Positions 1 to 64,000 of a DNA stretch of 64,000 nt are shown one piece after another. Position 1 is the stretch's first letter. Each line of letters opens with the position of its first letter. The position numbers and the translations under genes are program-made. Source of the stretch: Fluviicola sp. (GTDB lineage Bacteria; Bacteroidota; Bacteroidia; Flavobacteriales_D; Crocinitomicaceae); assembly GCF_039596395.1 (NCBI RefSeq), contig NZ_JBCNJT010000003.1:434001-498000 (forward strand). Direction: 5' to 3'. The notes beneath the pieces are model-generated. The model made no database searches. It worked only from the letters and a program-made list of their open reading frames with translations, and was not told where the DNA came from.

Positions 1-1
1 A

Positions 2-190
2 GCATTCATTTTTTCGTGTATCAATGAACTTCCGGATAATCAAAAAACTGCTTTAATCCTGAATAAAATAGAGCAGCTTCCATTGGCTGAAATAGCAGTG
101 ATTATGGAGCTTACACCGAAGGCTGTAGAATCTTTGGTGCAGCGGGCAAAAACAAATCTTTCAAAAAAAATAACGGACAGCGAGGGTTAA
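2..190 (+). CDS. ECF-type RNA polymerase sigma factor, C-terminal fragment
   Basis: Partial gene cut by the left edge; the last 62 residues are visible. They match region 4 of sigma-70 family ECF factors: the run INELPDNQKTALIL, then LPLAEIAVIM and TPKAVESLVQRAKTNL, which is the helix-turn-helix that reads the -35 element. The usual ECF ending of a short basic tail is present. The stop codon lies inside a putative ECF promoter (180-209) for the next gene, whose product looks like a membrane anti-sigma factor, so the pair fits an autoregulated sigma/anti-sigma unit. The family assignment is from sequence; the regulon is inferred. Confidence 0.85.
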   Translation, partial: AFIFSCINELPDNQKTALILNKIEQLPLAEIAVIMELTPKAVESLVQRAKTNLSKKITDSEG

Positions 191-209
191 CCTTCAAAAT
201 GTCGTCTAA
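180..209 (+). promoter_or_regulatory. Putative ECF-sigma promoter 1 (GCGAGGGTT-N12-GTCGTCTAA)
   Basis: Two blocks, GCGAGGGTT at 180-188 and GTCGTCTAA at 201-209, separated by 12 bases. The same blocks with the same spacing recur at 4030-4059 before the second YHYH gene. CGTC in the -10 region is common for ECF promoters. The predicted transcript would start near 215-217, which favours the ATG at 222 as the anti-sigma start. The motif is seen directly; promoter function is inferred. Confidence 0.6.
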
Positions 210-221
210 AAAATGAACAGC

Positions 222-482
222 ATGAAAAAAGATTCATTACATATCCTGGAAAAAATAGAAGCGGCAGAAGTTTCGCCCTTCCTTTTTACGCGTATCCAGG
301 CGAAAGTGCAGGAACAATTGCTCGAAAAGCTTTCAACGAAGCAGACAGTGATTTACCTGGCGGGAATTGCAATGATCATCACTTTGAACATCCTGGTGCT
401 GGGGGCAAAAAGTTCCTCCGAAACCGATGCGAATCTGGTTTCAGAAATGAATTTGACACCTTCCAATCAATTGTACCCATGA
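222..482 (+). CDS. Small single-pass membrane protein, putative anti-sigma factor
   Basis: 86 residues from the ATG at 222; an ATG at 213 would add three residues but lies at or before the predicted transcription start. Residues 1-45 are charged and probably cytoplasmic. One hydrophobic segment (VIYLAGIAMIITLNILVLG, about residues 44-62) is followed by a short periplasmic tail. Its position directly after an ECF sigma gene, and its topology (cytoplasmic N-terminus, one helix, short exterior), resemble small Bacteroidota anti-sigma factors. No zinc-binding motif is visible. It overlaps the next gene by ATGA, implying translational coupling. The anti-sigma role rests on context. Confidence 0.6.
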   Translation: MKKDSLHILEKIEAAEVSPFLFTRIQAKVQEQLLEKLSTKQTVIYLAGIAMIITLNILVLGAKSSSETDANLVSEMNLTPSNQLYP

Positions 483-913
483 AAAAGTCAGTGATCAGGA
501 ACGGATTCATAGTCGTATTGCTGCTAAGTAATGCTTTGTTCATTTACAAATGGTGGATGGCTCCGGAGAGAAGGCATCACGGGCCCCGGAATGAAATTAT
601 CGAAAGATTACACTTCGATGAGAAGCAGGTAGCCGAATACGATGTGTTGATACAAGGCCACAGAAGTGCAATTGAAAACGCTCAAAAAGAATTGCAGCAG
701 CAAAAACAAAAACTCTACGCAAACCTGGATGAACCTTTTTCAGATAGTTTATTGCAGGAAATTTTGAAGGTGGAAGCAAAGATCGAGCATATTCATTTCA
801 ATCATTTCAAAGACATACAGAAGTTGTGCAGGCCGGATCAGAAAAAACAGTTTAAAGCCCTGAACCGGGAAATTGCTCACTTGTTTTCACCCGGAAAAAG
901 ACCTCGTCCTTGA
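479..913 (+). CDS. Spy/CpxP-like periplasmic protein (putative heavy-metal sensor family)
   Basis: 144 residues. An N-terminal hydrophobic segment (about 8-23) anchors or exports it. The rest is a long amphipathic helical region (about 38-130) rich in Glu, Gln, Lys and His, followed by a basic tail. The pattern of the segment HFNHFKDIQKLCRPDQKKQF resembles the end of Spy/CpxP/CnrX-type proteins, where a helical hairpin precedes 'LTPEQR'-like residues. An RRHHGP patch near residue 33 and His pairs could bind metal. In CnrYXH-like systems such a protein sits beside an ECF sigma and its anti-sigma and senses metal; the same arrangement here supports a sensor role. The stop overlaps the TTG start of the next gene. 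Confidence 0.65.
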   Translation: MKKSVIRNGFIVVLLLSNALFIYKWWMAPERRHHGPRNEIIERLHFDEKQVAEYDVLIQGHRSAIENAQKELQQQKQKLYANLDEPFSDSLLQEILKVEAKIEHIHFNHFKDIQKLCRPDQKKQFKALNREIAHLFSPGKRPRP

Positions 914-1578
914 TTAAAATTGCCACATATTGCCTGTTCCTGGTACCACTTTTCGGGTGGGGACAATTGACCGTGGACATAAGCCTGAAATGTGAGAATC
1001 AGGCCATCGGTTTAAATACTCCTGTTCAATCAGACGCTTATTCTTTCCAGCTGGAGCAGGCACGGTTTTACCTGTCGAAATTTGAGTTTTATCATAACGG
1101 ACAGCTGACATTCCGGGATCCGGTTCCGGCTTATTTGGTGGATTTTGAAATTGATTCGACACGAAAATTGGTTTTTCCGGGTATAGCTGCCTTTGAAGTG
1201 GACGAAATCCGTTTTTTATTCGGAATAGATAGCGCTACAAATACTTCAGGTGCTATGGCCGGAGCATTGGACCCGATGCACGGCATGTACTGGAGTTGGC
1301 AAAGCGGTTATATCAACTGCAAACTGGAAGGAACGTTCTTAACGCCGGAAAAAGAAGCATTTCAGTTGCATCTCGGTGGGTACGCTCATCCATTTTTCGG
1401 TGCACAGCAAATTGTATTGAAAACAGATTCCGGGAAAACCCCGCAAATAACTATCGACCTGAATTTCCTGTTGGAGCGTGTTATAAGCGGCAAAACAGAA
1501 CGACAAGTAATGTCGCCGGGTTCCCGGGCTGTTGAATATGCCCGATTGCTGGCTAAATCCATTGACCTGAAACGATGA
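910..1578 (+). CDS. MbnP-like secreted protein
   Basis: 222 residues with a TTG start at 910 overlapping the previous stop (TTGA). No ATG is available nearby, and the TTG places a clean signal peptide (MIKIATYCLFLVPLFGWGQ) at the N-terminus. The central motif LDPMHGMYWSWQSGYINCKL (about residues 118-137) is the hallmark of the MbnP family. In methanotrophs MbnP is a copper-associated periplasmic protein in which a Trp is oxidised to kynurenine by its di-haem partner MbnH. The next gene encodes such a partner, overlapping by ATGA. Family membership is strong; copper binding here is inferred. Confidence 0.8.
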   Translation: MIKIATYCLFLVPLFGWGQLTVDISLKCENQAIGLNTPVQSDAYSFQLEQARFYLSKFEFYHNGQLTFRDPVPAYLVDFEIDSTRKLVFPGIAAFEVDEIRFLFGIDSATNTSGAMAGALDPMHGMYWSWQSGYINCKLEGTFLTPEKEAFQLHLGGYAHPFFGAQQIVLKTDSGKTPQITIDLNFLLERVISGKTERQVMSPGSRAVEYARLLAKSIDLKR

Positions 1579-2594
1579 AAAAGGTTGAACTGGTTTGCCT
1601 GCTGGTCATTTTACTGACAATTTCTTTTCGTTATACGGAAAGACTTTGGAAAACACCTGCGCATTGGCCTGAACCGGTCTATAATTTCAAAAAGAATCCC
1701 CTGGATTCTGCAACCGTGCAATTAGGCAGGGTTCTTTTCTACGATCCGGTTTTGTCTTCAGACAGTTCGGTTTCCTGCGCAAGTTGTCATTCTCCCTACA
1801 ATGCATTCACACACGCAGATCACGCATTGAGCCATGGAATCAAAGACCGCATCGGAACACGGAATTCCCCGGTTTTGGTGAATTTGGCCTGGGGAAAAAC
1901 GTTTATGTGGGACGGAGCGGTCAATCATCTCGATATGCAGGCACTTGCTCCTTTGGAAAACCACCTGGAAATGGATGAAACCTTGCCGAATGTGCTTCAA
2001 AAGATCCGTAAGCAGGAAAAATACAGGCAGCTTTTCAAAAATGCTTTTCATTCGGAAACTATCACCGGCGAACGTTTTTTGAAAGCCATCTCGCAGTTCA
2101 TGCTTACTCTGGTAAGCTCCGATTCCAAATACGACCGCGTGATGCGGGGCGAAGCGGGTGTTCAGTTTACCGATTCTGAAAACAAAGGATATGCTTTGTT
2201 CAAACAACATTGTGCTTCCTGTCACTCAGAACCTTTGTTTACAAACCAGACTTTTCAGAATAATGGCCTGGCTCCCGATTCCACGCTTCAGGACATCGGC
2301 CGGATGAAAATCACTCAAAAAAGTGCCGATTCTCTCAAATTCAAGGTTCCTACATTGCGGAATATCGAGCGGTCCGCTCCTTATATGCACGACGGTAGAT
2401 ACCGGAACCTTCAGATGGTATTATTCCATTATTCATCAGCCATTCATTCCTCACCGACACTCGCTTCGCAATTAAAGAACGGGATCAACCTGATGGAAGA
2501 AGATAAAAGGAACATCATCGCTTTCCTGAAAACATTGACAGACTATACCTTTTTAAACAATAAACAATTTCAATACCCACGAACAATTCAATAA
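1575..2594 (+). CDS. Di-haem cytochrome c peroxidase-family protein, MbnH-like
   Basis: 339 residues with an N-terminal export helix (about 6-19). Two CxxCH haem c sites are visible: C68-C71-H72 (SCASCH) and C213-C216-H217 (HCASCHSEP). The motif YMHDGR near residue 270 is typical of MauG/MbnH/bacterial cytochrome c peroxidases and sits before the distal helix. LGRVLFYDPVLS and GTRNSPVLVNLAW are standard for this family. The gene overlaps the MbnP-like gene by four bases and is followed two bases later by a YHYH gene. The expected role is periplasmic oxidation of MbnP Trp residues rather than bulk peroxide removal. The MbnH assignment over a general peroxidase rests on the MbnP neighbour. Confidence 0.8.
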   Translation: MKKVELVCLLVILLTISFRYTERLWKTPAHWPEPVYNFKKNPLDSATVQLGRVLFYDPVLSSDSSVSCASCHSPYNAFTHADHALSHGIKDRIGTRNSPVLVNLAWGKTFMWDGAVNHLDMQALAPLENHLEMDETLPNVLQKIRKQEKYRQLFKNAFHSETITGERFLKAISQFMLTLVSSDSKYDRVMRGEAGVQFTDSENKGYALFKQHCASCHSEPLFTNQTFQNNGLAPDSTLQDIGRMKITQKSADSLKFKVPTLRNIERSAPYMHDGRYRNLQMVLFHYSSAIHSSPTLASQLKNGINLMEEDKRNIIAFLKTLTDYTFLNNKQFQYPRTIQ

Positions 2595-2596
2595 GC

Positions 2597-3889
2597 ATGA
2601 AAAAAACAGCACTGCTTGTTTTGGCTTTAATCAGCTTAAAAACACAAGCTCAAACCGGTTTGGATAACTGGATTATGAATCAGGGAGAATTTGCTAGTTA
2701 CTGGGAAAATACCGCCGGACAGGCAGGCCCGCCAACTTATGTGTTTTATACATCAACCGTTTTGGCAAATGTCACTAAAGTATGTTATAACAACACTTAT
2801 GTCTGGACCCAGTCAGACGGGATGACCACCAACATGGGGCGGTTTTTGAATCCGGGTGCTCCTACAGAGCAAAATTATACCTACCGTTTTCCAAGAGTAC
2901 CTACAGTTCCAGTCACAAAAACAGCTGTTCCTATGGTTGGAGCAATTGCCTTATTAAATAACGGTGTTCCTGCTTTCGGGTTATCAAATGCTCATTACTA
3001 CAACGGGACGAATAACAATGGAATGGGAGTAGGGACCTGGAATGTGGAAGTTTACCTTTCCGAAGGATTTGTATTGGATACTACCATGGGCGCCCATCCT
3101 CAACAGCAAGGTGCATACCACAGCCATGCAAACCCGACAAGATTGTACGAAGGAACTCCGGCTACCCAGCATTCACCGATTATCGGTTACGCCTTTGATG
3201 GTTATCCAATTTACGGCCCTTACGGTTATGTGACAGCAACAGATGCTTCAAGTGGTATTACGCGTATGAAAACCGGTTTTGCTTTGAGAAATATTACCAC
3301 ACGAACCACTCTTCCCGATGGAACAGTATTGAACTCCGGCCAATACGGACCTGCAGTCAGTGCTACTTATCCGTTAGGAACTTATGTGGAAGACTACGCG
3401 TGGTCACAGGCCAACGGTGGAGACCTAGATATATACAACGGGCGTTTTTGTGTGACACCGGAATATCCATCCGGCACATATGCCTATTTTATCACGATCG
3501 ATGGAAACGGAACTCCTGAGTTCCCTTATATTTTAGGGACTTCCTACTATGGTGCTCCTGAAACAGCAGATATTACCATGGGTGCAAACATAACCATTCC
3601 TTCTTCAGGGGTTACTTGTTTTACGGAACCGCTATCTGTGAAAGAAATTCAGAAAATGGATGCCGAGGTTGCTCCGAATCCGTCGAATGGAATTTTCAAT
3701 TTAAAATTGCCGGATGTTTCAGGGAATGTAGAGCTGGAAATTTACAACACGACAGGTCAGCTTGTTTATTCCACTCAATTTACCGGAAATGAACAAATCA
3801 TTGATCTTTCAAAGGAATCTTCCGGTGTTTTTACCTTAAAAGTGACGAATAACGGAAAAGTAAGTTATTCAAAAATTGCATTGCAGTAA
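2597..3889 (+). CDS. YHYH-domain secreted protein with T9SS type A sorting tail
   Basis: 430 residues: signal peptide (1-19, ending AQ), YHYH domain over about 60-330, and a C-terminal T9SS sorting domain (about 350-430: VAPNPSNGIFNLKL, then a Gly-rich turn and the KIALQ end). The diagnostic motif appears as AYHSHANP at 173-180 (a variant of YHYH), followed by HSPIIGYAFDGYPIYGPYGY at 192-211. YHYH proteins have no established biochemical role that I know of; the conserved His and Tyr could bind metal. It starts two bases after the MbnH-like gene, so it probably shares its transcript. It should be exported and attached to, or released from, the cell surface by the type IX machinery. Confidence 0.8.
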   Translation: MKKTALLVLALISLKTQAQTGLDNWIMNQGEFASYWENTAGQAGPPTYVFYTSTVLANVTKVCYNNTYVWTQSDGMTTNMGRFLNPGAPTEQNYTYRFPRVPTVPVTKTAVPMVGAIALLNNGVPAFGLSNAHYYNGTNNNGMGVGTWNVEVYLSEGFVLDTTMGAHPQQQGAYHSHANPTRLYEGTPATQHSPIIGYAFDGYPIYGPYGYVTATDASSGITRMKTGFALRNITTRTTLPDGTVLNSGQYGPAVSATYPLGTYVEDYAWSQANGGDLDIYNGRFCVTPEYPSGTYAYFITIDGNGTPEFPYILGTSYYGAPETADITMGANITIPSSGVTCFTEPLSVKEIQKMDAEVAPNPSNGIFNLKLPDVSGNVELEIYNTTGQLVYSTQFTGNEQIIDLSKESSGVFTLKVTNNGKVSYSKIALQ

Positions 3890-3914
3890 ATTGTTACCTC
3901 TATATATGCGTAAG

Positions 3915-3968
3915 AAAAGCCGGTTTGTTCATGTTGCCTTCATTGGTTTAATGAATGGACCGGTTTTA
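3915..3968 (+). terminator. Putative terminator after the first YHYH gene
   Basis: An inverted repeat pairs AAAAGCCGGT with ACCGGTTTT around an inner hairpin (CATTGGTTTAATG), ending in TTTTATAG. It separates the first YHYH gene from the promoter-like motif at 4030-4059. Moderate stem; call by eye. Confidence 0.4.
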
Positions 3969-4029
3969 TAGAGAATAAGAAATCCGGTTTACCAGCAGGG
4001 AATGAGAGAAACAGGTTATTTTGTTTGAT

Positions 4030-4059
4030 GCGAGGGTTTCATGTAAAAGCGTCGTCTAA
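4030..4059 (+). promoter_or_regulatory. Putative ECF-sigma promoter 2 (GCGAGGGTT-N12-GTCGTCTAA)
   Basis: GCGAGGGTT at 4030-4038 and GTCGTCTAA at 4051-4059, separated by 12 bases, exactly as at 180-209. The spacers differ completely in sequence, which argues for two recognised boxes rather than a simple duplication. It would place transcription start near 4066, supporting the ATG at 4080 as start of the second YHYH gene. Confidence 0.6.
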
Positions 4060-4079
4060 CCGGTTAAATGCTTTATACT

Positions 4080-5429
4080 ATGAAACAGACAGCTGCAATG
4101 ATTCTATTTTCTATTTCCTCCGGAATAGGCTTTTCCCAAGGTCCGGCAATCACTTCCTGGTTGCAAAATACCACTTTGATGGGAAGCCATTATGTGAGCG
4201 GAAATTCAACACCCGTTCAGGATAATGTCCCTGTAAACACGCAATTGATCCAATATTCTGCTTCCTGGGTTTACGTAACGACCAATGGGATCCCTTCTTA
4301 TCCGACCGGCCCTTTTCTGGATGGAAACCCAAGCCAGGCAACAGATCAGAACGCGATTTTTAAAATCCCTCTCAATCCGACACAAAATACGGGAACACTT
4401 ACCGCTACAACCGGTGGGAATATCGGTGTGTTTATCAACGGTGTTGCCTTGTTTGATTACCGCGATGGAGTTTCCTGGAAGAATTCTTCGAATGCTCTTG
4501 CCGGTGGTCCGCTTGGAGGAATGGGAGACGGTGTCTGGAACCGCGATGCAGTTGTAGGCGAACGAGGCGGTTTTGACTGTGCGAAAGGCCATCCTGCCAT
4601 GGGAAATTACCACCATCATCAGAATCCAAGCGCATTTGATTTGGATCTGCAAGTCATTTCCACGGTTTGTAACCTCTACGATTCGGATGGATTGTACGCG
4701 ATTGACAGTACGCAGCATTCACCCTTAATCGGTTATGCCTATGACGGGTTTCCGATTTACGGAGCTTATGGATTTAAGAATGCAGACGGGACAGGTGGAA
4801 TAGTGCGCATGAAATCTTCTTTTTCGCTCCGGAATATCACCGTCCGAAATATCTATTACGACGGAACTTCGGTCACTGCCGGCCCGAATGTGAATGCAAC
4901 TTATCCTTTGGGTTATTTCCGCGAAGATTATGAATTTACAACTCCTGCCAGTTCAGATTATCTCGATATTCACAACGGACGTTTCTGCGTCACGCCGGAA
5001 TATCCTGCAGGGATTTACTGCTATTTTGCTACCGTGGATGAAAACTGGAACTCTGCCTATCCGTACGTGGTTGGTCCTACGTTTTACGGAAACAAAGTAG
5101 TCACAAAAGTTACTTCGGTAGGGGAGACCACCACCACTTACACACCGACAACTGCCGGATTGACCCAATCCGAATTGGAGAATTTGAATATCGATCTTTT
5201 CCCGAATCCGGCAAATGGTTTGGTAACGCTTCAGGTAAATGGCCTGGTGAAAGAGAATCTGACAGTTGGCCTGGCGGATATGACAGGCCGTATGGTGATG
5301 GAGAAGATCATTCCTGCAGGAAGTACCATTGCTTTTTTTGATACACAAACACTTCAGGCCGGCGAATACATCGTTCGGATCAACACTTCAAGTAGCGCAA
5401 TCACCAGGAAGTTGCTGATCGTGAAATAA
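4080..5429 (+). CDS. YHYH-domain secreted protein with C-terminal sorting domain (second copy)
   Basis: 449 residues from the ATG at 4080 (an upstream ATG at 4068 is less likely given the promoter position and the signal peptide MKQTAAMILFSISSGIGFSQ). The motif is NYHHHQNPSAF about residue 176, followed by HSPLIGYAYDGFPIYGAYG. It is a clear paralogue of the gene at 2597 but diverged, with an insertion rich in Gly and Asn before the motif. The tail (LFPNPANGLVTLQV ... KLLIVK) is a T9SS type A sorting domain. It is a separate transcription unit with its own copy of the ECF-like promoter, so it probably belongs to the same regulon. Biochemical function is unknown. Confidence 0.8.
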   Translation: MKQTAAMILFSISSGIGFSQGPAITSWLQNTTLMGSHYVSGNSTPVQDNVPVNTQLIQYSASWVYVTTNGIPSYPTGPFLDGNPSQATDQNAIFKIPLNPTQNTGTLTATTGGNIGVFINGVALFDYRDGVSWKNSSNALAGGPLGGMGDGVWNRDAVVGERGGFDCAKGHPAMGNYHHHQNPSAFDLDLQVISTVCNLYDSDGLYAIDSTQHSPLIGYAYDGFPIYGAYGFKNADGTGGIVRMKSSFSLRNITVRNIYYDGTSVTAGPNVNATYPLGYFREDYEFTTPASSDYLDIHNGRFCVTPEYPAGIYCYFATVDENWNSAYPYVVGPTFYGNKVVTKVTSVGETTTTYTPTTAGLTQSELENLNIDLFPNPANGLVTLQVNGLVKENLTVGLADMTGRMVMEKIIPAGSTIAFFDTQTLQAGEYIVRINTSSSAITRKLLIVK

Positions 5430-5447
5430 GTAGTTACGGTTTAAAGA

Positions 5448-5480
5448 AAAACGCAGGTCCGGAGATCTGCGTTTTTTTTA
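5448..5480 (+). terminator. Rho-independent terminator of the second YHYH gene
   Basis: Stem AAACGCAG / CTGCGTTT with a 10-base loop, followed by a run of T. The remaining DNA to 5728 is AT-rich with no gene; it holds only the direct repeat at 5678-5716. Confidence 0.8.
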
Positions 5481-5677
5481 GTAAAAAAGTTTTGTTGTTG
5501 ATAATCAGTATCTTAAATAGTAGTGTGTTTATATCTTTGGGAACACCCAATTTTCCAAATTCCCCAAAAAACAAACATTGTTTATGACTTAGATGTTTTC
5601 AGAATCAACCTAAATTGATCTGATTTTTTTTAATCGTTTAATATTTAATCAACTGATTGTTAAGTAGTTATTTGAAT

Positions 5678-5716
5678 GTCTGTTCACAAATTTATGAACA
5701 AGTAAATTTATGAATT
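5678..5716. repeat. 39-bp direct repeat, left copy, flanking the SDR/HxlR pair
   Basis: Matches 7063-7101 at 37 of 39 positions (differences at two bases). Weaker similarity extends about 17 bases further left with small gaps. It contains TGTTCA-N8-TGAACA, a short inverted repeat. It lies just downstream of the SDR stop codon. Confidence 0.75.
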
Positions 5717-5728
5717 CGGAAATTGAAA

Positions 5729-6502
5729 TCAGACAGTCGGCAATGCTCCGCCATCAATGGAATAATTGGTTCCTGTAATATAGCTCGCTTCCGAAGATAC
5801 CAGGAAGGCTACCAGATCCGCAATTTCTTTCGGTTCAGCCATTCTGCCCAGTGACGTACCCACTTTGTCCATGACAATTTTGAATGCTTCTTCTGAGCTA
5901 ATGGCTGATGATTTCGCGATATTCTCAATGAATTCAAGCATTAAAGGTGTTTTGACAACTCCCGGAGAAACAACATTCACCCGTATGCCTTTCGGACCTA
6001 CTTCGCTTGCCAATGCTTTGCTGTATGCATTCAATGCTGCTTTTGCAGACGAATAAGACATGGTCATTTCCCAGATCGGTAGTTTGGCAGCTCCTGTTGA
6101 GACGTTAATAATTACTCCGTTCTTTCGTTCCAGCATCAGGGGCAATAACGCTTTGTTGATGCGTACTACAGACATGAAATTCAGTTGCCAGTCATTTAAC
6201 CAATGTTCGTCGGAAAGTTCATTGAATCCACCGCCCGGGCTTAAATTGGCTCCTGCGTTATTGACAATGATATCCAGTTTGCCGTACTTTTCTACGATTT
6301 CCTTTGCGATCTTTTCCGCACTTCCCGCTTGAGTTAAGTCTGCTGCTATAAAATGGTGTCCGTTTGTGTTTTCTTTCGGTGCAGTCCGGGCAGTTACTAC
6401 CACCTGGATTCCTTTGCTGCTCAATTTGTCTGCAATGGCTTTTCCGATGCCTTTTGTTCCACCGGTTATTAAGGCAACTTGCCGGTTTTTTAAATCCTTC
6501 AT
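5729..6502 (-). CDS. Short-chain dehydrogenase/reductase (SDR)
   Basis: 257 residues from the ATG at 6502; longer starts add an unlikely AT-rich hydrophobic extension. Classical SDR features: cofactor motif TGGTKGIGKAIA near residue 14, NNAGAN, the Ser in INVSTGAAK, and the catalytic YSSAKAALNAYSKAL (Tyr-x3-Lys). The C-terminus has the usual SYITGTNYSIDGG. The substrate cannot be told; the Arg near the start of the cofactor fold suggests NADP(H). It is divergent from an HxlR regulator at 6618, and such pairs are commonly regulated by electrophiles, aldehydes or quinones. The pair sits between two copies of a 39-bp repeat. Confidence 0.9.
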   Translation of the reverse strand: MKDLKNRQVALITGGTKGIGKAIADKLSSKGIQVVVTARTAPKENTNGHHFIAADLTQAGSAEKIAKEIVEKYGKLDIIVNNAGANLSPGGGFNELSDEHWLNDWQLNFMSVVRINKALLPLMLERKNGVIINVSTGAAKLPIWEMTMSYSSAKAALNAYSKALASEVGPKGIRVNVVSPGVVKTPLMLEFIENIAKSSAISSEEAFKIVMDKVGTSLGRMAEPKEIADLVAFLVSSEASYITGTNYSIDGGALPTV

Positions 6503-6617
6503 ATTGATTATTTTGAAAATGAGTTGCAAAGTAAAATACAAAACTTTACTTTTGAAAGTAGTAACACGAATGTATAGTAATAACACAAATTAAAGTATTC
6601 AATTAAATCAATGGGTT
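6503..6617. promoter_or_regulatory. Divergent promoter region between SDR and HxlR genes
   Basis: 115 bases between divergent starts. Holds repeated elements TAGTAACAC and TAGTAATAACAC (about 6559-6589) and a short inverted repeat ACTTT-N7-AAAGT (about 6543-6561). HxlR proteins usually bind such sites between divergent genes. Exact operators are inferred. Confidence 0.4.
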
Positions 6618-6953
6618 ATGGCTGAAATAAAAAATGAAAAAAATGTAGCAAGATGTGCGCTTCAGGAAATCTTGGGGGTAATAGGCGGAAAATGGTCGAT
6701 GTCGATTATCTACGCGTTGTTTACCGGGAAGAAACGCTTCAGTGAGTTGGAACGTTTGATTCCCAACATCAATACCCGCATGCTGGTGAAGGAATTGAAA
6801 AATATGGAAGCAAACGGAATCGTTAAGAGGGAAGTTTTTGCAACTGTTCCTCCAACGGTAGAATATACTTTAACAACAAAAGGGGAAAAGCTAAAACCCA
6901 GTATTGATGAATTGCATAAATGGGGGCTTGAATATGTGAATCATGGGTTCTGA
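6618..6953 (+). CDS. HxlR-family winged-helix transcriptional regulator
   Basis: 111 residues, normal for the family. The N-terminus carries the conserved Cys (about residue 13) directly before LQEILGVIGGKWS, the family signature. It is followed by the recognition region RFSELERLIPNINTRMLVKE and the wing around VEYTLTTKGEKL. In HypR, YodB and QorR this Cys senses electrophiles or oxidants. The divergent SDR gene is the likely target. The start is the first ATG with a good fit to the family N-terminus. Confidence 0.9.
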   Translation: MAEIKNEKNVARCALQEILGVIGGKWSMSIIYALFTGKKRFSELERLIPNINTRMLVKELKNMEANGIVKREVFATVPPTVEYTLTTKGEKLKPSIDELHKWGLEYVNHGF

Positions 6954-7062
6954 CATAGAGGAATCTGGTTATTCCACAACCAGGAATGTGTACTATAAAG
7001 ATTCACGAATTCCCAAAAAAAAAATCTCGGTATCTTTCTGAAAATTAATCAGTTGTATTTGA

Positions 7063-7101
7063 GTCTGTTCACAAATTTATAAACAAGTAAATTCATGAAT
7101 T
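7063..7101. repeat. 39-bp direct repeat, right copy
   Basis: Partner of 5678-5716 (37 of 39 identical). It ends at the first base of the ABC transporter stop codon on the minus strand, whereas the left copy ends 12 bases before the SDR stop. Both copies are therefore at the 3' ends of minus-strand genes. Confidence 0.75.
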
Positions 7102-8918
7102 TATCCCAAATTAATCTGCATTTTTACCAAATCCGAATAAGCACCACTGGTTGCCATCAGGTCCGAGTGATTTCCGCTTTCAACGATCTGTCCGTTCTGA
7201 AGCACCAAAATTTTATCCGCATTGCGAATAGTACTCAAACGATGTGCGATGACAATACAGGTTCTTCCCTGCATCAATTTTTCCAAAGCATCTTGAACCA
7301 CTCTTTCCGATTCGGAATCCAAAGCAGATGTAGCTTCGTCCAAAATCAAAATAGTCGGATTCTTCAAAATGGCGCGTGCAATGGCAATACGCTGTTTCTG
7401 ACCGCCGGATAACTGGATTCCACGATCTCCGACCTGTGTTTTGAAACCATCCGGGAAACTCGTAATGAAATCGTAAGCATTTGCCTGTTTTGCGGCACTG
7501 ATGATTTCTTCTTCGCTTGCTCCCGGCCTTCCGAATGCAATGTTCTCGAAGATGGTTCCTGCAAACAATAGTACGTCTTGCGGAACGATCGCAATGTGTT
7601 CGCGTAAATATTTAATGTCGATGGCGTCCGCATTGGTGTCGCCGAAATAAATCGCTCCCTGGCTGACTTTGTAGTAATTTAGTACCAACGAAGAGATCGT
7701 GGTCTTTCCACCGCCGGAAGTACCGACTAAAGCCAAAGTTTCGTTGCGGTTCAGTTCGAAAGAAATACCTTTCAAAACCTCGATTTCCGAACGCTGCGGG
7801 TAGGAGAAACGCACATTTTCGAAACGGATTGATCCGTCAATTTCCGGTTTGTTTGTTCCCTTGAAAATTTCAGACTCACTGGATTCATTGATAATATCCA
7901 TCAACTTTTCCGTTCCACCGATCGTTTTTTGAATTCCCGTATAAAATTCAGGAAGTGAACCGATACTTGCTGCCATCAGCAGTGTCACCATCAGGAAGGA
8001 ATACAAATCTCCCTGGCTCAGTTCCGGGTGAGTTCCCTGGGTCATCAACAGTCCTTGCCAAACGATAAAGACAATCGATCCGAACATGCAGAAAACCATG
8101 AAAGAGATGAATAAACCTCGCCAAATCCCGCTTTTGATATTCAGGCGGCGTATTTCTTCAATTGCACTCTTGAAGCGGTTGATGAGGTAGTTTTCGTTGG
8201 TGAAAGCCTTGATATTCCCGATTCCGGTTAAAGACTCTTCTGCAATGGCATTTGCGCTGGCAGTTTGGTCCTGGGCATCTTTGGATAAACGTTTGATGAA
8301 TCTTCCGAACAAAACAGCCACGATCATAATAACCGGAACTGTTGAAAGCATGATCAGGGAAAGCTTCCAGGACACGAAAGTCAAGTAGGCAATTCCTCCG
8401 ACAACCATCACTACTTGTCTGAAAAATTCAGCAACTGTAGTGCGAAGTGTTTCCTGGATTTGGGTAATATCGGCAGAAATACGACTGGTTAGCTCACCAA
8501 CGGTATTTCGGTTAAAAAAATCCATCGGAAGGTGAAGCATGCGCTGGAAAACATCGTAACGCAAATCACGCAAGGCTTTTTCAGTCACATTGGTGAACAA
8601 AACTACGCGGAAGTAACTGAAAACTGCTTGTCCGCCGAAAAGTGCGAAAAGTGCTACAGCAACGGTTGTAATATTGGAAAGATCAATTGCTTTAATAGCC
8701 TCTGCCATACTGGTTTGTGAACCGCTGCTCAGACCCAGTAATTGTCCCAGCAAAATGGGAAAAATCAACCCGACGGATGTAGAAAGTACGAGGAAAATCC
8801 AGCCGACCGCATATTGGAACCGGTAAGGTTTCAAATAATGAAAAAGTTTGCGGGCCTTTTTATAGCTGTCACGTGTTAACTGGATCTTTTCTTTCTTCGC
8901 TTGCTTTGGTCGCAACAT
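7101..8918 (-). CDS. ABC transporter, fused permease and ATPase (MsbA-like exporter)
   Basis: 605 residues from the ATG at 8918. The N-terminal half has six membrane helices (about 30-320), including the family motif TVGELTSRISADI. The C-terminal half is the ATPase: Walker A GTSGGGKTT (the usual middle Ser is Gly here), Q-loop, signature LSGGQKQRIAIARAIL, Walker B TILILDEATSALD and the H-loop IAHRLST. This is a half-transporter that works as a dimer, probably exporting lipid or hydrophobic substrates such as lipid A precursors; the actual substrate is unknown. It is transcribed alone from a promoter at 8940-8969 divergent from rpmH. The gene shows no damage. Confidence 0.9.
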   Translation of the reverse strand: MLRPKQAKKEKIQLTRDSYKKARKLFHYLKPYRFQYAVGWIFLVLSTSVGLIFPILLGQLLGLSSGSQTSMAEAIKAIDLSNITTVAVALFALFGGQAVFSYFRVVLFTNVTEKALRDLRYDVFQRMLHLPMDFFNRNTVGELTSRISADITQIQETLRTTVAEFFRQVVMVVGGIAYLTFVSWKLSLIMLSTVPVIMIVAVLFGRFIKRLSKDAQDQTASANAIAEESLTGIGNIKAFTNENYLINRFKSAIEEIRRLNIKSGIWRGLFISFMVFCMFGSIVFIVWQGLLMTQGTHPELSQGDLYSFLMVTLLMAASIGSLPEFYTGIQKTIGGTEKLMDIINESSESEIFKGTNKPEIDGSIRFENVRFSYPQRSEIEVLKGISFELNRNETLALVGTSGGGKTTISSLVLNYYKVSQGAIYFGDTNADAIDIKYLREHIAIVPQDVLLFAGTIFENIAFGRPGASEEEIISAAKQANAYDFITSFPDGFKTQVGDRGIQLSGGQKQRIAIARAILKNPTILILDEATSALDSESERVVQDALEKLMQGRTCIVIAHRLSTIRNADKILVLQNGQIVESGNHSDLMATSGAYSDLVKMQINLG

Positions 8919-8939
8919 CTTTTTCCTAATTTTGTAACA

Positions 8940-8969
8940 CAAAAGTAATAGGTGATCGATTGAAACAAA
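8940..8969 (-). promoter_or_regulatory. Bacteroidota-type promoter for the ABC exporter
   Basis: Read on the minus strand: TTTG (-33) at 8969-8966, 18 bases, then TACTTTTG (-7, consensus TAnnTTTG) at 8947-8940. The start codon is about 20 bases downstream. Match by eye to the known Bacteroidota consensus. Confidence 0.6.
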
Positions 8970-8998
8970 CTTTTTTTTCGATTATTTTCAATTAAAAC

Positions 8999-9028
8999 TT
9001 GAAAAATTAGAAAATCTACCTATCTTTG
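8999..9028 (+). promoter_or_regulatory. Bacteroidota-type promoter for rpmH
   Basis: TTG at 8999-9001 and TATCTTTG at 9021-9028, spacing 19 bases, a good match to the -33/-7 consensus. It leaves a leader of about 70 bases before the rpmH ATG at 9105. Confidence 0.65.
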
Positions 9029-9104
9029 CACCCCATTCTGACAAATGTCTGACATTTCGAGGGATTTAAGAAAGCAATAAGAACATTCGAATAAAGTATA
9101 GATC

Positions 9105-9263
9105 ATGAAAAGAACGTTTCAACCGTCTGTAAGAAAGAGAAGAAACAAGCACGGATTCCGTAGCCGCATGGCAACTAAGAACGGACGTAAAGTATTGGCT
9201 GCACGTCGTCGCAAGGGCCGTAAAAAATTGACAGTTTCTGACGAAGGTTTCCACAAGCGTTAA
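9105..9263 (+). CDS. rpmH: 50S ribosomal protein L34
   Basis: 52 residues, starting [20 protein letters not shown] and rich in Arg and Lys throughout, with the standard L34 core ([15 protein letters not shown]) and a slightly extended end SDEGFHKR typical of Bacteroidota. It is a component of the large ribosomal subunit. In many bacteria rpmH is followed by rnpA; here it is monocistronic with a strong terminator and a threonine aldolase next. Confidence 0.97.
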
Positions 9264-9292
9264 TAGCCTGTAAATCTTTATTAAAGATATCG

Positions 9293-9330
9293 ACCATCTT
9301 TTCGTTTTGTGCGGAAAGATGGTTTTTTTG
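9293..9330 (+). terminator. rpmH terminator
   Basis: An 11-bp stem (ACCATCTTTTC with GAAAGATGGT, one wobble) and a 9-base loop, followed by seven T. Strong intrinsic terminator. Confidence 0.85.
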
Positions 9331-9415
9331 TGCCTCAAAGTTTGAGGAAGTGCTATTTTGTATCCGGAAAATCGAAAAAAAGTCTCGTTCCTGTCGATTT
9401 TACAAGGAATTGATC

Positions 9416-9423
9416 TAAGTTTG
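9416..9423 (+). promoter_or_regulatory. Putative -7 element for threonine aldolase
   Basis: TAAGTTTG matches TAnnTTTG and lies 13 bases before the ATG at 9437. No clear -33 TTG is seen at the right distance. Confidence 0.4.
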
Positions 9424-9436
9424 CCACAAAAAAAGT

Positions 9437-10462
9437 ATGAATCCGTATACCGTTGATTTTCGTTCAGATACCGTTACCAAGCCTTCCAAAGAAATGCTGG
9501 ATGCGATGTTCAGTGCTTCTGTGGGCGATGATGTTTATGGAGAAGACCCGACGGTCAATGAATTGCAGGATTATGCCGCACAGCTTTTTGGAAAAGAAGC
9601 TGCATTATTTTGTGCAAGCGGAACGCAAACCAATCAGATAGCAATCAACATTCATGTGAAACCGGGCGGAGAAGTGATTTGTCACGAAGAAAGTCATGTG
9701 TATAAATACGAAGGCGGAGGAATTGCAAAGAATTCAGGTGCTTCCGTGCGTTTGTTACAGGGAAACAGAGGACGTTTGACTGCTGCGGAAATCGAAAAGT
9801 GGATCATGCCGGATGATGTACATTTCCCTGTTACCCAATTAATTTCCCTGGAAGATACGGCCAATCGCGGTGGTGGTGCCGTTTATGATTTCGGTGATAT
9901 CGAAGCCATTGCGCAATTGGCCCGGTCAAAAAATATTCCGCTTCATTTGGACGGAGCACGGATTTTCAATGCATTGGAAGTAAACGGCGTTGAAATCAAA
10001 AAATACGCTTCCCAATTCAATTCGATCTCCATTTGTTTGTCGAAAGGGCTGGGAGCTCCCGTAGGATCGTTATTGGTTGGAAACAAAGATTTCATTCACC
10101 AGGCGAAAAGAGTGCGCAAAGTCATGGGAGGCGGAATGCGCCAGGCCGGATTTTTAGCTGCTGCAGGTTTGTATGCCTTGAAGAACAATGTCAGCCGGCT
10201 TGCAGAAGACCATGAAAGAGCAAAACAATTGGAAAGTGCTTTTTTGGCGTGCAGTTGGATCGAAAGCAGTTTGCCCGTCGAGACAAACATTTTAGTTGTA
10301 ATTTTGAAGGAGGAAACAAAACGGGATTCCTACATTCAAAAGCTCGGAGAGTTGGGAGTAAAGGTTTCAGCATTCGGGCCGGGAATGATCCGTTTGGTAA
10401 CACATTTGGATATTTCCCCGGAAGATGTGAGGTTTACAATAGAACAATTGAAGAAAGTATAA
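9437..10462 (+). CDS. ltaE: Low-specificity L-threonine aldolase family protein
   Basis: 341 residues, full length. PLP-dependent fold type I: the N-terminus VDFRSDTVTKPSKEML is diagnostic. Other family motifs are GDDVYGEDPTVNEL, HLDGARIFNA (Asp binding the pyridine nitrogen) and the PLP lysine in SICLSKGLGAPVGS. The enzyme splits L-threonine or L-allo-threonine to glycine and acetaldehyde in the cytosol. It is followed three bases later by a lipoprotein gene, probably on the same transcript but without an obvious functional link. Confidence 0.93.
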   Translation: MNPYTVDFRSDTVTKPSKEMLDAMFSASVGDDVYGEDPTVNELQDYAAQLFGKEAALFCASGTQTNQIAINIHVKPGGEVICHEESHVYKYEGGGIAKNSGASVRLLQGNRGRLTAAEIEKWIMPDDVHFPVTQLISLEDTANRGGGAVYDFGDIEAIAQLARSKNIPLHLDGARIFNALEVNGVEIKKYASQFNSISICLSKGLGAPVGSLLVGNKDFIHQAKRVRKVMGGGMRQAGFLAAAGLYALKNNVSRLAEDHERAKQLESAFLACSWIESSLPVETNILVVILKEETKRDSYIQKLGELGVKVSAFGPGMIRLVTHLDISPEDVRFTIEQLKKV

Positions 10463-10465
10463 GGT

Positions 10466-11128
10466 ATGAAGCTATTCACGATATTCTTTACCGCATTTAC
10501 ACTAACATGGCTTGTCTCCTGCTCAGACAATGATGCGGACAAGACAATTTCGCTGGAAGATATTTCCCACACTTCCGATAAATTCGATCACATCGATGAC
10601 GACAAAAAAGAAGTAGAGATCAAAGATGAAAAGCCCAAAAAAGCATATTTTCTGACAGCCTTCGATTCCCTTTACAAAGATGCGTCCTGGTTTGTGCTCG
10701 ACAGCTTGTTGTTCCCGGATCGTTTCGGGCCTTCCAAAATGGAAAAATGGTACCTGTTCAATCAGAAAGACAGTATTGTAGCGCTTCACTACGAATTCAA
10801 AGACAGTTTAAGAACAAAAAATGCCTTTTTCAACTGGATTGATTGTTACGGGCCCAAATGTACTTCTTACCAGGTCGGTTCACAGTTCAAAAAACAAAGC
10901 AGGAATTCCTTGTTCCTGATCGGAGTGAATCATTTGATCTACCTGGAATCACAAGCACCGATTAAAACGGAAGAATTGATTGGTATCCTGAATGAAAAGG
11001 AAAAAGACCGCAATTGGATTTATGTGCTGGAAATACCGGGCAGGAAGAAAACACGCTGGTCGACGATGAAAGAAGGGGAGTTAACAGAATTAAAAGGACG
11101 CCAGGATGTTAAGGCTTCAGGACTTTAA
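10466..11128 (+). CDS. Hypothetical lipoprotein
   Basis: 220 residues. Lipoprotein signal peptide with lipobox LVSC at 16-19, then an acidic, Asp-rich linker (about 20-55: DNDADK, DHIDDDKKEVEIKDEKPKK). The rest is a mixed alpha/beta domain I do not recognise, with YLFNQKDSIVALHYEFKD and a CYGPKCTSY pair of Cys. It is likely anchored in the outer or inner membrane facing the periplasm. The last codons run into a degenerate repeat (11105-11178), so the C-terminus may have been shaped by it. Function unknown. Confidence 0.75.
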   Translation: MKLFTIFFTAFTLTWLVSCSDNDADKTISLEDISHTSDKFDHIDDDKKEVEIKDEKPKKAYFLTAFDSLYKDASWFVLDSLLFPDRFGPSKMEKWYLFNQKDSIVALHYEFKDSLRTKNAFFNWIDCYGPKCTSYQVGSQFKKQSRNSLFLIGVNHLIYLESQAPIKTEELIGILNEKEKDRNWIYVLEIPGRKKTRWSTMKEGELTELKGRQDVKASGL

Positions 11129-11178
11129 GACTAAAGTAAAGTTTTAATATCCTAATATCATAATGTCCTAAAATCAAC
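11105..11178. repeat. Degenerate word repeat, 'taagact / atcctaatgtcc' family
   Basis: A run of related words (GGCTTCAGGACTTTAAGAC, TAATATCCTAATATCATAATGTCC) that also occurs at 14946-15050 and 20083-20155. It spans the last codons of the lipoprotein gene and the gap to 11183. Confidence 0.55.
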
Positions 11179-11182
11179 AAAT

Positions 11183-11512
11183 ATGAAAGTAGTAAACAGA
11201 GGATACATTTACGTAGAACCGAAACAAGCCTTTTGCGATTGGGCGAAACAACACGATCCGGAATTTGATTTTGATGAAACAGACGACCTGGAAGGAAACC
11301 TGTACCTGATCGAAGAAGACTTTTTTGAATACGAACCGCTGATCGAAGCGCATTTCAAGAAAATCATGAAAAATGAGTGCCTGGCTGTGGTTGATTCCGA
11401 TGAAGAATACCCCAAACCAACGCTGGAATTGTTCCTGGAATGGTTCACCATCCGTATCGGGTCGAGTGTGTTTGACACCCAAAAGACCGATTTGGAAAGC
11501 GACAAGTTATAA
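11183..11512 (+). CDS. Hypothetical acidic cytosolic protein
   Basis: 109 residues, strongly acidic (DETDDLEGN, VVDSDEEYP) with no signal peptide or membrane segment. It resembles small uncharacterised proteins of Flavobacteriales that begin with a short beta segment (VVNRGYIYVEPKQAFCDWA). The single-domain length, intact frame and acidic codon pattern support a real gene. It is followed by a terminator-like hairpin. I do not recognise a function. Confidence 0.7.
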   Translation: MKVVNRGYIYVEPKQAFCDWAKQHDPEFDFDETDDLEGNLYLIEEDFFEYEPLIEAHFKKIMKNECLAVVDSDEEYPKPTLELFLEWFTIRIGSSVFDTQKTDLESDKL

Positions 11513-11570
11513 ACTGCTTTTGACCGATGGGTGAAATCAATTCACCGATTTTAGGGTCAGTTTTCTTTTT
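11511..11570 (+). terminator. Nested hairpin terminator
   Basis: Outer stem AAACTG / CAGTTT encloses an inner stem GGTGAA-N5-TTCACC; a run of T follows (11563-11574). Probably ends the transcript of the 109-residue protein. Confidence 0.55.
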
Positions 11571-11603
11571 TTTCAATCTAATTTAGCCTCGTAATTTTTT
11601 GTT

Positions 11604-13748
11604 ATGAAGTATTTACTATTGCTTATAGGTTTGATTCCCATTTATTTGGCGGCGCAAACTACGATTGAAGGAACGGTGCTGAACCAAAGCGGAAAGCCTG
11701 TTTTTATGGCCACTGTTTTCGTGAAGGGAACAACTGACGGAGCTCAAACCGATGAAAAAGGAGCGTACAAACTGACTACTAAAATGACCGGTAAACAAAC
11801 GCTGGTTATCCGGGGTGACGAATTGGAAGAACAAGCGATCGAAGTGAACCTCACAGGAGCGCCGCTTACCCAAAATGTCAAAGTAAGACAATCAAAAGCT
11901 ATTGAAGAAGTTGTTATTTCGGCAGGAACGATGTCGGCATCCAACGACCGCACTGTAGCCATTCTCGACCCGCTGGATATTGTAACTACAGCCGGCGGAC
12001 AGGGAGATATTGCCGGTGCTATTCAAACACTTCCGGGTGTGCAGCGAAACGGAGGAGATCAAACCGGTTTAATGGTTCGCGGAGGAGATGTGAGCGAAAC
12101 ATCGTTTATTGTGGATGGTTTGGTGGCGCAAAATGCCTTCGGAAGTTCTGTTCCGGGAGTTGCGCAAAGAACCCGTTTCAATCCTTTCCAGTTTAAAGGA
12201 ACGGCTTTCAGTACCGGTGGGTACACGGCGCGTTACGGACAAGCTTTGTCTTCCGTCCTGGATTTATCGACCTTGGATTTGCCGGATCAGACCAACATCA
12301 ATATAGGGGCTAATTTTGCCGGTATTTTCCTGGGAGGATCCAAATTAATGGAAAACAGCGCGGTAGAATTTACCGGGTTCTACCAGAATTTATCTCCCTT
12401 TCTGGCATTGGCGAAATCAAACGTGAAATTCTACGAGGCTCCGCAGGGTTTTGGCTTTTCCGGAAGATATGTAGCTAAAACTTCCACACGCGGAATGTTC
12501 AAAACAACCTTCAATCAAACCTATAACAGTTCCGGCCTGGAGATCCCGAATCCGGGAGTAGCGGGAGCAAACATGCGCTTCGGACTGAAAAACCAGAATA
12601 CGTACGTCAATACGACCTTCAAGAATTTCATCAACGACAAGTGGTTGTATTACGTAGGATTCTCTTTAAGTAACAACGATGATGACATTACCTGGGATAC
12701 GTTGATTTCAACCAGAAATGACAAACGTGTTCAGGGACGCGGCGAATTGATCTACACAGCAGGAAACCGTTTTAAAATGGTGATCGGTTCGGAATTGCAG
12801 CATTTCCAGTACCGTCAGACTTTTGATACTTTAACCGGGCAATTTTCAGAAATGCTGAGCGCCGGTTACGTGGAAGCAGATATCATCCCGTTCCGCAATT
12901 TTGCAATCAAACCCGGAGTGCGTGCGGAATACTCGAAATTATTGGCAAAGGGAAATATTTCCCCGCGTTTGGCCATGGCGATCAAGACCAGCAAAACGAG
13001 CCAGATTTCATTGGCTTCGGGATATTTCTACCAGCTGGCTTCGCAAAACTACCTGATGCAGGGATACCGCCCGAATTTCCAGGAAGCACTGCATTTGATG
13101 GCGAATTACCAGATCATCGCCAAAAACCGGATTTTCCGTCTGGAAGGATATTACAAATCCTACGATCAGCTGATCCGTGAACAAGGTGTTGCTTACACAC
13201 CGAATGCATTCCGTTTCAATTATGGAATGGTTGATAACAGCGGATCCGGTTACGCGCAGGGAATTGATGTTTTCTGGAGAGATAAAAAATCGATCAAGAA
13301 TTTCGATTACTGGATTTCATACAGCTACATCGACACGAAACGCTTGTACCAAAACTACATCAGCAAAGTCACTCCCGACTATGTTTCCGATCACAACCTG
13401 AATGTGGTGATGAAGTATTTCTCTATGAAGCTTCAAACGAGTTTCTCCCTGACGTATAGTTACGCAAGCGGACGACCGTATTACAATCCGTCCAGCACCC
13501 GGTTCCTGGGAGACCGTTCACCGGATTACCACAATCTTGCTTTCACGGCGGCATATTTAACAACCATTAAAAAGTTCTTTACGGTCTTTTATATTAGTTT
13601 AGATAATATTACCAATCAGCACAATGTTTTGGGCTACAGGTATAGTTACGACGGAAGTCAGAGATATGAAGTAAAACCTCCGTTCTATTTCAATATTTTC
13701 TTCGGGTTCAACCTGTCTCTGAAGGAATTTAATAAAGATGAAATTTAA
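11604..13748 (+). CDS. TonB-dependent outer-membrane receptor with carboxypeptidase-like N-domain
   Basis: 714 residues. Signal peptide (1-18, ending AQ), a CarboxypepD_reg-like beta-sandwich (about 20-95: IEGTVLNQSGKPVFMATVFV), a short linker, the plug domain (about 105-215: TLPGVQRNGG, MVRGGDVSETSFIVDGL) and a beta-barrel to an FFGFNLSLKEF-type end. It is smaller than SusC-type receptors and has no SusD partner next to it, so the substrate cannot be inferred; iron or cobalamin chelates, peptides or metals are possible. A TPR-like exported protein follows 9 bases later and may be co-transcribed. Confidence 0.9.
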   Translation: MKYLLLLIGLIPIYLAAQTTIEGTVLNQSGKPVFMATVFVKGTTDGAQTDEKGAYKLTTKMTGKQTLVIRGDELEEQAIEVNLTGAPLTQNVKVRQSKAIEEVVISAGTMSASNDRTVAILDPLDIVTTAGGQGDIAGAIQTLPGVQRNGGDQTGLMVRGGDVSETSFIVDGLVAQNAFGSSVPGVAQRTRFNPFQFKGTAFSTGGYTARYGQALSSVLDLSTLDLPDQTNINIGANFAGIFLGGSKLMENSAVEFTGFYQNLSPFLALAKSNVKFYEAPQGFGFSGRYVAKTSTRGMFKTTFNQTYNSSGLEIPNPGVAGANMRFGLKNQNTYVNTTFKNFINDKWLYYVGFSLSNNDDDITWDTLISTRNDKRVQGRGELIYTAGNRFKMVIGSELQHFQYRQTFDTLTGQFSEMLSAGYVEADIIPFRNFAIKPGVRAEYSKLLAKGNISPRLAMAIKTSKTSQISLASGYFYQLASQNYLMQGYRPNFQEALHLMANYQIIAKNRIFRLEGYYKSYDQLIREQGVAYTPNAFRFNYGMVDNSGSGYAQGIDVFWRDKKSIKNFDYWISYSYIDTKRLYQNYISKVTPDYVSDHNLNVVMKYFSMKLQTSFSLTYSYASGRPYYNPSSTRFLGDRSPDYHNLAFTAAYLTTIKKFFTVFYISLDNITNQHNVLGYRYSYDGSQRYEVKPPFYFNIFFGFNLSLKEFNKDEI

Positions 13749-13757
13749 TTACAGATT

Positions 13758-14405
13758 ATGAAGCAAGTGATTTTAACAGTGGTTTTGGCATTTACACTTC
13801 AAGCAAATGCGCAGGATGAGATCAAAAAGGAATTGGAACCGATTTGTGCGACCTTTGATTCAACTTACACGCTGGAAGGCTGGAAAGCTAAATCCGAGCA
13901 GTTGGCCCTCGTAAAAGAAAAGTTCCCGGAAAACTGGATGCCGGCTTATTACTATGCTTATTCCTGTGTGCAGATGTCATATTTCGAACCGACTTTAGCA
14001 ATTAAAGATGTGCTGGTAAACAATGCCGAAGAACAATTGACCAAAATTGAAGCATGTCCTTTGACAGATGAAGTGCACATCATGAAAGCATTGATTGCAA
14101 ATGCGCGAATCGGGGCAGATCCTGAAAACCGCTGGCAGAAATACGGAAAAATCTTCGATGAGAACCTGAAAGCTGCAAAAGCGATCAATGAAAACAATCC
14201 GCACATTTACCTGTTGAAAGGGATATCTACTTTCTACACGCCGAAAATGTTCGGAGGTGGTGCTAAAAATGCGCAGGCTTATTTTGAAAAAGCGCAGGCA
14301 AAATACGATTTGATTACTTACAAAGATGTGGATAAACCGTATTGGTGGGGAAGAAGCACTTGCAGGTATTTCTTCGGTGAAATTGATAAAGAATTGAAAA
14401 AGTAG
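13758..14405 (+). CDS. Exported TPR-like protein of unknown function
   Basis: 215 residues with a signal peptide (MKQVILTVVLAFTLQANAQ). The mature protein is helical with repeated aromatic and Ala positions (PAYYYAYSCVQMSYFE, AYFEKAQAKYDL) like degenerate TPR helices, and ends with two lysines. Similar small exported proteins are frequent beside TonB receptors in Bacteroidota. It probably shares a transcript with the receptor at 11604. Function unknown; a periplasmic scaffold role is possible. Confidence 0.8.
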   Translation: MKQVILTVVLAFTLQANAQDEIKKELEPICATFDSTYTLEGWKAKSEQLALVKEKFPENWMPAYYYAYSCVQMSYFEPTLAIKDVLVNNAEEQLTKIEACPLTDEVHIMKALIANARIGADPENRWQKYGKIFDENLKAAKAINENNPHIYLLKGISTFYTPKMFGGGAKNAQAYFEKAQAKYDLITYKDVDKPYWWGRSTCRYFFGEIDKELKK

Positions 14406-14412
14406 GTTTCGA

Positions 14413-14503
14413 CTCCGCTCAACCTTCTTTTATTGAAGTGTTGAGCGGAGGTTTTATAATTGAAAAGGTGACTGAGCGAAGCCGAAGTCATGCCTTTTCA
14501 ATC
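14413..14503. terminator. Bidirectional REP-like terminator between convergent genes
   Basis: Two hairpins side by side. The first pairs CTCCGCTCAAC (14413-14423) with GTTGAGCGGAG (14440-14450) and is followed by TTTTAT. The second pairs ATTGAAAAGG (14459-14468) with CCTTTTCAAT (14493-14502) around GACTGAGCGAAGCCGAAGTC. The second overlaps the 3' end of the CYTH gene. Sequences of the CGACTCCGCTCA / TGAGCGAAGCCGAAG type recur in Bacteroidota intergenic DNA. Confidence 0.7.
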
Positions 14504-14940
14504 AGTTTTGAATTATAATACTGTACATCCGAACTAACCTCTTTTTCAATCCAATTCGGCAATTCAAAGGCCTCGTCCTCCGATTCCAGTTCAATTTCTG
14601 CAATCTTCAAACCTTCCAGCTTGCCGTGAAAGATGTCGATTTCCCATTTCTTTTCACCGACCACCAACTCGTAGCGTTCTTTTTCCAGGACTTTCGCGCA
14701 AAAATCAGCCAGTAATTGATTGGCGTCTTCCAGCGGAATCTCATACTCAAACTCATCTCTCGATATCCCGACCGATTTTCCCTTAATGGTTAAATAGCCT
14801 TTTTCGCCTTTGGTACGTACACGAACCGTTTTTCCGTCGATATCTGAAATATATCCTTGTCTTATTTTTTTGGATTGCAGGTATTTGACCACATCCGAGA
14901 TGGCATCGCTTACCAGGTATTTCCGCTCAATTTCTTTCAT
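14488..14940 (-). CDS. CYTH-domain protein (triphosphatase / class IV cyclase family)
   Basis: 150 residues, the usual single-domain CYTH length. The signature ExExK is at the N-terminus (MKEIERKYLV). Further tunnel residues are visible: TVRVRTKG, YLTIKGK, DEFEYEIP, KERYEL, WEIDIFHG and IAEIELESEDE. CYTH enzymes use metal to hydrolyse tripolyphosphate, thiamine triphosphate or nucleotides, or make cAMP. In this short form hydrolysis of tripolyphosphate is the most likely activity. It is encoded alone, convergent to the TPR-like gene. Confidence 0.88.
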   Translation of the reverse strand: MKEIERKYLVSDAISDVVKYLQSKKIRQGYISDIDGKTVRVRTKGEKGYLTIKGKSVGISRDEFEYEIPLEDANQLLADFCAKVLEKERYELVVGEKKWEIDIFHGKLEGLKIAEIELESEDEAFELPNWIEKEVSSDVQYYNSKLIEKA

Positions 14941-14945
14941 TTTTT

Positions 14946-15050
14946 GGATATTAGGCTTCAGGATTTTAGGATATAAGACTGAAATGACTGCTCAAAGCAA
15001 ATGAAGTCTTAATATCCTGATGTCCTAAAGTCTTGAAGTCCTCTAAAATA
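14946..15050. repeat. Degenerate inverted-word repeat upstream of the CYTH gene
   Basis: Left arm AGGATTTTAGGATATAAGAC (from about 14960) pairs imperfectly with the right arm AGTCTTAATATCCTGATGTC (from about 15005). Same word family as 11105-11178 and 20083-20155. No gene in 14941-15188. Confidence 0.6.
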
Positions 15051-15090
15051 CAATAGATTTTGCAAAGCAGGCGATTTCGAGTTCAAGATG

Positions 15091-15113
15091 ACGGATAGAC
15101 ATGTGTCTATTTG
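15091..15113. repeat. 23-bp near-palindromic motif, copy 1
   Basis: ACGGATAGACATGTGTCTAT followed by TTG; identical to 55724-55746. The core ATAGACA-TG-TGTCTAT is an inverted repeat of 7-bp arms. Weak similarity continues downstream in both copies. Confidence 0.7.
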
Positions 15114-15188
15114 CCCAATATTGACGCGGTAATACGCAATATCGTGAATTTAGAACTCCAACTACTCAAATTCGGTTATCTTCGCAGT

Positions 15189-16181
15189 ATGCAGGTGATT
15201 CTGACATTTGATTACGAACTGTTCTTCGGAACAAACACCGGAAGCGTTCAAAAATGCATGATTGAGCCAACCGATCGATTGTTGGCAATTGCCCGGAAAC
15301 ACGCTATACCGATGGTTTTCTTCGTAGATGTCGGTTTTCTGATCAAACTCCGGGAATACAAGGAACAGTTTCCGGAACTGGAAGCCGATTTCGAGCGCAT
15401 CAAAAACCAGCTTTATGAAATACTGGAATTGAATGGTGAAGTTCAGCTGCATATTCATCCGCATTGGGAAAAATCACATTACGACGGCAAAAAATGGGTG
15501 GTTGTAACCGATGGCTGCTACAAATTATCCGATTTCCCGGATGAAGAAGCAGAAACCATTGTCCGTAAATATCACCGGTTCCTTTCAGAGTTTGCAGGAA
15601 GGAAACCAACAACATACCGCGCAGGAGGCTGGTGTATCCAACCGTTTAGCCAGGTCGAAAAAGTGTTCCGGGAACTGGAAATTGAAAAAGATTCCACGGT
15701 ATTTCCCGGAGGAAAATTCGAATCGGCGCATTACCAATTTGATTTTACAGCTGTTTCACCGTTTCGAAACCCGTATCGCTTTCGATCGGATGTTACAAAA
15801 GCGGAAACGGATGGCTATTTCCTGGAAATTCCGATTGCTTCCTGGGAATTTTCGCCGTTGTTCTATTGGCGGTTATACGCTTTGGGACGATTGAATCCTG
15901 CTGATCACAAAATGATCGGCGACGGATCTTTTCTGGCCCAGCCGGGAAGAAAGAAATCCGTTTTATTGAACAAAACCTGGAACCACGTGAGTTCTGACGG
16001 CTATTATGCTTCACAGTTAATGAAGCAAGCCAAAAGGTATGCGAACAGGCAGGTGAAAACCTTTGTAGTCATCGGACATCCGAAAGGAATGACCAATTAT
16101 TCGCTGAAACAACTGGAAGCTTTTGTTGCAAGGACGAAAACACGCTATGAATTCGTAAATTTCGGGTCATGCAGTTTGTAA
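15189..16181 (+). CDS. NodB-like polysaccharide deacetylase-family protein
   Basis: 330 residues from the ATG at 15189, which begins directly with the core strand MQVILTFDYELFFG; upstream starts would add an unlikely extension through the palindromic motif. Motif equivalents: TFDYE (in place of TFDDG), HIHPHWE, YRAGGWC and a final VIGHPK. These fit the carbohydrate esterase 4 fold with metal-binding Asp and His residues. It lacks a signal peptide, so it probably acts in the cytosol on a glycan or nucleotide-sugar intermediate. It overlaps the next gene by 13 bases. First gene of a five-gene operon to 20069. Confidence 0.75.
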   Translation: MQVILTFDYELFFGTNTGSVQKCMIEPTDRLLAIARKHAIPMVFFVDVGFLIKLREYKEQFPELEADFERIKNQLYEILELNGEVQLHIHPHWEKSHYDGKKWVVVTDGCYKLSDFPDEEAETIVRKYHRFLSEFAGRKPTTYRAGGWCIQPFSQVEKVFRELEIEKDSTVFPGGKFESAHYQFDFTAVSPFRNPYRFRSDVTKAETDGYFLEIPIASWEFSPLFYWRLYALGRLNPADHKMIGDGSFLAQPGRKKSVLLNKTWNHVSSDGYYASQLMKQAKRYANRQVKTFVVIGHPKGMTNYSLKQLEAFVARTKTRYEFVNFGSCSL

Positions 16182-17041
16182 GCGCGGATTCTCCGGAAAT
16201 AAAACGTCAATGGGATGAATTGGTCTCATTGCACCGGGCATCCGTATTTTCAGAATCGATTTATTTGGATGCGACCTCCGAATATTGGTCTGTCTTGTTT
16301 TCAGACGACCGTAAATCCGGAATGGCTTGTCCGTATGTGGTGAAAGGAGGAATGAAAGTTTTGGTGACGCCGTTTTTCAATCGCTATATGGAATGGATCG
16401 GTGACCCGGTTTCCGAAGAAGTACTCATTGCCGCGCTGAAGCGTGAATTTCCGGTAGCGGATTTACAGCTTGGAAACGGATTTAGCGGGAATCAACGCAT
16501 TTTTCAGCAACTGGAACCGGGAAAAATCAAGTTGAACCAGCAGGCAAAACGCTCGGTGAATAAAGCTTCCGGGTTTACAGTAACACAGGAAGAAAACATT
16601 CCGGCCATGATGAAACTGCTTCAAGATGAACTTCAGAACCGCATTCATGGAATCAATGGACAAACACTTCCGATCCTGGAGAAATTGGTAAACCGGTATT
16701 CCCACAAAAGGTTGGTGCAATTCAATTTGCTCCACGAAAAAAAGTGGCTGGGAGGAATCTGGATTTTGGAAACGGATTCTACGGTCCTTTACCTGAAAGG
16801 AACTACGGTGGAAGAAGCCAAAAAATCCGGGGGCATGTACAAATTGATGCTGCACGCGATCGAATATGCTGCTTCCAAAGATAAAAAGTTCGATTTTGGT
16901 GGTTCCAATGTGGAATCTGTCAGAAGATTTAATTTGAATTTCGGCGCGCAAGATATCGTATATTCGCATGTAAGCTGGAACAATGCTCCGTTTTGGTGGA
17001 GAACAGTGAAAAAGATAAGAGATAAATGGACAAAAAAGTAA
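16169..17041 (+). CDS. GNAT/FemAB-like acyl- or aminoacyltransferase
   Basis: 290 residues with no signal or membrane segment. The C-terminal half matches the GNAT-like domain found in FemAB/CelD-type proteins: KWLGGIWILETDSTVLYLKG, then SGGMYKLMLHAIEYAASK and FDFGGSNVESVRRFNLNFG. Such proteins transfer acyl or aminoacyl groups to cell-wall or polysaccharide precursors. It overlaps both neighbours (13 and 16 bases), implying coupled translation. The acceptor is unknown; the surrounding deacetylase and nucleotide-sugar dehydratase suggest N-acylation of a deacetylated amino sugar, which is an inference. Confidence 0.75.
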   Translation: MQFVSADSPEIKRQWDELVSLHRASVFSESIYLDATSEYWSVLFSDDRKSGMACPYVVKGGMKVLVTPFFNRYMEWIGDPVSEEVLIAALKREFPVADLQLGNGFSGNQRIFQQLEPGKIKLNQQAKRSVNKASGFTVTQEENIPAMMKLLQDELQNRIHGINGQTLPILEKLVNRYSHKRLVQFNLLHEKKWLGGIWILETDSTVLYLKGTTVEEAKKSGGMYKLMLHAIEYAASKDKKFDFGGSNVESVRRFNLNFGAQDIVYSHVSWNNAPFWWRTVKKIRDKWTKK

Positions 17042-17736
17042 TTCTGATTACAGGGGCAACCGGTGGATTGGGTTCGTCAATGGTGAAGCATTTTGAAAAG
17101 CAGGATGTGAGATTGGCTTTACACACGTTTCAGCAAGAACCTTTTGATGTGAATGCTGAGCACGCGTGGTTCAAAGCTGACCTGAGAGATGAGAACCAGG
17201 TCAAGAATTTAATTGCCAGTATCCTGGCCAATTTCGGAAGGGTGGATGTACTCATCAACAATGCCGGAATCTCAAAAAACGGAATGAGCTGGAAACTTGC
17301 CACTGCTGATTTCAACGAAGTAATTGCGGTAAACCTGACGGCGCCGTTCTTACTCTGCCAGGGATTGATTCCTTCCATGCGCAGCAATAATTACGGACGA
17401 ATTATCAATATTTCTTCCGTGGTGGCGCAAACAGGTGTTCCCGGAACAGTTGCCTATGCGGCAAGTAAAGCCGGAATCCTGGGGCTTACGAAAACGGTTG
17501 CCAAAGAACTGGCAAACGGCGCTATTACCTGCAATGCTTTGGCTCTTGGCTACTTCGACCAGGGAATGATCTCCGAAGTTTCGGAAGAAATGCAAGAGCA
17601 GATTATTGCTCAAATTCCGAAGAACCGACTGGGAGGAGTGGAAACCATCCTGAGCACCATGGACTGGCTCTTAAAAGACGAATCCGATTATGTTACCGGA
17701 CAAACGATTTCTTTAAATGGCGGGTTGTTTACCTGA
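17026..17736 (+). CDS. SDR oxidoreductase, FabG-like
   Basis: 236 residues. Cofactor motif TGATGGLGSSMVKHF, NNAG in VDVLINNAGISKNG, catalytic Ser in INISSVVAQTG, Tyr and Lys in YAASKAGILGLTKTVAKEL, and the closing YVTGQTISLNGG. It resembles 3-oxoacyl-ACP reductases (FabG) but sits in a polysaccharide-like operon, so a dedicated substrate, either a sugar or an acyl chain, is more likely than general fatty-acid synthesis. It overlaps the previous gene by 16 bases and precedes the dehydratase by 20. Confidence 0.88.
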   Translation: MDKKVILITGATGGLGSSMVKHFEKQDVRLALHTFQQEPFDVNAEHAWFKADLRDENQVKNLIASILANFGRVDVLINNAGISKNGMSWKLATADFNEVIAVNLTAPFLLCQGLIPSMRSNNYGRIINISSVVAQTGVPGTVAYAASKAGILGLTKTVAKELANGAITCNALALGYFDQGMISEVSEEMQEQIIAQIPKNRLGGVETILSTMDWLLKDESDYVTGQTISLNGGLFT

Positions 17737-17756
17737 TTTATTCGCTTAAATTTGCA

Positions 17757-19658
17757 GTGAACAAAATGAGTAGCACGATCAACATGTTTCCTAAAAAAAA
17801 TTTGCCCCGGTGGATTATAATTCTGATTGATTTATTCATTTCGGCGATTTCTTTGGTGCTTGCTTACCTGATTCGTTTTGATATCAAGGCAGATGGGGCT
17901 CAATGGAAGATGGAGCTGGGAATCGTCAAGTATTCGATCATTGTTTTTTTTGCTGTCAGGCTCATTGTTTTCCTCTTGTTCGGAATTCAAAAAGGATTGG
18001 TCCGGCATACTTCCACATCGGATTTTAAACGACTTTTTTTAGCAACCACCGTTTCTTCGGCGCTGTTCGTCGTTATAGGGATTGTCCGTTACAATTGGAT
18101 CGATGATTATTTCCTGTTCCCGACTTCGGTGATCGTAATCGAATACGTGTTTTGTTTTTTCCTGTTGGCTGTTTCCCGGTTCGTGGTGAAATTGCTTTAC
18201 CTCGAATCTGTAAAGTCGAGCAGCGAGCAAAAACTGGTGCTGATTTACGGAGCGGGTGTTTCCGGGCTTATTGCAAAACGCATGATCGAAAAAGATGTGC
18301 GTATCAACCTGAAAGTATTCGGTTTCCTGGACGATAATAACCGCATTTCGGGGAGCAGGATAGAAGGGACGGAAGTATTCCATACCTCCAAACTGGAAGA
18401 AATCCTTCAGAAAAACAACATTTACCAGATCATTATAGCCATTCAAAACCTGGAACCTGAAAAAAGGAGTGCCATTGTGGAGAAAGCTATGGATGCAGGA
18501 GTGGAAGTGAAAAAAGTACCGAGTCCCAAAAGCTGGATCAACGGTGCATTTACCACCAACCAGATAGCGCAGGTCAATATCGAAGATTTATTGGGAAGAA
18601 CTCCTATCGTGCTGAACCAGGATAAACTGATCGACGGGTTGAAGGACCAGGTTGTATTGGTAACCGGTGCAGCAGGTTCTATCGGATCGGGAATTGTGCG
18701 ACAAGTATTGGAGTATCAGCCCAAATTGGTTGTCTTACTCGATCAGGCCGAATCGGCTATGTACGACCTGGAGTTTGAATTGAAACAATTGAAAGACATT
18801 CCTGCATTCGAAGTGGTGATCGGAGACATTTGCAACGAAGAACGCATGGAGAAGTTATTCGATACTTTCAAACCTTCGTGGGTATTTCATGCGGCAGCAT
18901 ACAAGCACGTGCCGATGATGGAGTTGAACCCTTCGGAAGCAGTGAGGAATAATGTGAAAGGAACCAAGATCCTGGTGGATTTATCCAATAAAAAAGCCGT
19001 TCACAAATTTGTTATGATCTCCACGGATAAAGCGGTGAATCCGACGAATGTAATGGGAGCAAGCAAGCGCATTGCCGAGATCATTGCACAAGCGGCGAAT
19101 AACGGCCAGACACAGTTCATTACAACACGGTTCGGGAACGTATTGGGATCAAACGGTTCGGTAATTCCTTTGTTTAAGAAACAAATTGAGCAGGGCGGAC
19201 CGCTAACCGTAACTGATGAACGCATTACACGTTATTTCATGACCATTCCGGAAGCTTGCCAGTTGGTACTCGAAGCCGGAATCATGGGAAGCGGAGGCGA
19301 GATTTACGTGTTCGACATGGGGAAATCCGTTCGAATTGTAGATCTGGCAAAGAAAATGATCCAGTTATCCGGTTTGGAGCTTGGAAAAGATATCGAGATC
19401 CGCTATTCGGGATTGAGGCCGGGTGAAAAATTGTATGAAGAGCTTCTGAACGATGCTGAAAACGTACAGGAAACGCATCATCCGAAGATCCTGATCGCAT
19501 CTGAAAGAGAAGTGGATCCGGAGGTTTACAAAACCATTGACAGCCTGCTGGATTCCATAGGTAAAACGGATAATCTCGGATTGGTCCGTCTGATGAAAGA
19601 AGTTGTTCCTGAATTCATTTCAAACAACTCAGAGTATAGTGTTTTAGATAAAAAATAA
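17757..19658 (+). CDS. Membrane nucleotide-sugar 4,6-dehydratase (PglF/WbpM/CapD-like)
   Basis: 633 residues from GTG at 17757; ATG at 17766 is equally possible. Four N-terminal membrane helices (about 19-165) precede a CoA-binding-like Rossmann fold (IYGAGVSGLIAKRMIE) and a second SDR domain (about 290-600) with VTGAAGSIGSGIVRQVL, the catalytic region MISTDKAVNPTNVMGASKR (with Met/Ser in place of the Tyr of classic SDRs, as in this family) and RFGNVLGSNGSVIPLF. These enzymes turn UDP-GlcNAc into the 4-keto-6-deoxy sugar that feeds bacillosamine-type or O-antigen sugars. It is the strongest sign that the operon makes a surface glycan. Confidence 0.9.
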   Translation: MNKMSSTINMFPKKNLPRWIIILIDLFISAISLVLAYLIRFDIKADGAQWKMELGIVKYSIIVFFAVRLIVFLLFGIQKGLVRHTSTSDFKRLFLATTVSSALFVVIGIVRYNWIDDYFLFPTSVIVIEYVFCFFLLAVSRFVVKLLYLESVKSSSEQKLVLIYGAGVSGLIAKRMIEKDVRINLKVFGFLDDNNRISGSRIEGTEVFHTSKLEEILQKNNIYQIIIAIQNLEPEKRSAIVEKAMDAGVEVKKVPSPKSWINGAFTTNQIAQVNIEDLLGRTPIVLNQDKLIDGLKDQVVLVTGAAGSIGSGIVRQVLEYQPKLVVLLDQAESAMYDLEFELKQLKDIPAFEVVIGDICNEERMEKLFDTFKPSWVFHAAAYKHVPMMELNPSEAVRNNVKGTKILVDLSNKKAVHKFVMISTDKAVNPTNVMGASKRIAEIIAQAANNGQTQFITTRFGNVLGSNGSVIPLFKKQIEQGGPLTVTDERITRYFMTIPEACQLVLEAGIMGSGGEIYVFDMGKSVRIVDLAKKMIQLSGLELGKDIEIRYSGLRPGEKLYEELLNDAENVQETHHPKILIASEREVDPEVYKTIDSLLDSIGKTDNLGLVRLMKEVVPEFISNNSEYSVLDKK

Positions 19659-19661
19659 GCG

Positions 19662-20069
19662 ATGTTAGATTCGTATAGATTACAAGTTCGTTTTTCCGAT
19701 TGCGACATGATGCAGCACGTTAATAATGCTGTTTACCTGAATTATTTCGAAGAAGCTCGTATCCATTATTTCCGGCAGATGCTTGGAACAGATTGGGATT
19801 GGAAGAAGACAGGTGTAATCCTTCGAAAAAACGAATTGGAATACCTGAAACCGGTGTTTCTGCATGAACCTGTTGAAATTTTTGTCTACCTGAAACACAT
19901 CGGAGAAAAAAGTTTTACCTTATCTTACGAAGTAAAAGTGCTGAACGAAGTTAAAACCACCGGAAGCTCCGTGCTGGTTTGCTACGACAGTGTAAATAAA
20001 TGTTCGATTCCGATTCCGAAAAGAATGAAGGACGCTTTGTCTAAACTTTCGCTGAAGTTGGAACAATAA
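19662..20069 (+). CDS. Acyl-CoA/acyl-ACP thioesterase, hot-dog fold (YbgC-like)
   Basis: 135 residues. The 4HBT signature RFSDCDMMQHVNNAVYLNYFEEAR is near the N-terminus (catalytic Asp of DMMQHVNN). The length and single-domain arrangement match acyl-CoA thioesterases. It starts three bases after the dehydratase gene, the last member of the five-gene operon. It may release an acyl chain for the pathway or act in housekeeping turnover; the substrate is not readable from sequence. Confidence 0.88.
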   Translation: MLDSYRLQVRFSDCDMMQHVNNAVYLNYFEEARIHYFRQMLGTDWDWKKTGVILRKNELEYLKPVFLHEPVEIFVYLKHIGEKSFTLSYEVKVLNEVKTTGSSVLVCYDSVNKCSIPIPKRMKDALSKLSLKLEQ

Positions 20070-20082
20070 TTGGTTGATTAGA

Positions 20083-20155
20083 CATCAAGACTTCAGAACA
20101 TCAGGATAGAAAGACTTAAAAGCCTGAAATCCTAACATTCTCAAGTCGTAAAATC
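20083..20155. repeat. Degenerate word repeat, third copy of the 'agacttcaggacatca' family
   Basis: Words AGACTTCAGAACATCAGGAT, AAAGACTTAAAAGCCTGAAATC and CTAACATTCTCAAGTCGTAA lie between the thioesterase gene and the next gene. See 11105-11178 and 14946-15050. Confidence 0.5.
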
Positions 20156-20162
20156 CATAACT

Positions 20163-21515
20163 ATGAGAATCCTCGTTGCATTGTTTTGTTTGTTTTCGCT
20201 GGCGGTTGCTGCCCAGCCCAATTTTGGAGTTGCCAAAAAAGAAGCGGTTCCCTGTTACCAGAAAGCTGCCGATCGTTCCAAAGCAAGGTACACGGAATGG
20301 GAATGTGGTAAAATTGCCGGAGTGGTAAATTGTAATGAGAAACTGGAAATGTCTCAGGACGGAAAACGGGTAGTGACCAGTTCCCAGAAAATGCCTTTCT
20401 CCGGAATGTGCGAAACCTGTCACATGAACGGGATTTTGGAGCGCCGTGTAACATTCGTGGACGGTTATGCAAACGGAATCGATACTACTTATTACAAATC
20501 GGGTTGTATCATGGTAATCCGTTCACACGTTCAGGGAGTGGAAGACGGCCACTGGACTTATTTCAACGATTCGACACAAATTCCTGCGTGGGAGAAAACC
20601 TACAAACTGGGACAATTGGAAGGACCTCAGTTGACTTACAACGCGAAAGGTGATACGGCAAAATATGAGAAATACATCCAGGGCGTATTGAACGGCCCGA
20701 AAATTACGTACAATTCGAAAGGAATGCGTATCAAGCAGGTAAATTATGTAAAAGGTTTGTTGGACGGCCCTTTCCTGGTTTTTAACAATGAAGGAAAGAT
20801 CATTGAAGAGTTGAACTTCAAGGAAGGAAAGAAACACGGTGTTCAGCATTATTATTACGACGATGGAAAGCTCCTGCGTACGGAAACCTGGGATATGGAT
20901 TCGCGCAACGGAGAGTTTAAGACCTTGTTTTACAATCAGACCATTCAGTCAATTGAAAATTATAAAAAGGTCACTGCAAAACCAAACCAGTACGTATACG
21001 CAGAATTATTTGCTTGTCCTTCGGAAGCAGTTGCGAATGCGTTGGGACAAATGCTGTATGATAAAAAGACGAAAAAAGAGGCTTTAGATAGTTTGAAAGA
21101 TGCAAATATCGTGGTGACTGAAGTTCGCGGAGAGGCAGTGAGCGAAAATGCCATCCTGAAAGGGAATAACCTGGCAAAAGGAGTGAACCGCCCGATCAAA
21201 TCCGGGAAATTGTATTACATAGCGGTTGTCAGCGAATTGAAATCCATGACGAAGACAGAAGTGCGTGAAGGATTGTTCGAAGAACGTTTCCCGGACGGTA
21301 AATTGAAAAGTACGGCGATTTACAAAAAAGATGTGTTGGTAGAAGAACATGTCTTCGATGAGCAGGGAAGAGAGATCCGGACATTTGGCGGAACTCCGAA
21401 TTCCGGCAAAGAAGATGATGCGATGCCGACCACAACCAAGCAAAAGAAGGAAAAAGAGAAAAAGAAGAAGGACCCGAAACCAAAAGAACCGGAACCAAAG
21501 AAAGAAGGGGAGTAA
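20163..21515 (+). CDS. Exported MORN/YwqK-like repeat protein
   Basis: 450 residues with a signal peptide (1-18, ending AQ). Residues about 85-260 carry repeated MORN-like units such as GPQLTYNAKGDTAKYEKYI, GPKITYNSKGMRIKQVNYV and HGVQHYYYDDGKLLRTE, the pattern of the YwqK family (named after a putative antitoxin, although most members are not shown to be antitoxins). A CxxC pair, CETCHMNG, is near residue 83. The C-terminus is a Lys/Glu/Pro tail (about 425-450, KKEKEKKKKDPKPKEPEPKK) that may be disordered. Probably periplasmic or surface-exposed; function unknown. Confidence 0.8.
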   Translation: MRILVALFCLFSLAVAAQPNFGVAKKEAVPCYQKAADRSKARYTEWECGKIAGVVNCNEKLEMSQDGKRVVTSSQKMPFSGMCETCHMNGILERRVTFVDGYANGIDTTYYKSGCIMVIRSHVQGVEDGHWTYFNDSTQIPAWEKTYKLGQLEGPQLTYNAKGDTAKYEKYIQGVLNGPKITYNSKGMRIKQVNYVKGLLDGPFLVFNNEGKIIEELNFKEGKKHGVQHYYYDDGKLLRTETWDMDSRNGEFKTLFYNQTIQSIENYKKVTAKPNQYVYAELFACPSEAVANALGQMLYDKKTKKEALDSLKDANIVVTEVRGEAVSENAILKGNNLAKGVNRPIKSGKLYYIAVVSELKSMTKTEVREGLFEERFPDGKLKSTAIYKKDVLVEEHVFDEQGREIRTFGGTPNSGKEDDAMPTTTKQKKEKEKKKKDPKPKEPEPKKEGE

Positions 21516-21529
21516 AGGGAATGATCAAT

Positions 21530-21568
21530 GATAAATTATCAAGTATGAATTGTTCTTGATAATTTATC
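21530..21568. terminator. Perfect 14-bp hairpin, bidirectional terminator
   Basis: GATAAATTATCAAG (21530-21543) pairs perfectly with CTTGATAATTTATC (21555-21568). It lies between the convergent YwqK-like gene and lpxH. It is built from the TTGATAATT word that also forms the hairpin at 62276-62355. Confidence 0.7.
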
Positions 21569-21607
21569 CTTTATAATTGATAATTAAACCTGGTTACACT
21601 TGTGTGA

Positions 21608-21645
21608 ACACGAATTAGGAATTCGCAATTCGGCATTCGTAATTA
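21608..21645. repeat. Degenerate 'aattcg' word repeat
   Basis: Words GAATTAGGAATTCGCAATTCG and GCATTCGTAATT precede the lpxH stop codon. The same words recur at 30773, 32258, 34380, 53621, 54166-54265 and 55888. Confidence 0.55.
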
Positions 21646-22401
21646 TTTCTTCCATTCCAATAATTTCGCCTCAAACCCGTCAAACACCGCATAGGTGTTG
21701 TAGTGAATCCATTCACCCAGGTTGATGTATATGGCCCTTTCATTGATCCGGATAGTCATCGGAAGGTGGCGGTGACCGAAAATGTAATAATCCTGCGGAT
21801 TGATAGCTTCCTGTTCCCTGCAATACTGCACCAGCCATTCGTTATCTTCTCCCAGGAATTTACTGTCAGAATCACCGGTTGCAATGCGGCTTTTGCGGGA
21901 GAAATAATTCGCCAGCCCGATGCCGAAATTCGGATGCAGGCGCGCAAACATCCATTGCGACCATTTCGCTGCGAAAACTTTTTTGATAAACTTATATCCG
22001 CGATCTCCCGGGCCTAAACCGTCACCGTGACCGATGAAGAACTTCTTGCCGTTATAAATCGTTTGAATGGGCTCGCGGTAGATTTTTACTCCAAGCTCCT
22101 TTTCGAAATAGTCAAACATCCACATGTCGTGGTTGCCGGTAAAGAAATACACAGGAATACCCGAATCAACCAGTTCGGCAATTTTCCCCTGAACCCTTAC
22201 AAATCCTTTCGGGATGGCGTGTTTGTACTCAAACCAGAAATCGAAAATGTCTCCGACCAGGTAAATTTCAAAAGCGTCCTGCCGGATATGCTCCAACCAG
22301 TCAATGATGCGTTTTTCGCGCTCAAAACTCGACTTTCCAACCGGGACACCTAAATGAAAATCAGAAGCAAAGTATATTTTCTTTCCTGTTGGAATTTCCA
22401 T
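21643..22401 (-). CDS. lpxH: UDP-2,3-diacylglucosamine diphosphatase
   Basis: 252 residues. Calcineurin-like phosphoesterase motifs in order: ASDFHLG, GDIFDFWFE, TGNHDMWMFD, IGHGDG and GHRHLP. This matches LpxH, which cleaves UDP-2,3-diacylglucosamine to lipid X and UMP at the inner membrane in lipid A synthesis. The related LpxK gene lies at 29670-30710 but is not contiguous. The gene follows a TlpA-like gene by one base on the same strand, so it is probably the distal gene of the gatB-tlpA-tlpA-lpxH transcript. Confidence 0.9.
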   Translation of the reverse strand: MEIPTGKKIYFASDFHLGVPVGKSSFEREKRIIDWLEHIRQDAFEIYLVGDIFDFWFEYKHAIPKGFVRVQGKIAELVDSGIPVYFFTGNHDMWMFDYFEKELGVKIYREPIQTIYNGKKFFIGHGDGLGPGDRGYKFIKKVFAAKWSQWMFARLHPNFGIGLANYFSRKSRIATGDSDSKFLGEDNEWLVQYCREQEAINPQDYYIFGHRHLPMTIRINERAIYINLGEWIHYNTYAVFDGFEAKLLEWKK

Positions 22402-22402
22402 C

Positions 22403-23509
22403 TTAGAATCCGAAGATTGTTTTAAGCGCCTGCTCTAATTCCACTCCTCTTAATTTGGTATCGATGATATTTCCGTCTCTGTCGATCAATACGGTGAACG
22501 GAATGGAAGAAACCTGGTACAGTTTCGCCACTTCATTGGACCAGTATTTTAGATCGGAAACGTGATTCGGCCAGATCAATTTGTCTTTTTCAATAGCAGC
22601 AAGCCACGGTGCTTTGTCTTTATCCAACGACACACTCATAACCGTGAAGCCTGCGTCTTTGTACTTGTTGTAAAGTGCAACCACATTCGGGTTTTCCTTA
22701 CGGCAAGGGCCGCACCAGGAAGCCCAGAAATCCAACAGGATCACTTTTCCTTTCAGATCGGATAAAGAAAGCGGTTTACCGTTTACGTCGTTCTGCGTGA
22801 AGTTTGGAGCTGGTTTTCCGGAGCCCAGGAAGTTTTGCTTGTCTTTCTGAGCTTTCAGCTGATCGTAACTGGTTTTTGCATTCTGCACACTCGGAGAGGA
22901 AGGGAAAGCAACCAGCAACTGGTTCACAATTGCTTCGTAAGTAGATAATTCTTTATCGGTGTCAAGCGTGCTTACAACCGGTAAAAGTGCCGGAGAATTC
23001 GCGTGTTCCGCAATGAACTTCTGTCTGTAAGCCGAGAACTTGTAATATTCCGTTTGGTAATACTTATTGATTGCTTCCTGGTTTTCAGGAGTTGCTTTCA
23101 TGGCAGTAATGGCAGAATCTTTCTTTTGGTTGAAATACTGCATTTGTCCCACAAACTCATTCAGGGCGATGCTTTCATCGGAACCGGTAATGGTATGGAA
23201 CGCATTGATATTGTTTCCGTCTGCGTTGATGCGGATTACGGATCCTTCTTTCAGAATGAGGTTAATGTGCTGCTGGCCTAAACGCAATACGTAATAATCT
23301 GCCACAGGAACTTTTCCTTTCAGGGAATAATTCCCTTTTTTATCCAGTTTTCCGCTGATGAAATCCTGGTAGTGAGAACCGTAAAACTGTGAGATCTTGA
23401 TACTGTCTCCGGCTGTGTTGAAGATGTTTCCGCTCACTTCCACATCTATCGGTTTCTGGCCGAAAGCTATTCCGGATAGTAGTGTCAAACAAAGAATCAA
23501 TTGTTTCAT
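22403..23509 (-). CDS. TlpA-family thiol-disulfide oxidoreductase with DUF4369-like N-domain (CGPC)
   Basis: 368 residues from the ATG at 23509 (an alternative ATG at 23515 adds two residues), with a signal peptide (MKQLILCLTLLSGIAFG). The N-terminal half resembles the DUF4369 beta domain (ISQFYGSHYQDFISGKLDKK); the C-terminal thioredoxin fold has the redox centre WASWCGPCRKENPNVV and cis-Pro region SIPFTVLIDRDG. TlpA-like proteins reduce apocytochrome c or other periplasmic thiols. It is a paralogue of the next gene (23550), and the two differ in the middle residues of the redox motif. Confidence 0.88.
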   Translation of the reverse strand: MKQLILCLTLLSGIAFGQKPIDVEVSGNIFNTAGDSIKISQFYGSHYQDFISGKLDKKGNYSLKGKVPVADYYVLRLGQQHINLILKEGSVIRINADGNNINAFHTITGSDESIALNEFVGQMQYFNQKKDSAITAMKATPENQEAINKYYQTEYYKFSAYRQKFIAEHANSPALLPVVSTLDTDKELSTYEAIVNQLLVAFPSSPSVQNAKTSYDQLKAQKDKQNFLGSGKPAPNFTQNDVNGKPLSLSDLKGKVILLDFWASWCGPCRKENPNVVALYNKYKDAGFTVMSVSLDKDKAPWLAAIEKDKLIWPNHVSDLKYWSNEVAKLYQVSSIPFTVLIDRDGNIIDTKLRGVELEQALKTIFGF

Positions 23510-23549
23510 AGTCATTGTGTTGTAAGTTGTTATCAGCCTGCGCTGAGTC

Positions 23550-24725
23550 TTAATTTTTTGCCAGTTGTTCTATCAATTTCTGTTCCAATTTTGCGCCTCT
23601 TAATCCAACGCCTACAATATTCCCTTCCCGGTTCAAAAGAACGGTATGCGGAATTCCCTGGATACCATAAGACTGAACTAGTGGAGTTTGCCAGCCCATC
23701 AAATCGGAAACATGGTTTTTCCAGATCAATCCGTCTTTGGCAATTGCACCTTTCCATGCTTCCGGGTCTTGGTCTAAGGAAACGGAGAATACTTCAAATC
23801 CCTGGTTGCGGTATTTTTGGTACATGCGAACCACATTCGGGTTTTCCTTGCGGCACGGAGCACACCAGGAAGCCCAGAAGTCGATCAGGACTACTTTTCC
23901 TTTTAAAGCAGACAAACGCAATTCTGTTCCGGAAGGGTTTTTCAATGCAATTTCAGGAGCGGCCATCGTTCCGGCATTGTATTGCTGGTAACTTTGGTAT
24001 TGTGCATCAATGGCTGCCACCTGCTGGGAAATCATCCCGGTGATCGGAGAATCGGCATAGTTTCGCTGAAAAGCTGCTTCCATTTTTCTCAGATCTTCCA
24101 GGTTTTGAGAATCCCAATTGGCGAAACCTTCTTCCTGGGACGGCATCATCAAATTGATCAGGATCATATTCACCGGATTTCCTGGATCTTTGCGGATCTG
24201 CTGCTGGGAGAATTTGACAATCGGCTGTTTCAAGCGGGAGAAAGCGGCCAATTGTTGTTCAGGGTCTTTGATGTTAGGCAATTGCTCCATTTGCTTTTTG
24301 GCAAAATCGCCGAACAGTACCATGTATTTCGTTAAAGGTTTCGCCCATTTTGTACCGGAGAAAGAAGGTGTGATGGCAAAGTTTTCCTTCGTTGCATTCA
24401 CCACCAGCTGATCGTTGACATCCAAAGGAATCACGACCGCATTTTTGCTGTTTCCTCCCAAGGTCATGGAGTAAATCCCCATTCCTGGAATGTTGCCGTC
24501 CAATTCGAAATTCCCCGAAGCATCTGTTGTTGTTTCAGCAACGGAAATCACTCCTTGCTGGGATTGTGCTTCGATCTTCAGTTTTTCGTTGGCAGCACCC
24601 TGGATATGGCCTTCGATGTGGAAATTGTTTTCCAATCCTGTTTTTTCATCCAGGTTGTTGTCTCCGCAAGCAGAGAAAAGGACTATTCCTGAAAAAAGGA
24701 CACTCAAAAAAGAAAAACGGTTCAT
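23550..24725 (-). CDS. TlpA-family thioredoxin-like lipoprotein (CAPC)
   Basis: 391 residues from the ATG at 24725, whose first base is shared with the gatB stop (TGATG). Lipoprotein signal with lipobox LFSAC. The N-terminal DUF4369-like domain (about 30-130) is followed by a helical spacer and a thioredoxin fold with WASWCAPCRKENPNVV and cis-Pro GIPHTVLLNREG. The motif CAPC differs from CGPC of the neighbouring paralogue, which changes redox potential in other thioredoxins. Probably works at the cell envelope as a membrane-bound oxidoreductase. Confidence 0.88.
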   Translation of the reverse strand: MNRFSFLSVLFSGIVLFSACGDNNLDEKTGLENNFHIEGHIQGAANEKLKIEAQSQQGVISVAETTTDASGNFELDGNIPGMGIYSMTLGGNSKNAVVIPLDVNDQLVVNATKENFAITPSFSGTKWAKPLTKYMVLFGDFAKKQMEQLPNIKDPEQQLAAFSRLKQPIVKFSQQQIRKDPGNPVNMILINLMMPSQEEGFANWDSQNLEDLRKMEAAFQRNYADSPITGMISQQVAAIDAQYQSYQQYNAGTMAAPEIALKNPSGTELRLSALKGKVVLIDFWASWCAPCRKENPNVVRMYQKYRNQGFEVFSVSLDQDPEAWKGAIAKDGLIWKNHVSDLMGWQTPLVQSYGIQGIPHTVLLNREGNIVGVGLRGAKLEQKLIEQLAKN

Positions 24726-26179
24726 CAAACGGTTTGTATTAATTCACGCAACAGCGTATTTGTTGTTCTTGGATCAGCTTTTCCGCCAGAAGCCTGCATG
24801 ATTTTACCCATGAAAAATCCTGTCAGCTGATTTTCTCCTGCTTTAAAACGGGAAACTTCGTTCGGGTGTTGCCCGAAAACTCCCAAAATAACTTCTTTTA
24901 ATGAGTCAGCATTGGATTCCTGAATGATATTCAGGGAGACAGCTAGTTCATCGATATCTGCAGCAGGATTTTCGATCAATGCCGGGAAAAGCTTTTGTGC
25001 CGCAGCGGAGTTGGAAACTTTTCCGCCTTCGATCATGTTGATAATTCCCGCAATTTGCTTCGCCGAAACAGGTAAATCTTCGATTTCTAACCCGTTTTGG
25101 TTCAGGTAAGATTTCACTTCACCCATGACCCAGTTCGCTGCCGATTTGTAATTTTTCGTGTTCGAAATCACCTCTTCGAAGAACAGGGCGATCGATTTGG
25201 AATCGGTCAGAATTCCAGCGTCGTAATCGGAAAGTTTTAACTCTTGTGTGTATTTGGCGTACAATTCTCTCGGAAGAGCGGGCATTTTCGCTTTTACGGA
25301 ATTCACGTAAGTTGCATCCACAACGATCGGCTGTAAATCCGGCTCCGGGAAATACCGGTAATCGTTTGCGGCTTCTTTGCTTCGCATGGAAATGGTAATT
25401 CCTTTCAAAGCGTCAAAGCTGCGTGTTTCCTGTGAAATGCGTTCTCCGTTCTCCACCGCTTCAATCTGGCGTTCCACTTCGAATTCAATAGCACGCTGTA
25501 CGTTCCGGATCGAGTTCATGTTTTTCACTTCGACCTTCGTTCCGAATTCAGCAGCACCTTTCAGGCGAACGGAAATATTGGCATCACAGCGAAGGGAACC
25601 TTCTTCCATGTTTCCGTCACAAATATCCAGGTAACGCACCAAACGGCGCACTTCTGTCAAATAATTGTATGCTTCCTGGCTGGAACGGATTTCCGGCTCG
25701 GAAACGATTTCCAATAAGGGAGTTCCCGCGCGGTTCAAATCGACCAATGTATCGTACAAATCCACATCGTGGATCGATTTACCGGCATCTTCTTCCATGT
25801 GGATACGCGTCAGACCGATGGTTTTTTCTGCACCGTCATCACCCTTAATCACGATAGAACCGCCCGTGCAAATCGGAGTAGTATCCTGTGTAATCTGGTA
25901 TCCTTTCGGAAGATCGGGATAGAAATAATTTTTGCGGGCAAAATGCTGGTGCTCTGCAATCGTACAACCGCAAGCCAGACCCAGTCTGACAGCAAACTCG
26001 ATTGTTTTCTTGTTCATCACGGGCAAAGTTCCCGGATGGCCCAGAGTAATTACACTCACATTGGTGTTCGGATGCGCTCCGTATTCGTTGAGATCTGAAG
26101 AATAGGCTTTGGTTTTGGTCAGCAACTGTGCGTGAACCTCCAAACCAATAACCACTTCGTATTTATCTTTTATAGACAT
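24725..26179 (-). CDS. gatB: Aspartyl/glutamyl-tRNA amidotransferase subunit B
   Basis: 484 residues from the ATG at 26179. The N-terminal motif VIGLEVHAQLLTKTKAYS is diagnostic. Also visible: GHPGTLPVMNKKTIE, LTRIHMEEDAGKSIHD, GTPLLEIVSEPEIRS and MNSIRNVQRAIEFE. The C-terminal YqeY-like tail contains KAGENQLTGFFMGKIMQASG. GatCAB converts Glu-tRNA(Gln) and Asp-tRNA(Asn) to amide forms; GatA and GatC are not in this window. The stop codon overlaps the start of the lipoprotein TlpA gene, a link that looks positional rather than functional. Confidence 0.97.
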   Translation of the reverse strand: MSIKDKYEVVIGLEVHAQLLTKTKAYSSDLNEYGAHPNTNVSVITLGHPGTLPVMNKKTIEFAVRLGLACGCTIAEHQHFARKNYFYPDLPKGYQITQDTTPICTGGSIVIKGDDGAEKTIGLTRIHMEEDAGKSIHDVDLYDTLVDLNRAGTPLLEIVSEPEIRSSQEAYNYLTEVRRLVRYLDICDGNMEEGSLRCDANISVRLKGAAEFGTKVEVKNMNSIRNVQRAIEFEVERQIEAVENGERISQETRSFDALKGITISMRSKEAANDYRYFPEPDLQPIVVDATYVNSVKAKMPALPRELYAKYTQELKLSDYDAGILTDSKSIALFFEEVISNTKNYKSAANWVMGEVKSYLNQNGLEIEDLPVSAKQIAGIINMIEGGKVSNSAAAQKLFPALIENPAADIDELAVSLNIIQESNADSLKEVILGVFGQHPNEVSRFKAGENQLTGFFMGKIMQASGGKADPRTTNTLLRELIQTV

Positions 26180-26278
26180 GCTGATTTTTAACTGAGTCAC
26201 AAATTTCGAGTTTTTTCACCGAATAACGGCCTCAAATGAATTCTTTTTTGAATTATAATGTTTTCGCGGGTAAAACGC

Positions 26279-26839
26279 TTAGTTTTTGTTTGCTAATGCA
26301 GGTGTTTTAACGGGTAAGCCGGTAATCAGCGATTTTCCGTTGGAACTGATGTCGGTTATGACAAAATCGCCTTTCAGGATCTTTACATGAACGAAGTTCG
26401 TATGTTGCCGGTCTGTTAAGAGTCTGTTTTCAATCGTCAAAGCTTTGTTTTCTTCCAGGTAGAATCGTCTGAACGGCAATTGGATGTATAGCGTATTACG
26501 TGGTTCTGCATACAATTTCAGCTTCAGGGAATGCTTTGTCTTTTTATGGGAAACGGACGTGATTTTTACTCCTGCGGTATCCTGTACAAATTCGGCATAA
26601 ACGATGTCGTTGCGTTTGAAATCGCCTGGTTTATCTGTTTTGTAAAACAAGGGCTGCACATTCAGCCTCACGTATCTTCCCTGGAAAAAATCGTAGGGAT
26701 CAACCGGTTGTATGCGGAACAGGTATTCTTTCCCGGTTTCAATGACTTGTTCTTTGGCTGCGATGAAAAAAAGCGGGAAAGTCAGCTGGATCAACGAAAT
26801 GGCGATCAGCCCGATGAGTCTTTTATTTACTGGTTTCAT
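26279..26839 (-). CDS. GDYXXLXY-domain membrane-anchored protein
   Basis: 186 residues: one N-terminal helix (about 7-27) then a periplasmic beta-rich domain. The signature appears as QGRYVRLNV near residue 53 (GDYxxLxY family with Arg for Asp). It overlaps the DUF2157 gene upstream by 17 bases. This DUF2157-GDYXXLXY pair is a common operon in many bacteria with no assigned role; topology suggests a membrane complex with the small protein's domain outside the cytosol. The tail TGLPVKTPALANKN is unstructured. Confidence 0.85.
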   Translation of the reverse strand: MKPVNKRLIGLIAISLIQLTFPLFFIAAKEQVIETGKEYLFRIQPVDPYDFFQGRYVRLNVQPLFYKTDKPGDFKRNDIVYAEFVQDTAGVKITSVSHKKTKHSLKLKLYAEPRNTLYIQLPFRRFYLEENKALTIENRLLTDRQHTNFVHVKILKGDFVITDISSNGKSLITGLPVKTPALANKN

Positions 26840-28682
26840 GCTTTCTGTTTTTTAGAATGAGGTAGTTGGCAACAAAAAAGGAACTTCCGATCAGAATGAA
26901 CAGGATTCCCTTCACGGTTAAAGACATTTTCAGGTCGAAAAAGCGGCACAGCATCACCAAACCGATCAGTCCGAGCGCAAAGTTGGCTACCGTCAGATTG
27001 GATTTTTTGGCACTGTAGACCAAAACTATGATCCCCAATACCAGCAGGAAAATGGAATATAGGTGTTGCAAACTTACCGGTGAGATGCATCCGATCCAGA
27101 TCAGTACCGGAACTGCCAGGCTGAAAAGCGCAAATAATCCTTTTACATGTGAGAATAACTGTTTACGCAATTTGATCACACTCAACAGAATCCCGAAACA
27201 AATCGAAGCGGTCAGGCCAACCTGGAATGTACTCATGGAAGGCCGCGCGTATTCAGCCCCGAGAATTTCTCCCACGTCAAAGTTCAGAAGCGCCCAGAAT
27301 CCTCCGAAACTGGCAATAATCAGGATGAGGATCTGGAAAGAAAGAATGATGATCTGGTCGGAACTCAGGCTGTTTTTGGTTTTTTCATCGAGGAGTGCAG
27401 CCGGTACCAGGTAATACATACTCGGAATAAGCGCTATCAGGAAAAAGCCCATGGCACCACCGTTAATATATGAAAGACTGAAAACGAGCATGGCAACCAG
27501 GCCCAATGCCGGGTAAATCTGCCATCCGTCTTTTCGCTCCTGCGCAAAATGGATCACAATAGCCGCCCCGATCAAAATAGTGACCTGGTAATAACGGAAA
27601 GCATTTACTCCGTAATAATCCATCAGGATGAACGGAACAGGTAGAAGAAGCAGCCACTTATACAGGTTCTGCGTGGTCATTTTCTCTTTGGAAAAATACA
27701 GGAACAATTGAACCAATCCCAAAGCAAACAGGATCGGGATAAAAATCAGGCGGTGATCATCGTTTTCGGCTTGCAGTATCCGGTCAAATCCCCATTTATT
27801 GTAGAACAGGAGGTAAGTTAAGCTCAAACTGACCCCGGTATAACTCAGGATGCTCATAGCAGTCGGCTGATGATTCGCGTTGCGCAGAAAACGGCTTGAT
27901 CCGAACAAATGGAAATTAGCCAGCAACAGGAACAGGATCAGCCAGATGGATGCATCGGATCCGCTCATGCTGATAATTGCACTGAAACAAATCAGTAATG
28001 GAACAACGATTTGATGCGTCACATACAACGATTCCGGCTGACGCAGTGTAAACAAGCGTTTCAGGTAAGGAACCAGCGCAAAGAACATCATCAGGCTTCC
28101 GAACCAGGGAACCTGGTAGATCGCACTTTGGTCCATGGGGTAACTGAATAAGTTCAAAAGCATCAGGGCCATGGCGCAAAAAACGGCACTGTGCGATTTC
28201 AGCAAATAAACTACCGGCAGGCAAAGCAAGCACCAATAGGTAAAGAAATAATTCTCAATTCCGGGAAGCTGGTAAATCTGCAGGATCAGCCCGAGCATAC
28301 TTCCCACAGCCAGGAAGGTGGAAATGGCTGTAGACTCCTGCCAGATCACATTGTCTTTTCGCCGGGTAACGGTAAAAATATTCGCCAGTACGGAAAGAAA
28401 AACCGGCAGGATGCTGAGAATGGTTTTAGTCGGGCGGGAAAGGTCATCCCAGTTGTGGGCAAAGAGGTAAATAACCCCGAAACCGATCAGGAATACCCCG
28501 ATGATACTCACGGTGATGATTAATCCGTTATTCTGTTTGTTTTGATTGATCTGAGATTGGTTCTGCACATTTACGGCGCGCTGTTCATTGCGCTTCAAAA
28601 AATGGGCATACATGCGATCCATAGTAGTCTGGTCGATGATGTTCTCTTGTTTACAATCCTCCAAAAAGTCTTTGAGGTTCAT
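26823..28682 (-). CDS. DUF2157-domain polytopic membrane protein
   Basis: 619 residues. The N-terminal 45 residues form the cytosolic DUF2157 segment (MNLKDFLEDCKQENIIDQTT); the remainder contains about 15 hydrophobic helices with short loops. FLIGFGVIYLFAHNWDDLSR is the first membrane segment with the conserved Asn-Trp. It ends with a basic tail KNRKHETSK. It is co-encoded with the GDYXXLXY protein (17-base overlap). The family is uncharacterised; no transport motif or catalytic residue is evident. A 20-bp perfect palindrome lies upstream at 28762-28781. Confidence 0.88.
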   Translation of the reverse strand: MNLKDFLEDCKQENIIDQTTMDRMYAHFLKRNEQRAVNVQNQSQINQNKQNNGLIITVSIIGVFLIGFGVIYLFAHNWDDLSRPTKTILSILPVFLSVLANIFTVTRRKDNVIWQESTAISTFLAVGSMLGLILQIYQLPGIENYFFTYWCLLCLPVVYLLKSHSAVFCAMALMLLNLFSYPMDQSAIYQVPWFGSLMMFFALVPYLKRLFTLRQPESLYVTHQIVVPLLICFSAIISMSGSDASIWLILFLLLANFHLFGSSRFLRNANHQPTAMSILSYTGVSLSLTYLLFYNKWGFDRILQAENDDHRLIFIPILFALGLVQLFLYFSKEKMTTQNLYKWLLLLPVPFILMDYYGVNAFRYYQVTILIGAAIVIHFAQERKDGWQIYPALGLVAMLVFSLSYINGGAMGFFLIALIPSMYYLVPAALLDEKTKNSLSSDQIIILSFQILILIIASFGGFWALLNFDVGEILGAEYARPSMSTFQVGLTASICFGILLSVIKLRKQLFSHVKGLFALFSLAVPVLIWIGCISPVSLQHLYSIFLLVLGIIVLVYSAKKSNLTVANFALGLIGLVMLCRFFDLKMSLTVKGILFILIGSSFFVANYLILKNRKHETSK

Positions 28683-28761
28683 AGCCTATTTTTTTACTAA
28701 TGTAACGAACTTCCGGTACAGACCACCATTCTGACCCAAAATGTGTCCATGAAAAAAAAGG

Positions 28762-28781
28762 AAAACATGATATCATGTTTT
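28762..28781. promoter_or_regulatory. 20-bp perfect palindrome upstream of the DUF2157 operon
   Basis: AAAACATGATATCATGTTTT reads the same on both strands. It lies 80 bases upstream of the DUF2157 start. It could be an operator for a dimeric regulator or a small bidirectional hairpin; the sequence alone cannot decide. Confidence 0.55.
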
Positions 28782-28833
28782 TGTTATATCACGAAATCAT
28801 TCGGGAATCGGGAATAGTGACCGGTATGAAATA

Positions 28834-28864
28834 AAAAAGTCCCGACGATATATCCCGGGACTTT
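28834..28864 (-). terminator. Terminator of purine nucleoside phosphorylase
   Basis: AAAGTCCCG (28836-28844) pairs with CGGGACTTT (28856-28864); on the minus strand the stem is followed by T residues. Clean 9-bp stem. Confidence 0.8.
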
Positions 28865-28885
28865 CAATTATCTGTTTCGAAGAAC

Positions 28886-29701
28886 TTATAAACGAGCGAT
28901 CAACTGGCTCATGATCAAGGTCATTTTCGGTTCTTGTCTGCTTGCTACGTCAATAACATCCTGTAAGCTTACTTTCTGGATTTTCCCCGGTACACCCAAA
29001 TCGGTAATGATAGAGATTGCGAAACAAGGAATTTCCATGTGGCGTGCAACGATTACTTCCGGAATTGTTGACATTCCAACTGCATCCGCACCGATTGCGC
29101 GAACGTATCCGTATTCAGCCGGCGTTTCCAATGTTGGCCCGGTCAAAGCGGCATAAGTTCCTACAGAAACTTTGATGTTGTTTTCTGCTGCAATGTTTTT
29201 GGCAACTTCAATCATGGAATGGTCGTAAGGCTCACTCATATCCGGGAAGCGAGGCCCCAGTTCATCGATGTTTTTCCCGATCAGCGGATGAGCAGGGAAC
29301 AAGTTGATATGATCGTCGAGGATCATGATTTCACCTACTTCAAAATCCGGATTTACACCTCCTGATGCATTACTTACGAAAAGGCGTTCAATTCCCAGTA
29401 ATTTCATTACGCGAACCGGGAATGTTACCTGCTGCATGTTGTAGCCTTCGTAATAATGGAAGCGGCCTTGCATGGCAACCACTTGTTTTCCGCCCAAATT
29501 CCCGAAAATCAATTTCCCGGAATGGCTTTCTACCGTTGAAACAGGGAAGTGAGGAATCTGCTCGTAAGGAATTTCATCGATGATCTCGATTTCCTTTACC
29601 AATCCACCCAATCCGGTTCCTAAAATGATTCCGATACTCGGTTTAACTTGTGTTTTGCTGTTGATGTACTCAGCAGCCTCTTTCATTTGCTCTAACAACA
29701 T
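28886..29701 (-). CDS. Purine-nucleoside phosphorylase
   Basis: 271 residues, PNP/MTAP family of trimeric type. Motifs: GIILGTGLGGLVKEIE, SGKLIFGNLGGKQVVAMQGR (phosphate), RFHYYEGY, VSNASGGVNPDFEVGEIMIL, and the base-binding region AALTGPTLETPAEYGY with AIGADAVGMSTIPEVIVARH. It reversibly splits guanosine or inosine to the base and ribose-1-phosphate in the cytosol. The start overlaps the end of lpxK by 32 bases (ATG at 29686 would overlap by 17), so the two are translationally coupled though functionally unrelated. Confidence 0.95.
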   Translation of the reverse strand: MLLEQMKEAAEYINSKTQVKPSIGIILGTGLGGLVKEIEIIDEIPYEQIPHFPVSTVESHSGKLIFGNLGGKQVVAMQGRFHYYEGYNMQQVTFPVRVMKLLGIERLFVSNASGGVNPDFEVGEIMILDDHINLFPAHPLIGKNIDELGPRFPDMSEPYDHSMIEVAKNIAAENNIKVSVGTYAALTGPTLETPAEYGYVRAIGADAVGMSTIPEVIVARHMEIPCFAISIITDLGVPGKIQKVSLQDVIDVASRQEPKMTLIMSQLIARL

Positions 29702-30710
29702 AATTTTTAAGTAACGCTTTAAAATCTTCTTCTCTATCTATCTTCAACGAAATGCTTTGTACGAAAAACGGGATTTTGGTCGCTTCCAGGATTTCTTTCC
29801 ATGCTGCAAAACGCACCGCATCTTTTTCGGTTGTAACTACCGCACATCGCCGGTCGGCAAAAGTAGCAACTTTTTGTTGGATTTGTTGAATATCTTCCGC
29901 AGTAAAAGCGTGATGATCGGGGAATTGAATGGCCTCAACGCGATGGTTCTCAGCTAAAAAACGATATAGTGGTTCGGGCTGTGCAATGCCGGTTACTAAA
30001 ATTAATTGATCAAAATTTTCCCAAACGGCTCCAAAAAGTCCTTTCAACTCCCCGTAAATGACTTCGCTGAAGAAAATATGTTCCTTTTTCAAGGGAATTT
30101 TATCCCGGAAAGGTTTTTTATCAGCTTCTGAAAGGTTCTTCGGGCATTTAGTGACCAAAGCAATGTCGGCACGCTTCATCCCCGCTCGTGGTTCCCGAAG
30201 GTTTCCGGCAGGAAATACAAAATCTTTGAAAACCGGCCGGTCATAAGTCATCAGCAAAAGATTCAATCCTGCTTTTACGGCCCGGTGCTGGAAAGCATCA
30301 TCCAATAAGATTACCGAATCGGAATGGTGTTCACGGATCCAGTCGACACCAACCTGGCGCTTCTCAGCCACAACTACCGGAATTTGGTGGTTGAAGCCCG
30401 TCCAGTACATCATGGGTTCGTCACCGATCTCACTGGCCGTACTCATTGAGTTGGCACTATGTAAACCCTGCGTTTTCCGTCCGTAGCCACGGGATAGAAT
30501 AACGGGTTTATCCGTTTCGAAAAGTTTGGCGATGTAAGCCGTGAGCGGAGATTTCCCCGTTCCCCCAACTGTAATGTTCCCGATGCAAATAGAAGCTCCC
30601 GGAATGGGTTGTGATTTTTTGATTCCGGCATCAAACATCCAATTTCGTAAGCTTACGATCAATGCGTAGAGCCAGGAAAAGGGAAGAAGTAACAAACGGA
30701 ATTTTTCCAT
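29670..30710 (-). CDS. lpxK: Tetraacyldisaccharide 4'-kinase
   Basis: 346 residues from the ATG at 30710. The N-terminal hydrophobic anchor (FRLLLLPFSWLYALIVSL) is normal for LpxK. The P-loop is GNITVGGTGKSPLTAYIA; further motifs are GYGRKTQG, DEPMMYW and VILLDDAFQHRAVK, where the conserved DDxFQHR includes catalytic Asp. The C-terminus has the usual VTTEKDAVR. The protein phosphorylates the 4' position of the lipid A precursor. It has a REP-like palindrome in its upstream gap (30734-30765). Confidence 0.93.
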   Translation of the reverse strand: MEKFRLLLLPFSWLYALIVSLRNWMFDAGIKKSQPIPGASICIGNITVGGTGKSPLTAYIAKLFETDKPVILSRGYGRKTQGLHSANSMSTASEIGDEPMMYWTGFNHQIPVVVAEKRQVGVDWIREHHSDSVILLDDAFQHRAVKAGLNLLLMTYDRPVFKDFVFPAGNLREPRAGMKRADIALVTKCPKNLSEADKKPFRDKIPLKKEHIFFSEVIYGELKGLFGAVWENFDQLILVTGIAQPEPLYRFLAENHRVEAIQFPDHHAFTAEDIQQIQQKVATFADRRCAVVTTEKDAVRFAAWKEILEATKIPFFVQSISLKIDREEDFKALLKNYVVRANERGC

Positions 30711-30733
30711 GCAATAAAAGTAATTAATAATGT

Positions 30734-30765
30734 CAGTAGGGCCGAAAAATTTTTCAGTCCTACTG
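30734..30765. repeat. REP-like palindrome, copy 1
   Basis: CAGTAGG (30734-30740) pairs with CCTACTG (30759-30765) around GAAAAATTTTTC. Shares the GTAGGGxCG...CTAC frame with 41329-41356, 50633-50670 and 54190-54219. Confidence 0.6.
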
Positions 30766-30780
30766 CAATCCTGGAATTCG

Positions 30781-30788
30781 TAATTTTG
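30781..30788 (+). promoter_or_regulatory. Putative -7 element for the glycosyltransferase gene
   Basis: TAATTTTG (TAnnTTTG) lies 5 bases before the GTG start, implying a near-leaderless mRNA. The 17-mer GGAATTCGTAATTTTGA around it (30773-30789) recurs exactly at 32272-32288 before the Nif3-like gene. No -33 TTG is evident. Confidence 0.4.
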
Positions 30789-30793
30789 AGGCC

Positions 30794-31777
30794 GTGTCAT
30801 TGATATCCATTCTTACTCCGTACCGCAATGCCGAAAAATACATTCGGGAAACAGCTTTGTCCATTATCGGTCAGACACACGAAAATTGGCAATGGATTTT
30901 GGTCAACGATCACAGCACCGAAAATGAATTGGATGCCATTGCTGACCTGTTGAACGATTCGCGAATCATTTTGCTTGAAAACGAAGGAAGAGGAATTGTC
31001 GATGCACTTTGCACGGCATTTACCAAATCGGACGGAGAATACGTGACCCGCATGGATGCGGATGATGTAATGCCGGACTTCAAACTGGAGTGCTTTCTGA
31101 AGGAATTACAAACGAAAGAAGCTCACATCGTTACCGGGAAAGTAAACTACTTTTCAGCTACAGGTTCCATTTCTCCGGGTTATCTGGCCTATGAAAAGTG
31201 GTTGAATGGCCGCGTGGATCAGCAGGATTTTTACACCCATATTTACCGGGAATGTTCCCTGGCATCCGGAAACTGGATGATGCGCAAAGCTGATCTGAAA
31301 AAATGCGGAGGTTTCGAAGGTTTAAACTACCCGGAAGATTACGATTTGTTGTTTCGCTGGTATGACGCCGGTTTTGAGGTAAAAGGATTGGACCTGGTAA
31401 CTCATCTGTGGCGCGATCACGATACCAGAACTTCAAAAACAAGCGTCCATTATCAGCAAAAAGCTTTTTTTTCCTTGAAAATCAATCGTTTTATTGACCT
31501 GAATTGGGATTCAGACCAACACTTGATCGTCAACGGAACGGGGCAGAAGGGACGTTTGACGGCAAAGGTTCTGATTGATCGTAAAGTTCCTTTTATCTGG
31601 GTTTCACACGAGCCGGAGAAATTCCAGCGTGTTATTTTTGGTCATCCGGTCCTTGGAATTCATGAGATTCCATCCTCCGGACAGGCACAGATTTTAAACA
31701 CTACTTTGCTTTCCGAACCTCAGTTGCGTGAAATCTACCTGAAAAACATCCCAAAACTTCGATTTTATAATCTGTAG
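30794..31777 (+). CDS. Family 2 glycosyltransferase
   Basis: 327 residues from a GTG start at 30794; the first residues SLISILTPYRNAEKYI are the family's opening strand, so no ATG start is expected. GT-A features: SIIGQTHENWQWILVNDHST, DxD site RMDADDVMPDF, then ERECSLASGNWMMRK-like acceptor region and YPEDYDLLFRWYDAG. It probably adds a sugar to lipopolysaccharide or a related glycan in the cytosol; the donor is unknown. The C-terminal 80 residues are a second small domain (KIDxxVPFIWVSHEP) of unclear role. It is divergent from lpxK. Confidence 0.88.
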   Translation: MSLISILTPYRNAEKYIRETALSIIGQTHENWQWILVNDHSTENELDAIADLLNDSRIILLENEGRGIVDALCTAFTKSDGEYVTRMDADDVMPDFKLECFLKELQTKEAHIVTGKVNYFSATGSISPGYLAYEKWLNGRVDQQDFYTHIYRECSLASGNWMMRKADLKKCGGFEGLNYPEDYDLLFRWYDAGFEVKGLDLVTHLWRDHDTRTSKTSVHYQQKAFFSLKINRFIDLNWDSDQHLIVNGTGQKGRLTAKVLIDRKVPFIWVSHEPEKFQRVIFGHPVLGIHEIPSSGQAQILNTTLLSEPQLREIYLKNIPKLRFYNL

Positions 31778-31782
31778 GTTTT

Positions 31783-32199
31783 TTAAAACCCCAGGAAAAA
31801 AGTTTGCAGGAAATTACCCGGGTTTCCCGGTTCGTTCAATGGAGCGTTGACGGTATACATAATCATGTATAAAAGCCGGATCGAGATAGCCAGGCAAAGA
31901 AGCATTCCCAAAACCCGGATACGGAAAGTCTTTTGCATCCGATGGCGCTTGATCATAGGAACAAAACGTTCAAAATGAAAGTTTTTGATCCGGTTCATTT
32001 GAACCAGGGTTACCAACATGAGAAAGAGTGTTATATAAATAGGAATACAAACCAGGTTTTTTCCGATGGACCAAAATCCAACCTCCGGAAATTCTTTGAG
32101 CAGCAGATCTAATTCCATGTAAAGATATGTATTTGCAAATCCCAACAGGATCAACAACGTCAGAAAGATGATCGAATAGGGCAAGAGTGATTTTTTCAT
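31783..32199 (-). CDS. Small integral membrane protein, unknown function
   Basis: 138 residues, three hydrophobic segments (about 7-28, 46-67, 96-114) separated by a basic loop rich in His, Lys and Arg (KNFHFERFVPMIKRHRMQK). No conserved motif recognised. It is convergent with the glycosyltransferase gene (5-base gap) and is likely a real gene because of its clean hydrophobic pattern and start codon context. Function unknown. Confidence 0.65.
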   Translation of the reverse strand: MKKSLLPYSIIFLTLLILLGFANTYLYMELDLLLKEFPEVGFWSIGKNLVCIPIYITLFLMLVTLVQMNRIKNFHFERFVPMIKRHRMQKTFRIRVLGMLLCLAISIRLLYMIMYTVNAPLNEPGNPGNFLQTFFLGF

Positions 32200-32279
32200 G
32201 TGTAGGAAGTTTTGTGCAAATTAATCCAAAATGATCAGTTTCGTATCAAATTAATTCGAAATTCGTCGCCCGGAATTCG

Positions 32280-32287
32280 TAATTTTG
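32280..32287 (+). promoter_or_regulatory. Putative -7 element for the Nif3-like gene
   Basis: TAATTTTG 18 bases before the ATG at 32306, embedded in the same 17-mer as 30773-30789. Promoter function inferred from the TAnnTTTG consensus. Confidence 0.4.
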
Positions 32288-32305
32288 AAAGATAAAATCA
32301 GTCAC

Positions 32306-33400
32306 ATGCAAGTCAAAGAACTCGTTTCCTTTTTAAATCAGATCGCACCTTTTACCTACCAGGAATCGTATGATAATTCCGGTTTGCTGGTCGGTGATCC
32401 GAATAGCGAAATCAAAGGAGTGCTGGTTGCTTTGGATTGTATCGAATCGGTTGTGGACGAAGCCATTTTGCATGGAGCAAATGTAATTGTGACGCATCAT
32501 CCGATTATTTTTAAGGGGTTGCGACGCATTACCGGGGCAAATTACGTGGAACGCACCGTTTTGAAAGCCATTAAGAACGATATCAGCCTTATTGCAATCC
32601 ATACGAACCTCGACAATGTGCATTTCGGAGTGAATCACATCATTTCAGAAAAATTGGGATTGACGAACTGTAAAATCCTGAGTCCGAAAGCTGCTACAAA
32701 TTTTAAACTGGCTGTTTTTGCTCCCCAGACACATGCCGATCTGTTGCGTGAAGCTATGGCAAAGGCCGGCGCGGGATACATCGGTTCGTACGATTCCTGC
32801 AGTTTTACTTCGGAAGGGGAAGGACGTTTCAGGCCGGATGAAAATGCGAACCCGTTTCTGGGAAAAGCCGGTGAACTGGAAGTGGTGAAGGAAGTGAAGA
32901 TCGAAGTTATTGTTTCGGAACACGCATTGCACGCTGTTTTACACACCATGAAAGCAACACATCCTTATGAAGAAGTTGCTTACGACGTGATCGGGCTTAC
33001 AAACACGAACGAATACATCGGAAGCGGTATGATCGGTACGCTGGAAAACGGAATGGAAGCGATGGAATTTTTGAATTTTGTAAAGAAAACATTCCATTGC
33101 GGTACAGTGCGTTATACCAATCCTACCAAATCGCAGATCAAAACAGTAGCTGTCTGCGGTGGCTCCGGAAGTTTTTTACTGAAAGATGCGATCCGGGCAA
33201 AAGCAGACGTTTTTATCACGGGAGACTTTAAATACCACGAATTTTTCGATGCCGAAGATCACCTGATGATTGCCGATATCGGTCATTTTGAATCGGAACA
33301 ATATACTTCTGAGTGGTTAGTAGCACAAATGAAGAAAAAATTTACTAATTTTGCGGTTCGTTTAACGAGTGTAAATACGAATCCGATAAATTATCTCTAA
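32306..33400 (+). CDS. Nif3/DUF34-like dinuclear metal protein
   Basis: 364 residues from the ATG at 32306 (an upstream TTG is unlikely). Typical two-part Nif3 fold with a central insert (about 125-245): metal ligands in VIVTHHPIIFKGLRRI and IAIHTNLDNVHFGVNHI at the N-terminal part, and VFITGDFKYHEFFDAED plus DIGHFESEQY in the C-terminal part. Such proteins (YbgI/YqfO) form hexameric toroids binding two metal ions; the suggested activity is GTP cyclohydrolase I-type-like or phosphoesterase, still uncertain. It is followed four bases later by the zinc-ribbon coiled-coil gene, a pairing seen widely in bacteria. Confidence 0.92.
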   Translation: MQVKELVSFLNQIAPFTYQESYDNSGLLVGDPNSEIKGVLVALDCIESVVDEAILHGANVIVTHHPIIFKGLRRITGANYVERTVLKAIKNDISLIAIHTNLDNVHFGVNHIISEKLGLTNCKILSPKAATNFKLAVFAPQTHADLLREAMAKAGAGYIGSYDSCSFTSEGEGRFRPDENANPFLGKAGELEVVKEVKIEVIVSEHALHAVLHTMKATHPYEEVAYDVIGLTNTNEYIGSGMIGTLENGMEAMEFLNFVKKTFHCGTVRYTNPTKSQIKTVAVCGGSGSFLLKDAIRAKADVFITGDFKYHEFFDAEDHLMIADIGHFESEQYTSEWLVAQMKKKFTNFAVRLTSVNTNPINYL

Positions 33401-33403
33401 AGT

Positions 33404-34159
33404 ATGGCTGCAAAAGCAAGTACAAAAGAAACAACAGTTGCTGAAAAGTTGGACGCATTGTATGCGTTGCAAAAGATTGATTCTCAAATCGATAAAATTA
33501 GAACCGTACGTGGTGAATTGCCGTTGGAAGTTCAGGATTTAGAGGACGAGATCGAAGGGTTAGAGACTAGAATCAAGAACCTTCAGGACGAAGCGAAAGA
33601 GTTGGATACTGAAGTTGCAGATCGCAAGATTGCAATGAAAGATGCAGAAGCTGCTATCGTGAAGTTCAAGGATCAACAAAATAATGTACGAAACAATCGT
33701 GAGTTTGAATCGTTGGCGAAAGAGATCGAATACCAGGAGTTGGAGATCAAATTGCACGACAAGCGCATGAAAGAAGCTAAGATCAAGATTACTGCTAAAA
33801 AAGAAGTGCTTGACGAAGCGAAAGAGCGTTTGGAATTGCGTAAAGGCGATTTGAAAGTGAAACAAGACGAGTTGAACGAGATTGTCGGTGAAACACAAAA
33901 AGAAGAGGAAGCATTGATCGCTCAGTCTGAAAAGGCTAAAGCATCCATTGATTCCCGTTTGATCGCAGCTTACGACCGTTTACGCTCCAATGCGAAAAAC
34001 GGATTGGCAGTTGTGGGTGTTGACCGCGATTCTTGCGGTGGATGTTTCAACAAAATCCCGCCTCAACGTCAATTGGATATCGATACACGCAGAAAAGTAA
34101 TCGTTTGCGAACATTGCGGAAGAATCCTGGTTCCTGCTGAAGTAGTAGAACAAGGATAA
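33404..34159 (+). CDS. Zinc-ribbon coiled-coil protein (CT398-like)
   Basis: 251 residues. The N-terminal three quarters (about 15-185) is a long heptad coiled coil rich in Glu and Lys. The C-terminus carries a C4 zinc ribbon: CGGC (about residue 211) and CEHC (about residue 237). This is the family of the chlamydial protein CT398, and it is nearly always next to a Nif3-like gene, as here (3-base gap). Role unclear; interaction with sigma factors or secretion components has been proposed for CT398. Ends with a strong terminator. Confidence 0.9.
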   Translation: MAAKASTKETTVAEKLDALYALQKIDSQIDKIRTVRGELPLEVQDLEDEIEGLETRIKNLQDEAKELDTEVADRKIAMKDAEAAIVKFKDQQNNVRNNREFESLAKEIEYQELEIKLHDKRMKEAKIKITAKKEVLDEAKERLELRKGDLKVKQDELNEIVGETQKEEEALIAQSEKAKASIDSRLIAAYDRLRSNAKNGLAVVGVDRDSCGGCFNKIPPQRQLDIDTRRKVIVCEHCGRILVPAEVVEQG

Positions 34160-34177
34160 GATAATAATGAGTTTTTG

Positions 34178-34207
34178 AAAGGGTTTGCGAAAGTGAACCC
34201 TTTTTTG
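34178..34207 (+). terminator. Terminator after the zinc-ribbon gene
   Basis: AAAGGGTT (34178-34185) pairs with AACCCTTT (34196-34203) with a 10-base loop, followed by TTTTG. The gap 34160-34486 then holds two more hairpins (TGGATTT-acgc-AAATCCA at 34215-34232; ACCGCA...TGCGGT at 34249-34267) and an 'aattcg' word run, but no gene. Confidence 0.85.
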
Positions 34208-34379
34208 TTTTCCGTGGATTTACGCAAATCCAGCAGATAGATCATTAAACCGCAATACTTATGCGGTAGTTTGTGCGCAAAGATCTACACCTGCGGCATA
34301 TCTTTCCGGCAGAGAAGCTTGGAAACCAGTGTTCTCTATTTCTTACATAGTTGATTGATCATTAGCTAATAGCCAAAAT

Positions 34380-34420
34380 CTAATTCGGAATAGGACATCC
34401 GGTATTCGTAATTCGCTCAA
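34380..34420. repeat. 'Aattcg' word repeat upstream of the ccs gene
   Basis: TAATTCGGAATAGGACATCC and GGTATTCGTAATTCGCTC are degenerate copies of the AATTCG word. A GCTCAA...TTGAGC inverted repeat follows at 34415-34430. Confidence 0.5.
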
Positions 34421-34422
34421 CA

Positions 34423-34458
34423 TTTTGAGCGATAAACTCAAACGAATAGTTACTTTTG
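34423..34458 (+). promoter_or_regulatory. Putative promoter for the CcsBA gene
   Basis: TTTTG at 34423-34427 and TACTTTTG at 34451-34458 (TAnnTTTG). The spacing of 23 bases is a little longer than the usual 19-21. Leader of about 20 bases to the ATG at 34487. Confidence 0.45.
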
Positions 34459-34486
34459 TACCTGAAAATTATCAATCCGTTTTTAC

Positions 34487-37400
34487 ATGGAAAAACTAGC
34501 AAAAGCTCTTTTCTCAATGAGAGCAATGGCAATGGGATTATTCATCTTCCTTTCCGCAATCGCAATCGCAACTTTTATAGAATCTTACGAAAATACACAG
34601 GCTGCAAAGCTTTGGATCTATAATGCGAAATGGTTTGAGATCCTGTTGGCTTATTTGTGCGTGAACCTGGTAGCGAATATTTTCCGCTACGAAATGTGGA
34701 AGCGCGAAAAGATTGCAGTTTTCCTTTTTCATATCTCATTCATCGTCATTATCATTGGTGCGTGGGTTACGCGCTACATCAGCTACGAAGGAATGATGAT
34801 GATTCGCGAGGGAGCTTCTTCGAATATTGTCTATACGTCGGACCCGTATCTGTGGGTGAATATCAACGACGGGAAAGAATTCCAGCTGACGCATGATGTG
34901 AAGACTTTCCTGGCCGAATCGTACCCGTTTAATTCCGCTTCCCTGGACATCGAGTTCCCGAAGCACAAAACACCGGTTTCCATCGAATACGTTGACTTTA
35001 AATCCAAGCAGATCGATACGATAGAGATCAGCCCGAAATACAAAACAAGCGCTTTGGATATCGTTACGGATGGAATGAAATCCAATTACGTGATCGATAA
35101 TGAGATTTTCAACCTGAACGGTGTGCCGGTTGCGTTTTCGCCAAACCTGGTAAACGGGGTAAATATTTACCGCAGAAACGATACTTTACGCCTGAAACCG
35201 AATATGCCGCTGCAATACATTCCGATGAAAGAGATGCAGAAAGCACGTCAAAGTGGGATTGCTCCGCCTGATTCTGTTTTCGTGAAAGTAGCTCCCGGAC
35301 AGGAAGTGGTTTTTGCAACTACCACCCTTTACCAGATCGCCGGACAACAATTCGTATTCAAGCAGGAAATTCCGAATGTCGGGAAGAAATTGATGCCTTC
35401 CGGAAGAAGGGATGTCGGTTCGGATTACCTGACGGTGAAAGTAACCGACGGCTCTCACTCGAAAATTGTGCGTTTGAGAGGCGGTGCCAAAGAAATCGGT
35501 GAATCGGCTTATTTTGAAATGAATGGCTTGAATTACCGCCTGGAATACGGGATGAAACGCATCAAGATTCCATTCTATATGAAATGTAATGACTTTATCC
35601 TGGACCGTTATCCGGGATCCGACATGCCTTCTTCGTATGCGAGCGATTTGCAGGTATTGGATACCGCCAATAATGAATTCGGAACGAAACGCGTATTTAT
35701 GAACCACGTATTGGATTACGGTGGTTACCGTTTCTTCCAGTCTTCCTATGATCCGGACGAAAAAGGAACCATTTTGAGCGTAAACCACGATTTTTGGGGA
35801 ACGAATATCACGTATTTCGGTTATTTAATGATGTTTATCGGTATGGTTTTTAGTTTGTTTGCTCCGTCTTCCCGTTTCAGAGAATTGATCGGAGTATTGA
35901 AAAAATCGAATGCAAAATCGGTGGTTGCAATCTTATTTACGATTCTTTCGGCATCCGCATTTTCACAGGGTGCGGTTACGCAAGTAGATACGGTTGAGCA
36001 AGATGAACATCAAGATACACACGAACACACGCATCAGCACGAACAAACTATGCCGGCTGCTCCGGTAAATCCGGTCGTTTACTTCATGTCGGAAGACCAA
36101 AGTGACGAGTTGGCAACTTTGCTGGTTCAGGACAACCGCGGGCGTATCATCCCGATGCATACACTGTGTGACCAGTTATTGAGCAAATTGTACCGTGCGA
36201 ACAAATACGAAGGACGTAATGCGGTTCAGACTGTTATCAGCATGCACATGTACCCGGATTATTGGTTGAATCAAAAGGTAATCCTGGTTCCTTCGGCGCT
36301 GTTTGACAAATACAACCTGACGAAATACGTTTCTTTCCGTGAATTGACGGATGAAACCGGCAATTTCAAATGGATCAATGATTACAATGCAGCTTTGCAA
36401 AAACCGGAAGGACAGCAATCTGAAGTGCAGAAGAAACTGATCAAACTGGGGGAGAAGTACCAGGTTTTATTGGGAGTAATCAACTGGAATTACATGAAGA
36501 TCATTCCGCTGAAAGGAGACAAGGGCAATCGCTGGTTCATGCCTTTCAACCAGGAATTGATGGAGCGCGACAGTGTTTCAAGCCGCCTGGCTTTAACATA
36601 CATCAGTTCTTTGAACGATGCAGCGAAATCCAATAATGACTTCTCCAAATCAACGAAATTATTGAACGACCTGAAGAAATTGCAGCGTTCCATTGCTCCT
36701 GCGTCAATTTTGCCGTCGGAATCTCACGTGAAAATGGAAGTTTCTTACAACAAAATGGGAATTTTCAAGAATGCCGGAAATTCTTACATCCTGTTTGCAC
36801 TGGTATTGCTGATCATCTTCTTCATTCGCGTATTCTTCAATCCTTCGGATAAATCGGATCGCCGTTATTCCATCGTCAGCAAGGTTATTTTTGTTTTGAT
36901 GGCGATTATCTTCCTGTATCACGGAGCCGGATTGGTGATGCGAAGCATGATTTCCGGCCACGCTCCATGGAGTGACGGGTATGAAGCGATGGTTTTCATT
37001 GCGTGGGTCATTGTATTGGCAGGATTCCTGTTCTCGCGTACAAGCATTGTAATTTTAGCCGCCGCCGCTTTACTGGCGTGGTTCTTTATCTTCGTTTCCC
37101 AGTTGAACTTGTTGGATCCTGAAATTACTCCGTTGCAACCGGTTCTGAAAAGTTACTGGTTGATGATCCACGTAGCAATTATTACCAGCAGTTACGGATT
37201 CCTGGGGCTTGGATTTATCATCAGTTTCGTGAACATTATCCTGTACCTGACAAGAAGTACCAAAAACGGCAAAGAAGCAACGAAAAATATCGCCGTGCTT
37301 ACTGCTGTCAGCGAAATGACAATTACCATCGGCTTGTTTATGCTCACCATCGGAACCTTCCTGGGTGGAATCTGGGCGAATGAGTCCTGGGGAAGATATT

Positions 37401-37717
37401 GGGGCTGGGACCCGAAAGAAACATGGGCTTTGGTTTCCGTGTTGGTTTACGCCATTATCCTGCACTTCCGATATATTCCGGGATTGAAAGGGAAATTTGC
37501 CTTCAACGCAGCAGCGATGTGGGGATATGCAGCTATTTTATTTACTTTCTTCGGAGTGAACTTTATTTTGGTCGGACTGCATTCCTATGCCAACGGAGAC
37601 GGATCGGTGAATTTACCGGGATACGTGTGGCTTACGATCCTGATCTTCCTGGTGCTGACAGTAGTTGCAGGAGTTCGAAATAAAAAGTACCTTCAAAGTC
37701 AAAGAGAACTATTATGA
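34487..37717 (+). CDS. Cytochrome c biogenesis fusion protein (CcsB/ResB-CcsA/ResC)
   Basis: 1076 residues. The N-terminal part (to about 470) is ResB/CcsB-like with helices near 11-30, 45-60 and 80-98 and another at about 450-466. Then a segment resembling an internal signal peptide (VVAILFTILSASAFSQ), a His-rich stretch (DEHQDTHEHTHQHEQ, about 503-518), a periplasmic domain, and from about 765 the CcsA multi-helix domain. The haem-handling WWD motif is present: WGRYWGWDPKETWALV, with conserved His in YHGAG and HVAIIT. The protein moves haem across the inner membrane and attaches it to CxxCH apocytochromes such as the MbnH-like protein at 1575. Followed by gpx (ATGA overlap). Confidence 0.9.
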   Translation: MEKLAKALFSMRAMAMGLFIFLSAIAIATFIESYENTQAAKLWIYNAKWFEILLAYLCVNLVANIFRYEMWKREKIAVFLFHISFIVIIIGAWVTRYISYEGMMMIREGASSNIVYTSDPYLWVNINDGKEFQLTHDVKTFLAESYPFNSASLDIEFPKHKTPVSIEYVDFKSKQIDTIEISPKYKTSALDIVTDGMKSNYVIDNEIFNLNGVPVAFSPNLVNGVNIYRRNDTLRLKPNMPLQYIPMKEMQKARQSGIAPPDSVFVKVAPGQEVVFATTTLYQIAGQQFVFKQEIPNVGKKLMPSGRRDVGSDYLTVKVTDGSHSKIVRLRGGAKEIGESAYFEMNGLNYRLEYGMKRIKIPFYMKCNDFILDRYPGSDMPSSYASDLQVLDTANNEFGTKRVFMNHVLDYGGYRFFQSSYDPDEKGTILSVNHDFWGTNITYFGYLMMFIGMVFSLFAPSSRFRELIGVLKKSNAKSVVAILFTILSASAFSQGAVTQVDTVEQDEHQDTHEHTHQHEQTMPAAPVNPVVYFMSEDQSDELATLLVQDNRGRIIPMHTLCDQLLSKLYRANKYEGRNAVQTVISMHMYPDYWLNQKVILVPSALFDKYNLTKYVSFRELTDETGNFKWINDYNAALQKPEGQQSEVQKKLIKLGEKYQVLLGVINWNYMKIIPLKGDKGNRWFMPFNQELMERDSVSSRLALTYISSLNDAAKSNNDFSKSTKLLNDLKKLQRSIAPASILPSESHVKMEVSYNKMGIFKNAGNSYILFALVLLIIFFIRVFFNPSDKSDRRYSIVSKVIFVLMAIIFLYHGAGLVMRSMISGHAPWSDGYEAMVFIAWVIVLAGFLFSRTSIVILAAAALLAWFFIFVSQLNLLDPEITPLQPVLKSYWLMIHVAIITSSYGFLGLGFIISFVNIILYLTRSTKNGKEATKNIAVLTAVSEMTITIGLFMLTIGTFLGGIWANESWGRYWGWDPKETWALVSVLVYAIILHFRYIPGLKGKFAFNAAAMWGYAAILFTFFGVNFILVGLHSYANGDGSVNLPGYVWLTILIFLVLTVVAGVRNKKYLQSQRELL

Positions 37718-38187
37718 ATTTATACGATTTTTCATTGAATTACCTGGATGGTAAACCCATCGATTGGAGCGCTTTTAAAGGCAAAAAAATACTTTTGGTG
37801 AATGTTGCATCGCAATGTGGTTTAACTCCCCAGTATACGCAATTACAGGAGTTGAATGAAGAATTCGGCGGTGACTCATTTACCATTCTTGGAGTTCCCT
37901 GTAATGATTTCGGAGGACAGGAACCGGGAACAGCGGAAGAGATTGCTACTTTTTGTTCAACCAATTACGGAGTAAGTTTCCCGCTTTCGGAGAAAGTACA
38001 TACCATCGGTGAGGAGATTCACCCGATTTATGAATGGCTGAAAGAACAAACGGGTACGGAAGTAAGCTGGAATTTTCAAAAATACCTCATTGACGAGGAA
38101 GGCAAAATTGCCGGTTATTTTTCACCTCAAACAGAACCTTCCGAACAGCATATTTTAGATTGGATCCGAAATCATGAGTCAAATTGA
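37714..38187 (+). CDS. Glutathione peroxidase-family thiol peroxidase
   Basis: 157 residues. Motifs NVASQCGLTPQY (peroxidatic Cys, not selenocysteine), CNDFGGQEPGT and WNFQKYLID place it in the GPx family. Gln near residue 72 and Trp near 125 complete the catalytic tetrad. Most bacterial Cys-GPx proteins use thioredoxin rather than glutathione; this organism appears to make bacillithiol instead (next gene). The start overlaps the CcsBA stop (ATGA), and the end overlaps bshB1 by 14 bases. Confidence 0.93.
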   Translation: MNLYDFSLNYLDGKPIDWSAFKGKKILLVNVASQCGLTPQYTQLQELNEEFGGDSFTILGVPCNDFGGQEPGTAEEIATFCSTNYGVSFPLSEKVHTIGEEIHPIYEWLKEQTGTEVSWNFQKYLIDEEGKIAGYFSPQTEPSEQHILDWIRNHESN

Positions 38188-38893
38188 TATACTAGCAATC
38201 GGTGCCCATCCGGACGATGTGGAACTTTCCGCTGCCGGAACGTTGTTGAAACACCGCGCAATGGGTTATTCTACCGGGATTATTGACCTGACACAAGGTG
38301 AATTGGGATCACGCGGTACGAAAGAAACCCGCAAGGAAGAAGCAGCAGCAGCAGCCCGGATTTTGGGGCTGACAGAACGCGTTAATCTGCAAATGGCGGA
38401 TGGCTTTTTCGAACATTCCGAAGAAAACCTGCGCCTGATTATCGAGCAAATTCGCCGGTTCAAACCGGAGATTGTTTTGATGAACGCTGTTTCGGATCGT
38501 CACCCGGATCACGGCAAAGGAAGTAAATTGGCTTCTGAAGCGTGTTTCCTGGCCGGATTGCGCAGAATTGAAACCACCTGGAACGGTGAAGCACAGGAAG
38601 CACATCGCCCGAAGTTTGTTTACCATTACATCCAGGACCGTTACCTGCAACCGGATTTTGTGATTGATGTGACGGATTTCGTAGAACAAAAGTTCGATTC
38701 GATCAAAGCATATAAAACACAATTCTGGGACCCGGCTTCTTCCGAACCGAAAACACCGATTTCCGGAGAAGAGTTTTTTGAATTCCTTCGCGGAAGAATG
38801 GCCGAATTCGGTCGTTCAATCGGAGCCCGCTACGCGGAAGGATATACCGTAGAACGTATAATCGGGGTAGATTCTTTATTTCAGCTTAGATAA
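38174..38893 (+). CDS. bshB1: Bacillithiol biosynthesis deacetylase BshB1
   Basis: 239 residues of the PIG-L/LmbE fold. AIGAHPDDVELSAAGTL gives the AHPDD zinc motif near residue 9; SDRHPDHGKGS gives the second HPDH motif near 110. GELGSRGTKETRKEEA is typical of BshB1. The enzyme deacetylates N-acetylglucosaminyl malate in the synthesis of bacillithiol, the low-molecular-weight thiol used by many Firmicutes and Bacteroidota. It overlaps the glutathione peroxidase gene by 14 bases, so the two are co-translated; its 3' end overlaps the convergent FMN reductase gene by 18 bases. Confidence 0.95.
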   Translation: MSQIDILAIGAHPDDVELSAAGTLLKHRAMGYSTGIIDLTQGELGSRGTKETRKEEAAAAARILGLTERVNLQMADGFFEHSEENLRLIIEQIRRFKPEIVLMNAVSDRHPDHGKGSKLASEACFLAGLRRIETTWNGEAQEAHRPKFVYHYIQDRYLQPDFVIDVTDFVEQKFDSIKAYKTQFWDPASSEPKTPISGEEFFEFLRGRMAEFGRSIGARYAEGYTVERIIGVDSLFQLR

Positions 38894-39412
38894 CGTTTCT
38901 TTTACGTTTTCAATCAGGTCGTTGAACTCTTTTGCCAGTTCTTCATTGCTGATCTTTCCATCGTGGAAATTTTCCTGGAAGCTCGGCAGGCTGAAATGTC
39001 CCAGGATATTTGCCGTATGACGCGGAAAACGGCTAAGTGCAGCTTCCAAAGAGAATTTTGCTCCCAGTTTTCCCGGTGAAGTTGAAATCAATAACATCGG
39101 TTTGTCGTGGAATACGCTGTTGTTTAAACGGGAACACCAATCCAGCGTATTTTTGAATGCCGCCGAATAACTTCCGTTGTGCTCGGTCATGGAAATCACC
39201 AGGAAGTCCGAATTTTCGATGATATCATGTAATTCGTGAGCCTGAACGGGATACCCGTCTTCTTTCTCCTTGTCCACTGAAAATACAGGCATTTCAAAGT
39301 CATTCAGATCGATCATATTGACTTCTCCATCAAACTGGTGTGCCGCAAAATGCGCAAATTGCTGGTTAATTGAAGATTTACTGGTACTTGCTCCGAATGC
39401 TAATATTTTCAT
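38876..39412 (-). CDS. NADPH-dependent FMN reductase family protein
   Basis: 178 residues from the ATG at 39412; the N-terminus MKILAFGASTSKSSINQQ is the flavodoxin-like FMN phosphate loop. MTEHNGSYSAAFKNTLDWCS and LISTSPGKLGAKFSL match chromate/azo/quinone reductase-type proteins (YieF/ChrR-like). It probably uses NADPH to reduce FMN, quinones or other electrophiles as two-electron donors. It is convergent with bshB1, so thiol defence and reductase genes sit together. Monocistronic on this strand. Confidence 0.9.
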   Translation of the reverse strand: MKILAFGASTSKSSINQQFAHFAAHQFDGEVNMIDLNDFEMPVFSVDKEKEDGYPVQAHELHDIIENSDFLVISMTEHNGSYSAAFKNTLDWCSRLNNSVFHDKPMLLISTSPGKLGAKFSLEAALSRFPRHTANILGHFSLPSFQENFHDGKISNEELAKEFNDLIENVKETLSKLK

Positions 39413-39449
39413 GACGATTGTTTTTACGAAGATAGCCATATTTGGTAGT

Positions 39450-39525
39450 CTAAAAGTTTAAAAAGATTAAAAGTTCAAGGGTTTCAACTTTTTGAACACC
39501 TGGATCTGTTGAACTTGTTCAAACG
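39450..39525. repeat. Degenerate 'gttcaaa' inverted-word repeat
   Basis: AAAGATTAAAAGTTCAAGGG and CAACTTTTTGAACACC, then GTTGAACTTGTTCAAACG, form imperfect inverted words. Same family as 45006-45100. Confidence 0.5.
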
Positions 39526-39553
39526 AAAAAGGGCTCGCCGAAACGAACCCTTA
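39524..39553 (-). terminator. Terminator of the T9SS protein gene
   Basis: On the minus strand AAGGGTTCG pairs with CGAGCCCTT (one wobble), followed by TTTTTCGTTT. Lies between the convergent FMN reductase promoter side and the stop at 39586. Confidence 0.65.
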
Positions 39554-39585
39554 ACTTGCTATAAAACTAAACTAACAGAGAAAAC

Positions 39586-41202
39586 TTATTCCACTACGCT
39601 CAATTTAACAGTCTTAACTGCGTCACCGGTTCTTACTACTGCGTAGTACAATCCCTGAGCGAAATCAGCAGCGTTGATTGTGAACTCGTGAGTTCCAACT
39701 TCAGCATACTTGGCAGCTACTGTTTGCATTACTTGTCCGTTTGCGTTCAATACAGTTACTTCGATAGTGCTGCTTTGAGCTACGTCAACAAATAATTTCG
39801 TGTTGTCGTTTGTTGGGTTAGGGTATAACGCAACACCTGCGATAGCTGAAACTTCTTTGATTCCCAAAATTCCTGTGAAGTCAGATCCGCTCAAAAGTGG
39901 AGAACTTGCAGCCGGACGGTAGTCTGGAGACAGGAAGTTATATGGAGTAGTCAGGATTCCTGCCGTAGAAGCGATTGAATCGTTATCGTTTGCAGCGAAC
40001 CATGCAGCAGCATCAAAAGTACTTCCTGCGTTTTTCTCAGTTACTTTACCAGCTGTGTTTCCTGCAACGATGTTGTTTTTGTACTTGATCAAACCGTTTG
40101 TAGCGTTATCCTCACATGCAGTTCCGTCAATGTGAACTCCTGTACGGAAATCCATGAAGATAGAGTTACGGATATCCAAAGCAGAGTTACGACGGATACG
40201 AGCACCACGACGGTAACCAGCAGCAACTGTGTTTCCGGTGTTTCCTCTGAATGGTCCGATTGCAGTTACGTTAGAGAATGTAGCGTTTGTTTGAGGCATG
40301 TTTGTAGAACCTGTAGCATCGTTATCTGATTCGAAACCTTCAGAAGTTGAAATGGCAGGGTTGTCAGCGATGTTCGGGTCACGAACGATCAAACCGTACT
40401 GTACGTTTCCGGAGTATCCGAAATCTGTATCGAAATCGTCATCCAGGTTTCTGTAAGATACCAAGTGCTTAGCGTTTACAGCTCCACCGAACCATTCGAA
40501 AGCATCGTCATTAGAGAAAGAAACCTGTACGAAGTTAACTTCTGTACCGGAACCTACGGAACCGAAAGTCAAACCGTTGATCTCTTTATCTGTTTGGTAA
40601 GCATATCCTGGGAATTCGATACGTACGAATGTCAATACACCTGAGTTGTCTGCATTGTCAGGAGTTGTTCCACCACCGAATTCAGTATCTGAAGTTGGAG
40701 CAAGACCTTCGATATTTGCTACACCATTTGGTTGGTTGTTGGCACCTTTTCCTAAAAGGATAATTCCTCCCCAGTCACCTAATGCACGGGAACCTGCAGG
40801 TTGGTTGGAAGTGAAAACGATTGGATTTTGTCTGGTACCTGCAGCCATTAATTTAGCTCCTTTGGTAATGAACAATCCTGAACCAAGAACCGCTTTGTCA
40901 CCCATGATGATCGTTCCCGGCTCAATAGTCAACGTTGCGTTGTTCTTCACGTAAATCTGACCCTGCAACAAGTAAACATTTCCTGCAGTCCAGGTAGTGT
41001 TTGATGTAATGTTTGCAGTAATGATTTGGTTTGGTGTTCCGTAATCGGTGTTTTGCGGATTCCAGTTTGTCCATTCGTCAGTCCACATTGGAGTTGGAGC
41101 CGGAGCAAACGCACCACGATAAGTTGTTTCTTCGAATAACTGTCCGAATGCTGCGAAAGTTCCTAAACCTGCGAACAATGCACTTAAGTAAATTTTTTTC
41201 AT
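39586..41202 (-). CDS. Secreted protein with T9SS type A sorting domain
   Basis: 538 residues from the ATG at 41202, signal peptide MKKIYLSALFAGLGTFAAFG. The mature part is rich in Asn, Thr and Gly (TSNTTWTAGNVYLLQGQIY, LTIEPGTIIMGDKAVLGSG) like parallel beta-helix or pectate-lyase-type folds found in surface proteins. The last 80 residues are a T9SS tail (VALYPNPTNDNTKLFV ... LSVVE). It follows a TonB receptor on the same strand with a 220-base gap holding the receptor terminator and a palindrome, so it has its own promoter. Its frequent favoured codons suggest good expression. Ligand unknown. Confidence 0.85.
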   Translation of the reverse strand: MKKIYLSALFAGLGTFAAFGQLFEETTYRGAFAPAPTPMWTDEWTNWNPQNTDYGTPNQIITANITSNTTWTAGNVYLLQGQIYVKNNATLTIEPGTIIMGDKAVLGSGLFITKGAKLMAAGTRQNPIVFTSNQPAGSRALGDWGGIILLGKGANNQPNGVANIEGLAPTSDTEFGGGTTPDNADNSGVLTFVRIEFPGYAYQTDKEINGLTFGSVGSGTEVNFVQVSFSNDDAFEWFGGAVNAKHLVSYRNLDDDFDTDFGYSGNVQYGLIVRDPNIADNPAISTSEGFESDNDATGSTNMPQTNATFSNVTAIGPFRGNTGNTVAAGYRRGARIRRNSALDIRNSIFMDFRTGVHIDGTACEDNATNGLIKYKNNIVAGNTAGKVTEKNAGSTFDAAAWFAANDNDSIASTAGILTTPYNFLSPDYRPAASSPLLSGSDFTGILGIKEVSAIAGVALYPNPTNDNTKLFVDVAQSSTIEVTVLNANGQVMQTVAAKYAEVGTHEFTINAADFAQGLYYAVVRTGDAVKTVKLSVVE

Positions 41203-41328
41203 TTTTCGTTTTTTTTCTTGGTACAAAATTGATTTACTAATCTTGTTCTATCCTGTTTTTTAAGTTACGATTCGCGTAAATAAATGTTAAGGTCATTTTA
41301 AGTGATGTAGCAATAATTTAACATTGGC

Positions 41329-41356
41329 GTAGACACGCGATTAATCGCGCGCCTAT
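41329..41356. repeat. REP-like palindrome, copy 2
   Basis: GTAGACACGCGATTAATCGC and GCGCCTAT form an imperfect hairpin with a perfect 14-bp centre (CGCGATTAATCGCG, 41336-41349). Related to 30734, 50633 and 54190. Confidence 0.7.
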
Positions 41357-41370
41357 GGGTTTATATATAA

Positions 41371-41400
41371 AAGAAAAGCCACCCGCATCACGGGTGGCCT
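41371..41400 (-). terminator. Terminator of the TonB receptor
   Basis: Perfect 8-bp stem GCCACCCG (41378-41385) with CGGGTGGC (41391-41398), 5-base loop; on the minus strand it runs into TTTTCTTTT. Confidence 0.9.
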
Positions 41401-41422
41401 CTCAGGCATCATTACATATTTT

Positions 41423-44395
41423 TTACAATCTGAAGCTGATAGAAGCACTGAATGTTCTTCCGAAGTTTGTTTTCCAAACCTGCTGATCAATGTTTTTATC
41501 AAAACCGTTGTTGTTGTTTTTATCTCCCACAAAAATCGTGTTGAAGAATCCGTTTGCTCCTTTTGCAGTAGATCTTTCAATTTGATTGTTTTGGTAGAAT
41601 ACCTGGTTTTGTGCAAGGATATTCTGAATGTTTAATTTGAATTGTGCGCGGCCTTTCCAGAATGTTTTCGTGATCTGAAGGTCCAGGAAAGTTCTTGCCT
41701 GTTCCCATAGATCCGGTTCGTTTACGTTTCCTACGATGTAGATACGTTGTCCCACTCGGTTAATGTTCAACGATACTCCCCACTGGTTACGTGTGTTGTC
41801 GTAACGGATTCCCGCATTGAAAACGTATGGAGACTGTCCCTGAAGCGGTCTGGAGCTAGACATACTACCAACTACTGTTGAAACGTCGACTTGTGAACGG
41901 ATAATAGACAGGTTAGAGTATACCGTCAGATTGTCAAAGAAGGAAGAAGTGTCCAAACCGAAGATCGTAGATACCAATGAACGTGCTTCCAATTCCAATC
42001 CGTAATTCGTTGCGGAAGGAACATTCTGGAAGGTGATCTCTCCGGTTACGTCAGCACGTGATTTTTGCTCGATCGGGTTGATGAAGTTCTTGTAGAAAAT
42101 CGTTGCAGAGAATAACTGGCCTCTTCCCGGGAATGTTTCGTATCTCAAATCCAGATTGTGGATCAATGCGCGCTGTAAGGTATCGTTCCCGGAAACTACG
42201 AAGTTGGTTGTGAAATCGTAGAATGCAAACGGAGCAAGCTCACGGTATTCCGGTCTGTTCAATGTCTGCGAGTAGCTCAAACGGATGTTTGTTCGTTTGT
42301 TGGCCTCAAAAACAGCATTCAATGAAGGAAGGAAGTCCAGTTTTTTCGTATTGATTTTAATCTCGGAAAGATTGTCTCTCAATGCAGTCAATCCTTGCTG
42401 GAAGTGTTCTACGCGAAGTCCGTAGATGAAACGGAAACGTCCGAAACGGTTATCCAATTGCAGGTAAGCTGCATTTAATACGGATCTTGCCGTGTACTGG
42501 TCGGATGGTTTTGTTCCGTCTGTCAGTTTGAAACCACCTTTCCCCGGGTTACCATTTGCACCTTCTTCAATCAATCCCATGTTTTGAGGAGCGAAGATCT
42601 GGTCTTCCGGCAAGTACAACAAGCTTTGGTCAAACTGGATATTTCCACCGCTTACACCGTATTGCGTATATCCCAACTGGCGTGCTGCAAACTCACGGTT
42701 ACGGATCTGGTTGTAAACACCGATCTTGAATTCGCTCTTGTATTTCCCGAACAGGTCTGTAGAATAAGCGAAATCCACCCGTTCGTTAATGGAACTTTCT
42801 TTGTTCTCTGAGAAGAACATACCACCACCGTAACCAGGTCCTACACTTGACTGGGAAATGTTTGCAGTCCAGGTTGTATCTCTTGAATCCGGGTTTGACG
42901 GATCGATAAAGTCCCTGTTGCGGGAATAAAGCGAACGGCTCAGGTTCGGAATAGAACGGTTTACGTTGCTGTATCCTGTCAACCAGTTTAATTTGAATCC
43001 TTTTGCTCTTAATCCGTGCTGTCCTTCCAACTGTCCTGAATATACGCGGTCAGAAGTGAACCAACGTGCATTGGAACGGATCATGATCGGGTTAGACTCG
43101 GATGCATCTTTGATTCCCGTTCTGTTGATCAGTTTATCCGATGAGTTGATGCTGTAGATATTTTTGAAGTTGATGGTATTCCGTTCGTTGATCTTGAAAG
43201 CGAAATTTGCCAATGCTCCTGCCAATAGATTCGTTACGTTATTCTTGTCCAGGTAATCGTTTTCCATGATCGTTCCCTGGATTGAATTCGGGTCGCTGCT
43301 GTTCAGGTAGCTATTACGTACAGTCTCGTTGTAGCTGAAGCTTCTGCTGTATGTCAATGCTGCAATCATACCGAATTCTCTTTTCCCGAACTTCTTGTTT
43401 AGTCCGCCGGAAGCCTGAAGGCTTAAATTCGGAAGGAATTTGCTTTCGGTCGTTCCCCAGTTTCCGGATACTTCTTTTGCCAATTTTGCTTCTTCGTGGA
43501 TGTTCCCCGGGTATTCTCCGAATGCAGGAATAGCAGCCGGCATTTTGCGTGTTCCGTCGTCAATTCCCAACCAGTCCATTTTTCCTCCTTTATAGGAAGT
43601 GCGGTCTTTGAAGGTTGTAATGGTGTTATATCCTGTTCCTACCTGGAAAGAGAAGAAGTTCTTTTCAGGAATGCTCTTGGTGTTGATCTGGATCAAACCA
43701 CCTGCAAATTCCGCCGGTTGATCCGGTGTTGCAGATTTGGTAATCGTTAAGTTGTCCAGCATGTTGGACGGGAACATGTCAAAAGAGAATGCTTTTCTGT
43801 CGCTTTCCGAACTTGGAAGCGGGGAACCGTTCAGGAACGCAGCGTTGTAACGGTCGTTCAAACCGCGGATTACCGCAAATTTATTATCCTGAATACTGGC
43901 ACCGCTCACCATTTTCAATACATCACTGGTGTTGCTCGCCGTAGAACGCTGGATAGACTGGCTCGACATCACGTCGCCAACGCTCACCGCGTTTTTCTGT
44001 GCCAAAACAACTCCCTGGTCCGTATCTGTAATTCTCTTTGCAGAAACAACAACTTCACCGATGGAAGTACTGTCTTCTGCAGGAGGCGACATCACCACGT
44101 CAATATTGGTAACTTCTCCCGGCTTAACCTGGATACCATTTACAATTTGGGTCGGCATTCCGGCGTACACAATCTTAATAGAGTATGTCCCTTTTTCCAG
44201 TTTGTCGAAATTGTAAATACCTTCGATGTCAGACAGAATTCGTTTTGTTTGCTCAACCAATTCCACTTGTGCGGAAGGAAGCCCTTCTCCGGTTTCGGAA
44301 TCGATTACTTTTCCCTGAATTACTCCGGTGTTTTTATCCTGCGAAAATGCAAAACCTGCAATCAACAATGTAACAACGGAAAGAAATATCTTCAT
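41423..44395 (-). CDS. TonB-dependent outer-membrane receptor (large)
   Basis: 990 residues. Signal peptide (1-18), CarboxypepD_reg-like domain (about 22-105: VIQGKVIDSETGEGLPSAQV), a TonB-box-like region EVVVSAKRITDTDQG, plug (about 140-260: VRVLKMVSGASIQDNKFAVI-like, FAVIRGLNDRYNAAFLNG) and a 22-strand barrel ending in FRL (terminal aromatic-x-Leu). Residue R of VIRGLNDRYN is conserved in this subfamily. No SusD partner; the downstream T9SS protein is the only neighbour. Substrate unknown. The domain positions after about 260 are estimated. Confidence 0.9.
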   Translation of the reverse strand: MKIFLSVVTLLIAGFAFSQDKNTGVIQGKVIDSETGEGLPSAQVELVEQTKRILSDIEGIYNFDKLEKGTYSIKIVYAGMPTQIVNGIQVKPGEVTNIDVVMSPPAEDSTSIGEVVVSAKRITDTDQGVVLAQKNAVSVGDVMSSQSIQRSTASNTSDVLKMVSGASIQDNKFAVIRGLNDRYNAAFLNGSPLPSSESDRKAFSFDMFPSNMLDNLTITKSATPDQPAEFAGGLIQINTKSIPEKNFFSFQVGTGYNTITTFKDRTSYKGGKMDWLGIDDGTRKMPAAIPAFGEYPGNIHEEAKLAKEVSGNWGTTESKFLPNLSLQASGGLNKKFGKREFGMIAALTYSRSFSYNETVRNSYLNSSDPNSIQGTIMENDYLDKNNVTNLLAGALANFAFKINERNTINFKNIYSINSSDKLINRTGIKDASESNPIMIRSNARWFTSDRVYSGQLEGQHGLRAKGFKLNWLTGYSNVNRSIPNLSRSLYSRNRDFIDPSNPDSRDTTWTANISQSSVGPGYGGGMFFSENKESSINERVDFAYSTDLFGKYKSEFKIGVYNQIRNREFAARQLGYTQYGVSGGNIQFDQSLLYLPEDQIFAPQNMGLIEEGANGNPGKGGFKLTDGTKPSDQYTARSVLNAAYLQLDNRFGRFRFIYGLRVEHFQQGLTALRDNLSEIKINTKKLDFLPSLNAVFEANKRTNIRLSYSQTLNRPEYRELAPFAFYDFTTNFVVSGNDTLQRALIHNLDLRYETFPGRGQLFSATIFYKNFINPIEQKSRADVTGEITFQNVPSATNYGLELEARSLVSTIFGLDTSSFFDNLTVYSNLSIIRSQVDVSTVVGSMSSSRPLQGQSPYVFNAGIRYDNTRNQWGVSLNINRVGQRIYIVGNVNEPDLWEQARTFLDLQITKTFWKGRAQFKLNIQNILAQNQVFYQNNQIERSTAKGANGFFNTIFVGDKNNNNGFDKNIDQQVWKTNFGRTFSASISFRL

Positions 44396-44554
44396 AGCTT
44401 TAATTTTGCCACAAAGGAACTGCTATAACGTTATTCTAAATTAAGTGTAAAATTATTGGATTGTGAGGCTTATGTAAACAAATTATGAAGCCAGTTAACA
44501 TTGGGTTAATACCGGCTAAAAGGATTTTGTTGCAGGTCAAATGTACGCTTAATT

Positions 44555-44998
44555 TCAATAAATGGCTTCGATAATAAACGGCTGATTATTGAAAGTAACC
44601 TGCTCTGATTTTTTCTTATGAAGCAGTAACTGACCAAGCGGTGCCCCCAATCCGATCCCGATAATGGGTTTTCCTTCAAACATACTGTTACCGATTGGTA
44701 TCCCGACCAGGAACAGGCCTTTGTTGGTTTGAACGACCGCCCCCAACTGAACTTGTGTAACCGTTTCAACAGATTGATTGTCTATTAAACTTTTCAGAAG
44801 TTGCTGTTCACTTAACTGCACATTCAGCTTCCCCAATTCCTGCTGTGCCATTTCACGGGCAGTTTCGAATTTGTCTCCCGCCGAACTTTTGCTATCATCG
44901 GTCATGCCTTGCTGCAAATCGGCAATATCTGCCTGCAAGCTGGCTATTTTTCCGGAAATGTTAAGCGAAAGTTGTTCGAAGAGGGCTTTTTTGTCCAT
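44555..44998 (-). CDS. GreA/GreB-like protein (short, possibly non-transcriptional)
   Basis: 147 residues. Residues about 1-75 form a coiled-coil with the Gre-like stretch DDSKSSAGDKFETAREMAQQ; the C-terminal half (VQLGAVVQTNKGLFLVGIPI, IGIGLGAPLGQLLLHKKKSE) resembles the Gre C-terminal domain. Gre factors rescue stalled RNA polymerase; the acidic tip pair DD is present near residue 33, but overall it is shorter and diverged from true GreA. Flavobacterial homologues are often labelled only as Gre family or wrongly as 3-oxoacyl-ACP synthase. It is encoded alone. Confidence 0.75.
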   Translation of the reverse strand: MDKKALFEQLSLNISGKIASLQADIADLQQGMTDDSKSSAGDKFETAREMAQQELGKLNVQLSEQQLLKSLIDNQSVETVTQVQLGAVVQTNKGLFLVGIPIGNSMFEGKPIIGIGLGAPLGQLLLHKKKSEQVTFNNQPFIIEAIY

Positions 44999-45005
44999 GG
45001 AGAAA

Positions 45006-45100
45006 AATGTTCAAATAGTTCAAAGGGAAAATAGTTCAAAATTTCAAGATAATTTAAACAATTAAACTTTTTGAACATTGGAACTTTTTGAACTATTCAT
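45006..45100. repeat. Degenerate 'gttcaaa / tttgaac' inverted-word repeat
   Basis: AATAGTTCAAAG on the left pairs with CTTTTTGAACTATT on the right, with extra GTTCAAA words in between. Lies between the GreA-like gene and the glycosyltransferase stop. Same family as 39450-39525. Confidence 0.6.
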
Positions 45101-46232
45101 AAATAATAAAGTGCTTGTTAAACAACTCCATCAATTGCTTTTTGACGCTTTCTTTGGAAAACTGCATCCCGAAAGAGCGCATAAATTCTTTATCGAATTC
45201 GAATTTTCCGTTCATCATATCCAGAATGGCGTGTTTCAGGTCTGCAATGTTGTTGTGTTCGATTTTAATTCCCAGTGCTTCGGTCATATTGGCGGCAATT
45301 CCCACAGGAGTTGAAATGACCGGAGTTCCGGTCAGCCACGCCTCAGCCAGAACGATACTGAATGTTTCGTACTCGGATGTGAGGATCAGCGCATCGTGTT
45401 CTTTTAATAACTGGCTGATTTCGTCCCATTCCTTCGGACCGGTAAAATGGATTGCTTCGCGGCAGCTGTTTAGTTTCGCCCATCTTTCCCATTCATCGGT
45501 ATCCTGGTCGGAAACAACCGTCAAAGTGATCTTCTTCCCGGATTCGAGCCAGGCATTCAGGAAACCATCAAATAAAAAGTTCGGGTTTTTGGTATTCTTA
45601 TCCAGTGTGGAGATATGAATAAATTTACTGCGCTGAACCGGATTCGTTTCTCTTAATGTAAAGATTTCCTCATCTACAAAATTGGGAATCACCTGTATTT
45701 TGGTAGTAGGGAAGAGCGGTTTCATATCCGTTCGCAATACGTTGGAAACGGCTACAATTTCTTTCACATGCCTGCTGCCTCGCTTGATCAGTTGCTGGTG
45801 AAGTGAAATAAAGCTTTTCACCAGTTTCTTGCGGTAATAGGAACCGTGTTCCATCACGATCAAAGGTGCGTGAAAGTATCGCTGGACGCGCGCAAACTGC
45901 ATCGCTCTCGGGAGAAATACGTGTGCAAAGATCAAATCTATGTGATCGAGCATCAAAAGACCTTTTCGCAGGGCTTTTCGTTGAAGCCACCAATGAATAA
46001 ACCGGTTTTTTGAAATATGGTGATAAATCCGGATGATGCGCAAGTTGTCGGTTTGCTGATCATCCACTTCAATGGAACTGCAATTTTTGTCGCCCATGGT
46101 ATGCAATACCGTCACTTCGTAAGTGTCGGAAAGCAAGTGCGCAAAGCGTTCTACGAAATTTCCAGCGTAGGGGTCAACGCGTGTAGGAAACCACGAACTC
46201 ATAATAAGAATATGTCTTTTCGTGCCGGGCAT
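45093..46232 (-). CDS. Family 4 glycosyltransferase (GT-B)
   Basis: 379 residues from the ATG at 46232. The C-terminal half has the GT4 nucleotide-sugar site: ALILTSEYETFSIVLAEAWL and TPVISTPVG (E-x7-E pattern). The N-terminal half has SSWFPTRVDPYAGNFVERFA and VMEHGSYYRK. Such enzymes make cell-surface glycans; the donor and acceptor are unknown. It starts 25 bases after the end of the serine hydrolase gene on the same strand, so a transcript 47544 to 45093 is possible. Confidence 0.88.
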   Translation of the reverse strand: MPGTKRHILIMSSWFPTRVDPYAGNFVERFAHLLSDTYEVTVLHTMGDKNCSSIEVDDQQTDNLRIIRIYHHISKNRFIHWWLQRKALRKGLLMLDHIDLIFAHVFLPRAMQFARVQRYFHAPLIVMEHGSYYRKKLVKSFISLHQQLIKRGSRHVKEIVAVSNVLRTDMKPLFPTTKIQVIPNFVDEEIFTLRETNPVQRSKFIHISTLDKNTKNPNFLFDGFLNAWLESGKKITLTVVSDQDTDEWERWAKLNSCREAIHFTGPKEWDEISQLLKEHDALILTSEYETFSIVLAEAWLTGTPVISTPVGIAANMTEALGIKIEHNNIADLKHAILDMMNGKFEFDKEFMRSFGMQFSKESVKKQLMELFNKHFIIYE

Positions 46233-46257
46233 AGGGCTAAATTTAGTGCATTTTTCA

Positions 46258-47544
46258 CTAATTGCGCAGGACTCGGAAAGTTTTTGTGTGGTTTTCTTTA
46301 CGGATTGTGAGGAAATAAACTCCCGGCTGTAAATTTTTCAAAGAGATTTCATTCCCGGTTTGCTGGAAAGGAACAGCTTGTCCCTGCTGGTTTTTTAGTT
46401 CAAATACTTCATTCCCCGAAAGTTCGGAAACAGAGATGATTCCGTTCGTCGGATTGGGAGCAAGTTGAATGCTTTCCAGTTGCTGATCGGCAACACCTGC
46501 CACACAATTTAAATGATTCATGTATTGCCAAATCGTGTCGTTATACTGTGTTCCCACCAGGCTGTTTCCCATCGTGCTTCCCATTCGTACCAAAACTAAT
46601 CCCTGCGACGGAACTACATTGATGATCTGGCCGTTCTTCCCTTCGGCAGCATACATGTCTGAAGGAGCATTCGGGCACAGTGATCCGGGAAATACAAATT
46701 GCGACTGCGGAATCATAAAAGAAGCTTTTCCGTTTAGCCAGGTCAGGTAACCGTAGGAATTATTCAAGGTCTGACTGCTGTTGCGCATTTCATTCAGGTA
46801 AGTGATATCCGGAAGAACGGCGGTAGTATTCCAGTAACCATCTTGTGAAAGAAGGAGTCCGAAACGTGCCATTCCACGTGCTTTGGAAGCAAACACATTG
46901 TTATAGCCGTTTTGCAGGTACAAACCGACTAATCCGATTTTGGAGGAAATTTTTTGATTCACCCAGGCATTTAAAGTCATTCCGGTTGCAGATTCAATCA
47001 CGGAATCCAATAACGTATAAGGACCGTTGTGATACGCCCAGCGTGTTCCCGGAGCCGCTTCATAAACCAAACAGGAAGGATTCGTACAATTGGGATCTGC
47101 CACACCATCATCCAAACCGGTGGTCATCGTTAACTGGTGTTTGATCGTAATGGCGCTTTCTTGCCCGGGAGTCAAACTGGTCCAGCCCGTTCCCAGATAA
47201 TCACTGGTTGCGTCGTCGATATCCAGGAATCCTTGCTGTTGCGCAATTCCCACAGCATAAGCCGTCAGGGTTTTTCCTGCTGAATTCCAGACATAAAAAC
47301 TATCCGCGGTGAATGTTCCGAAATACTTTTCCAGCACAATCTTCCCGTCTTTCAATACAATAAATGCTTTGGAATCGGAATTTTCGAGCCAGTCATACAT
47401 TTTATTGATGGAATCCTGGCACCAGCCTAGTGTTGCCGGGTCTGTCGTAGACCAGGTGTTTCCTGTTAAAGGAGGAAAATAAGTTTGTGCTTTCAGGGTT
47501 GAAAAACCGAGCAGCAAGGCCAGTAGGAGTAAGGAGTGTTTCAT
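46258..47544 (-). CDS. Secreted serine hydrolase (class C beta-lactamase fold) with T9SS tail
   Basis: 428 residues from the ATG at 47544. Signal peptide (1-19, ending AQ). Catalytic SxxK is SAGK in VWNSAGKTLTAYAVG (about residue 90); the YxN motif is YHNGPYTLLDS (about 170). These define the penicillin-binding-protein/class C beta-lactamase family, but most members act on esters, D-peptides or unknown substrates. The end (LAPNPTNGIISVSEL ... FRVLRN) is a T9SS type A sorting domain, so the enzyme is secreted. Next gene on the same strand is a glycosyltransferase. Substrate not readable. Confidence 0.9.
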   Translation of the reverse strand: MKHSLLLLALLLGFSTLKAQTYFPPLTGNTWSTTDPATLGWCQDSINKMYDWLENSDSKAFIVLKDGKIVLEKYFGTFTADSFYVWNSAGKTLTAYAVGIAQQQGFLDIDDATSDYLGTGWTSLTPGQESAITIKHQLTMTTGLDDGVADPNCTNPSCLVYEAAPGTRWAYHNGPYTLLDSVIESATGMTLNAWVNQKISSKIGLVGLYLQNGYNNVFASKARGMARFGLLLSQDGYWNTTAVLPDITYLNEMRNSSQTLNNSYGYLTWLNGKASFMIPQSQFVFPGSLCPNAPSDMYAAEGKNGQIINVVPSQGLVLVRMGSTMGNSLVGTQYNDTIWQYMNHLNCVAGVADQQLESIQLAPNPTNGIISVSELSGNEVFELKNQQGQAVPFQQTGNEISLKNLQPGVYFLTIRKENHTKTFRVLRN

Positions 47545-47595
47545 AACATTCAAAAAGAGAATTTCGTTGTTAAGATAACACTTTTTGAAAAAGGT

Positions 47596-48735
47596 TTAAA
47601 CCAGTACTTTCTCGTAGATAGCCTCCAGTTGTTCGATGGCAAAATCAATTTCTTCTTTGGTTGTATACCTGGAGAAAGAGAAGCGTGCATTCGGACGGGA
47701 GTTATCTGCCTGAATACCTTCCAGTACGTGAGAACCTTTTGCTGCTCCGGAAGAACACGCGGATCCGCCTGAACAAGCCACACCTTTCAAATCCAGTGTG
47801 AACAATAACATGCCGGATTTTTCAGTAGGGGGCAGGCACACATTCAAAACCGTGTACAGGCTTTTCTCCGGACTGATTTCTCCGTGGAAACTCACATCGG
47901 AAAGGGTTGCTTTCAACCGCTCGATCATGTAAGTTTTCAATCCCTGTACGTGTGTTTGGTGTTCTTCCAGGTCGCTGTAAGCCAATTCGATGGCTTTTGC
48001 AAGTCCCACAATTCCGTAAACGTTTTCGGTTCCTCCGCGTAAGCCTCTTTCCTGGGCGCCTCCGTGGATCAGAATATCCGTTTTGATGCGTTTGTTGGCA
48101 TACAGGAACCCGATTCCTTTCGGTCCGTGGAATTTGTGTGCTGCGCAAGTCACGAAGTCAATTCCCAATGCATTCAGGTCGAACGCGTAATGGCCCATGG
48201 TCTGAACGGTGTCGGTATGAAAATAAGCGTTGTATTTTTTGCAAAGCGCGCTTACTTTTTCAATCGGTGTCAATGTTCCGATCTCGTTATTGGCATGCAT
48301 CAAAGAAACCAAAGTCGGTTTTTCATCCTGCAAATAGGTTTCCAGTTCGTTTAAGTCGATATTTCCTTTCGAATCCACTTTCAGCCAACAGGCTTCGATA
48401 TTTTCGCGTTCAGCCAGATGTTCAATCGTATGACAAACGGCATGGTGCTCAATGGTTGTTGAGATAATGCGTTTGACTCCCAATTGGTAAACGGCAGTAT
48501 TCAATGCGATGTTATCTGCCTCTGTTCCTCCTGAAGTGAAAATCAATTCGTTTGGAGAGCAGTTCAGTAGTTTGGCGATCGACCGGCGGGAAGTTTCAAT
48601 CAATGCCTTGGTCTGTCGACCGTAGAAATGCGTAGAAGAAGGATTTCCAAATTCATGTTGTAAAACGGGGATCATTGCTTCGGCAACTTCTTTTGCAAGG
48701 GGAGTAGTTGCTGCATTGTCTAAATATACTCGCAT
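47596..48735 (-). CDS. Cysteine desulfurase (NifS/IscS-like)
   Basis: 379 residues. PLP lysine in VTCAAHKFHGPKGIGFLY; His of the PLP stacking pair in STTIEHHAVCHTIEHL; active-site Cys in ACSSGAAKGSHVL on the mobile loop (SGGSACSSG). The N-terminus MRVYLDNAATTPLAKEVAEA is standard. It removes sulfur from cysteine for Fe-S clusters or tRNA thiolation. No other isc/suf genes are visible beside it, and the short loop near the Cys fits the NifS/IscS group I type. It is probably monocistronic. Confidence 0.95.
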   Translation of the reverse strand: MRVYLDNAATTPLAKEVAEAMIPVLQHEFGNPSSTHFYGRQTKALIETSRRSIAKLLNCSPNELIFTSGGTEADNIALNTAVYQLGVKRIISTTIEHHAVCHTIEHLAERENIEACWLKVDSKGNIDLNELETYLQDEKPTLVSLMHANNEIGTLTPIEKVSALCKKYNAYFHTDTVQTMGHYAFDLNALGIDFVTCAAHKFHGPKGIGFLYANKRIKTDILIHGGAQERGLRGGTENVYGIVGLAKAIELAYSDLEEHQTHVQGLKTYMIERLKATLSDVSFHGEISPEKSLYTVLNVCLPPTEKSGMLLFTLDLKGVACSGGSACSSGAAKGSHVLEGIQADNSRPNARFSFSRYTTKEEIDFAIEQLEAIYEKVLV

Positions 48736-48780
48736 CGATTTTTTTATTACAAATGTAATAGATTCAGCAGAAGTAGCGAA

Positions 48781-49290
48781 CTAATCTTTGCCCAGAAGAA
48801 ACCGAAATGTTTCTTTTCCTTGGGGAGCTAAAAGCAGGTTTGTCATCAGGGAATGGGTCCGTTCCAATCGCTTTTCGATCGATTTTGCAGTCGAAATATG
48901 GTTCAGGATGTATCGTTTCATGCCGGGAGTAAGTGCATCAAACCGGTCTTTTGATTCCGGCACCTGGATCCAGTATTCTTTGATCTCTTCCGGAAGCGGA
49001 ACACCGAATTCCGATTCGTCTTTTTCCAACTGAACCGTTACGAAATCGCCCAAAGTCTTTCCAAGCTTTTTAAGCCGGTCTTTTTGAACGGTAATCAGGC
49101 CGCTTCCTTCTCCGAGTGCCAAAATTCCGGCCTGCCAACGCACTTTGGAATCCAGGGTGACAAGCAGCCGCTGATTGAAATCTCCTTTTTCTTTTCTGCC
49201 CGGAAGCTGTGCCAGTATATCCGGCGTGATTTCCACGAACCAGTAGTTCAGGTAGTCAAGTGCTTTGATGTCAGTTTCGAATTCAATCAT
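48781..49290 (-). CDS. YdeI/OmpD-associated family protein (DUF1905 plus OmdA)
   Basis: 169 residues. N-terminal DUF1905-like beta domain (about 1-90: YWFVEITPDILAQLPGRKEK, GEGSGLITVQKDRLKKLG) and a C-terminal OmdA-like helical domain (about 100-165: RFDALTPGMKRYILNHISTA). The family is linked by name to bacteriocin/outer-membrane protection in some hosts but has no firm function. It is cytosolic by sequence (no signal peptide). Encoded alone, with a large imperfect inverted repeat in the gap behind it (49330-49421). Confidence 0.85.
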   Translation of the reverse strand: MIEFETDIKALDYLNYWFVEITPDILAQLPGRKEKGDFNQRLLVTLDSKVRWQAGILALGEGSGLITVQKDRLKKLGKTLGDFVTVQLEKDESEFGVPLPEEIKEYWIQVPESKDRFDALTPGMKRYILNHISTAKSIEKRLERTHSLMTNLLLAPQGKETFRFLLGKD

Positions 49291-49329
49291 GGCGTATTCT
49301 TGGAAGCATAAAGATAAAGAAGATCATTG

Positions 49330-49421
49330 AACCACATAGTTACATAGCACACATAGAAAATATTTTGCTATACTCACTTTGTACAATTTAAAACCTATGT
49401 GACCTATGTTTGTATGTGGTT
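49330..49421. repeat. Imperfect 27-bp inverted repeat ('acatag / ctatgt' words)
   Basis: Left arm starts AACCACATAGTTACATAGCA (49330-49356); right arm 49395-49421 is its inverse complement at 22 of 27 positions. The 38-base loop is AT-rich and holds nothing recognisable. It could be a hairpin or the scar of an inverted duplication. Confidence 0.7.
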
Positions 49422-49424
49422 AAC

Positions 49425-49455
49425 AAAAAATCCCCCGGTGTTACTCAGGGGACTT
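49425..49455 (-). terminator. Terminator of the VWA gene
   Basis: On the minus strand TCCCC (in AAAGTCCCCTGAG) pairs with GGGGGA, followed by TTTTTTG. Short but U-rich. Confidence 0.6.
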
Positions 49456-49460
49456 TCCTC

Positions 49461-50588
49461 TTATTCAACCGTGAATCCTGTTTTTTGAGCGGTAGCAACT
49501 AACGATTCAATGATTGCCGATCCAAGGTCTTTCTGCGCGTTGGATTCGTTGATCTTCTTCGTTTCCTCTGCGATGTATTCTTCCCGTTTCTTCGAAAGCT
49601 CGCCGATCTTGTTTTGGTACTTGACCCGTTCCGCTTTCTTATCGTCTATATACTTCTTTTGTTCCTCTTTGGATTTTCCCTTCAATTCAGCCGGAAGATC
49701 TTCCGGACGGATGCTGTCGAGCTTCACTTGGCCCTGGTCCACACCATCCACTAAATCCCAGCTGGCATTTTTGTAGTTCGATTTGGATTTGGCTTCGGCA
49801 CGTTCGCTCATAACTGCATATCCTTTGGATGAAGCATTCATGTCTTCATTTGCTTGTTTGTTTGCGCGATATTTTCCCTCTTTTCCGTAACCGATGTAGG
49901 TTTTGTTTAAGGAGTCATTGACCGAAATAATTTCTTTGTCGTATGGAGTATCAATGTGTCGGATCTCATCGTTGGAATTGATATTGAAATACGAACCCTG
50001 CGTTTGCTGAGCTCCGTCGTACCAGAATTCTTTGACTCCCTGTTCGTAATTTCCGCAGTAAATAGTATTCACAATAATGTCTTTCGTTGCTGCAATTTTC
50101 AGGATTTTCTTGTAATCGATCGGGCCCTGGTTGAAAGGTTCATTCCCTGCAATATAGATCAGGCGCAGGTCGCCATCGTTGGCAGACCATTTCAGGTCAT
50201 TGATGGACGATTCGATCACTGCTGCGCAATATTCTGTTCCTCCGTTGGTTTTCAGGGAGAAAAGCTGCCCGGAAATAGAATCCAGGTCAGAGATGAGGTC
50301 TGTTCGTTTACGGATCCAGTTGGGAGTTTTGATCTCGTCGTTTCCATAATCGTATAACGCGATTTCCAATTGGGGAGATTTTCCTTTGGCAGACATTTTG
50401 GAAGCCATGTTGACAATTTTCCAGATAGTGGATTTGGCTTGTTCGATCAAACCGTCCATACTTCCGGAAGTATCAAAAAGGATTGCAATTTGGATTTTAC
50501 GTGCTTCATCACTCGGGTGAAGCGGTTGTGCTTGTGAGAACTGAATTCCCGCAGCGAGGCTCACAATTGTAATAAGGATTGATTTCAT
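49461..50588 (-). CDS. Exported von Willebrand factor A-domain protein
   Basis: 375 residues from the ATG at 50588 (start upstream at 50633 would include the palindrome). Signal peptide (MKSILITIVSLAAGIQFSQ). The MIDAS motif is ILFDTSGSMDGL (about residue 30), followed by a Rossmann-like VWA domain to about 210 and a Lys/Glu-rich coiled-coil tail (KSKEEQKKYIDDKKAERVKYQ). VWA domains bind metal and protein partners; no enzymatic fold follows. Encoded alone. Function unknown. Confidence 0.85.
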   Translation of the reverse strand: MKSILITIVSLAAGIQFSQAQPLHPSDEARKIQIAILFDTSGSMDGLIEQAKSTIWKIVNMASKMSAKGKSPQLEIALYDYGNDEIKTPNWIRKRTDLISDLDSISGQLFSLKTNGGTEYCAAVIESSINDLKWSANDGDLRLIYIAGNEPFNQGPIDYKKILKIAATKDIIVNTIYCGNYEQGVKEFWYDGAQQTQGSYFNINSNDEIRHIDTPYDKEIISVNDSLNKTYIGYGKEGKYRANKQANEDMNASSKGYAVMSERAEAKSKSNYKNASWDLVDGVDQGQVKLDSIRPEDLPAELKGKSKEEQKKYIDDKKAERVKYQNKIGELSKKREEYIAEETKKINESNAQKDLGSAIIESLVATAQKTGFTVE

Positions 50589-50632
50589 AATGCTGGTTTT
50601 CAAGGAATACAACCAGGTTTGAAATCGGTTCA

Positions 50633-50670
50633 AAATAGTAGGGGCGTAAAATTTTACGCCCCTACTATTT
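50633..50670. repeat. REP-like palindrome, copy 3 (perfect, 38 bp)
   Basis: Left half AAATAGTAGGGGCGTAAAA and right half TTTTACGCCCCTACTATTT are perfect inverse complements; centre AAAATTTT. It overlaps the stop codon of the lipoprotein gene at 50669, so it could serve as its terminator. Related to 30734, 41329 and 54190. Confidence 0.9.
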
Positions 50671-51133
50671 ATTCTGATTTTAGCAATTCCTTTCGTTGTG
50701 CACGCAATTCGGAAAGCAAAGGCTCCAATTGAGATGCTTCTTTATTGAATTCGATCGTTACACGTTTAGTCCCGTTGGAAGTCGTGATTTCGATGTACTC
50801 CGAACCACCGTCCGCGCAATCGGGGCAACCATAACTTTCTTCCAATCCTTTAAAGCTGTTCCAATCGATTTTATCCAAAATGCTTTTCCACCTGGCAGCT
50901 GAAATATCGAACGATTCTTTCTTTGCGGGATTTCTATCTGAGTCGACGCTGGATTCAACATAGTTGACCTGTTTTTCGGTGAAAATGAGTTCTTTTCTGC
51001 AGTATCCGCGGCAATGCCCGAAATTGGTGCCGTGCATCACACTGATGACCTGGTCATTGGAAGCAACCGGTTTGCTGGTATTACATCCAAATAAGATAGA
51101 AGCCGAAAGGGCAACAAAAAGAAAGATTTTCAT
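50669..51133 (-). CDS. Hypothetical lipoprotein with Cys-rich motif
   Basis: 154 residues, lipobox ILFGC (MKIFLFVALSASILFGCNTSK). The mature part has several Cys in conserved-looking positions (FGHCRGYCRKELIFT and YGCPDCADGGSEYIEI). Related small lipoproteins of Bacteroidota share the CRGYC and CPDC motifs; I know of no function. Four cysteines could bind metal or form two disulfides. The stop codon is inside a 38-bp palindrome. Confidence 0.75.
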   Translation of the reverse strand: MKIFLFVALSASILFGCNTSKPVASNDQVISVMHGTNFGHCRGYCRKELIFTEKQVNYVESSVDSDRNPAKKESFDISAARWKSILDKIDWNSFKGLEESYGCPDCADGGSEYIEITTSNGTKRVTIEFNKEASQLEPLLSELRAQRKELLKSE

Positions 51134-51195
51134 GACTCAAATTTTACGTGAAGGTAGCAAGAATTTTGCCAGGATATTTATAAAAAAGAGGTGTT

Positions 51196-51759
51196 TTAGC
51201 GAACAATGAATTCGTTGTAACGCTCAATCTTTTCCAATAATCGTTGAGCTAAATAAGCATTTCCGTCTTTCAGGTGCGAATGTATCAACAATGCTTCATC
51301 GATGTATTTTTCTTTCTTTTCATTGTTCCAATAATGAGGTGGAGCATACAGGTTGCAGATCCGGTCGGCCATTTTAACGACCCAAACTTCCTGGGGTTGT
51401 TTTTTGATGCGTTCCAGGCTGTCCATCATTTGCAGTTCTTTGGTTTCAAGCTCCTCATTTTTTGTCAGGGCCAAAACTCCTGCTGCCACCTCGTTGCCGA
51501 ATTGATCGCGAATGGATTCAAAAGTGGCTTCGGTATCTTCAATCGTATCGTGAAGAACGGCACACAAAATTCCCAGTTCTTCCTGTGGCATGCTTTCGTG
51601 TTTGAATGCATGGCTCACTTCAAAAACCACGCTTCCGATGTGGTTGATGTATTCGATCCGTTCCCCTTTATTCGGAGAACCATAAGTTTGCCCGCTGTGC
51701 AAAAGAGTCGCAAGTTGCCAGGCTTCCTGTAGTTTTTCTATAGCTGATTTGTTATTCAT
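51196..51759 (-). CDS. HD-domain hydrolase resembling single-domain RSH/Mesh1
   Basis: 187 residues. H40 (in ERIEYINHIGSV), H70-D71 (LHDTIEDT) and the later ADRICNL (KMADRICNLYAPP) match the metal-binding and base-contacting residues of the hydrolase half of RelA/SpoT, here without a synthetase domain. Mesh1-type enzymes remove the 3'-pyrophosphate of ppGpp; some act on NADPH. The sequence TKNEEL after GVLAL is also as in SpoT. Specific substrate is unproven. Encoded alone on this strand, with unrelated genes on both sides. Confidence 0.8.
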   Translation of the reverse strand: MNNKSAIEKLQEAWQLATLLHSGQTYGSPNKGERIEYINHIGSVVFEVSHAFKHESMPQEELGILCAVLHDTIEDTEATFESIRDQFGNEVAAGVLALTKNEELETKELQMMDSLERIKKQPQEVWVVKMADRICNLYAPPHYWNNEKKEKYIDEALLIHSHLKDGNAYLAQRLLEKIERYNEFIVR

Positions 51760-51785
51760 GCATTTCTAATGTTATGGATGAAAAA

Positions 51786-52415
51786 TTAGTACATTTTTCC
51801 GTTAAGGCTTGTGTCAGCAATAAATTCGATACCCCGGCCGATAGTTCGAACGCTCTTGTAATAATAATCATCACTCATAAAATAATCCCATTGTTTGGAG
51901 TTCAGTGTGTGATAAATGGTTGGATAGATTTTGGGGAATTGGCCGGGATCCAGTTTGATTTCTTTCCAGTAATAATGTTTCGACCACTGATTATAATCCA
52001 TATAAATGAATAACCCGAAATTCAGTATCTCATTCTTCCGGGTAAGAAAATAACCATCTGGAGAACAAGTTCCGAGATATCCGTTTTTCTTCATGACTTT
52101 CAATTGCTCATTCAGTGAAGTCTCATCGTATTCTTTGAATAAGGACTCCAAACTGTCTTTTCCGTTTCTGCGGCATTTTAAATAGGAGCAGGTACTTTTT
52201 TTATCACGGATCTGAACCTGGAAAATGGTATCGTGATAGAGGAATAAAACATAGTGGATAACAGGCGGATTCATATAAATCCCATTTCCCAATTCAATTT
52301 CATCGCCATTACTTACAAAGCAAATAGCCCGGAAATCTTCGTTGAGAGGAGTGTTCTCGCTTTTACACGAAGTTAATAAGATAAGTATACATAAAATGCT
52401 ATAGATTAATTTCAT
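51786..52415 (-). CDS. Hypothetical lipoprotein, AT-rich gene
   Basis: 209 residues. Lipobox LLTSC (MKLIYSILCILILLTSCKSEN). No recognised domain; the mature protein is mixed alpha/beta with many Tyr and Lys (YPTIYHTLNSKQWDYFMSDD). It is 7 bases from a second unknown on the same strand, so the two probably form an operon. Both are visibly richer in A and T than their neighbours. This may indicate recent transfer or relaxed selection; function unknown. Confidence 0.7.
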   Translation of the reverse strand: MKLIYSILCILILLTSCKSENTPLNEDFRAICFVSNGDEIELGNGIYMNPPVIHYVLFLYHDTIFQVQIRDKKSTCSYLKCRRNGKDSLESLFKEYDETSLNEQLKVMKKNGYLGTCSPDGYFLTRKNEILNFGLFIYMDYNQWSKHYYWKEIKLDPGQFPKIYPTIYHTLNSKQWDYFMSDDYYYKSVRTIGRGIEFIADTSLNGKMY

Positions 52416-52422
52416 AACAAAT

Positions 52423-53067
52423 TCAAAATTGATTGGTAGTTAGTTTTTCTTCCACTAACTTGACAAGTTCATCCCAATAGCCTCTTTTACGTTCCGTATC
52501 AATCCACTCTTGAATTAATTTTAGTCCAACATTTCTATCTCCAAACTCTATCTCATGAAATCCTTCAGCTAACGTCATAAAAATTGTACGCCCCATGAAT
52601 TGATCGGGAGGGTTTCTGTATATTTCCAGTAAATCATAATTACTCTTCAGTGTCTTAATAAACGGGATCAATATATTTTCCAGATGATCCATTATCAATG
52701 ATTTAAAATCAGAAGGATTTGTATCCGGAACTATCGAGTAATAGTAAGGAGTTCCTTCTTTTAAAGCACTGACATTCGGTTGTATAATCGAAAAAGAAGT
52801 ATTGTGAGGTATTTTAGGAATTTTGGAATATTCCGGAAAATGTTTGAGAAAATAGTGATGAGTTAATTGATCGAAAATGGTGCAATTAAACCAAAATGAA
52901 ACACTATCTGGCATATTCCAGGATGACTTCTCTATTGAAATAAATTGAATCATCCGGTCGGTTTCTAGATAAAAATGCTGACCTGAAGTCTTAAAACCGT
53001 ATGATTTCATGAAAGGTTTTAATTCCGTTTTAAGAAAATCAGCAAAAAATATGAGACAGTTTTCCAT
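52423..53067 (-). CDS. DUF4304-like cytosolic protein
   Basis: 214 residues, no signal peptide. The N-terminus FFADFLKTELKPFMKSYGFKT followed by FWFNCTIFDQLTHHYF has the layout of the DUF4304 family (GF-x-x-x-G plus beta strands); weak but consistent. DUF4304 proteins are uncharacterised and occur in toxin-immunity-like and mobile contexts. It precedes the lipoprotein of the same AT-rich pair (51786). The region 53068-53162 behind it holds no gene. Confidence 0.6.
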   Translation of the reverse strand: MENCLIFFADFLKTELKPFMKSYGFKTSGQHFYLETDRMIQFISIEKSSWNMPDSVSFWFNCTIFDQLTHHYFLKHFPEYSKIPKIPHNTSFSIIQPNVSALKEGTPYYYSIVPDTNPSDFKSLIMDHLENILIPFIKTLKSNYDLLEIYRNPPDQFMGRTIFMTLAEGFHEIEFGDRNVGLKLIQEWIDTERKRGYWDELVKLVEEKLTTNQF

Positions 53068-53162
53068 TAAGAGTTAGTTAATTGTTTCTTCTTATTTTAT
53101 TCCGACCTAAAAGTGCAAAATAGTTGTGAGTCGTGACTTGTTTTTGAAGAGCGCAGAAATAA

Positions 53163-53621
53163 TTATTCGCGATTCCTTTTCAAAAAATTTTCAATTCTCC
53201 ATTTAATAATTTGCAAAGTCCCGTTCCAGTAAAACTCCCAATGCTTGTATATCTCAACCGTCGGAAAGTTACTCGCCTCGACGCATAATTCAGTTCCGTC
53301 TTCTTTCGGAGCCAGGTAAAACGAGATCACAGTGTAATTTTCGGGTTCGTCTTCCAGGTTCGATAGGGAACTCAGGTATTCGTATTGAAATGCTTTTCCC
53401 GGTTCGAATTGCAGGATCGTTCCGCGGTTCTCAAATGGTGCATGATGGAAACCTTTGATCACAAACGGACCTCCGACTTTCCAATCGGAAAGAATTTCTA
53501 TCCTCATTTCCGGATCGCCCATCCATTGCTGCATCAACTCCGGATTGGTTAAATAGCTCCAAATCTTTTCAGGTGATGCTTGAATCAAGATGTGCTTTTC
53601 GATCTGTTGCGGGAAGTTCAT
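53163..53621 (-). CDS. START-like/AHSA1 (SRPBCC) domain protein
   Basis: 152 residues from the ATG at 53621. Helix-grip fold typical of the AHSA1/SRPBCC family: IEKHILIQASPEKIWSYLTN at the N-terminus, WMGDPEMRIEIL and VISFYLAPKEDGTELCVEAS centrally, and YWNGTLQIIKWRIENFLKRN at the end. Such proteins bind hydrophobic ligands or act as Hsp90 co-chaperone-like factors; the specific ligand is unknown. It starts 30 bases after an NTF2-like gene on the same strand. Confidence 0.85.
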   Translation of the reverse strand: MNFPQQIEKHILIQASPEKIWSYLTNPELMQQWMGDPEMRIEILSDWKVGGPFVIKGFHHAPFENRGTILQFEPGKAFQYEYLSSLSNLEDEPENYTVISFYLAPKEDGTELCVEASNFPTVEIYKHWEFYWNGTLQIIKWRIENFLKRNRE

Positions 53622-53651
53622 AATTCGCAATTCGGCATTCGAAATTCGAAA

Positions 53652-54158
53652 TTATTTGTGGTGATCATAACTCAATCCCGACTTAAGTTTCCATTTCCCG
53701 TCCTCAATGATCCAAACGTGCGTAAACCTGGCGGTACTTGCATACTGTTCCGGTTTTCCTTCCATTTTTTCATAGAAGCGGTGTTCCCCGTGTTGGATGG
53801 CTCCGTACAATTCCCCGTTCGTATAAAGAGGAAAAACCTGCGAACTTCCCGGGACCAGTTCTCTCCTCGATTGATAGGTTTCCGGAGATTTGCACAAACC
53901 GCTTTTCAGGTCGCTCAGGAATTTCTTCCGGTCTGAAACACCCGATTTATCATGGAAAAACTCGAAATTTTCACTCACTAGTTTTTCAAATTGAGAAATA
54001 TCACAGGTATTGAAACCGATGTTGAATAACAAACTGTCTTTTGAAAGAATGATTTTATATAAAACAGATTCTTTGCCTTCCTGCGCGGAAGCGGATAACG
54101 AAAGTGTCGTTAATAAAAGAACAAGCAGGGGCTTTGTCATAGGGAATTTGAATTTCAT
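53652..54158 (-). CDS. Exported NTF2-like (DUF4440) protein
   Basis: 168 residues from the ATG at 54158 (54140 is also possible). Signal peptide MTKPLLVLLLTTLSLSASA. The cone-shaped NTF2 fold is suggested by ISQFEKLVSENFEFFHDKSG, DRKKFLSDLKSGLCKSPETY and the closing ARFTHVWIIEDGKWKLKSG. DUF4440 proteins of this type are secreted with unknown ligands or act as small enzymes. It shares the strand with the AHSA1-like gene, gap 30 bases. Divergent from recF. Confidence 0.8.
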   Translation of the reverse strand: MKFKFPMTKPLLVLLLTTLSLSASAQEGKESVLYKIILSKDSLLFNIGFNTCDISQFEKLVSENFEFFHDKSGVSDRKKFLSDLKSGLCKSPETYQSRRELVPGSSQVFPLYTNGELYGAIQHGEHRFYEKMEGKPEQYASTARFTHVWIIEDGKWKLKSGLSYDHHK

Positions 54159-54165
54159 AACTGAA

Positions 54166-54265
54166 AAATACGGGATTAATTCCGAATTTGGTAGAGACGA
54201 AAATTTTTTCATCCCTACCAAGACAATTCGCGATCTGCAATTCGGAATTCGTCATTCGGAATTTG
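54166..54265. repeat. 'Aattcg' word repeats and REP copy 4 upstream of recF
   Basis: GGATTAATTCCGAATTTGG, then GCAATTCGGAATTCGTCATT and CGGAATTTG are degenerate copies of the AATTCG word. The hairpin at 54190-54219 (GGTAGAGACGAAAATTTT / CATCCCTACC, with wobble pairs) is a divergent member of the REP-like palindrome family. Confidence 0.5.
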
Positions 54266-54273
54266 TAACTTTG
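54266..54273 (+). promoter_or_regulatory. Putative -7 element for recF
   Basis: TAACTTTG (TAnnTTTG), 4 bases before the ATG at 54278. If used, the mRNA is almost leaderless. The -33 side is occupied by the 'aattcg' words. Confidence 0.4.
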
Positions 54274-54277
54274 CAGC

Positions 54278-55372
54278 ATGTTCGTCGAATCCCTTTCATT
54301 AGTCAATTTCCGCAATCACAGTGAAGCTGAATTCCAGTTCGAATCCGGCGTGAATTGCATCGTGGGAAAAAACGGTTCGGGGAAAACGAATGTGCTCGAC
54401 GCGGTTCATTACCTGAGCATGTGCCGTTCTTATTTAAACCCTATCGACCGTCAAAATATCCGCTTCAACGAGCAGTTTTTTGTGATCCAGGGATGCTGGA
54501 TGAAGGATGAACAGCCTTTCAACCTGTATTGCGGGGTAAAATCGGGCTCGAAAAAGGTGTTCAAAAAGAATAAAAAGGAATACGACCGGCTGGCAGATCA
54601 CATCGGGCATTTCCCGGTAGTGATGATTTCCCCTTACGATACCGACTTAATCTCGGAAGGCAGTGAAGTGCGCCGGAAATGGATGGACGGGATTATTTCC
54701 CAGTTCGACCACGAATATTTGAACGATTTGCAGCGCTACAACAAGGTGCTGGATCAGCGAAATGCCTTGTTGAAACTCCAATTTGAAAACGGGTTCTTTG
54801 AACGGGAATCCATCGAGATCTGGGATGAACAACTCATCCGTTACGGAACGGCTATCCACAATAAACGGGTGGCTTTTATAGAAGCGTTTATTCCCTTGTT
54901 CCAGCATTATTACAAATGGATTTCGCAGGAACAGGAATCCGTTTCACTGAACTACGAATCCAAACTGACCGAAACGGATTTCAGGTTATTGCTGCAACAA
55001 GCCTACCCGAAAGACATGCGCGTGCATTATACATCAGTTGGAGTTCACAAAGACGATATTACTTTTCTGCTGGAAGGATTGCCAATCAAGCGTTTCGGTT
55101 CCCAGGGACAGCAAAAAAGCTTCCTGATCGCTCTGCGTCTGGCTCAGTTCGACTGGTTGAAAGAACGCCTGAAGCAAACGCCTATCCTCTTACTCGACGA
55201 TATTTTCGATAAACTCGACAACCTGCGCGTAGCGCAATTGATGGAATTGGTTTCCAAAAATACTTTCGGCCAGGTTCTGGTCACAGATACCGACGAAAAC
55301 CGTGTTTCATCAATCTTTGATACCATACAGGTAAAACCGAATATGATCATTTTTAATTCCGAATGGGTATGA
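54278..55372 (+). CDS. recF: DNA replication and repair protein RecF
   Basis: 364 residues, full length. SMC-like ATPase: Walker A CIVGKNGSGKTNVLDAVHYLS at about 30-45, signature near FGSQGQQKSFLIALRLAQ (about 268), and Walker B ILLLDDIFDKLDN (about 303). RecF loads RecA at gaps on ssDNA with RecO and RecR. It is followed by a DUF721 gene with an ATGA overlap, as found in many bacteria; in some genomes it is beside dnaA/dnaN, which are not in this window. Confidence 0.96.
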   Translation: MFVESLSLVNFRNHSEAEFQFESGVNCIVGKNGSGKTNVLDAVHYLSMCRSYLNPIDRQNIRFNEQFFVIQGCWMKDEQPFNLYCGVKSGSKKVFKKNKKEYDRLADHIGHFPVVMISPYDTDLISEGSEVRRKWMDGIISQFDHEYLNDLQRYNKVLDQRNALLKLQFENGFFERESIEIWDEQLIRYGTAIHNKRVAFIEAFIPLFQHYYKWISQEQESVSLNYESKLTETDFRLLLQQAYPKDMRVHYTSVGVHKDDITFLLEGLPIKRFGSQGQQKSFLIALRLAQFDWLKERLKQTPILLLDDIFDKLDNLRVAQLMELVSKNTFGQVLVTDTDENRVSSIFDTIQVKPNMIIFNSEWV

Positions 55373-55680
55373 GCGAGTGGGACGAACGTAAAAGATCCGG
55401 GAATGCACAACCCATGAAGGAGTTGGTGGATAAACTCATGAGCGCTTACCAGTTGCAGGGAAAACTCACCGAGATCGATGTGCTGAATAAGTGGGAAGAA
55501 ATGATGGGAAAAGCAGTAGCAGTGCGAACAACCAACCTGCAGATCCGTCACGGAGTTTTGATCGTTGCACTGAATTCTTCTGTGATGCGGGATGAGTTGC
55601 TGCATGGAAAACAAATCATCATCGAGCGCGTGAACCAAACTGCGGGCAAGCAGATCATCCACGATGTGTGGTTTGAATAA
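55369..55680 (+). CDS. DUF721 (DciA-like) protein
   Basis: 103 residues from the ATG at 55369 (the 55363 ATG is also in frame). The KH-like core is LNKWEEMMGKAVAVRTTNLQ with ALNSSVMRDELLHGKQIIIE, typical of DUF721. The family includes DciA, the ancestral loader of the replicative helicase DnaB. The ATGA overlap with recF couples expression of two replication-related proteins. A DnaB-loading role here is inferred from family and context. Confidence 0.85.
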   Translation: MSEWDERKRSGNAQPMKELVDKLMSAYQLQGKLTEIDVLNKWEEMMGKAVAVRTTNLQIRHGVLIVALNSSVMRDELLHGKQIIIERVNQTAGKQIIHDVWFE

Positions 55681-55723
55681 TTGCGAATGCCCGAATTACG
55701 AATGTTTCCTCAAGTGATAAAAT

Positions 55724-55746
55724 ACGGATAGACATGTGTCTATTTG
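55724..55746. repeat. 23-bp near-palindromic motif, copy 2
   Basis: Identical to 15091-15113 over 23 bases. Inverted core ATAGACA-TG-TGTCTAT. Flanks share loosely similar words (TCAAG upstream; AAT-AT then AC-GGT downstream) in both copies. Confidence 0.7.
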
Positions 55747-55924
55747 GTCAGTAATATCAACGGTTTCCAATCGGTTGACACGAAAACAGCGTTTCCCGGT
55801 TTGCCATTTGGCAAACTGGCAAATTGGCATAGGTCCGGTGAGGGCGAATCCTGCATGTAAGGAACACCGCTACTAACCAATAATCTAAACATTCGTAATT
55901 AGGCATTCGTAATTCGGAATTAAC

Positions 55925-55932
55925 TAACTTTG
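55925..55932 (+). promoter_or_regulatory. Putative -7 element for panB
   Basis: TAACTTTG matches TAnnTTTG, 19 bases before the ATG at 55952, just behind the 'aattcg' words. Confidence 0.4.
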
Positions 55933-55951
55933 TTAGATAAATAGATCGCTC

Positions 55952-56767
55952 ATGTCAGTGCATAAAAATGTAAAACGTATCACTACGAATGTTTTACAAG
56001 AAATGAAGAATTCCGGAACAAAGATTTCGATGTTGACCGGTTACGATTTTTCCATGGCCCGGATCATTGATTCCGCCGGAATTGATGTTATTCTTGTAGG
56101 AGATTCCGCCTCCAATGTCATGGCCGGACATGAAACAACGCTTCCCATTACTCTGGACCAGATGATCTATCACGCGGGATCCGTTGTTCGAGCAGTGGAA
56201 AGAGCTTTGGTGGTTGTCGATATGCCTTTCGGTTCTTACCAGGGAAATTCCAAGGAAGCCTTGTCGAATGCGATCCGTATTATGAAAGAATCCGGCGGAC
56301 ATGCCGTGAAACTGGAGGGAGGAATTGAGATCATCGAATCCATTAAACGCATTCTCACAGCGGGAATTCCGGTAATGGGCCACCTGGGATTAACTCCGCA
56401 GTCCATTTATAAATTCGGCACCTACGTTGTTCGCGCTAAAGAAGAAGCTGAAGCACAACGGTTGATCGAAGACGCAAAAGCATTGGAAGAAGCCGGTTGT
56501 TTCGCCATTGTTCTGGAAAAAATTCCTGCTGCTTTGGCAGAAAAAGTGGCCAAATCGGTTTCCGTGCCGATTATCGGTATCGGGGCAGGGAATGGCGTTG
56601 ACGGACAAGTACTGGTGGTTCACGACATGCTCGGGATCAACAATGAGTTTTCTCCGCGTTTCCTGCGTAAATACGCAAACCTGTACGAGATTATGACAGA
56701 CGCCGTTAAGAGCTACATCGACGACGTACGCAGCGGCGATTTCCCGAACCAAAACGAACAATATTAA
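55952..56767 (+). CDS. panB: 3-methyl-2-oxobutanoate hydroxymethyltransferase
   Basis: 271 residues, full length PanB TIM barrel. Motifs [40 protein letters not shown] (metal-binding DS), MPFGSYQ, VKLEGG and [10 protein letters not shown], and [20 protein letters not shown]. It makes ketopantoate, the first step of pantothenate/CoA synthesis, with 5,10-methylene-THF as donor. The next gene starts four bases later. No other pan genes are visible. Confidence 0.96.
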
Positions 56768-56770
56768 TAG

Positions 56771-57484
56771 ATGGAGCAAATCCGCCCGGAAGATGTGCTG
56801 TATGAGGATAATCACTTGATAGTGGTTAACAAACATGCAGGTGAAAATGTACAGGGAGATATTTCGGGCGACTTTCCGCTGGTGGAAAAAGTACGCGAAT
56901 ACATCCGTCATAAATTCGAAAAGCCGGGAAACGTTTTTTGTGGCCTGATCCATCGCCTGGACCGGCCTGTTTCAGGAGCTATTGCATTTGCACGTACCAG
57001 CAAAGCCTTGACCCGCATGAATAAACTTTTTGCAGAGAAACATCCGCGGAAAGTCTATTGGGCGGTGGTGGAAAAAGCACCGAAGGAGAAATCCGGCCAT
57101 TTGGTGCATCACCTGGTTCGTAACGAAAAGCAAAATAAAACTTACACCTATACCGAAGCCCGTAAAGATTCCAAAGAAGCCCGATTGAAATACCGGCTTC
57201 TGCTCAGTTCCGATAATTATACCTTATTGGAAGTAGAATTGGAAACAGGCAGGCATCACCAGATCCGTGCCCAGCTTGCTGCAATCGGGTGTATCATTAA
57301 GGGCGATCTGAAGTACGGGGCAAAGCGCTCAAATCCGGATGGTTCTATATATTTGCATTCCAGGGAGTTGGAATTCGAACATCCCACAACAAAAGAAACA
57401 GTAAAAATAACAGCACCGGTGCCGAAAGATAACCTGTGGCAATGGTTTGAAAAGGAAGAATCCGCGCAGCGGAAGAAAAAATGA
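56771..57484 (+). CDS. RluA-family pseudouridine synthase
   Basis: 237 residues. The catalytic motif is IHRLDRPVSGAIAFART (Asp of HRLDxxxSG). ETGRHHQIRAQLAAIG and DLKYGAKRSNPDGSIYLHSR are standard RluA-fold positions. No S4 domain is present, so it is the compact RluA/TruC type. Target uridine in rRNA or tRNA is unknown. It is 3 bases from panB and probably transcribed with it. Confidence 0.92.
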   Translation: MEQIRPEDVLYEDNHLIVVNKHAGENVQGDISGDFPLVEKVREYIRHKFEKPGNVFCGLIHRLDRPVSGAIAFARTSKALTRMNKLFAEKHPRKVYWAVVEKAPKEKSGHLVHHLVRNEKQNKTYTYTEARKDSKEARLKYRLLLSSDNYTLLEVELETGRHHQIRAQLAAIGCIIKGDLKYGAKRSNPDGSIYLHSRELEFEHPTTKETVKITAPVPKDNLWQWFEKEESAQRKKK

Positions 57485-57543
57485 CAAGCGGTAATGCAGT
57501 CATACAAAGAGAAAAATTTAACGATAAAAACTAACTTAGTTAT

Positions 57544-59673
57544 ATGAAATTAGTTCCGGTCTTTCTGCTCTTCACTTCACTCATTTTCGCACAAACCAAA
57601 TCCTACTATTACCCGGTTGAAGCCTCTTTGGCGGATCACCACATTACGGCCATCGAACAAGATGCATTCGGGCGATTGGTCATCGGGACCGATAAAGGCC
57701 TGTTCAGTTTCAACGGTTTCCAGACGAAGCAGATCGCTTCCTCCCGGTTGTATTCGCAAGACATTGTTCAGTTGCTGAAGCTGAAAAAGAAATTCATCGG
57801 TTTGACCAAAACAGGCCAGTTATTCGAGGTCAAAGACGATCAGGCTGTTTTGGTTCCCTTGCCGCAAATAAAAAACCAGATCCTGAAACTCGACAAAACA
57901 GCAGACGGAAATCTCCGGGTCCTTTGCCCCGATGCAGTTTATACGTTTCAATCGAGTGCGTTTAAATTCATGTCAAAAACAGAGATTCCGTTTTACGAAA
58001 AGGGAAAATCGGAACTGATCGATTATGTAGAAAACGACAAAGGACGTTTTGCCCTGCTTTCCAGCAATGAATTGATCGATGTGAACGACCAGGTAGCACG
58101 GACATTGCCCGGAATGACCGGAAGATGGATGGTCGGGGAGAAGAATAACCTGATTATTTTTCCCGCGAAACCCAATTCGAACATCTCGCTGCAGTATACC
58201 AATAAGCGTTTCAAAAACCGGAACAAACTGATCGGTGCATTCAATCATTCCATCCGGAAAATAGTAACCATCGATGAAAAAGTATACCTGCTTTCGGAAA
58301 CCGGTATGATTGTTCTCAAAGCCGGCGATATGCGCGTAAAGTCTGTTATAGTGGGATTGCACGTTACTGCCGTTTTCAAAGATAAGAACAGCAATATCTG
58401 GCTGGGAACAAAATCGAAAGGATTGTACTGCATACCAGCCGGATCTTACAAATTGCTAAACTCCACCGAATTCAGTGCTCTCGACCTGTACAACGATGAG
58501 ATCATTGCACGGATGAGTTCGGGAGAAACCATGCTGCTCAATAAATTTGGCAGAAAAGCGCGTGCAGCACTTCAAAAAAACGGGGCAAAACCGGCCGGTA
58601 TCCAACTATCGCTGATGCTGGCAGACGAAATCGTAAAAGAGATCCTGCCCTTGCAAAACGGGAACTTCCTGCTTGTTTCTTCCAAAGGATTATTCAGCAT
58701 GGAAGCCAAATCCACCAAAGAACTGCGCGATAAACTGGCGAAAGGTAAACCCCGGAAAGTCATTTTGGAAAGCCCGGTAAAAATCTTCCAGCAATCAGAT
58801 ACGAATGAAGTGCTGTTCTCCAACCTCGACGGATTGTTTACACTCGACCTGAATACCCTTGAATACCGGTCAATCCGCTATTTCAATGAAACGATCGATC
58901 CTTCCGACATCCTGTACTTCAAAAAGTGCTGGTATGTGCTGAGTTCCGCCAATAAGATCTTTACCATTAAGAACGGGAAAGTAACGCACGAAGTGAATTT
59001 CCGGGAAAACGGCAGCAACCTGCTGGTGTCGAAACTGAAGATTTACAACGACTTGTTTTACATTCTTTCCGATAAAACACTTTACCGCACAAAGGATCTG
59101 ACAGGAAATCTCGAGCGTTTGGAAGAACTTTCCCGTATGAACGATTTATTCCTGAGGGATTTTGTGGTATTGGACAATAAAGTGTATGTAGCCACCCAAT
59201 TCGGTTTGTTCGAATTTAAATGGGAAAAGGTAAAAACAGAATTTCCTTCATTCATCCTGGGGAAACCGGTCGGTGATCATCAGCAAAAAAATACCGGCAA
59301 CTTTGAAGCGGCAAATACCGAAGTCACTATTCCGTATGAGTTGGTGGAACTGATGGGAAACCACCCATACCAGCTGCAATACCGGTTGATCCGCAACGGG
59401 GACGAAGACCAGATTCATTGGTCCGCTACTTCACTGGGTCTCACAAAACTCACATTCGAACACCTGAGCGCCGGTTCTTATTCATTGGAACTGCGTTTAT
59501 TCGATCCGGGAACGGGACAATATTCCAAGCCGGAAAATACCTTGTTCAAGGTCAAAGCTTCCTGGTGGGAAGACACGCTGGTTTGGTTCATTGCCGGGAT
59601 TTTAGTCGGGTTCTTCGGCCTGTTGTACCTGAAGCGCAGGAAACGCCTGAAAAAACTCGAACTTAACAAGTAA
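57544..59673 (+). CDS. Beta-propeller sensor protein without kinase domain (two-component-propeller type)
   Basis: 709 residues. Signal peptide (1-16, ending AQ). Repeated propeller strands such as ITAIEQDAFGRLVIGTDKGL and VFKDKNSNIWLGTKSKGL (reg_prop type), then a Y_Y_Y-like beta-sandwich (about 600-665: YELVELMGNHPYQLQYRLIR), then one membrane helix (about 678-700, WFIAGILVGFFGLLYL) and a short basic end. In Bacteroidota this layout is normally followed by a kinase core in the same chain; here the chain stops and the kinase is the next gene, 10 bases later. It may be the extracytoplasmic sensor for that kinase. Confidence 0.85.
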   Translation: MKLVPVFLLFTSLIFAQTKSYYYPVEASLADHHITAIEQDAFGRLVIGTDKGLFSFNGFQTKQIASSRLYSQDIVQLLKLKKKFIGLTKTGQLFEVKDDQAVLVPLPQIKNQILKLDKTADGNLRVLCPDAVYTFQSSAFKFMSKTEIPFYEKGKSELIDYVENDKGRFALLSSNELIDVNDQVARTLPGMTGRWMVGEKNNLIIFPAKPNSNISLQYTNKRFKNRNKLIGAFNHSIRKIVTIDEKVYLLSETGMIVLKAGDMRVKSVIVGLHVTAVFKDKNSNIWLGTKSKGLYCIPAGSYKLLNSTEFSALDLYNDEIIARMSSGETMLLNKFGRKARAALQKNGAKPAGIQLSLMLADEIVKEILPLQNGNFLLVSSKGLFSMEAKSTKELRDKLAKGKPRKVILESPVKIFQQSDTNEVLFSNLDGLFTLDLNTLEYRSIRYFNETIDPSDILYFKKCWYVLSSANKIFTIKNGKVTHEVNFRENGSNLLVSKLKIYNDLFYILSDKTLYRTKDLTGNLERLEELSRMNDLFLRDFVVLDNKVYVATQFGLFEFKWEKVKTEFPSFILGKPVGDHQQKNTGNFEAANTEVTIPYELVELMGNHPYQLQYRLIRNGDEDQIHWSATSLGLTKLTFEHLSAGSYSLELRLFDPGTGQYSKPENTLFKVKASWWEDTLVWFIAGILVGFFGLLYLKRRKRLKKLELNK

Positions 59674-59683
59674 TCCGGAAGAG

Positions 59684-61582
59684 ATGATGAAACAAACACT
59701 ACTACTTGCTTTCCTTCTGAACCTCCTTTCTTTGAATGGATTTTCGCAGTGTGATACCAATAAGATCAACCTGGAAAACGATCGGATCCTGGAATTGTGC
59801 TACGAAAAACCGAAAGAAGCCCTGAAAGCATGTGAAAAAGTCATTGTTCAGTCACAGGAATGCGCGTTTTATCCGGGAGAAGTCCGTGCATTGATCCGCA
59901 TGGGAATTTGTTACGACGTGCTTTCCAAACCCGACCAGGCGATCAGTTATTATCAGAAAGCGCGAACGGTTGCTCAAAAAAACAACTACCTGAAAGGCAT
60001 TGCTTCCTGCGAAAACAACCTGGGATTGATCTATTGGCGCCTGAACGATCTGAAGCGTGCCATCCACTCATTCCACGAGGCCAAACTGGCTTTTGAGAAA
60101 ATGGAAGACAACCTGAATGTGGCTACCGTAATGAATAACCTGGGATTGATCTATGAAGAACTGGATCAGGAGAAAATGGCGCTTTACTGGTACCGCAGAA
60201 GTGTTTCGAACTACCGGAAAGAGAAGAATGCCGACCAGGTCCTGGATGTGTACTCAAACATGGGAAATATCTGGACCTACATGGGAAGTTACGATTCCTG
60301 TATCTACTATTCCGAATTGGCGATCAAGGGCTATCGGAAAACAAAGAACAAATACGGTTTATCCATTTCCCTGAGTAACCTGGCAACAGCCCTCGGGGAT
60401 AAGAAAGAATACGATAAGGCCGAAAGTGCTTTCAGGGAAAGTGCAGCCATTGCCAAAGAATTGGGAAATGAATATTCCTACGTGAGTACGCTCATCAATT
60501 GGTCGAATTGTTACCGGAAACAAAAGCGTTTTGCAGAACAGGAAAAATTGCTTCAGGAAGCACTTCCGATAGCCGAAAAACTAAATGCACCTGAACAGCT
60601 TTATAAAATAAGTGAGGCCCTGGGATTTGTAGCGCTCCGGAAAGGAGATAGCAAAGCAGCGGGAAAATACTGGGCTATGTTCATGAAGTACAATTCCAGA
60701 TACACCAAAGAACTCCAGGATAAGACTATTTCAAAAACCAATGCGCTCTACGAGATCAAGTCCGAAAAGCAGCAAACGGAATTGTACCGGAAGAAAAAAG
60801 ACATCGAACTGAAAGAACAGCAGATAGCCCGCCGTTCGGAAAATATATTCTGGATAGCCCTCGTTTCCGTATTGTTCCTGGCAATCCTGAGTATCATCTT
60901 TTACTTCCGGAAACGCAACCTGCAAAAAGAATTGGTATCCCAGCAGCTGGTATTCCAGGCCACGAATGAAGAACGCAAGCGCATTTCTTACGATCTGCAC
61001 GATCTGGTCGGTTCGCAGTTGAGCTTTGTAGTCAATAATCTTGAATTGCTTTCTTTCGGCGACAAAGCAAACGAACGCATCAATAAGACCTTCCTGATGA
61101 GCCAGGAAGCGATGAGCTCTTTGCGCGATACCGTGTGGGCGCTGCATTCGGAAAGTATGTCCTCCAAAGTATTGGTCGACCGCATGAAAAACGTGGCCAA
61201 AAAGTGGTTGGAAGACAATTCCATCCAGGTGAAATTTACCGCTCAGTTACCCGATTCGGATTCGGGAGCTATCGGATTGGACCCGGGAGTTTCCCTCCAC
61301 GTGATGCGCATTTTCCAGGAAGGGATCAGTAATATATACAAACATGCCAACACCCGAAAAGTGGAAATCAACCTGAAGGAAGAAGGAGAATATTTTGTGC
61401 TATCCGTGGAAGATTTCGGGATCGGCTTCGATCCGGCCATCAAACCGGAATTCCATTACGGATTAAAAAGCATCGAACAACGGGCCGAAAAGATCGGGGC
61501 AGTTTATTCCATCCGAAAAAGTGAAACCCACAGCGGAATGGTATTAACACTTCGCTGGAAGAAAAATAGCACAATTGCGTAA
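59684..61582 (+). CDS. TPR-sensor histidine kinase (HisKA_3, NarL/LytS-like)
   Basis: 632 residues. Signal peptide-like start (MMKQTLLLAFLLNLLSLNGF), TPR repeats about 60-330 in the periplasm (ALIRMGICYDVLSKPDQAIS, NLGLIYEELDQEKMALYWYR), one membrane helix about 390-408, then a HisKA_3 dimerisation/phosphoacceptor helix with His at about 438 (ISYDLHDLVGSQL) and an HATPase domain with N-box ISNIYKHANTRK and G-box DFGIGFDP. It should phosphorylate the response regulator encoded next. The preceding propeller protein may supply the signal. Confidence 0.92.
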   Translation: MMKQTLLLAFLLNLLSLNGFSQCDTNKINLENDRILELCYEKPKEALKACEKVIVQSQECAFYPGEVRALIRMGICYDVLSKPDQAISYYQKARTVAQKNNYLKGIASCENNLGLIYWRLNDLKRAIHSFHEAKLAFEKMEDNLNVATVMNNLGLIYEELDQEKMALYWYRRSVSNYRKEKNADQVLDVYSNMGNIWTYMGSYDSCIYYSELAIKGYRKTKNKYGLSISLSNLATALGDKKEYDKAESAFRESAAIAKELGNEYSYVSTLINWSNCYRKQKRFAEQEKLLQEALPIAEKLNAPEQLYKISEALGFVALRKGDSKAAGKYWAMFMKYNSRYTKELQDKTISKTNALYEIKSEKQQTELYRKKKDIELKEQQIARRSENIFWIALVSVLFLAILSIIFYFRKRNLQKELVSQQLVFQATNEERKRISYDLHDLVGSQLSFVVNNLELLSFGDKANERINKTFLMSQEAMSSLRDTVWALHSESMSSKVLVDRMKNVAKKWLEDNSIQVKFTAQLPDSDSGAIGLDPGVSLHVMRIFQEGISNIYKHANTRKVEINLKEEGEYFVLSVEDFGIGFDPAIKPEFHYGLKSIEQRAEKIGAVYSIRKSETHSGMVLTLRWKKNSTIA

Positions 61583-61618
61583 TTGGAAATTGCTGAATAA
61601 ATCATCACATTTGTCACT

Positions 61619-62272
61619 ATGGGAACCTGTCCAATTGGAATAGTAGACGATAAAGTGTACAACGTACAAATCCTGACTGAAAAGCTGGAAGCTAAGCCGG
61701 GAGTGAAAATTACCATGACCGCGTTTAACGGCCAGGCGTTCCTGCACATCCTGCCAACCCTGAAACCACTTCCGGAGATCGTTTTCATGGACATCGATAT
61801 GCCCTTGCTGGATGGAATTGAAGCCGTGAAACAGGCCAAAGCACTCTTTCCGCAGATCCATTTTATCATGATCACCGTTTTTGACGATGAAGAACGCATT
61901 TTCTCGGCCATACAGGCAGGGGCAAGCGGTTACCTGCTGAAAGATGAATCCATTGCAAACCTGCATCGCGCCATCGATAACGTACTCGAATTCGGCGCAG
62001 CGCCACTGGCACCCGCAATAGCCAAAAAAGCATACAACTTCATTCAAAATCAGCCGGCAGCAACTTCCGATCCGGAAACAACACCTTTAAGTTCCCGCGA
62101 AATGGATATCCTGAACTGCCTGGCATTGGGAAAAAGTTATACAGTCATCGCAGACGAACTCTTCATCAGTCCGCACACCGTGCGCAAACACATGACCAAT
62201 ATCTACGAAAAACTTCACGTAAACTCCAAAGTAGAAGCCGTTCGCCTGGCCATGCAAAAGAAATGGGTTTAG
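61619..62272 (+). CDS. NarL/FixJ-family response regulator
   Basis: 217 residues. Receiver domain (about 5-125) with phosphoacceptor Asp near residue 58 in FMDIDMPLLDG, Lys in LLKDES, and the C-terminal LuxR-type HTH (about 150-215: LSSREMDILNCLALGKSYTV, DELFISPHTVRKHMTNIYEK). It binds DNA after phosphorylation by the kinase encoded directly upstream. Targets are unknown; the downstream convergent gene is PorP. The last gene of the three-gene signalling operon. Confidence 0.94.
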   Translation: MGTCPIGIVDDKVYNVQILTEKLEAKPGVKITMTAFNGQAFLHILPTLKPLPEIVFMDIDMPLLDGIEAVKQAKALFPQIHFIMITVFDDEERIFSAIQAGASGYLLKDESIANLHRAIDNVLEFGAAPLAPAIAKKAYNFIQNQPAATSDPETTPLSSREMDILNCLALGKSYTVIADELFISPHTVRKHMTNIYEKLHVNSKVEAVRLAMQKKWV

Positions 62273-62275
62273 AGG

Positions 62276-62355
62276 AATTATCAATGATGAATGAAGGAAT
62301 TATCAAGAGTTCTAATGTTGATAATTGATAATTTACATATTGATAATTGTAATTA
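62276..62355. repeat. 'Ttgataatt' inverted-word repeat, bidirectional terminator candidate
   Basis: AATTATCAA (62276-62284) pairs with TTGATAATT (62318-62326); further TTGATAATT words follow (62323-62349). Same word family as the perfect hairpin at 21530-21568. Located between the convergent response-regulator and PorP genes. Confidence 0.55.
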
Positions 62356-63402
62356 GAATCCGCTAAACTCCTTCGGGCACTGGTACCTTCTGCGCATACT
62401 CTTACTGTTCACATTCTTCGAGAACAATACCTTATTCGGCATTTCAAAAAACAGGGAAATCTCGTGACTTCCGTAACTGCTTGTTTTCAGACGGGAAATC
62501 GTCATGTCGAAATTGTAAGTCACACGCCACAGCGTTTCGTATTTCGTTCGCAGGTTCAGTCCCAGCGTAAAAATAAACGAATCGTATTGCTTGAAACTCA
62601 TTGCCGCAGTCCGGTTGCGCATCCAGATCCCTATAATAAACGGCTGACTGATGAAATTACTTCCCACACTGAACGTACGGAACTCATTCTGCATCTCGTA
62701 AACAATTCCCGGTGAAACCACAAACTCATTAAAGAGCAGGTTCGAAGAAGCATGGAAAACCAGTTTAAAAGGCAATTTATCCGTATCCGCCAGGAAGGCA
62801 TCTTTAGGTTGCGATAAATGATGGATTGCCCCGCCAAGCGTTGCATTGAAGCGTTTGAACGAATTGCGCTGTTTGCGCGAAGAACCGTTAAAACGCGCAA
62901 CCAGGCCCGCACTGAAATCAGCATACGAAACATGGTTGTAATTCGGGCGGTTGAAATTGCTTTCCTTGATCTTACCCATCGTTTCGTCCAGCTGGTCGGA
63001 AAAAGTCAGTTTCGACCAATCGATATTCTTGGTAATAAACCCGCCGCTTACACCGGCCTGTAAAATGAAATTCTTCGTGTCAACAGGGCGATAGGAGTAA
63101 TTGACGTAGCCACCGGCAGTTCGCAGCAATGCTTCACCACCAACATCCGAATAAGCCATGATCCCAAGTCCCATTTTGTACATTGTTTGCGCTTCCGCAG
63201 AGAACGAAAAAGTATTGAACCTTCCGGGAATAGGGCCCCACAAAGAACGTGCATTCAGCCTCACGGCAATTCCGTTGTTTACCGCCGTCATGGAAGGATT
63301 GTAATAGATCGGGTTGTTGTAGAACTGCGAAAAATTAGGGTCCTGCGCGTAAGCACTACCTGCAGCAAGAACCAATACGATACATAAAATCAATCCCCTC
63401 AT
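62353..63402 (-). CDS. PorP/SprF-family T9SS-associated outer-membrane protein
   Basis: 349 residues from the ATG at 63402. Signal peptide (1-20, ending AQ). The start of the mature protein, DPNFSQFYNNPIYYNPSMTA, is the hallmark of PorP/SprF. The rest is a beta-barrel with repeated G-rich turns. PorP links secreted type IX substrates carrying type B tails to the surface, SprF for SprB in gliding. It follows the CHU_C protein gene with a 3-base gap, an arrangement seen for many such pairs. Some are specific to their adjacent partner. Confidence 0.92.
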   Translation of the reverse strand: MRGLILCIVLVLAAGSAYAQDPNFSQFYNNPIYYNPSMTAVNNGIAVRLNARSLWGPIPGRFNTFSFSAEAQTMYKMGLGIMAYSDVGGEALLRTAGGYVNYSYRPVDTKNFILQAGVSGGFITKNIDWSKLTFSDQLDETMGKIKESNFNRPNYNHVSYADFSAGLVARFNGSSRKQRNSFKRFNATLGGAIHHLSQPKDAFLADTDKLPFKLVFHASSNLLFNEFVVSPGIVYEMQNEFRTFSVGSNFISQPFIIGIWMRNRTAAMSFKQYDSFIFTLGLNLRTKYETLWRVTYNFDMTISRLKTSSYGSHEISLFFEMPNKVLFSKNVNSKSMRRRYQCPKEFSGF

Positions 63403-63405
63403 CAC

Positions 63406-64000
63406 TTAGCGTATTACAGTTACAGTTCCCGATCGCTTGATCCTGCCTTTCGGATATTCTTTTCCTTCCCAGACATTCGAATTTTTGAATGTGGCACTTG
63501 CTTTCCAGACATAAGCATCCTGCTGCACAGGTTCCCCGTGGTAAGTTCCGTCCCAGTGTTCGGTCGGCCTTCCGTTTTCATCCAAAGCAGTGGTCGACCA
63601 GATGAGGTTCCCCCAATCATCGTAGATCAGCAATTCGAATTCCTTCATGTTGACTCCTTTCGGAACAAAATTCGCCACCTCGAAATCCGTGTGCCCCGGG
63701 CTCATGGCATTCGGAATAAACAATCCGTAGAAGAAATCCACCGTAATCGGTTTCACAACCGTATCCGCGCAACCATAGATCGTTGATGCAATCAGGGTTA
63801 CCGTAAATTCCCCGTCTGTTTCGTAGCGAATAACCGGGTTTTCTTCGGAAGAGGTCGTTCCGTTCCCGAATTCCCAGGAGTAATAATCCGCCAAGCTGCT
63901 CAGGTTCGTAAAATCAACAATACCGCTCAAAGGTTCGGGACCTTCCACGTTGGTATAACTGAAATCGGCAGTCGGCTGCGGCAATACCGTAATCGACGTA
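63406..64000 (-). CDS. PKD / CHU_C (type B T9SS C-terminal domain) protein, partial
   Basis: Open to the right edge, so only the last 198 residues are seen. A PKD-like domain (ADFSYTNVEGPEPLSGIVDF ... SWEFGNGTTSSEENPVIRYE) is followed by a CHU_C/type B sorting domain: LFIPNAMSPGHTDFEVANFV, LIYDDWGNLIWST, HWDGTYHGEPVQQDAYVWKA and the end RSGTVTVIR. Proteins of this class are large adhesins such as SprB-like gliding proteins and depend on a PorP/SprF partner, which is encoded 3 bases downstream. The full length and N-terminus are outside the window. Confidence 0.9.
   Translation of the reverse strand, partial: TSITVLPQPTADFSYTNVEGPEPLSGIVDFTNLSSLADYYSWEFGNGTTSSEENPVIRYETDGEFTVTLIASTIYGCADTVVKPITVDFFYGLFIPNAMSPGHTDFEVANFVPKGVNMKEFELLIYDDWGNLIWSTTALDENGRPTEHWDGTYHGEPVQQDAYVWKASATFKNSNVWEGKEYPKGRIKRSGTVTVIR

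Follow-up and report, generated by a model that had tools for sequence, protein, structure and literature searches.

Genes and features of the locus

The window (the whole 64-kb stretch of Fluviicola sp. DNA that was analysed) opened in the 3' part of an ECF sigma gene (1–190), and all features described below lay on the forward strand. The whole gene (L003:7687-8190) began 314 bases before the window and encoded 167 aa. Pfam Sigma70_r2 (67.6 bits) and Sigma70_r4_2 (49.2 bits) both scored above cut-off, only regions 2 and 4 were recognised, and CnrH was among the solved relatives of the protein. Besides this sigma, no regulator gene was recognised at the window locus with Pfam or NCBIfam. The host is a freshwater bacterium.

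The sigma gene was followed by a gene for a small single-helix membrane protein (213–482), which is presumed to be the anti-sigma. In alignments a homologue was present in 72 of 74 related loci. The protein matched no Pfam or NCBIfam family, and a profile search of solved structures detected no relative and no match to the class II anti-sigma CnrY; its size and topology agree with those of CnrY.

The next gene (479–913) encoded a putative periplasmic sensor with an N-terminal membrane helix, and a homologue occurred in all 74 related loci, with His61 conserved in 72 and Cys117 in 69. Its structure model (pLDDT 89.6) returned CnrX at Foldseek ranks 1–7 with a probability of 1.00 and TM scores to the target of 0.72–0.76; with this predicted model as query the E-values for CnrX were weak (0.045–0.085) and none fell below 0.001. 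The LTXXQ score (18.4 bits) was below cut-off, and sequence profiles matched Spy-type proteins better than NccX. The sequence-only reading had named the protein Spy/CpxP-like; going by its predicted model, it is better described as CnrX-fold.

The following two genes were an adjacent MbnP-domain and di-haem MauG-like pair. The first (910–1578) encoded an MbnP-family protein (Pfam MbnP 117.7 bits, cut-off 27) with a conserved WxW motif; W128, W130 and H154 were present in 47/47 aligned sequences. The second (1575–2594) encoded an MbnH/MauG-like enzyme (Pfam CCP_MauG 190 bits) with two CxxCH motifs, both kept in 45/45 aligned sequences, and its relatives included 6e1c, 'Di-heme enzyme'. Scores fell below the curated equivalog cut-offs for both MbnP (TIGR04052, 36.4 against 140 bits) and MbnH (TIGR04039, 210 against 362.85 bits), so the earlier wording 'MbnP-like' and 'MbnH-like' is right. 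Scanning the seven products of the locus with Pfam and NCBIfam found no methanobactin family.

Two YHYH proteins with type IX secretion tails were encoded at 2597–3889 (Pfam YHYH 152.8 bits, Por_Secre_tail 44.5 bits) and 4080–5429 (200.9 and 44.1 bits). A YHYH fold model was set aside at pLDDT 47. Between the two genes lay a strong hairpin without a T run (3916–3967, -26.7 kcal/mol, z -6.0); in G139 (F. chungangensis), a hairpin with a 3' arm ending in a T run stood just ahead of the second promoter site described below. Behind the second YHYH gene, a hairpin with a T run (5444–5479, -19.8 kcal/mol, z -5.3) resembled an intrinsic terminator and was not among the matches of a simple terminator scan.

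Two copies of one probable promoter motif

The 9-base boxes of two 30-base sites were identical and stood 12 bases apart, GCGAGGGTT-N12-GTCGTCTAA, as the sequence-only reading had reported. Site A (180–209) comprised a -35 box at 180–188 (GCGAGGGTT), a spacer at 189–200 and a -10 box at 201–209 (GTCGTCTAA). It lay at the junction of the sigma gene and the small membrane gene, overlapping the sigma stop codon, and its -10 box ended 3 or 12 bases before the anti-sigma start, depending on whether ATG 213 or ATG 222 is used. Site B (4030–4059; -35 box 4030–4038, spacer 4039–4050, -10 box 4051–4059) lay upstream of the second YHYH gene, ending 20 bases short of its likely ATG (4080).

With up to three mismatches allowed, GCGAGGGTT-N12-GTCGTCTAA had no further match in the 64-kb window (0.04 expected). 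The core AGGGTT-N10..14-GTCGTCTA matched the 4.6-Mb Fluviicola-type genome exactly twice, at sites A and B, and the backwards control matched once. The genome-wide search proposed earlier as a check returned no random hits. Allowing up to two mismatches at a spacer of 12 gave 14 genomic matches and 48 with the backwards control, so no site other than A and B stood out from background. Further regulon members in this genome were rejected on that count, and the sole site with one mismatch was antisense to a coding region, on the strand opposite a LysM-like gene.

Conservation of the sites in related loci

Sites were scored with a matrix trained on sigma/anti-sigma junctions (site A) alone, in which spacers of 11 or 13 were charged 2 bits. 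A site was present at the junction in 63 of the 74 related loci, which are themselves the training set, and scored at least 12.3 in 29 of the 31 named loci having a sigma gene. Held-out regions gave an independent measure: sites occurred in 27/39 YHYH upstream regions (0.39 expected) and in 24/74 sigma upstream regions (0.74 expected), all with a spacer of 12. A putative two-box promoter of fixed spacing was thus kept ahead of target genes, as for an ECF sigma with a cognate promoter. Site A was lacking in 11/74 loci and a detected site B in 10/37 genomes; 4/74 loci had no site at A, B or C, and G124 had neither the second YHYH gene at the locus nor site B.

Chance or a generic ECF motif was rejected as the source of these sites, with 0/14 scored non-orthologous (paralogous) ECF loci carrying the motif at the junction. 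Fifteen such loci were supplied and 14 scored, one having no ORF found; the ORF picked in L048 was not the sigma, leaving 13 valid. Upstream of its own sigma, a single one of the 14 reached 10.8, just above threshold.

The boxes were kept in orthologous loci, another check that had been proposed, and GCGAGGGTT-N12-GTCGTCTAA looks like a conserved ECF-type promoter. The earlier proposal of one such promoter common to the operon and the second YHYH gene was borne out by conservation in orthologs, absence elsewhere in the genome and co-variation between sites A and B.

Co-variation of the -35 boxes and a possible link to sigma

The -35 class varied by clade (CGARGGAT or CGCAAGTT), and sites A and B belonged to one three-base -35 class in 23 of the 25 genomes having both. 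Box identity within genomes exceeded that of shuffled pairings (p 5e-5, by a permutation test that ignores kinship); within class II the same test showed no effect (p 0.43). The alignment column most informative on the -35 class was sigma residue 145, placed in region 4 by its alignment. An independent-pairs test showed that the link between residue and -35 class reflects few independent changes, with one or two pairs on supported branches.

The matching -35 class recurred ahead of CotH-kinase genes elsewhere in the genomes of relatives, and third-place sites ahead of CotH or VTC genes carried the class of their own genome. The Fluviicola CotH genes that were found had no site. Four outlier sites were judged to be chance: G115:C2, which had no ORF and resembled rRNA, and G009:C2, G216:C6 and G250:C64, which lay inside ORFs. 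The switch was kept in relatives, and the promoter seems to have changed in step with the switch protein.

Signal and alternative explanations

The locus is quite probably a CnrYXH-like signalling cassette with its regulon, probably copper-responsive and widespread in this phylum. The gene families by themselves point to copper as the most likely signal. The same sigma regulon could instead answer to another metal (nickel, cobalt or zinc) or to envelope or oxidative stress, as Spy-type proteins do, a reading that is possible but which we consider the less probable one. It is favoured by the sensor profile matches to Spy (3oeo, E 0.0055) and a Salmonella VirG-like protein (5ihf, E 6.6e-5), by G031, where an EF-hand gene and a VTC gene come after the triad, and by CnrYXH itself, which responds to Ni/Co (PMC4803752). 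Set against these are the MbnP- and MbnH-type ORFs, found in 49/74 and 48/74 related loci, and G104, where a multicopper oxidase follows the sensor of the triad behind the site.

The sequence-only reading took the motif as an autoregulated promoter. This was not supported for the sigma gene here, where the sites precede the anti-sigma operon and the second YHYH gene; in the wider set, the 24 loci with the motif upstream of sigma included G136 and the more distant triads of two same-genus genomes, G216 and G106. Those loci lend something to the idea that sigma is positively autoregulated here in the usual way and that an upstream copy was missed. The idea is nevertheless improbable: the 160 bases before sigma held no promoter copy at threshold in five close Fluviicola orthologs, and a different, locus-specific element was conserved there.

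That a DNA-binding repressor or activator, and not a sigma factor, recognises the boxes is very improbable. Two boxes at fixed spacing could bind a dimer, but they are not repeats of each other, and their order, their spacing and the CGTCTAA-type -10 box fit ECF promoters. Moreover, in 60 of the 62 loci measured, the site's end stood 0–19 bases from the anti-sigma start that follows it, the -35 variant tracked sigma region 4 residues, and sigma was the only regulator gene recognised at the window locus.

That site A was conserved merely as the sigma coding end, with site B a chance look-alike, is scarcely credible: site A overlapped the end of the sigma gene in 33/63 loci with the site but started past the sigma stop codon in 30/63, same-class boxes stood at B and ahead of CotH genes with A and B spacers only 45% identical on average, and the held-out test at B already contradicts the idea.

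Proposed mechanism

The preferred reading remains a CnrYXH-like cassette, probably responsive to copper. What the computations show is the gene set, a predicted fold for the sensor and, for the two sites, their presence, rarity, conservation and co-variation. We infer that both sites are promoters used by this sigma; the signal, the anti-sigma function and what MbnP, MbnH and YHYH do have the same standing.

The small single-helix protein (213–482) would hold the ECF sigma at the inner membrane, working with the CnrX-fold sensor (479–913). Once a metal or redox signal is perceived in the periplasm, with copper the likeliest candidate, sigma would be released and would guide RNA polymerase to two promoters that share a specificity. 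Spanning the end of the sigma gene, site A would drive the anti-sigma, the sensor, MbnP, MbnH and the first YHYH protein, and site B the second YHYH protein. By driving both effectors and anti-sigma, site A would provide the output together with its own shut-off. The sigma gene would be expressed from another element, so that no amplification of sigma is expected at this locus, in contrast to roughly a third of related loci; read-through from an upstream gene into the sigma gene may occur. MbnH would modify MbnP so that it binds copper, and type IX secretion would carry the YHYH proteins to the surface, making exported proteins the output.

A broader joint reading, to which we give slightly less than even weight, is an undescribed Bacteroidota CnrX-type metal-sensing sigma system that combines a surface programme, a natural -35 specificity switch and an essentially leaderless anti-sigma mRNA. 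The surface programme would consist of MbnP/MbnH and YHYH, with CotH, VTC/DUF4956 and multicopper oxidase in relatives. Natural switches of promoter specificity would have arisen at two positions of the recognition helix, and the target promoters would have followed: residue 145 (K versus S/G/other) would set -35 base 4 (A versus C/T), and residue 152 (F versus Q/S/other) would set -35 base 6 (A/T versus G). The anti-sigma mRNA would begin at or next to the start codon, just behind the sigma gene, and the shut-off protein would thus be made from an essentially leaderless transcript.

Under the preferred reading, YHYH, and in some relatives CotH and VTC, are placed in one probable metal-sensing regulon with MbnP/MbnH, a grouping that offers a concrete way into gene families of unclear role. 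The series of naturally paired sigma recognition helices and -35 boxes would be useful for the study of ECF promoter specificity. The CnrYXH architecture would also be extended to a phylum poor in class I anti-sigma near ECF genes: in one survey, these stood near 6% of ECF genes in this phylum against 32% on average (PMC7406223).

Comparison with known systems

The CotH, polyphosphate-polymerase (VTC) and DUF4956 families carried the promoter in some relatives. In Gram-positives, the same families form an accessory cluster beside pel genes (PMC7112168), and so stand next to exopolysaccharide genes there, whereas here they stand behind an ECF-type site.

In methanobactin operons, as at the present locus, an MbnP-family gene stands next to a di-haem MauG-like gene. 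The two differed here in scoring below the equivalog cut-offs and in their connection with YHYH genes and a CnrX-type sigma switch. CorE of Myxococcus xanthus has a C-terminal sensing domain, whereas the 167-aa sigma here, in which only regions 2 and 4 were recognised, is paired with an anti-sigma and sensor. CorE is a copper-dependent ECF sigma controlling copper genes, including a multicopper oxidase; excess CorE alone leaves its target inactive, and copper is needed for CorE DNA binding (PMC3107203). The MbnP/MbnH pair is described as conserved far beyond methanobactin producers (PMC3621798).

Also among the closest systems are CnrYXH/cnrCBAT of Cupriavidus metallidurans (and NccYXH), which likewise combine an ECF sigma, a short one-helix anti-sigma and a CnrX-fold sensor. 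CnrYXH, too, has two sigma-dependent promoters, one ahead of the anti-sigma and one ahead of an effector, with basal expression from another promoter, as proposed here (PMC9045368, PMC4803752). Gene order here was sigma, anti-sigma, sensor; the promoter overlapped the 3' end of sigma and did not precede sigma; the effectors were MbnP, MbnH and YHYH, with no RND efflux genes behind the sites; and the sensor had conserved His61 and Cys117, its fold likeness coming from a predicted model. The sequence-only reading knew of no described system combining these parts. For the architecture there is precedent in the cnrY and cnrC promoters of CnrYXH (PMC9045368): the layout resembles Cupriavidus CnrYXH, whereas the output differs, consisting of MbnP, MbnH and YHYH and, in some relatives, of CotH, VTC or multicopper oxidase.

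Two promoter sites and their conservation

The computed tests place the locus in a sigma regulon that is specific and conserved across many relatives. The sequence-only reading had claimed one promoter motif, with identical boxes and a 12-base spacer, at the junction of the ECF sigma and anti-sigma-like genes (site A, 180-209) and before the second YHYH gene, YHYH2 (site B, 4030-4059; gene 4080-5429); a sequence search found both sites exactly as described. The contig also yielded the sigma gene in full (L003:7687-8190, L003 being a stretch of the host genome). Sites A and B were the sole matches to AGGGTT-N10..14-GTCGTCTA in the 4,635,315-base genome, with one match for the backwards control. 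Allowing up to two mismatches gave 14 genome matches versus 48 for the backwards control, and the regulon visible by motif in the host genome therefore consists of sites A and B.

The same locus was also present in Fluviicola chungangensis (L089), a kinship that puts the window in this genus. Three orthologous loci of the genus kept both sites: G121 with GCGAGGGAT at A and B alike, G139 with GCGAGGGTT at A and B alike, and G103 with variant boxes. Genome G124 kept site A and had neither YHYH2 at the locus nor site B. Directly before site B, G139 had a hairpin whose 3' arm contains a T run, and a strong hairpin lacking a T run lay ahead of site B in the window; these hairpins favour a separate YHYH2 promoter.

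Upstream of the sigma gene, each of the five Fluviicola orthologous loci had a different conserved element, TTAAACTTTTNGTATCATT..YTCTTAAG. It lies outside the window (positions 17-47 upstream of the sigma ATG, L003:7640-7670) and is readable as 9+12+9. No second match occurred in the five genomes at up to three mismatches and the two spacings searched. The element differs from sites A and B and possibly serves as promoter to a different sigma factor. Further upstream, L003:7114-7629 encodes a protein of 171 aa that matched no Pfam family; its relatives lie next to sigma in both G121 and G139, and also in locus L065 (G206:C54) of G206, a genome of the same genus. There, the sigma gene was found only as a fragment, 85% identical over residues 15-75 and containing a stop, near the conserved upstream gene; G206 may have lost the sigma system.

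Distribution of the locus

Within the order, 105 of 399 sampled genomes had a sigma relative (E<=1e-25); phylum-wide, such a sigma occurred in 136 of 395 genomes. The 74 loci examined (the window, 13 and another 60) omit 30 unfetched matches and the broken sigma remnant of G206. All 74 contained a sensor homologue and 72 a homologue of the small membrane gene; MbnP-type ORFs occurred in 49 and MbnH-type ORFs in 48. Outside the order, the sensor gene was present in 27 of 28 inspected loci, the remaining locus being cut by a contig end, and the motif lay at the junction in 12 of the 28 (threshold from letter shuffles). In a named collection, which shares at least five loci with the first set (L089, L093, L111, L135 and L143), 68 of 80 loci had MbnH on the same strand. 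One contig carried a second sigma/anti-sigma/sensor triad (L163:9348-10758) alongside a full triad-MbnP-MbnH set. Another (L110), labelled Phycisphaerales, held MbnP, MbnH and YHYH genes and a site with the -35 form of the window (class I); it is possibly misbinned.

Motif matrix on held-out regions

A two-box matrix was trained on the sigma/anti-sigma junctions only, and 63 of these 74 training junctions exceeded the 1% shuffle threshold. Sites were found in 27 of 39 held-out YHYH upstream regions (0.39 expected), representing 27 of 37 genomes, and in 24 of 74 held-out sigma upstream regions (0.74 expected). The spacer was 12 in every held-out match at both kinds of region, under a score that penalized spacers of 11 or 13 by 2 bits; three training matches had 13. 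In four of the 74 loci, neither the junction nor the YHYH or sigma upstream region had a site. Within the named collection, 42 of 79 YHYH genes scored >10.0 (one of the 80 loci had no YHYH call), and 29 of 31 sigma ends scored >=12.3, the 31 being the named loci with the sigma gene on the same strand.

Co-variation of sites A and B, and correlation of the -35 box with sigma residues

The -35 box took two main forms: a CGARGGAT-like one (class I, to which the window belongs) and a second that is CGCAAGTT-like (class II). The three-base -35 class was identical at A and B in 23 of the 25 genomes having both sites. Box identity between A and B was 14.4/18 within genomes versus 11.8 between them (permutation p 5e-5); p was 2e-4 within class I alone (12 genomes) and 0.43 within class II alone (11 genomes), all three uncorrected for kinship.

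Sigma position 145 was the residue most informative about -35 class. Across the 70 loci with a site, K145 was accompanied by A at -35 base 4 in 34/34, and other residues by C or T in 35/36; F152 was accompanied by A or T at base 6 in 37/38, and other residues by G in 32/32. The -35 class needs two changes on a quick tree. Because supported branches carry only one or two independent pairs, the residue/-35 link is strong as a correlation and weak as evolutionary proof.

Sites beyond the operon in relatives

At up to one mismatch, 18 class I genomes contained 31 sites versus 9 in the control, 25 of them within the operon. Two of the six extra-operon sites preceded a VTC-domain gene that has a DUF4956 gene behind it (G307, called by Pfam; G371, from sequence likeness only), and two preceded CotH genes (G307, by Pfam; G011, 69% identical to the G307 CotH). 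The remaining two were apparently due to chance. The 16 class II genomes contained 21 sites versus 5 in the control; outside the operon, CotH genes lay behind two sites (G344 and G157), a TonB-receptor-like gene lay behind one G344 site, and two sites were inside ORFs.

A CotH search matched in 32 of 38 genomes. Of 30 CotH loci, 29 were scanned, one truncated locus being left out, and 13 had a site >10.7 in longer regions scanned without a shuffle control, four of these sites having originally been found through the motif itself. All 13 had spacer 12, each sharing the -35 class of its genome; the other 16 scanned loci, including those of six Fluviicola genomes, had no site >10.7. CotH followed the sensor gene in G021, as did an EF-hand gene and a VTC gene in G031. 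In G104 (L274:1-1530, minus strand) a multicopper oxidase gene, preceded by its own class II site, directly followed the sensor gene and replaced MbnP/MbnH. The presence of the same promoter class before CotH-kinase or VTC/DUF4956 genes in relatives (L241, L253, L259, L243, L265 and L277) links these families to the YHYH/MbnP regulon.

Encoded proteins

Regions 2 and 4 were recognised in sigma; CnrH was among its solved relatives, with RpoE- and SigH-type factors matching better. The anti-sigma-like protein (213-482) had no family match and no relative among solved structures, and is built of a short N-terminal stretch, a single helix and a C-terminal end that is fairly well conserved. For the sensor (479-913; model pLDDT 89.6), Foldseek placed CnrX at ranks 1-7 and 9-15 and NccX at rank 16, and ranks 8, 17 and 18 went to a VirG-like protein of Salmonella; E-values were weak (best 0.045), with CnrX/NccX probabilities of 0.99-1.00. 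A first sequence profile had hits to Spy (E 0.0055) and NccX (E 0.32); a second hit the VirG-like protein at E 6.6e-5 and Spy at E 0.019, with no NccX hit. Sensor residues H61 and C117 were kept in 72/74 and 69/74 loci.

With short ORFs omitted, WxW and H154 were kept in 47/47 MbnP sequences (window 910-1578) and both CxxCH motifs in 45/45 MbnH sequences (1575-2594); MbnP and MbnH scores fell below the NCBIfam equivalog cut-offs. After the locus, translations indicated a short-chain dehydrogenase-like gene and a divergent HxlR-like regulator gene (5729-6586 and 6618-6953), apparently unrelated to it.

Proposed mechanism and comparison with CnrYXH

Among 62 measured loci, the anti-sigma start followed the -10 box at a distance of 0-19 bases in 60 and of 6-12 bases in 45, most commonly 6 bases (17/62); in the window (201-222) it lies 3 or 12 bases past the box. 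ECF start sites normally fall a few bases past the -10 box, so the anti-sigma mRNA is predicted to be leaderless or nearly so. Copper is proposed as the probable signal because of MbnP/MbnH and the multicopper oxidase of one relative; earlier work reportedly connects MbnP with copper, and TIGR04052 is named 'MbnP family copper-binding protein'. A title and abstract search found no paper on this combination; an existing ECF group and motif for the sigma are possible.

Judged by analogy, the mechanism belongs to a type already described, that of CnrYXH. There, cnrY and cnrC each have a CnrH-dependent promoter upstream, and basal expression comes from a housekeeping promoter (PMC9045368). On this analogy, a periplasmic signal would cause the anti-sigma/sensor pair to release sigma, which would then direct transcription from both sites. 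Since the sigma gene precedes site A, activation would raise the output of anti-sigma and sensor without adding to sigma itself, a putative built-in shut-off. Compared with CnrYXH, the feedback is placed differently here, and the output differs.
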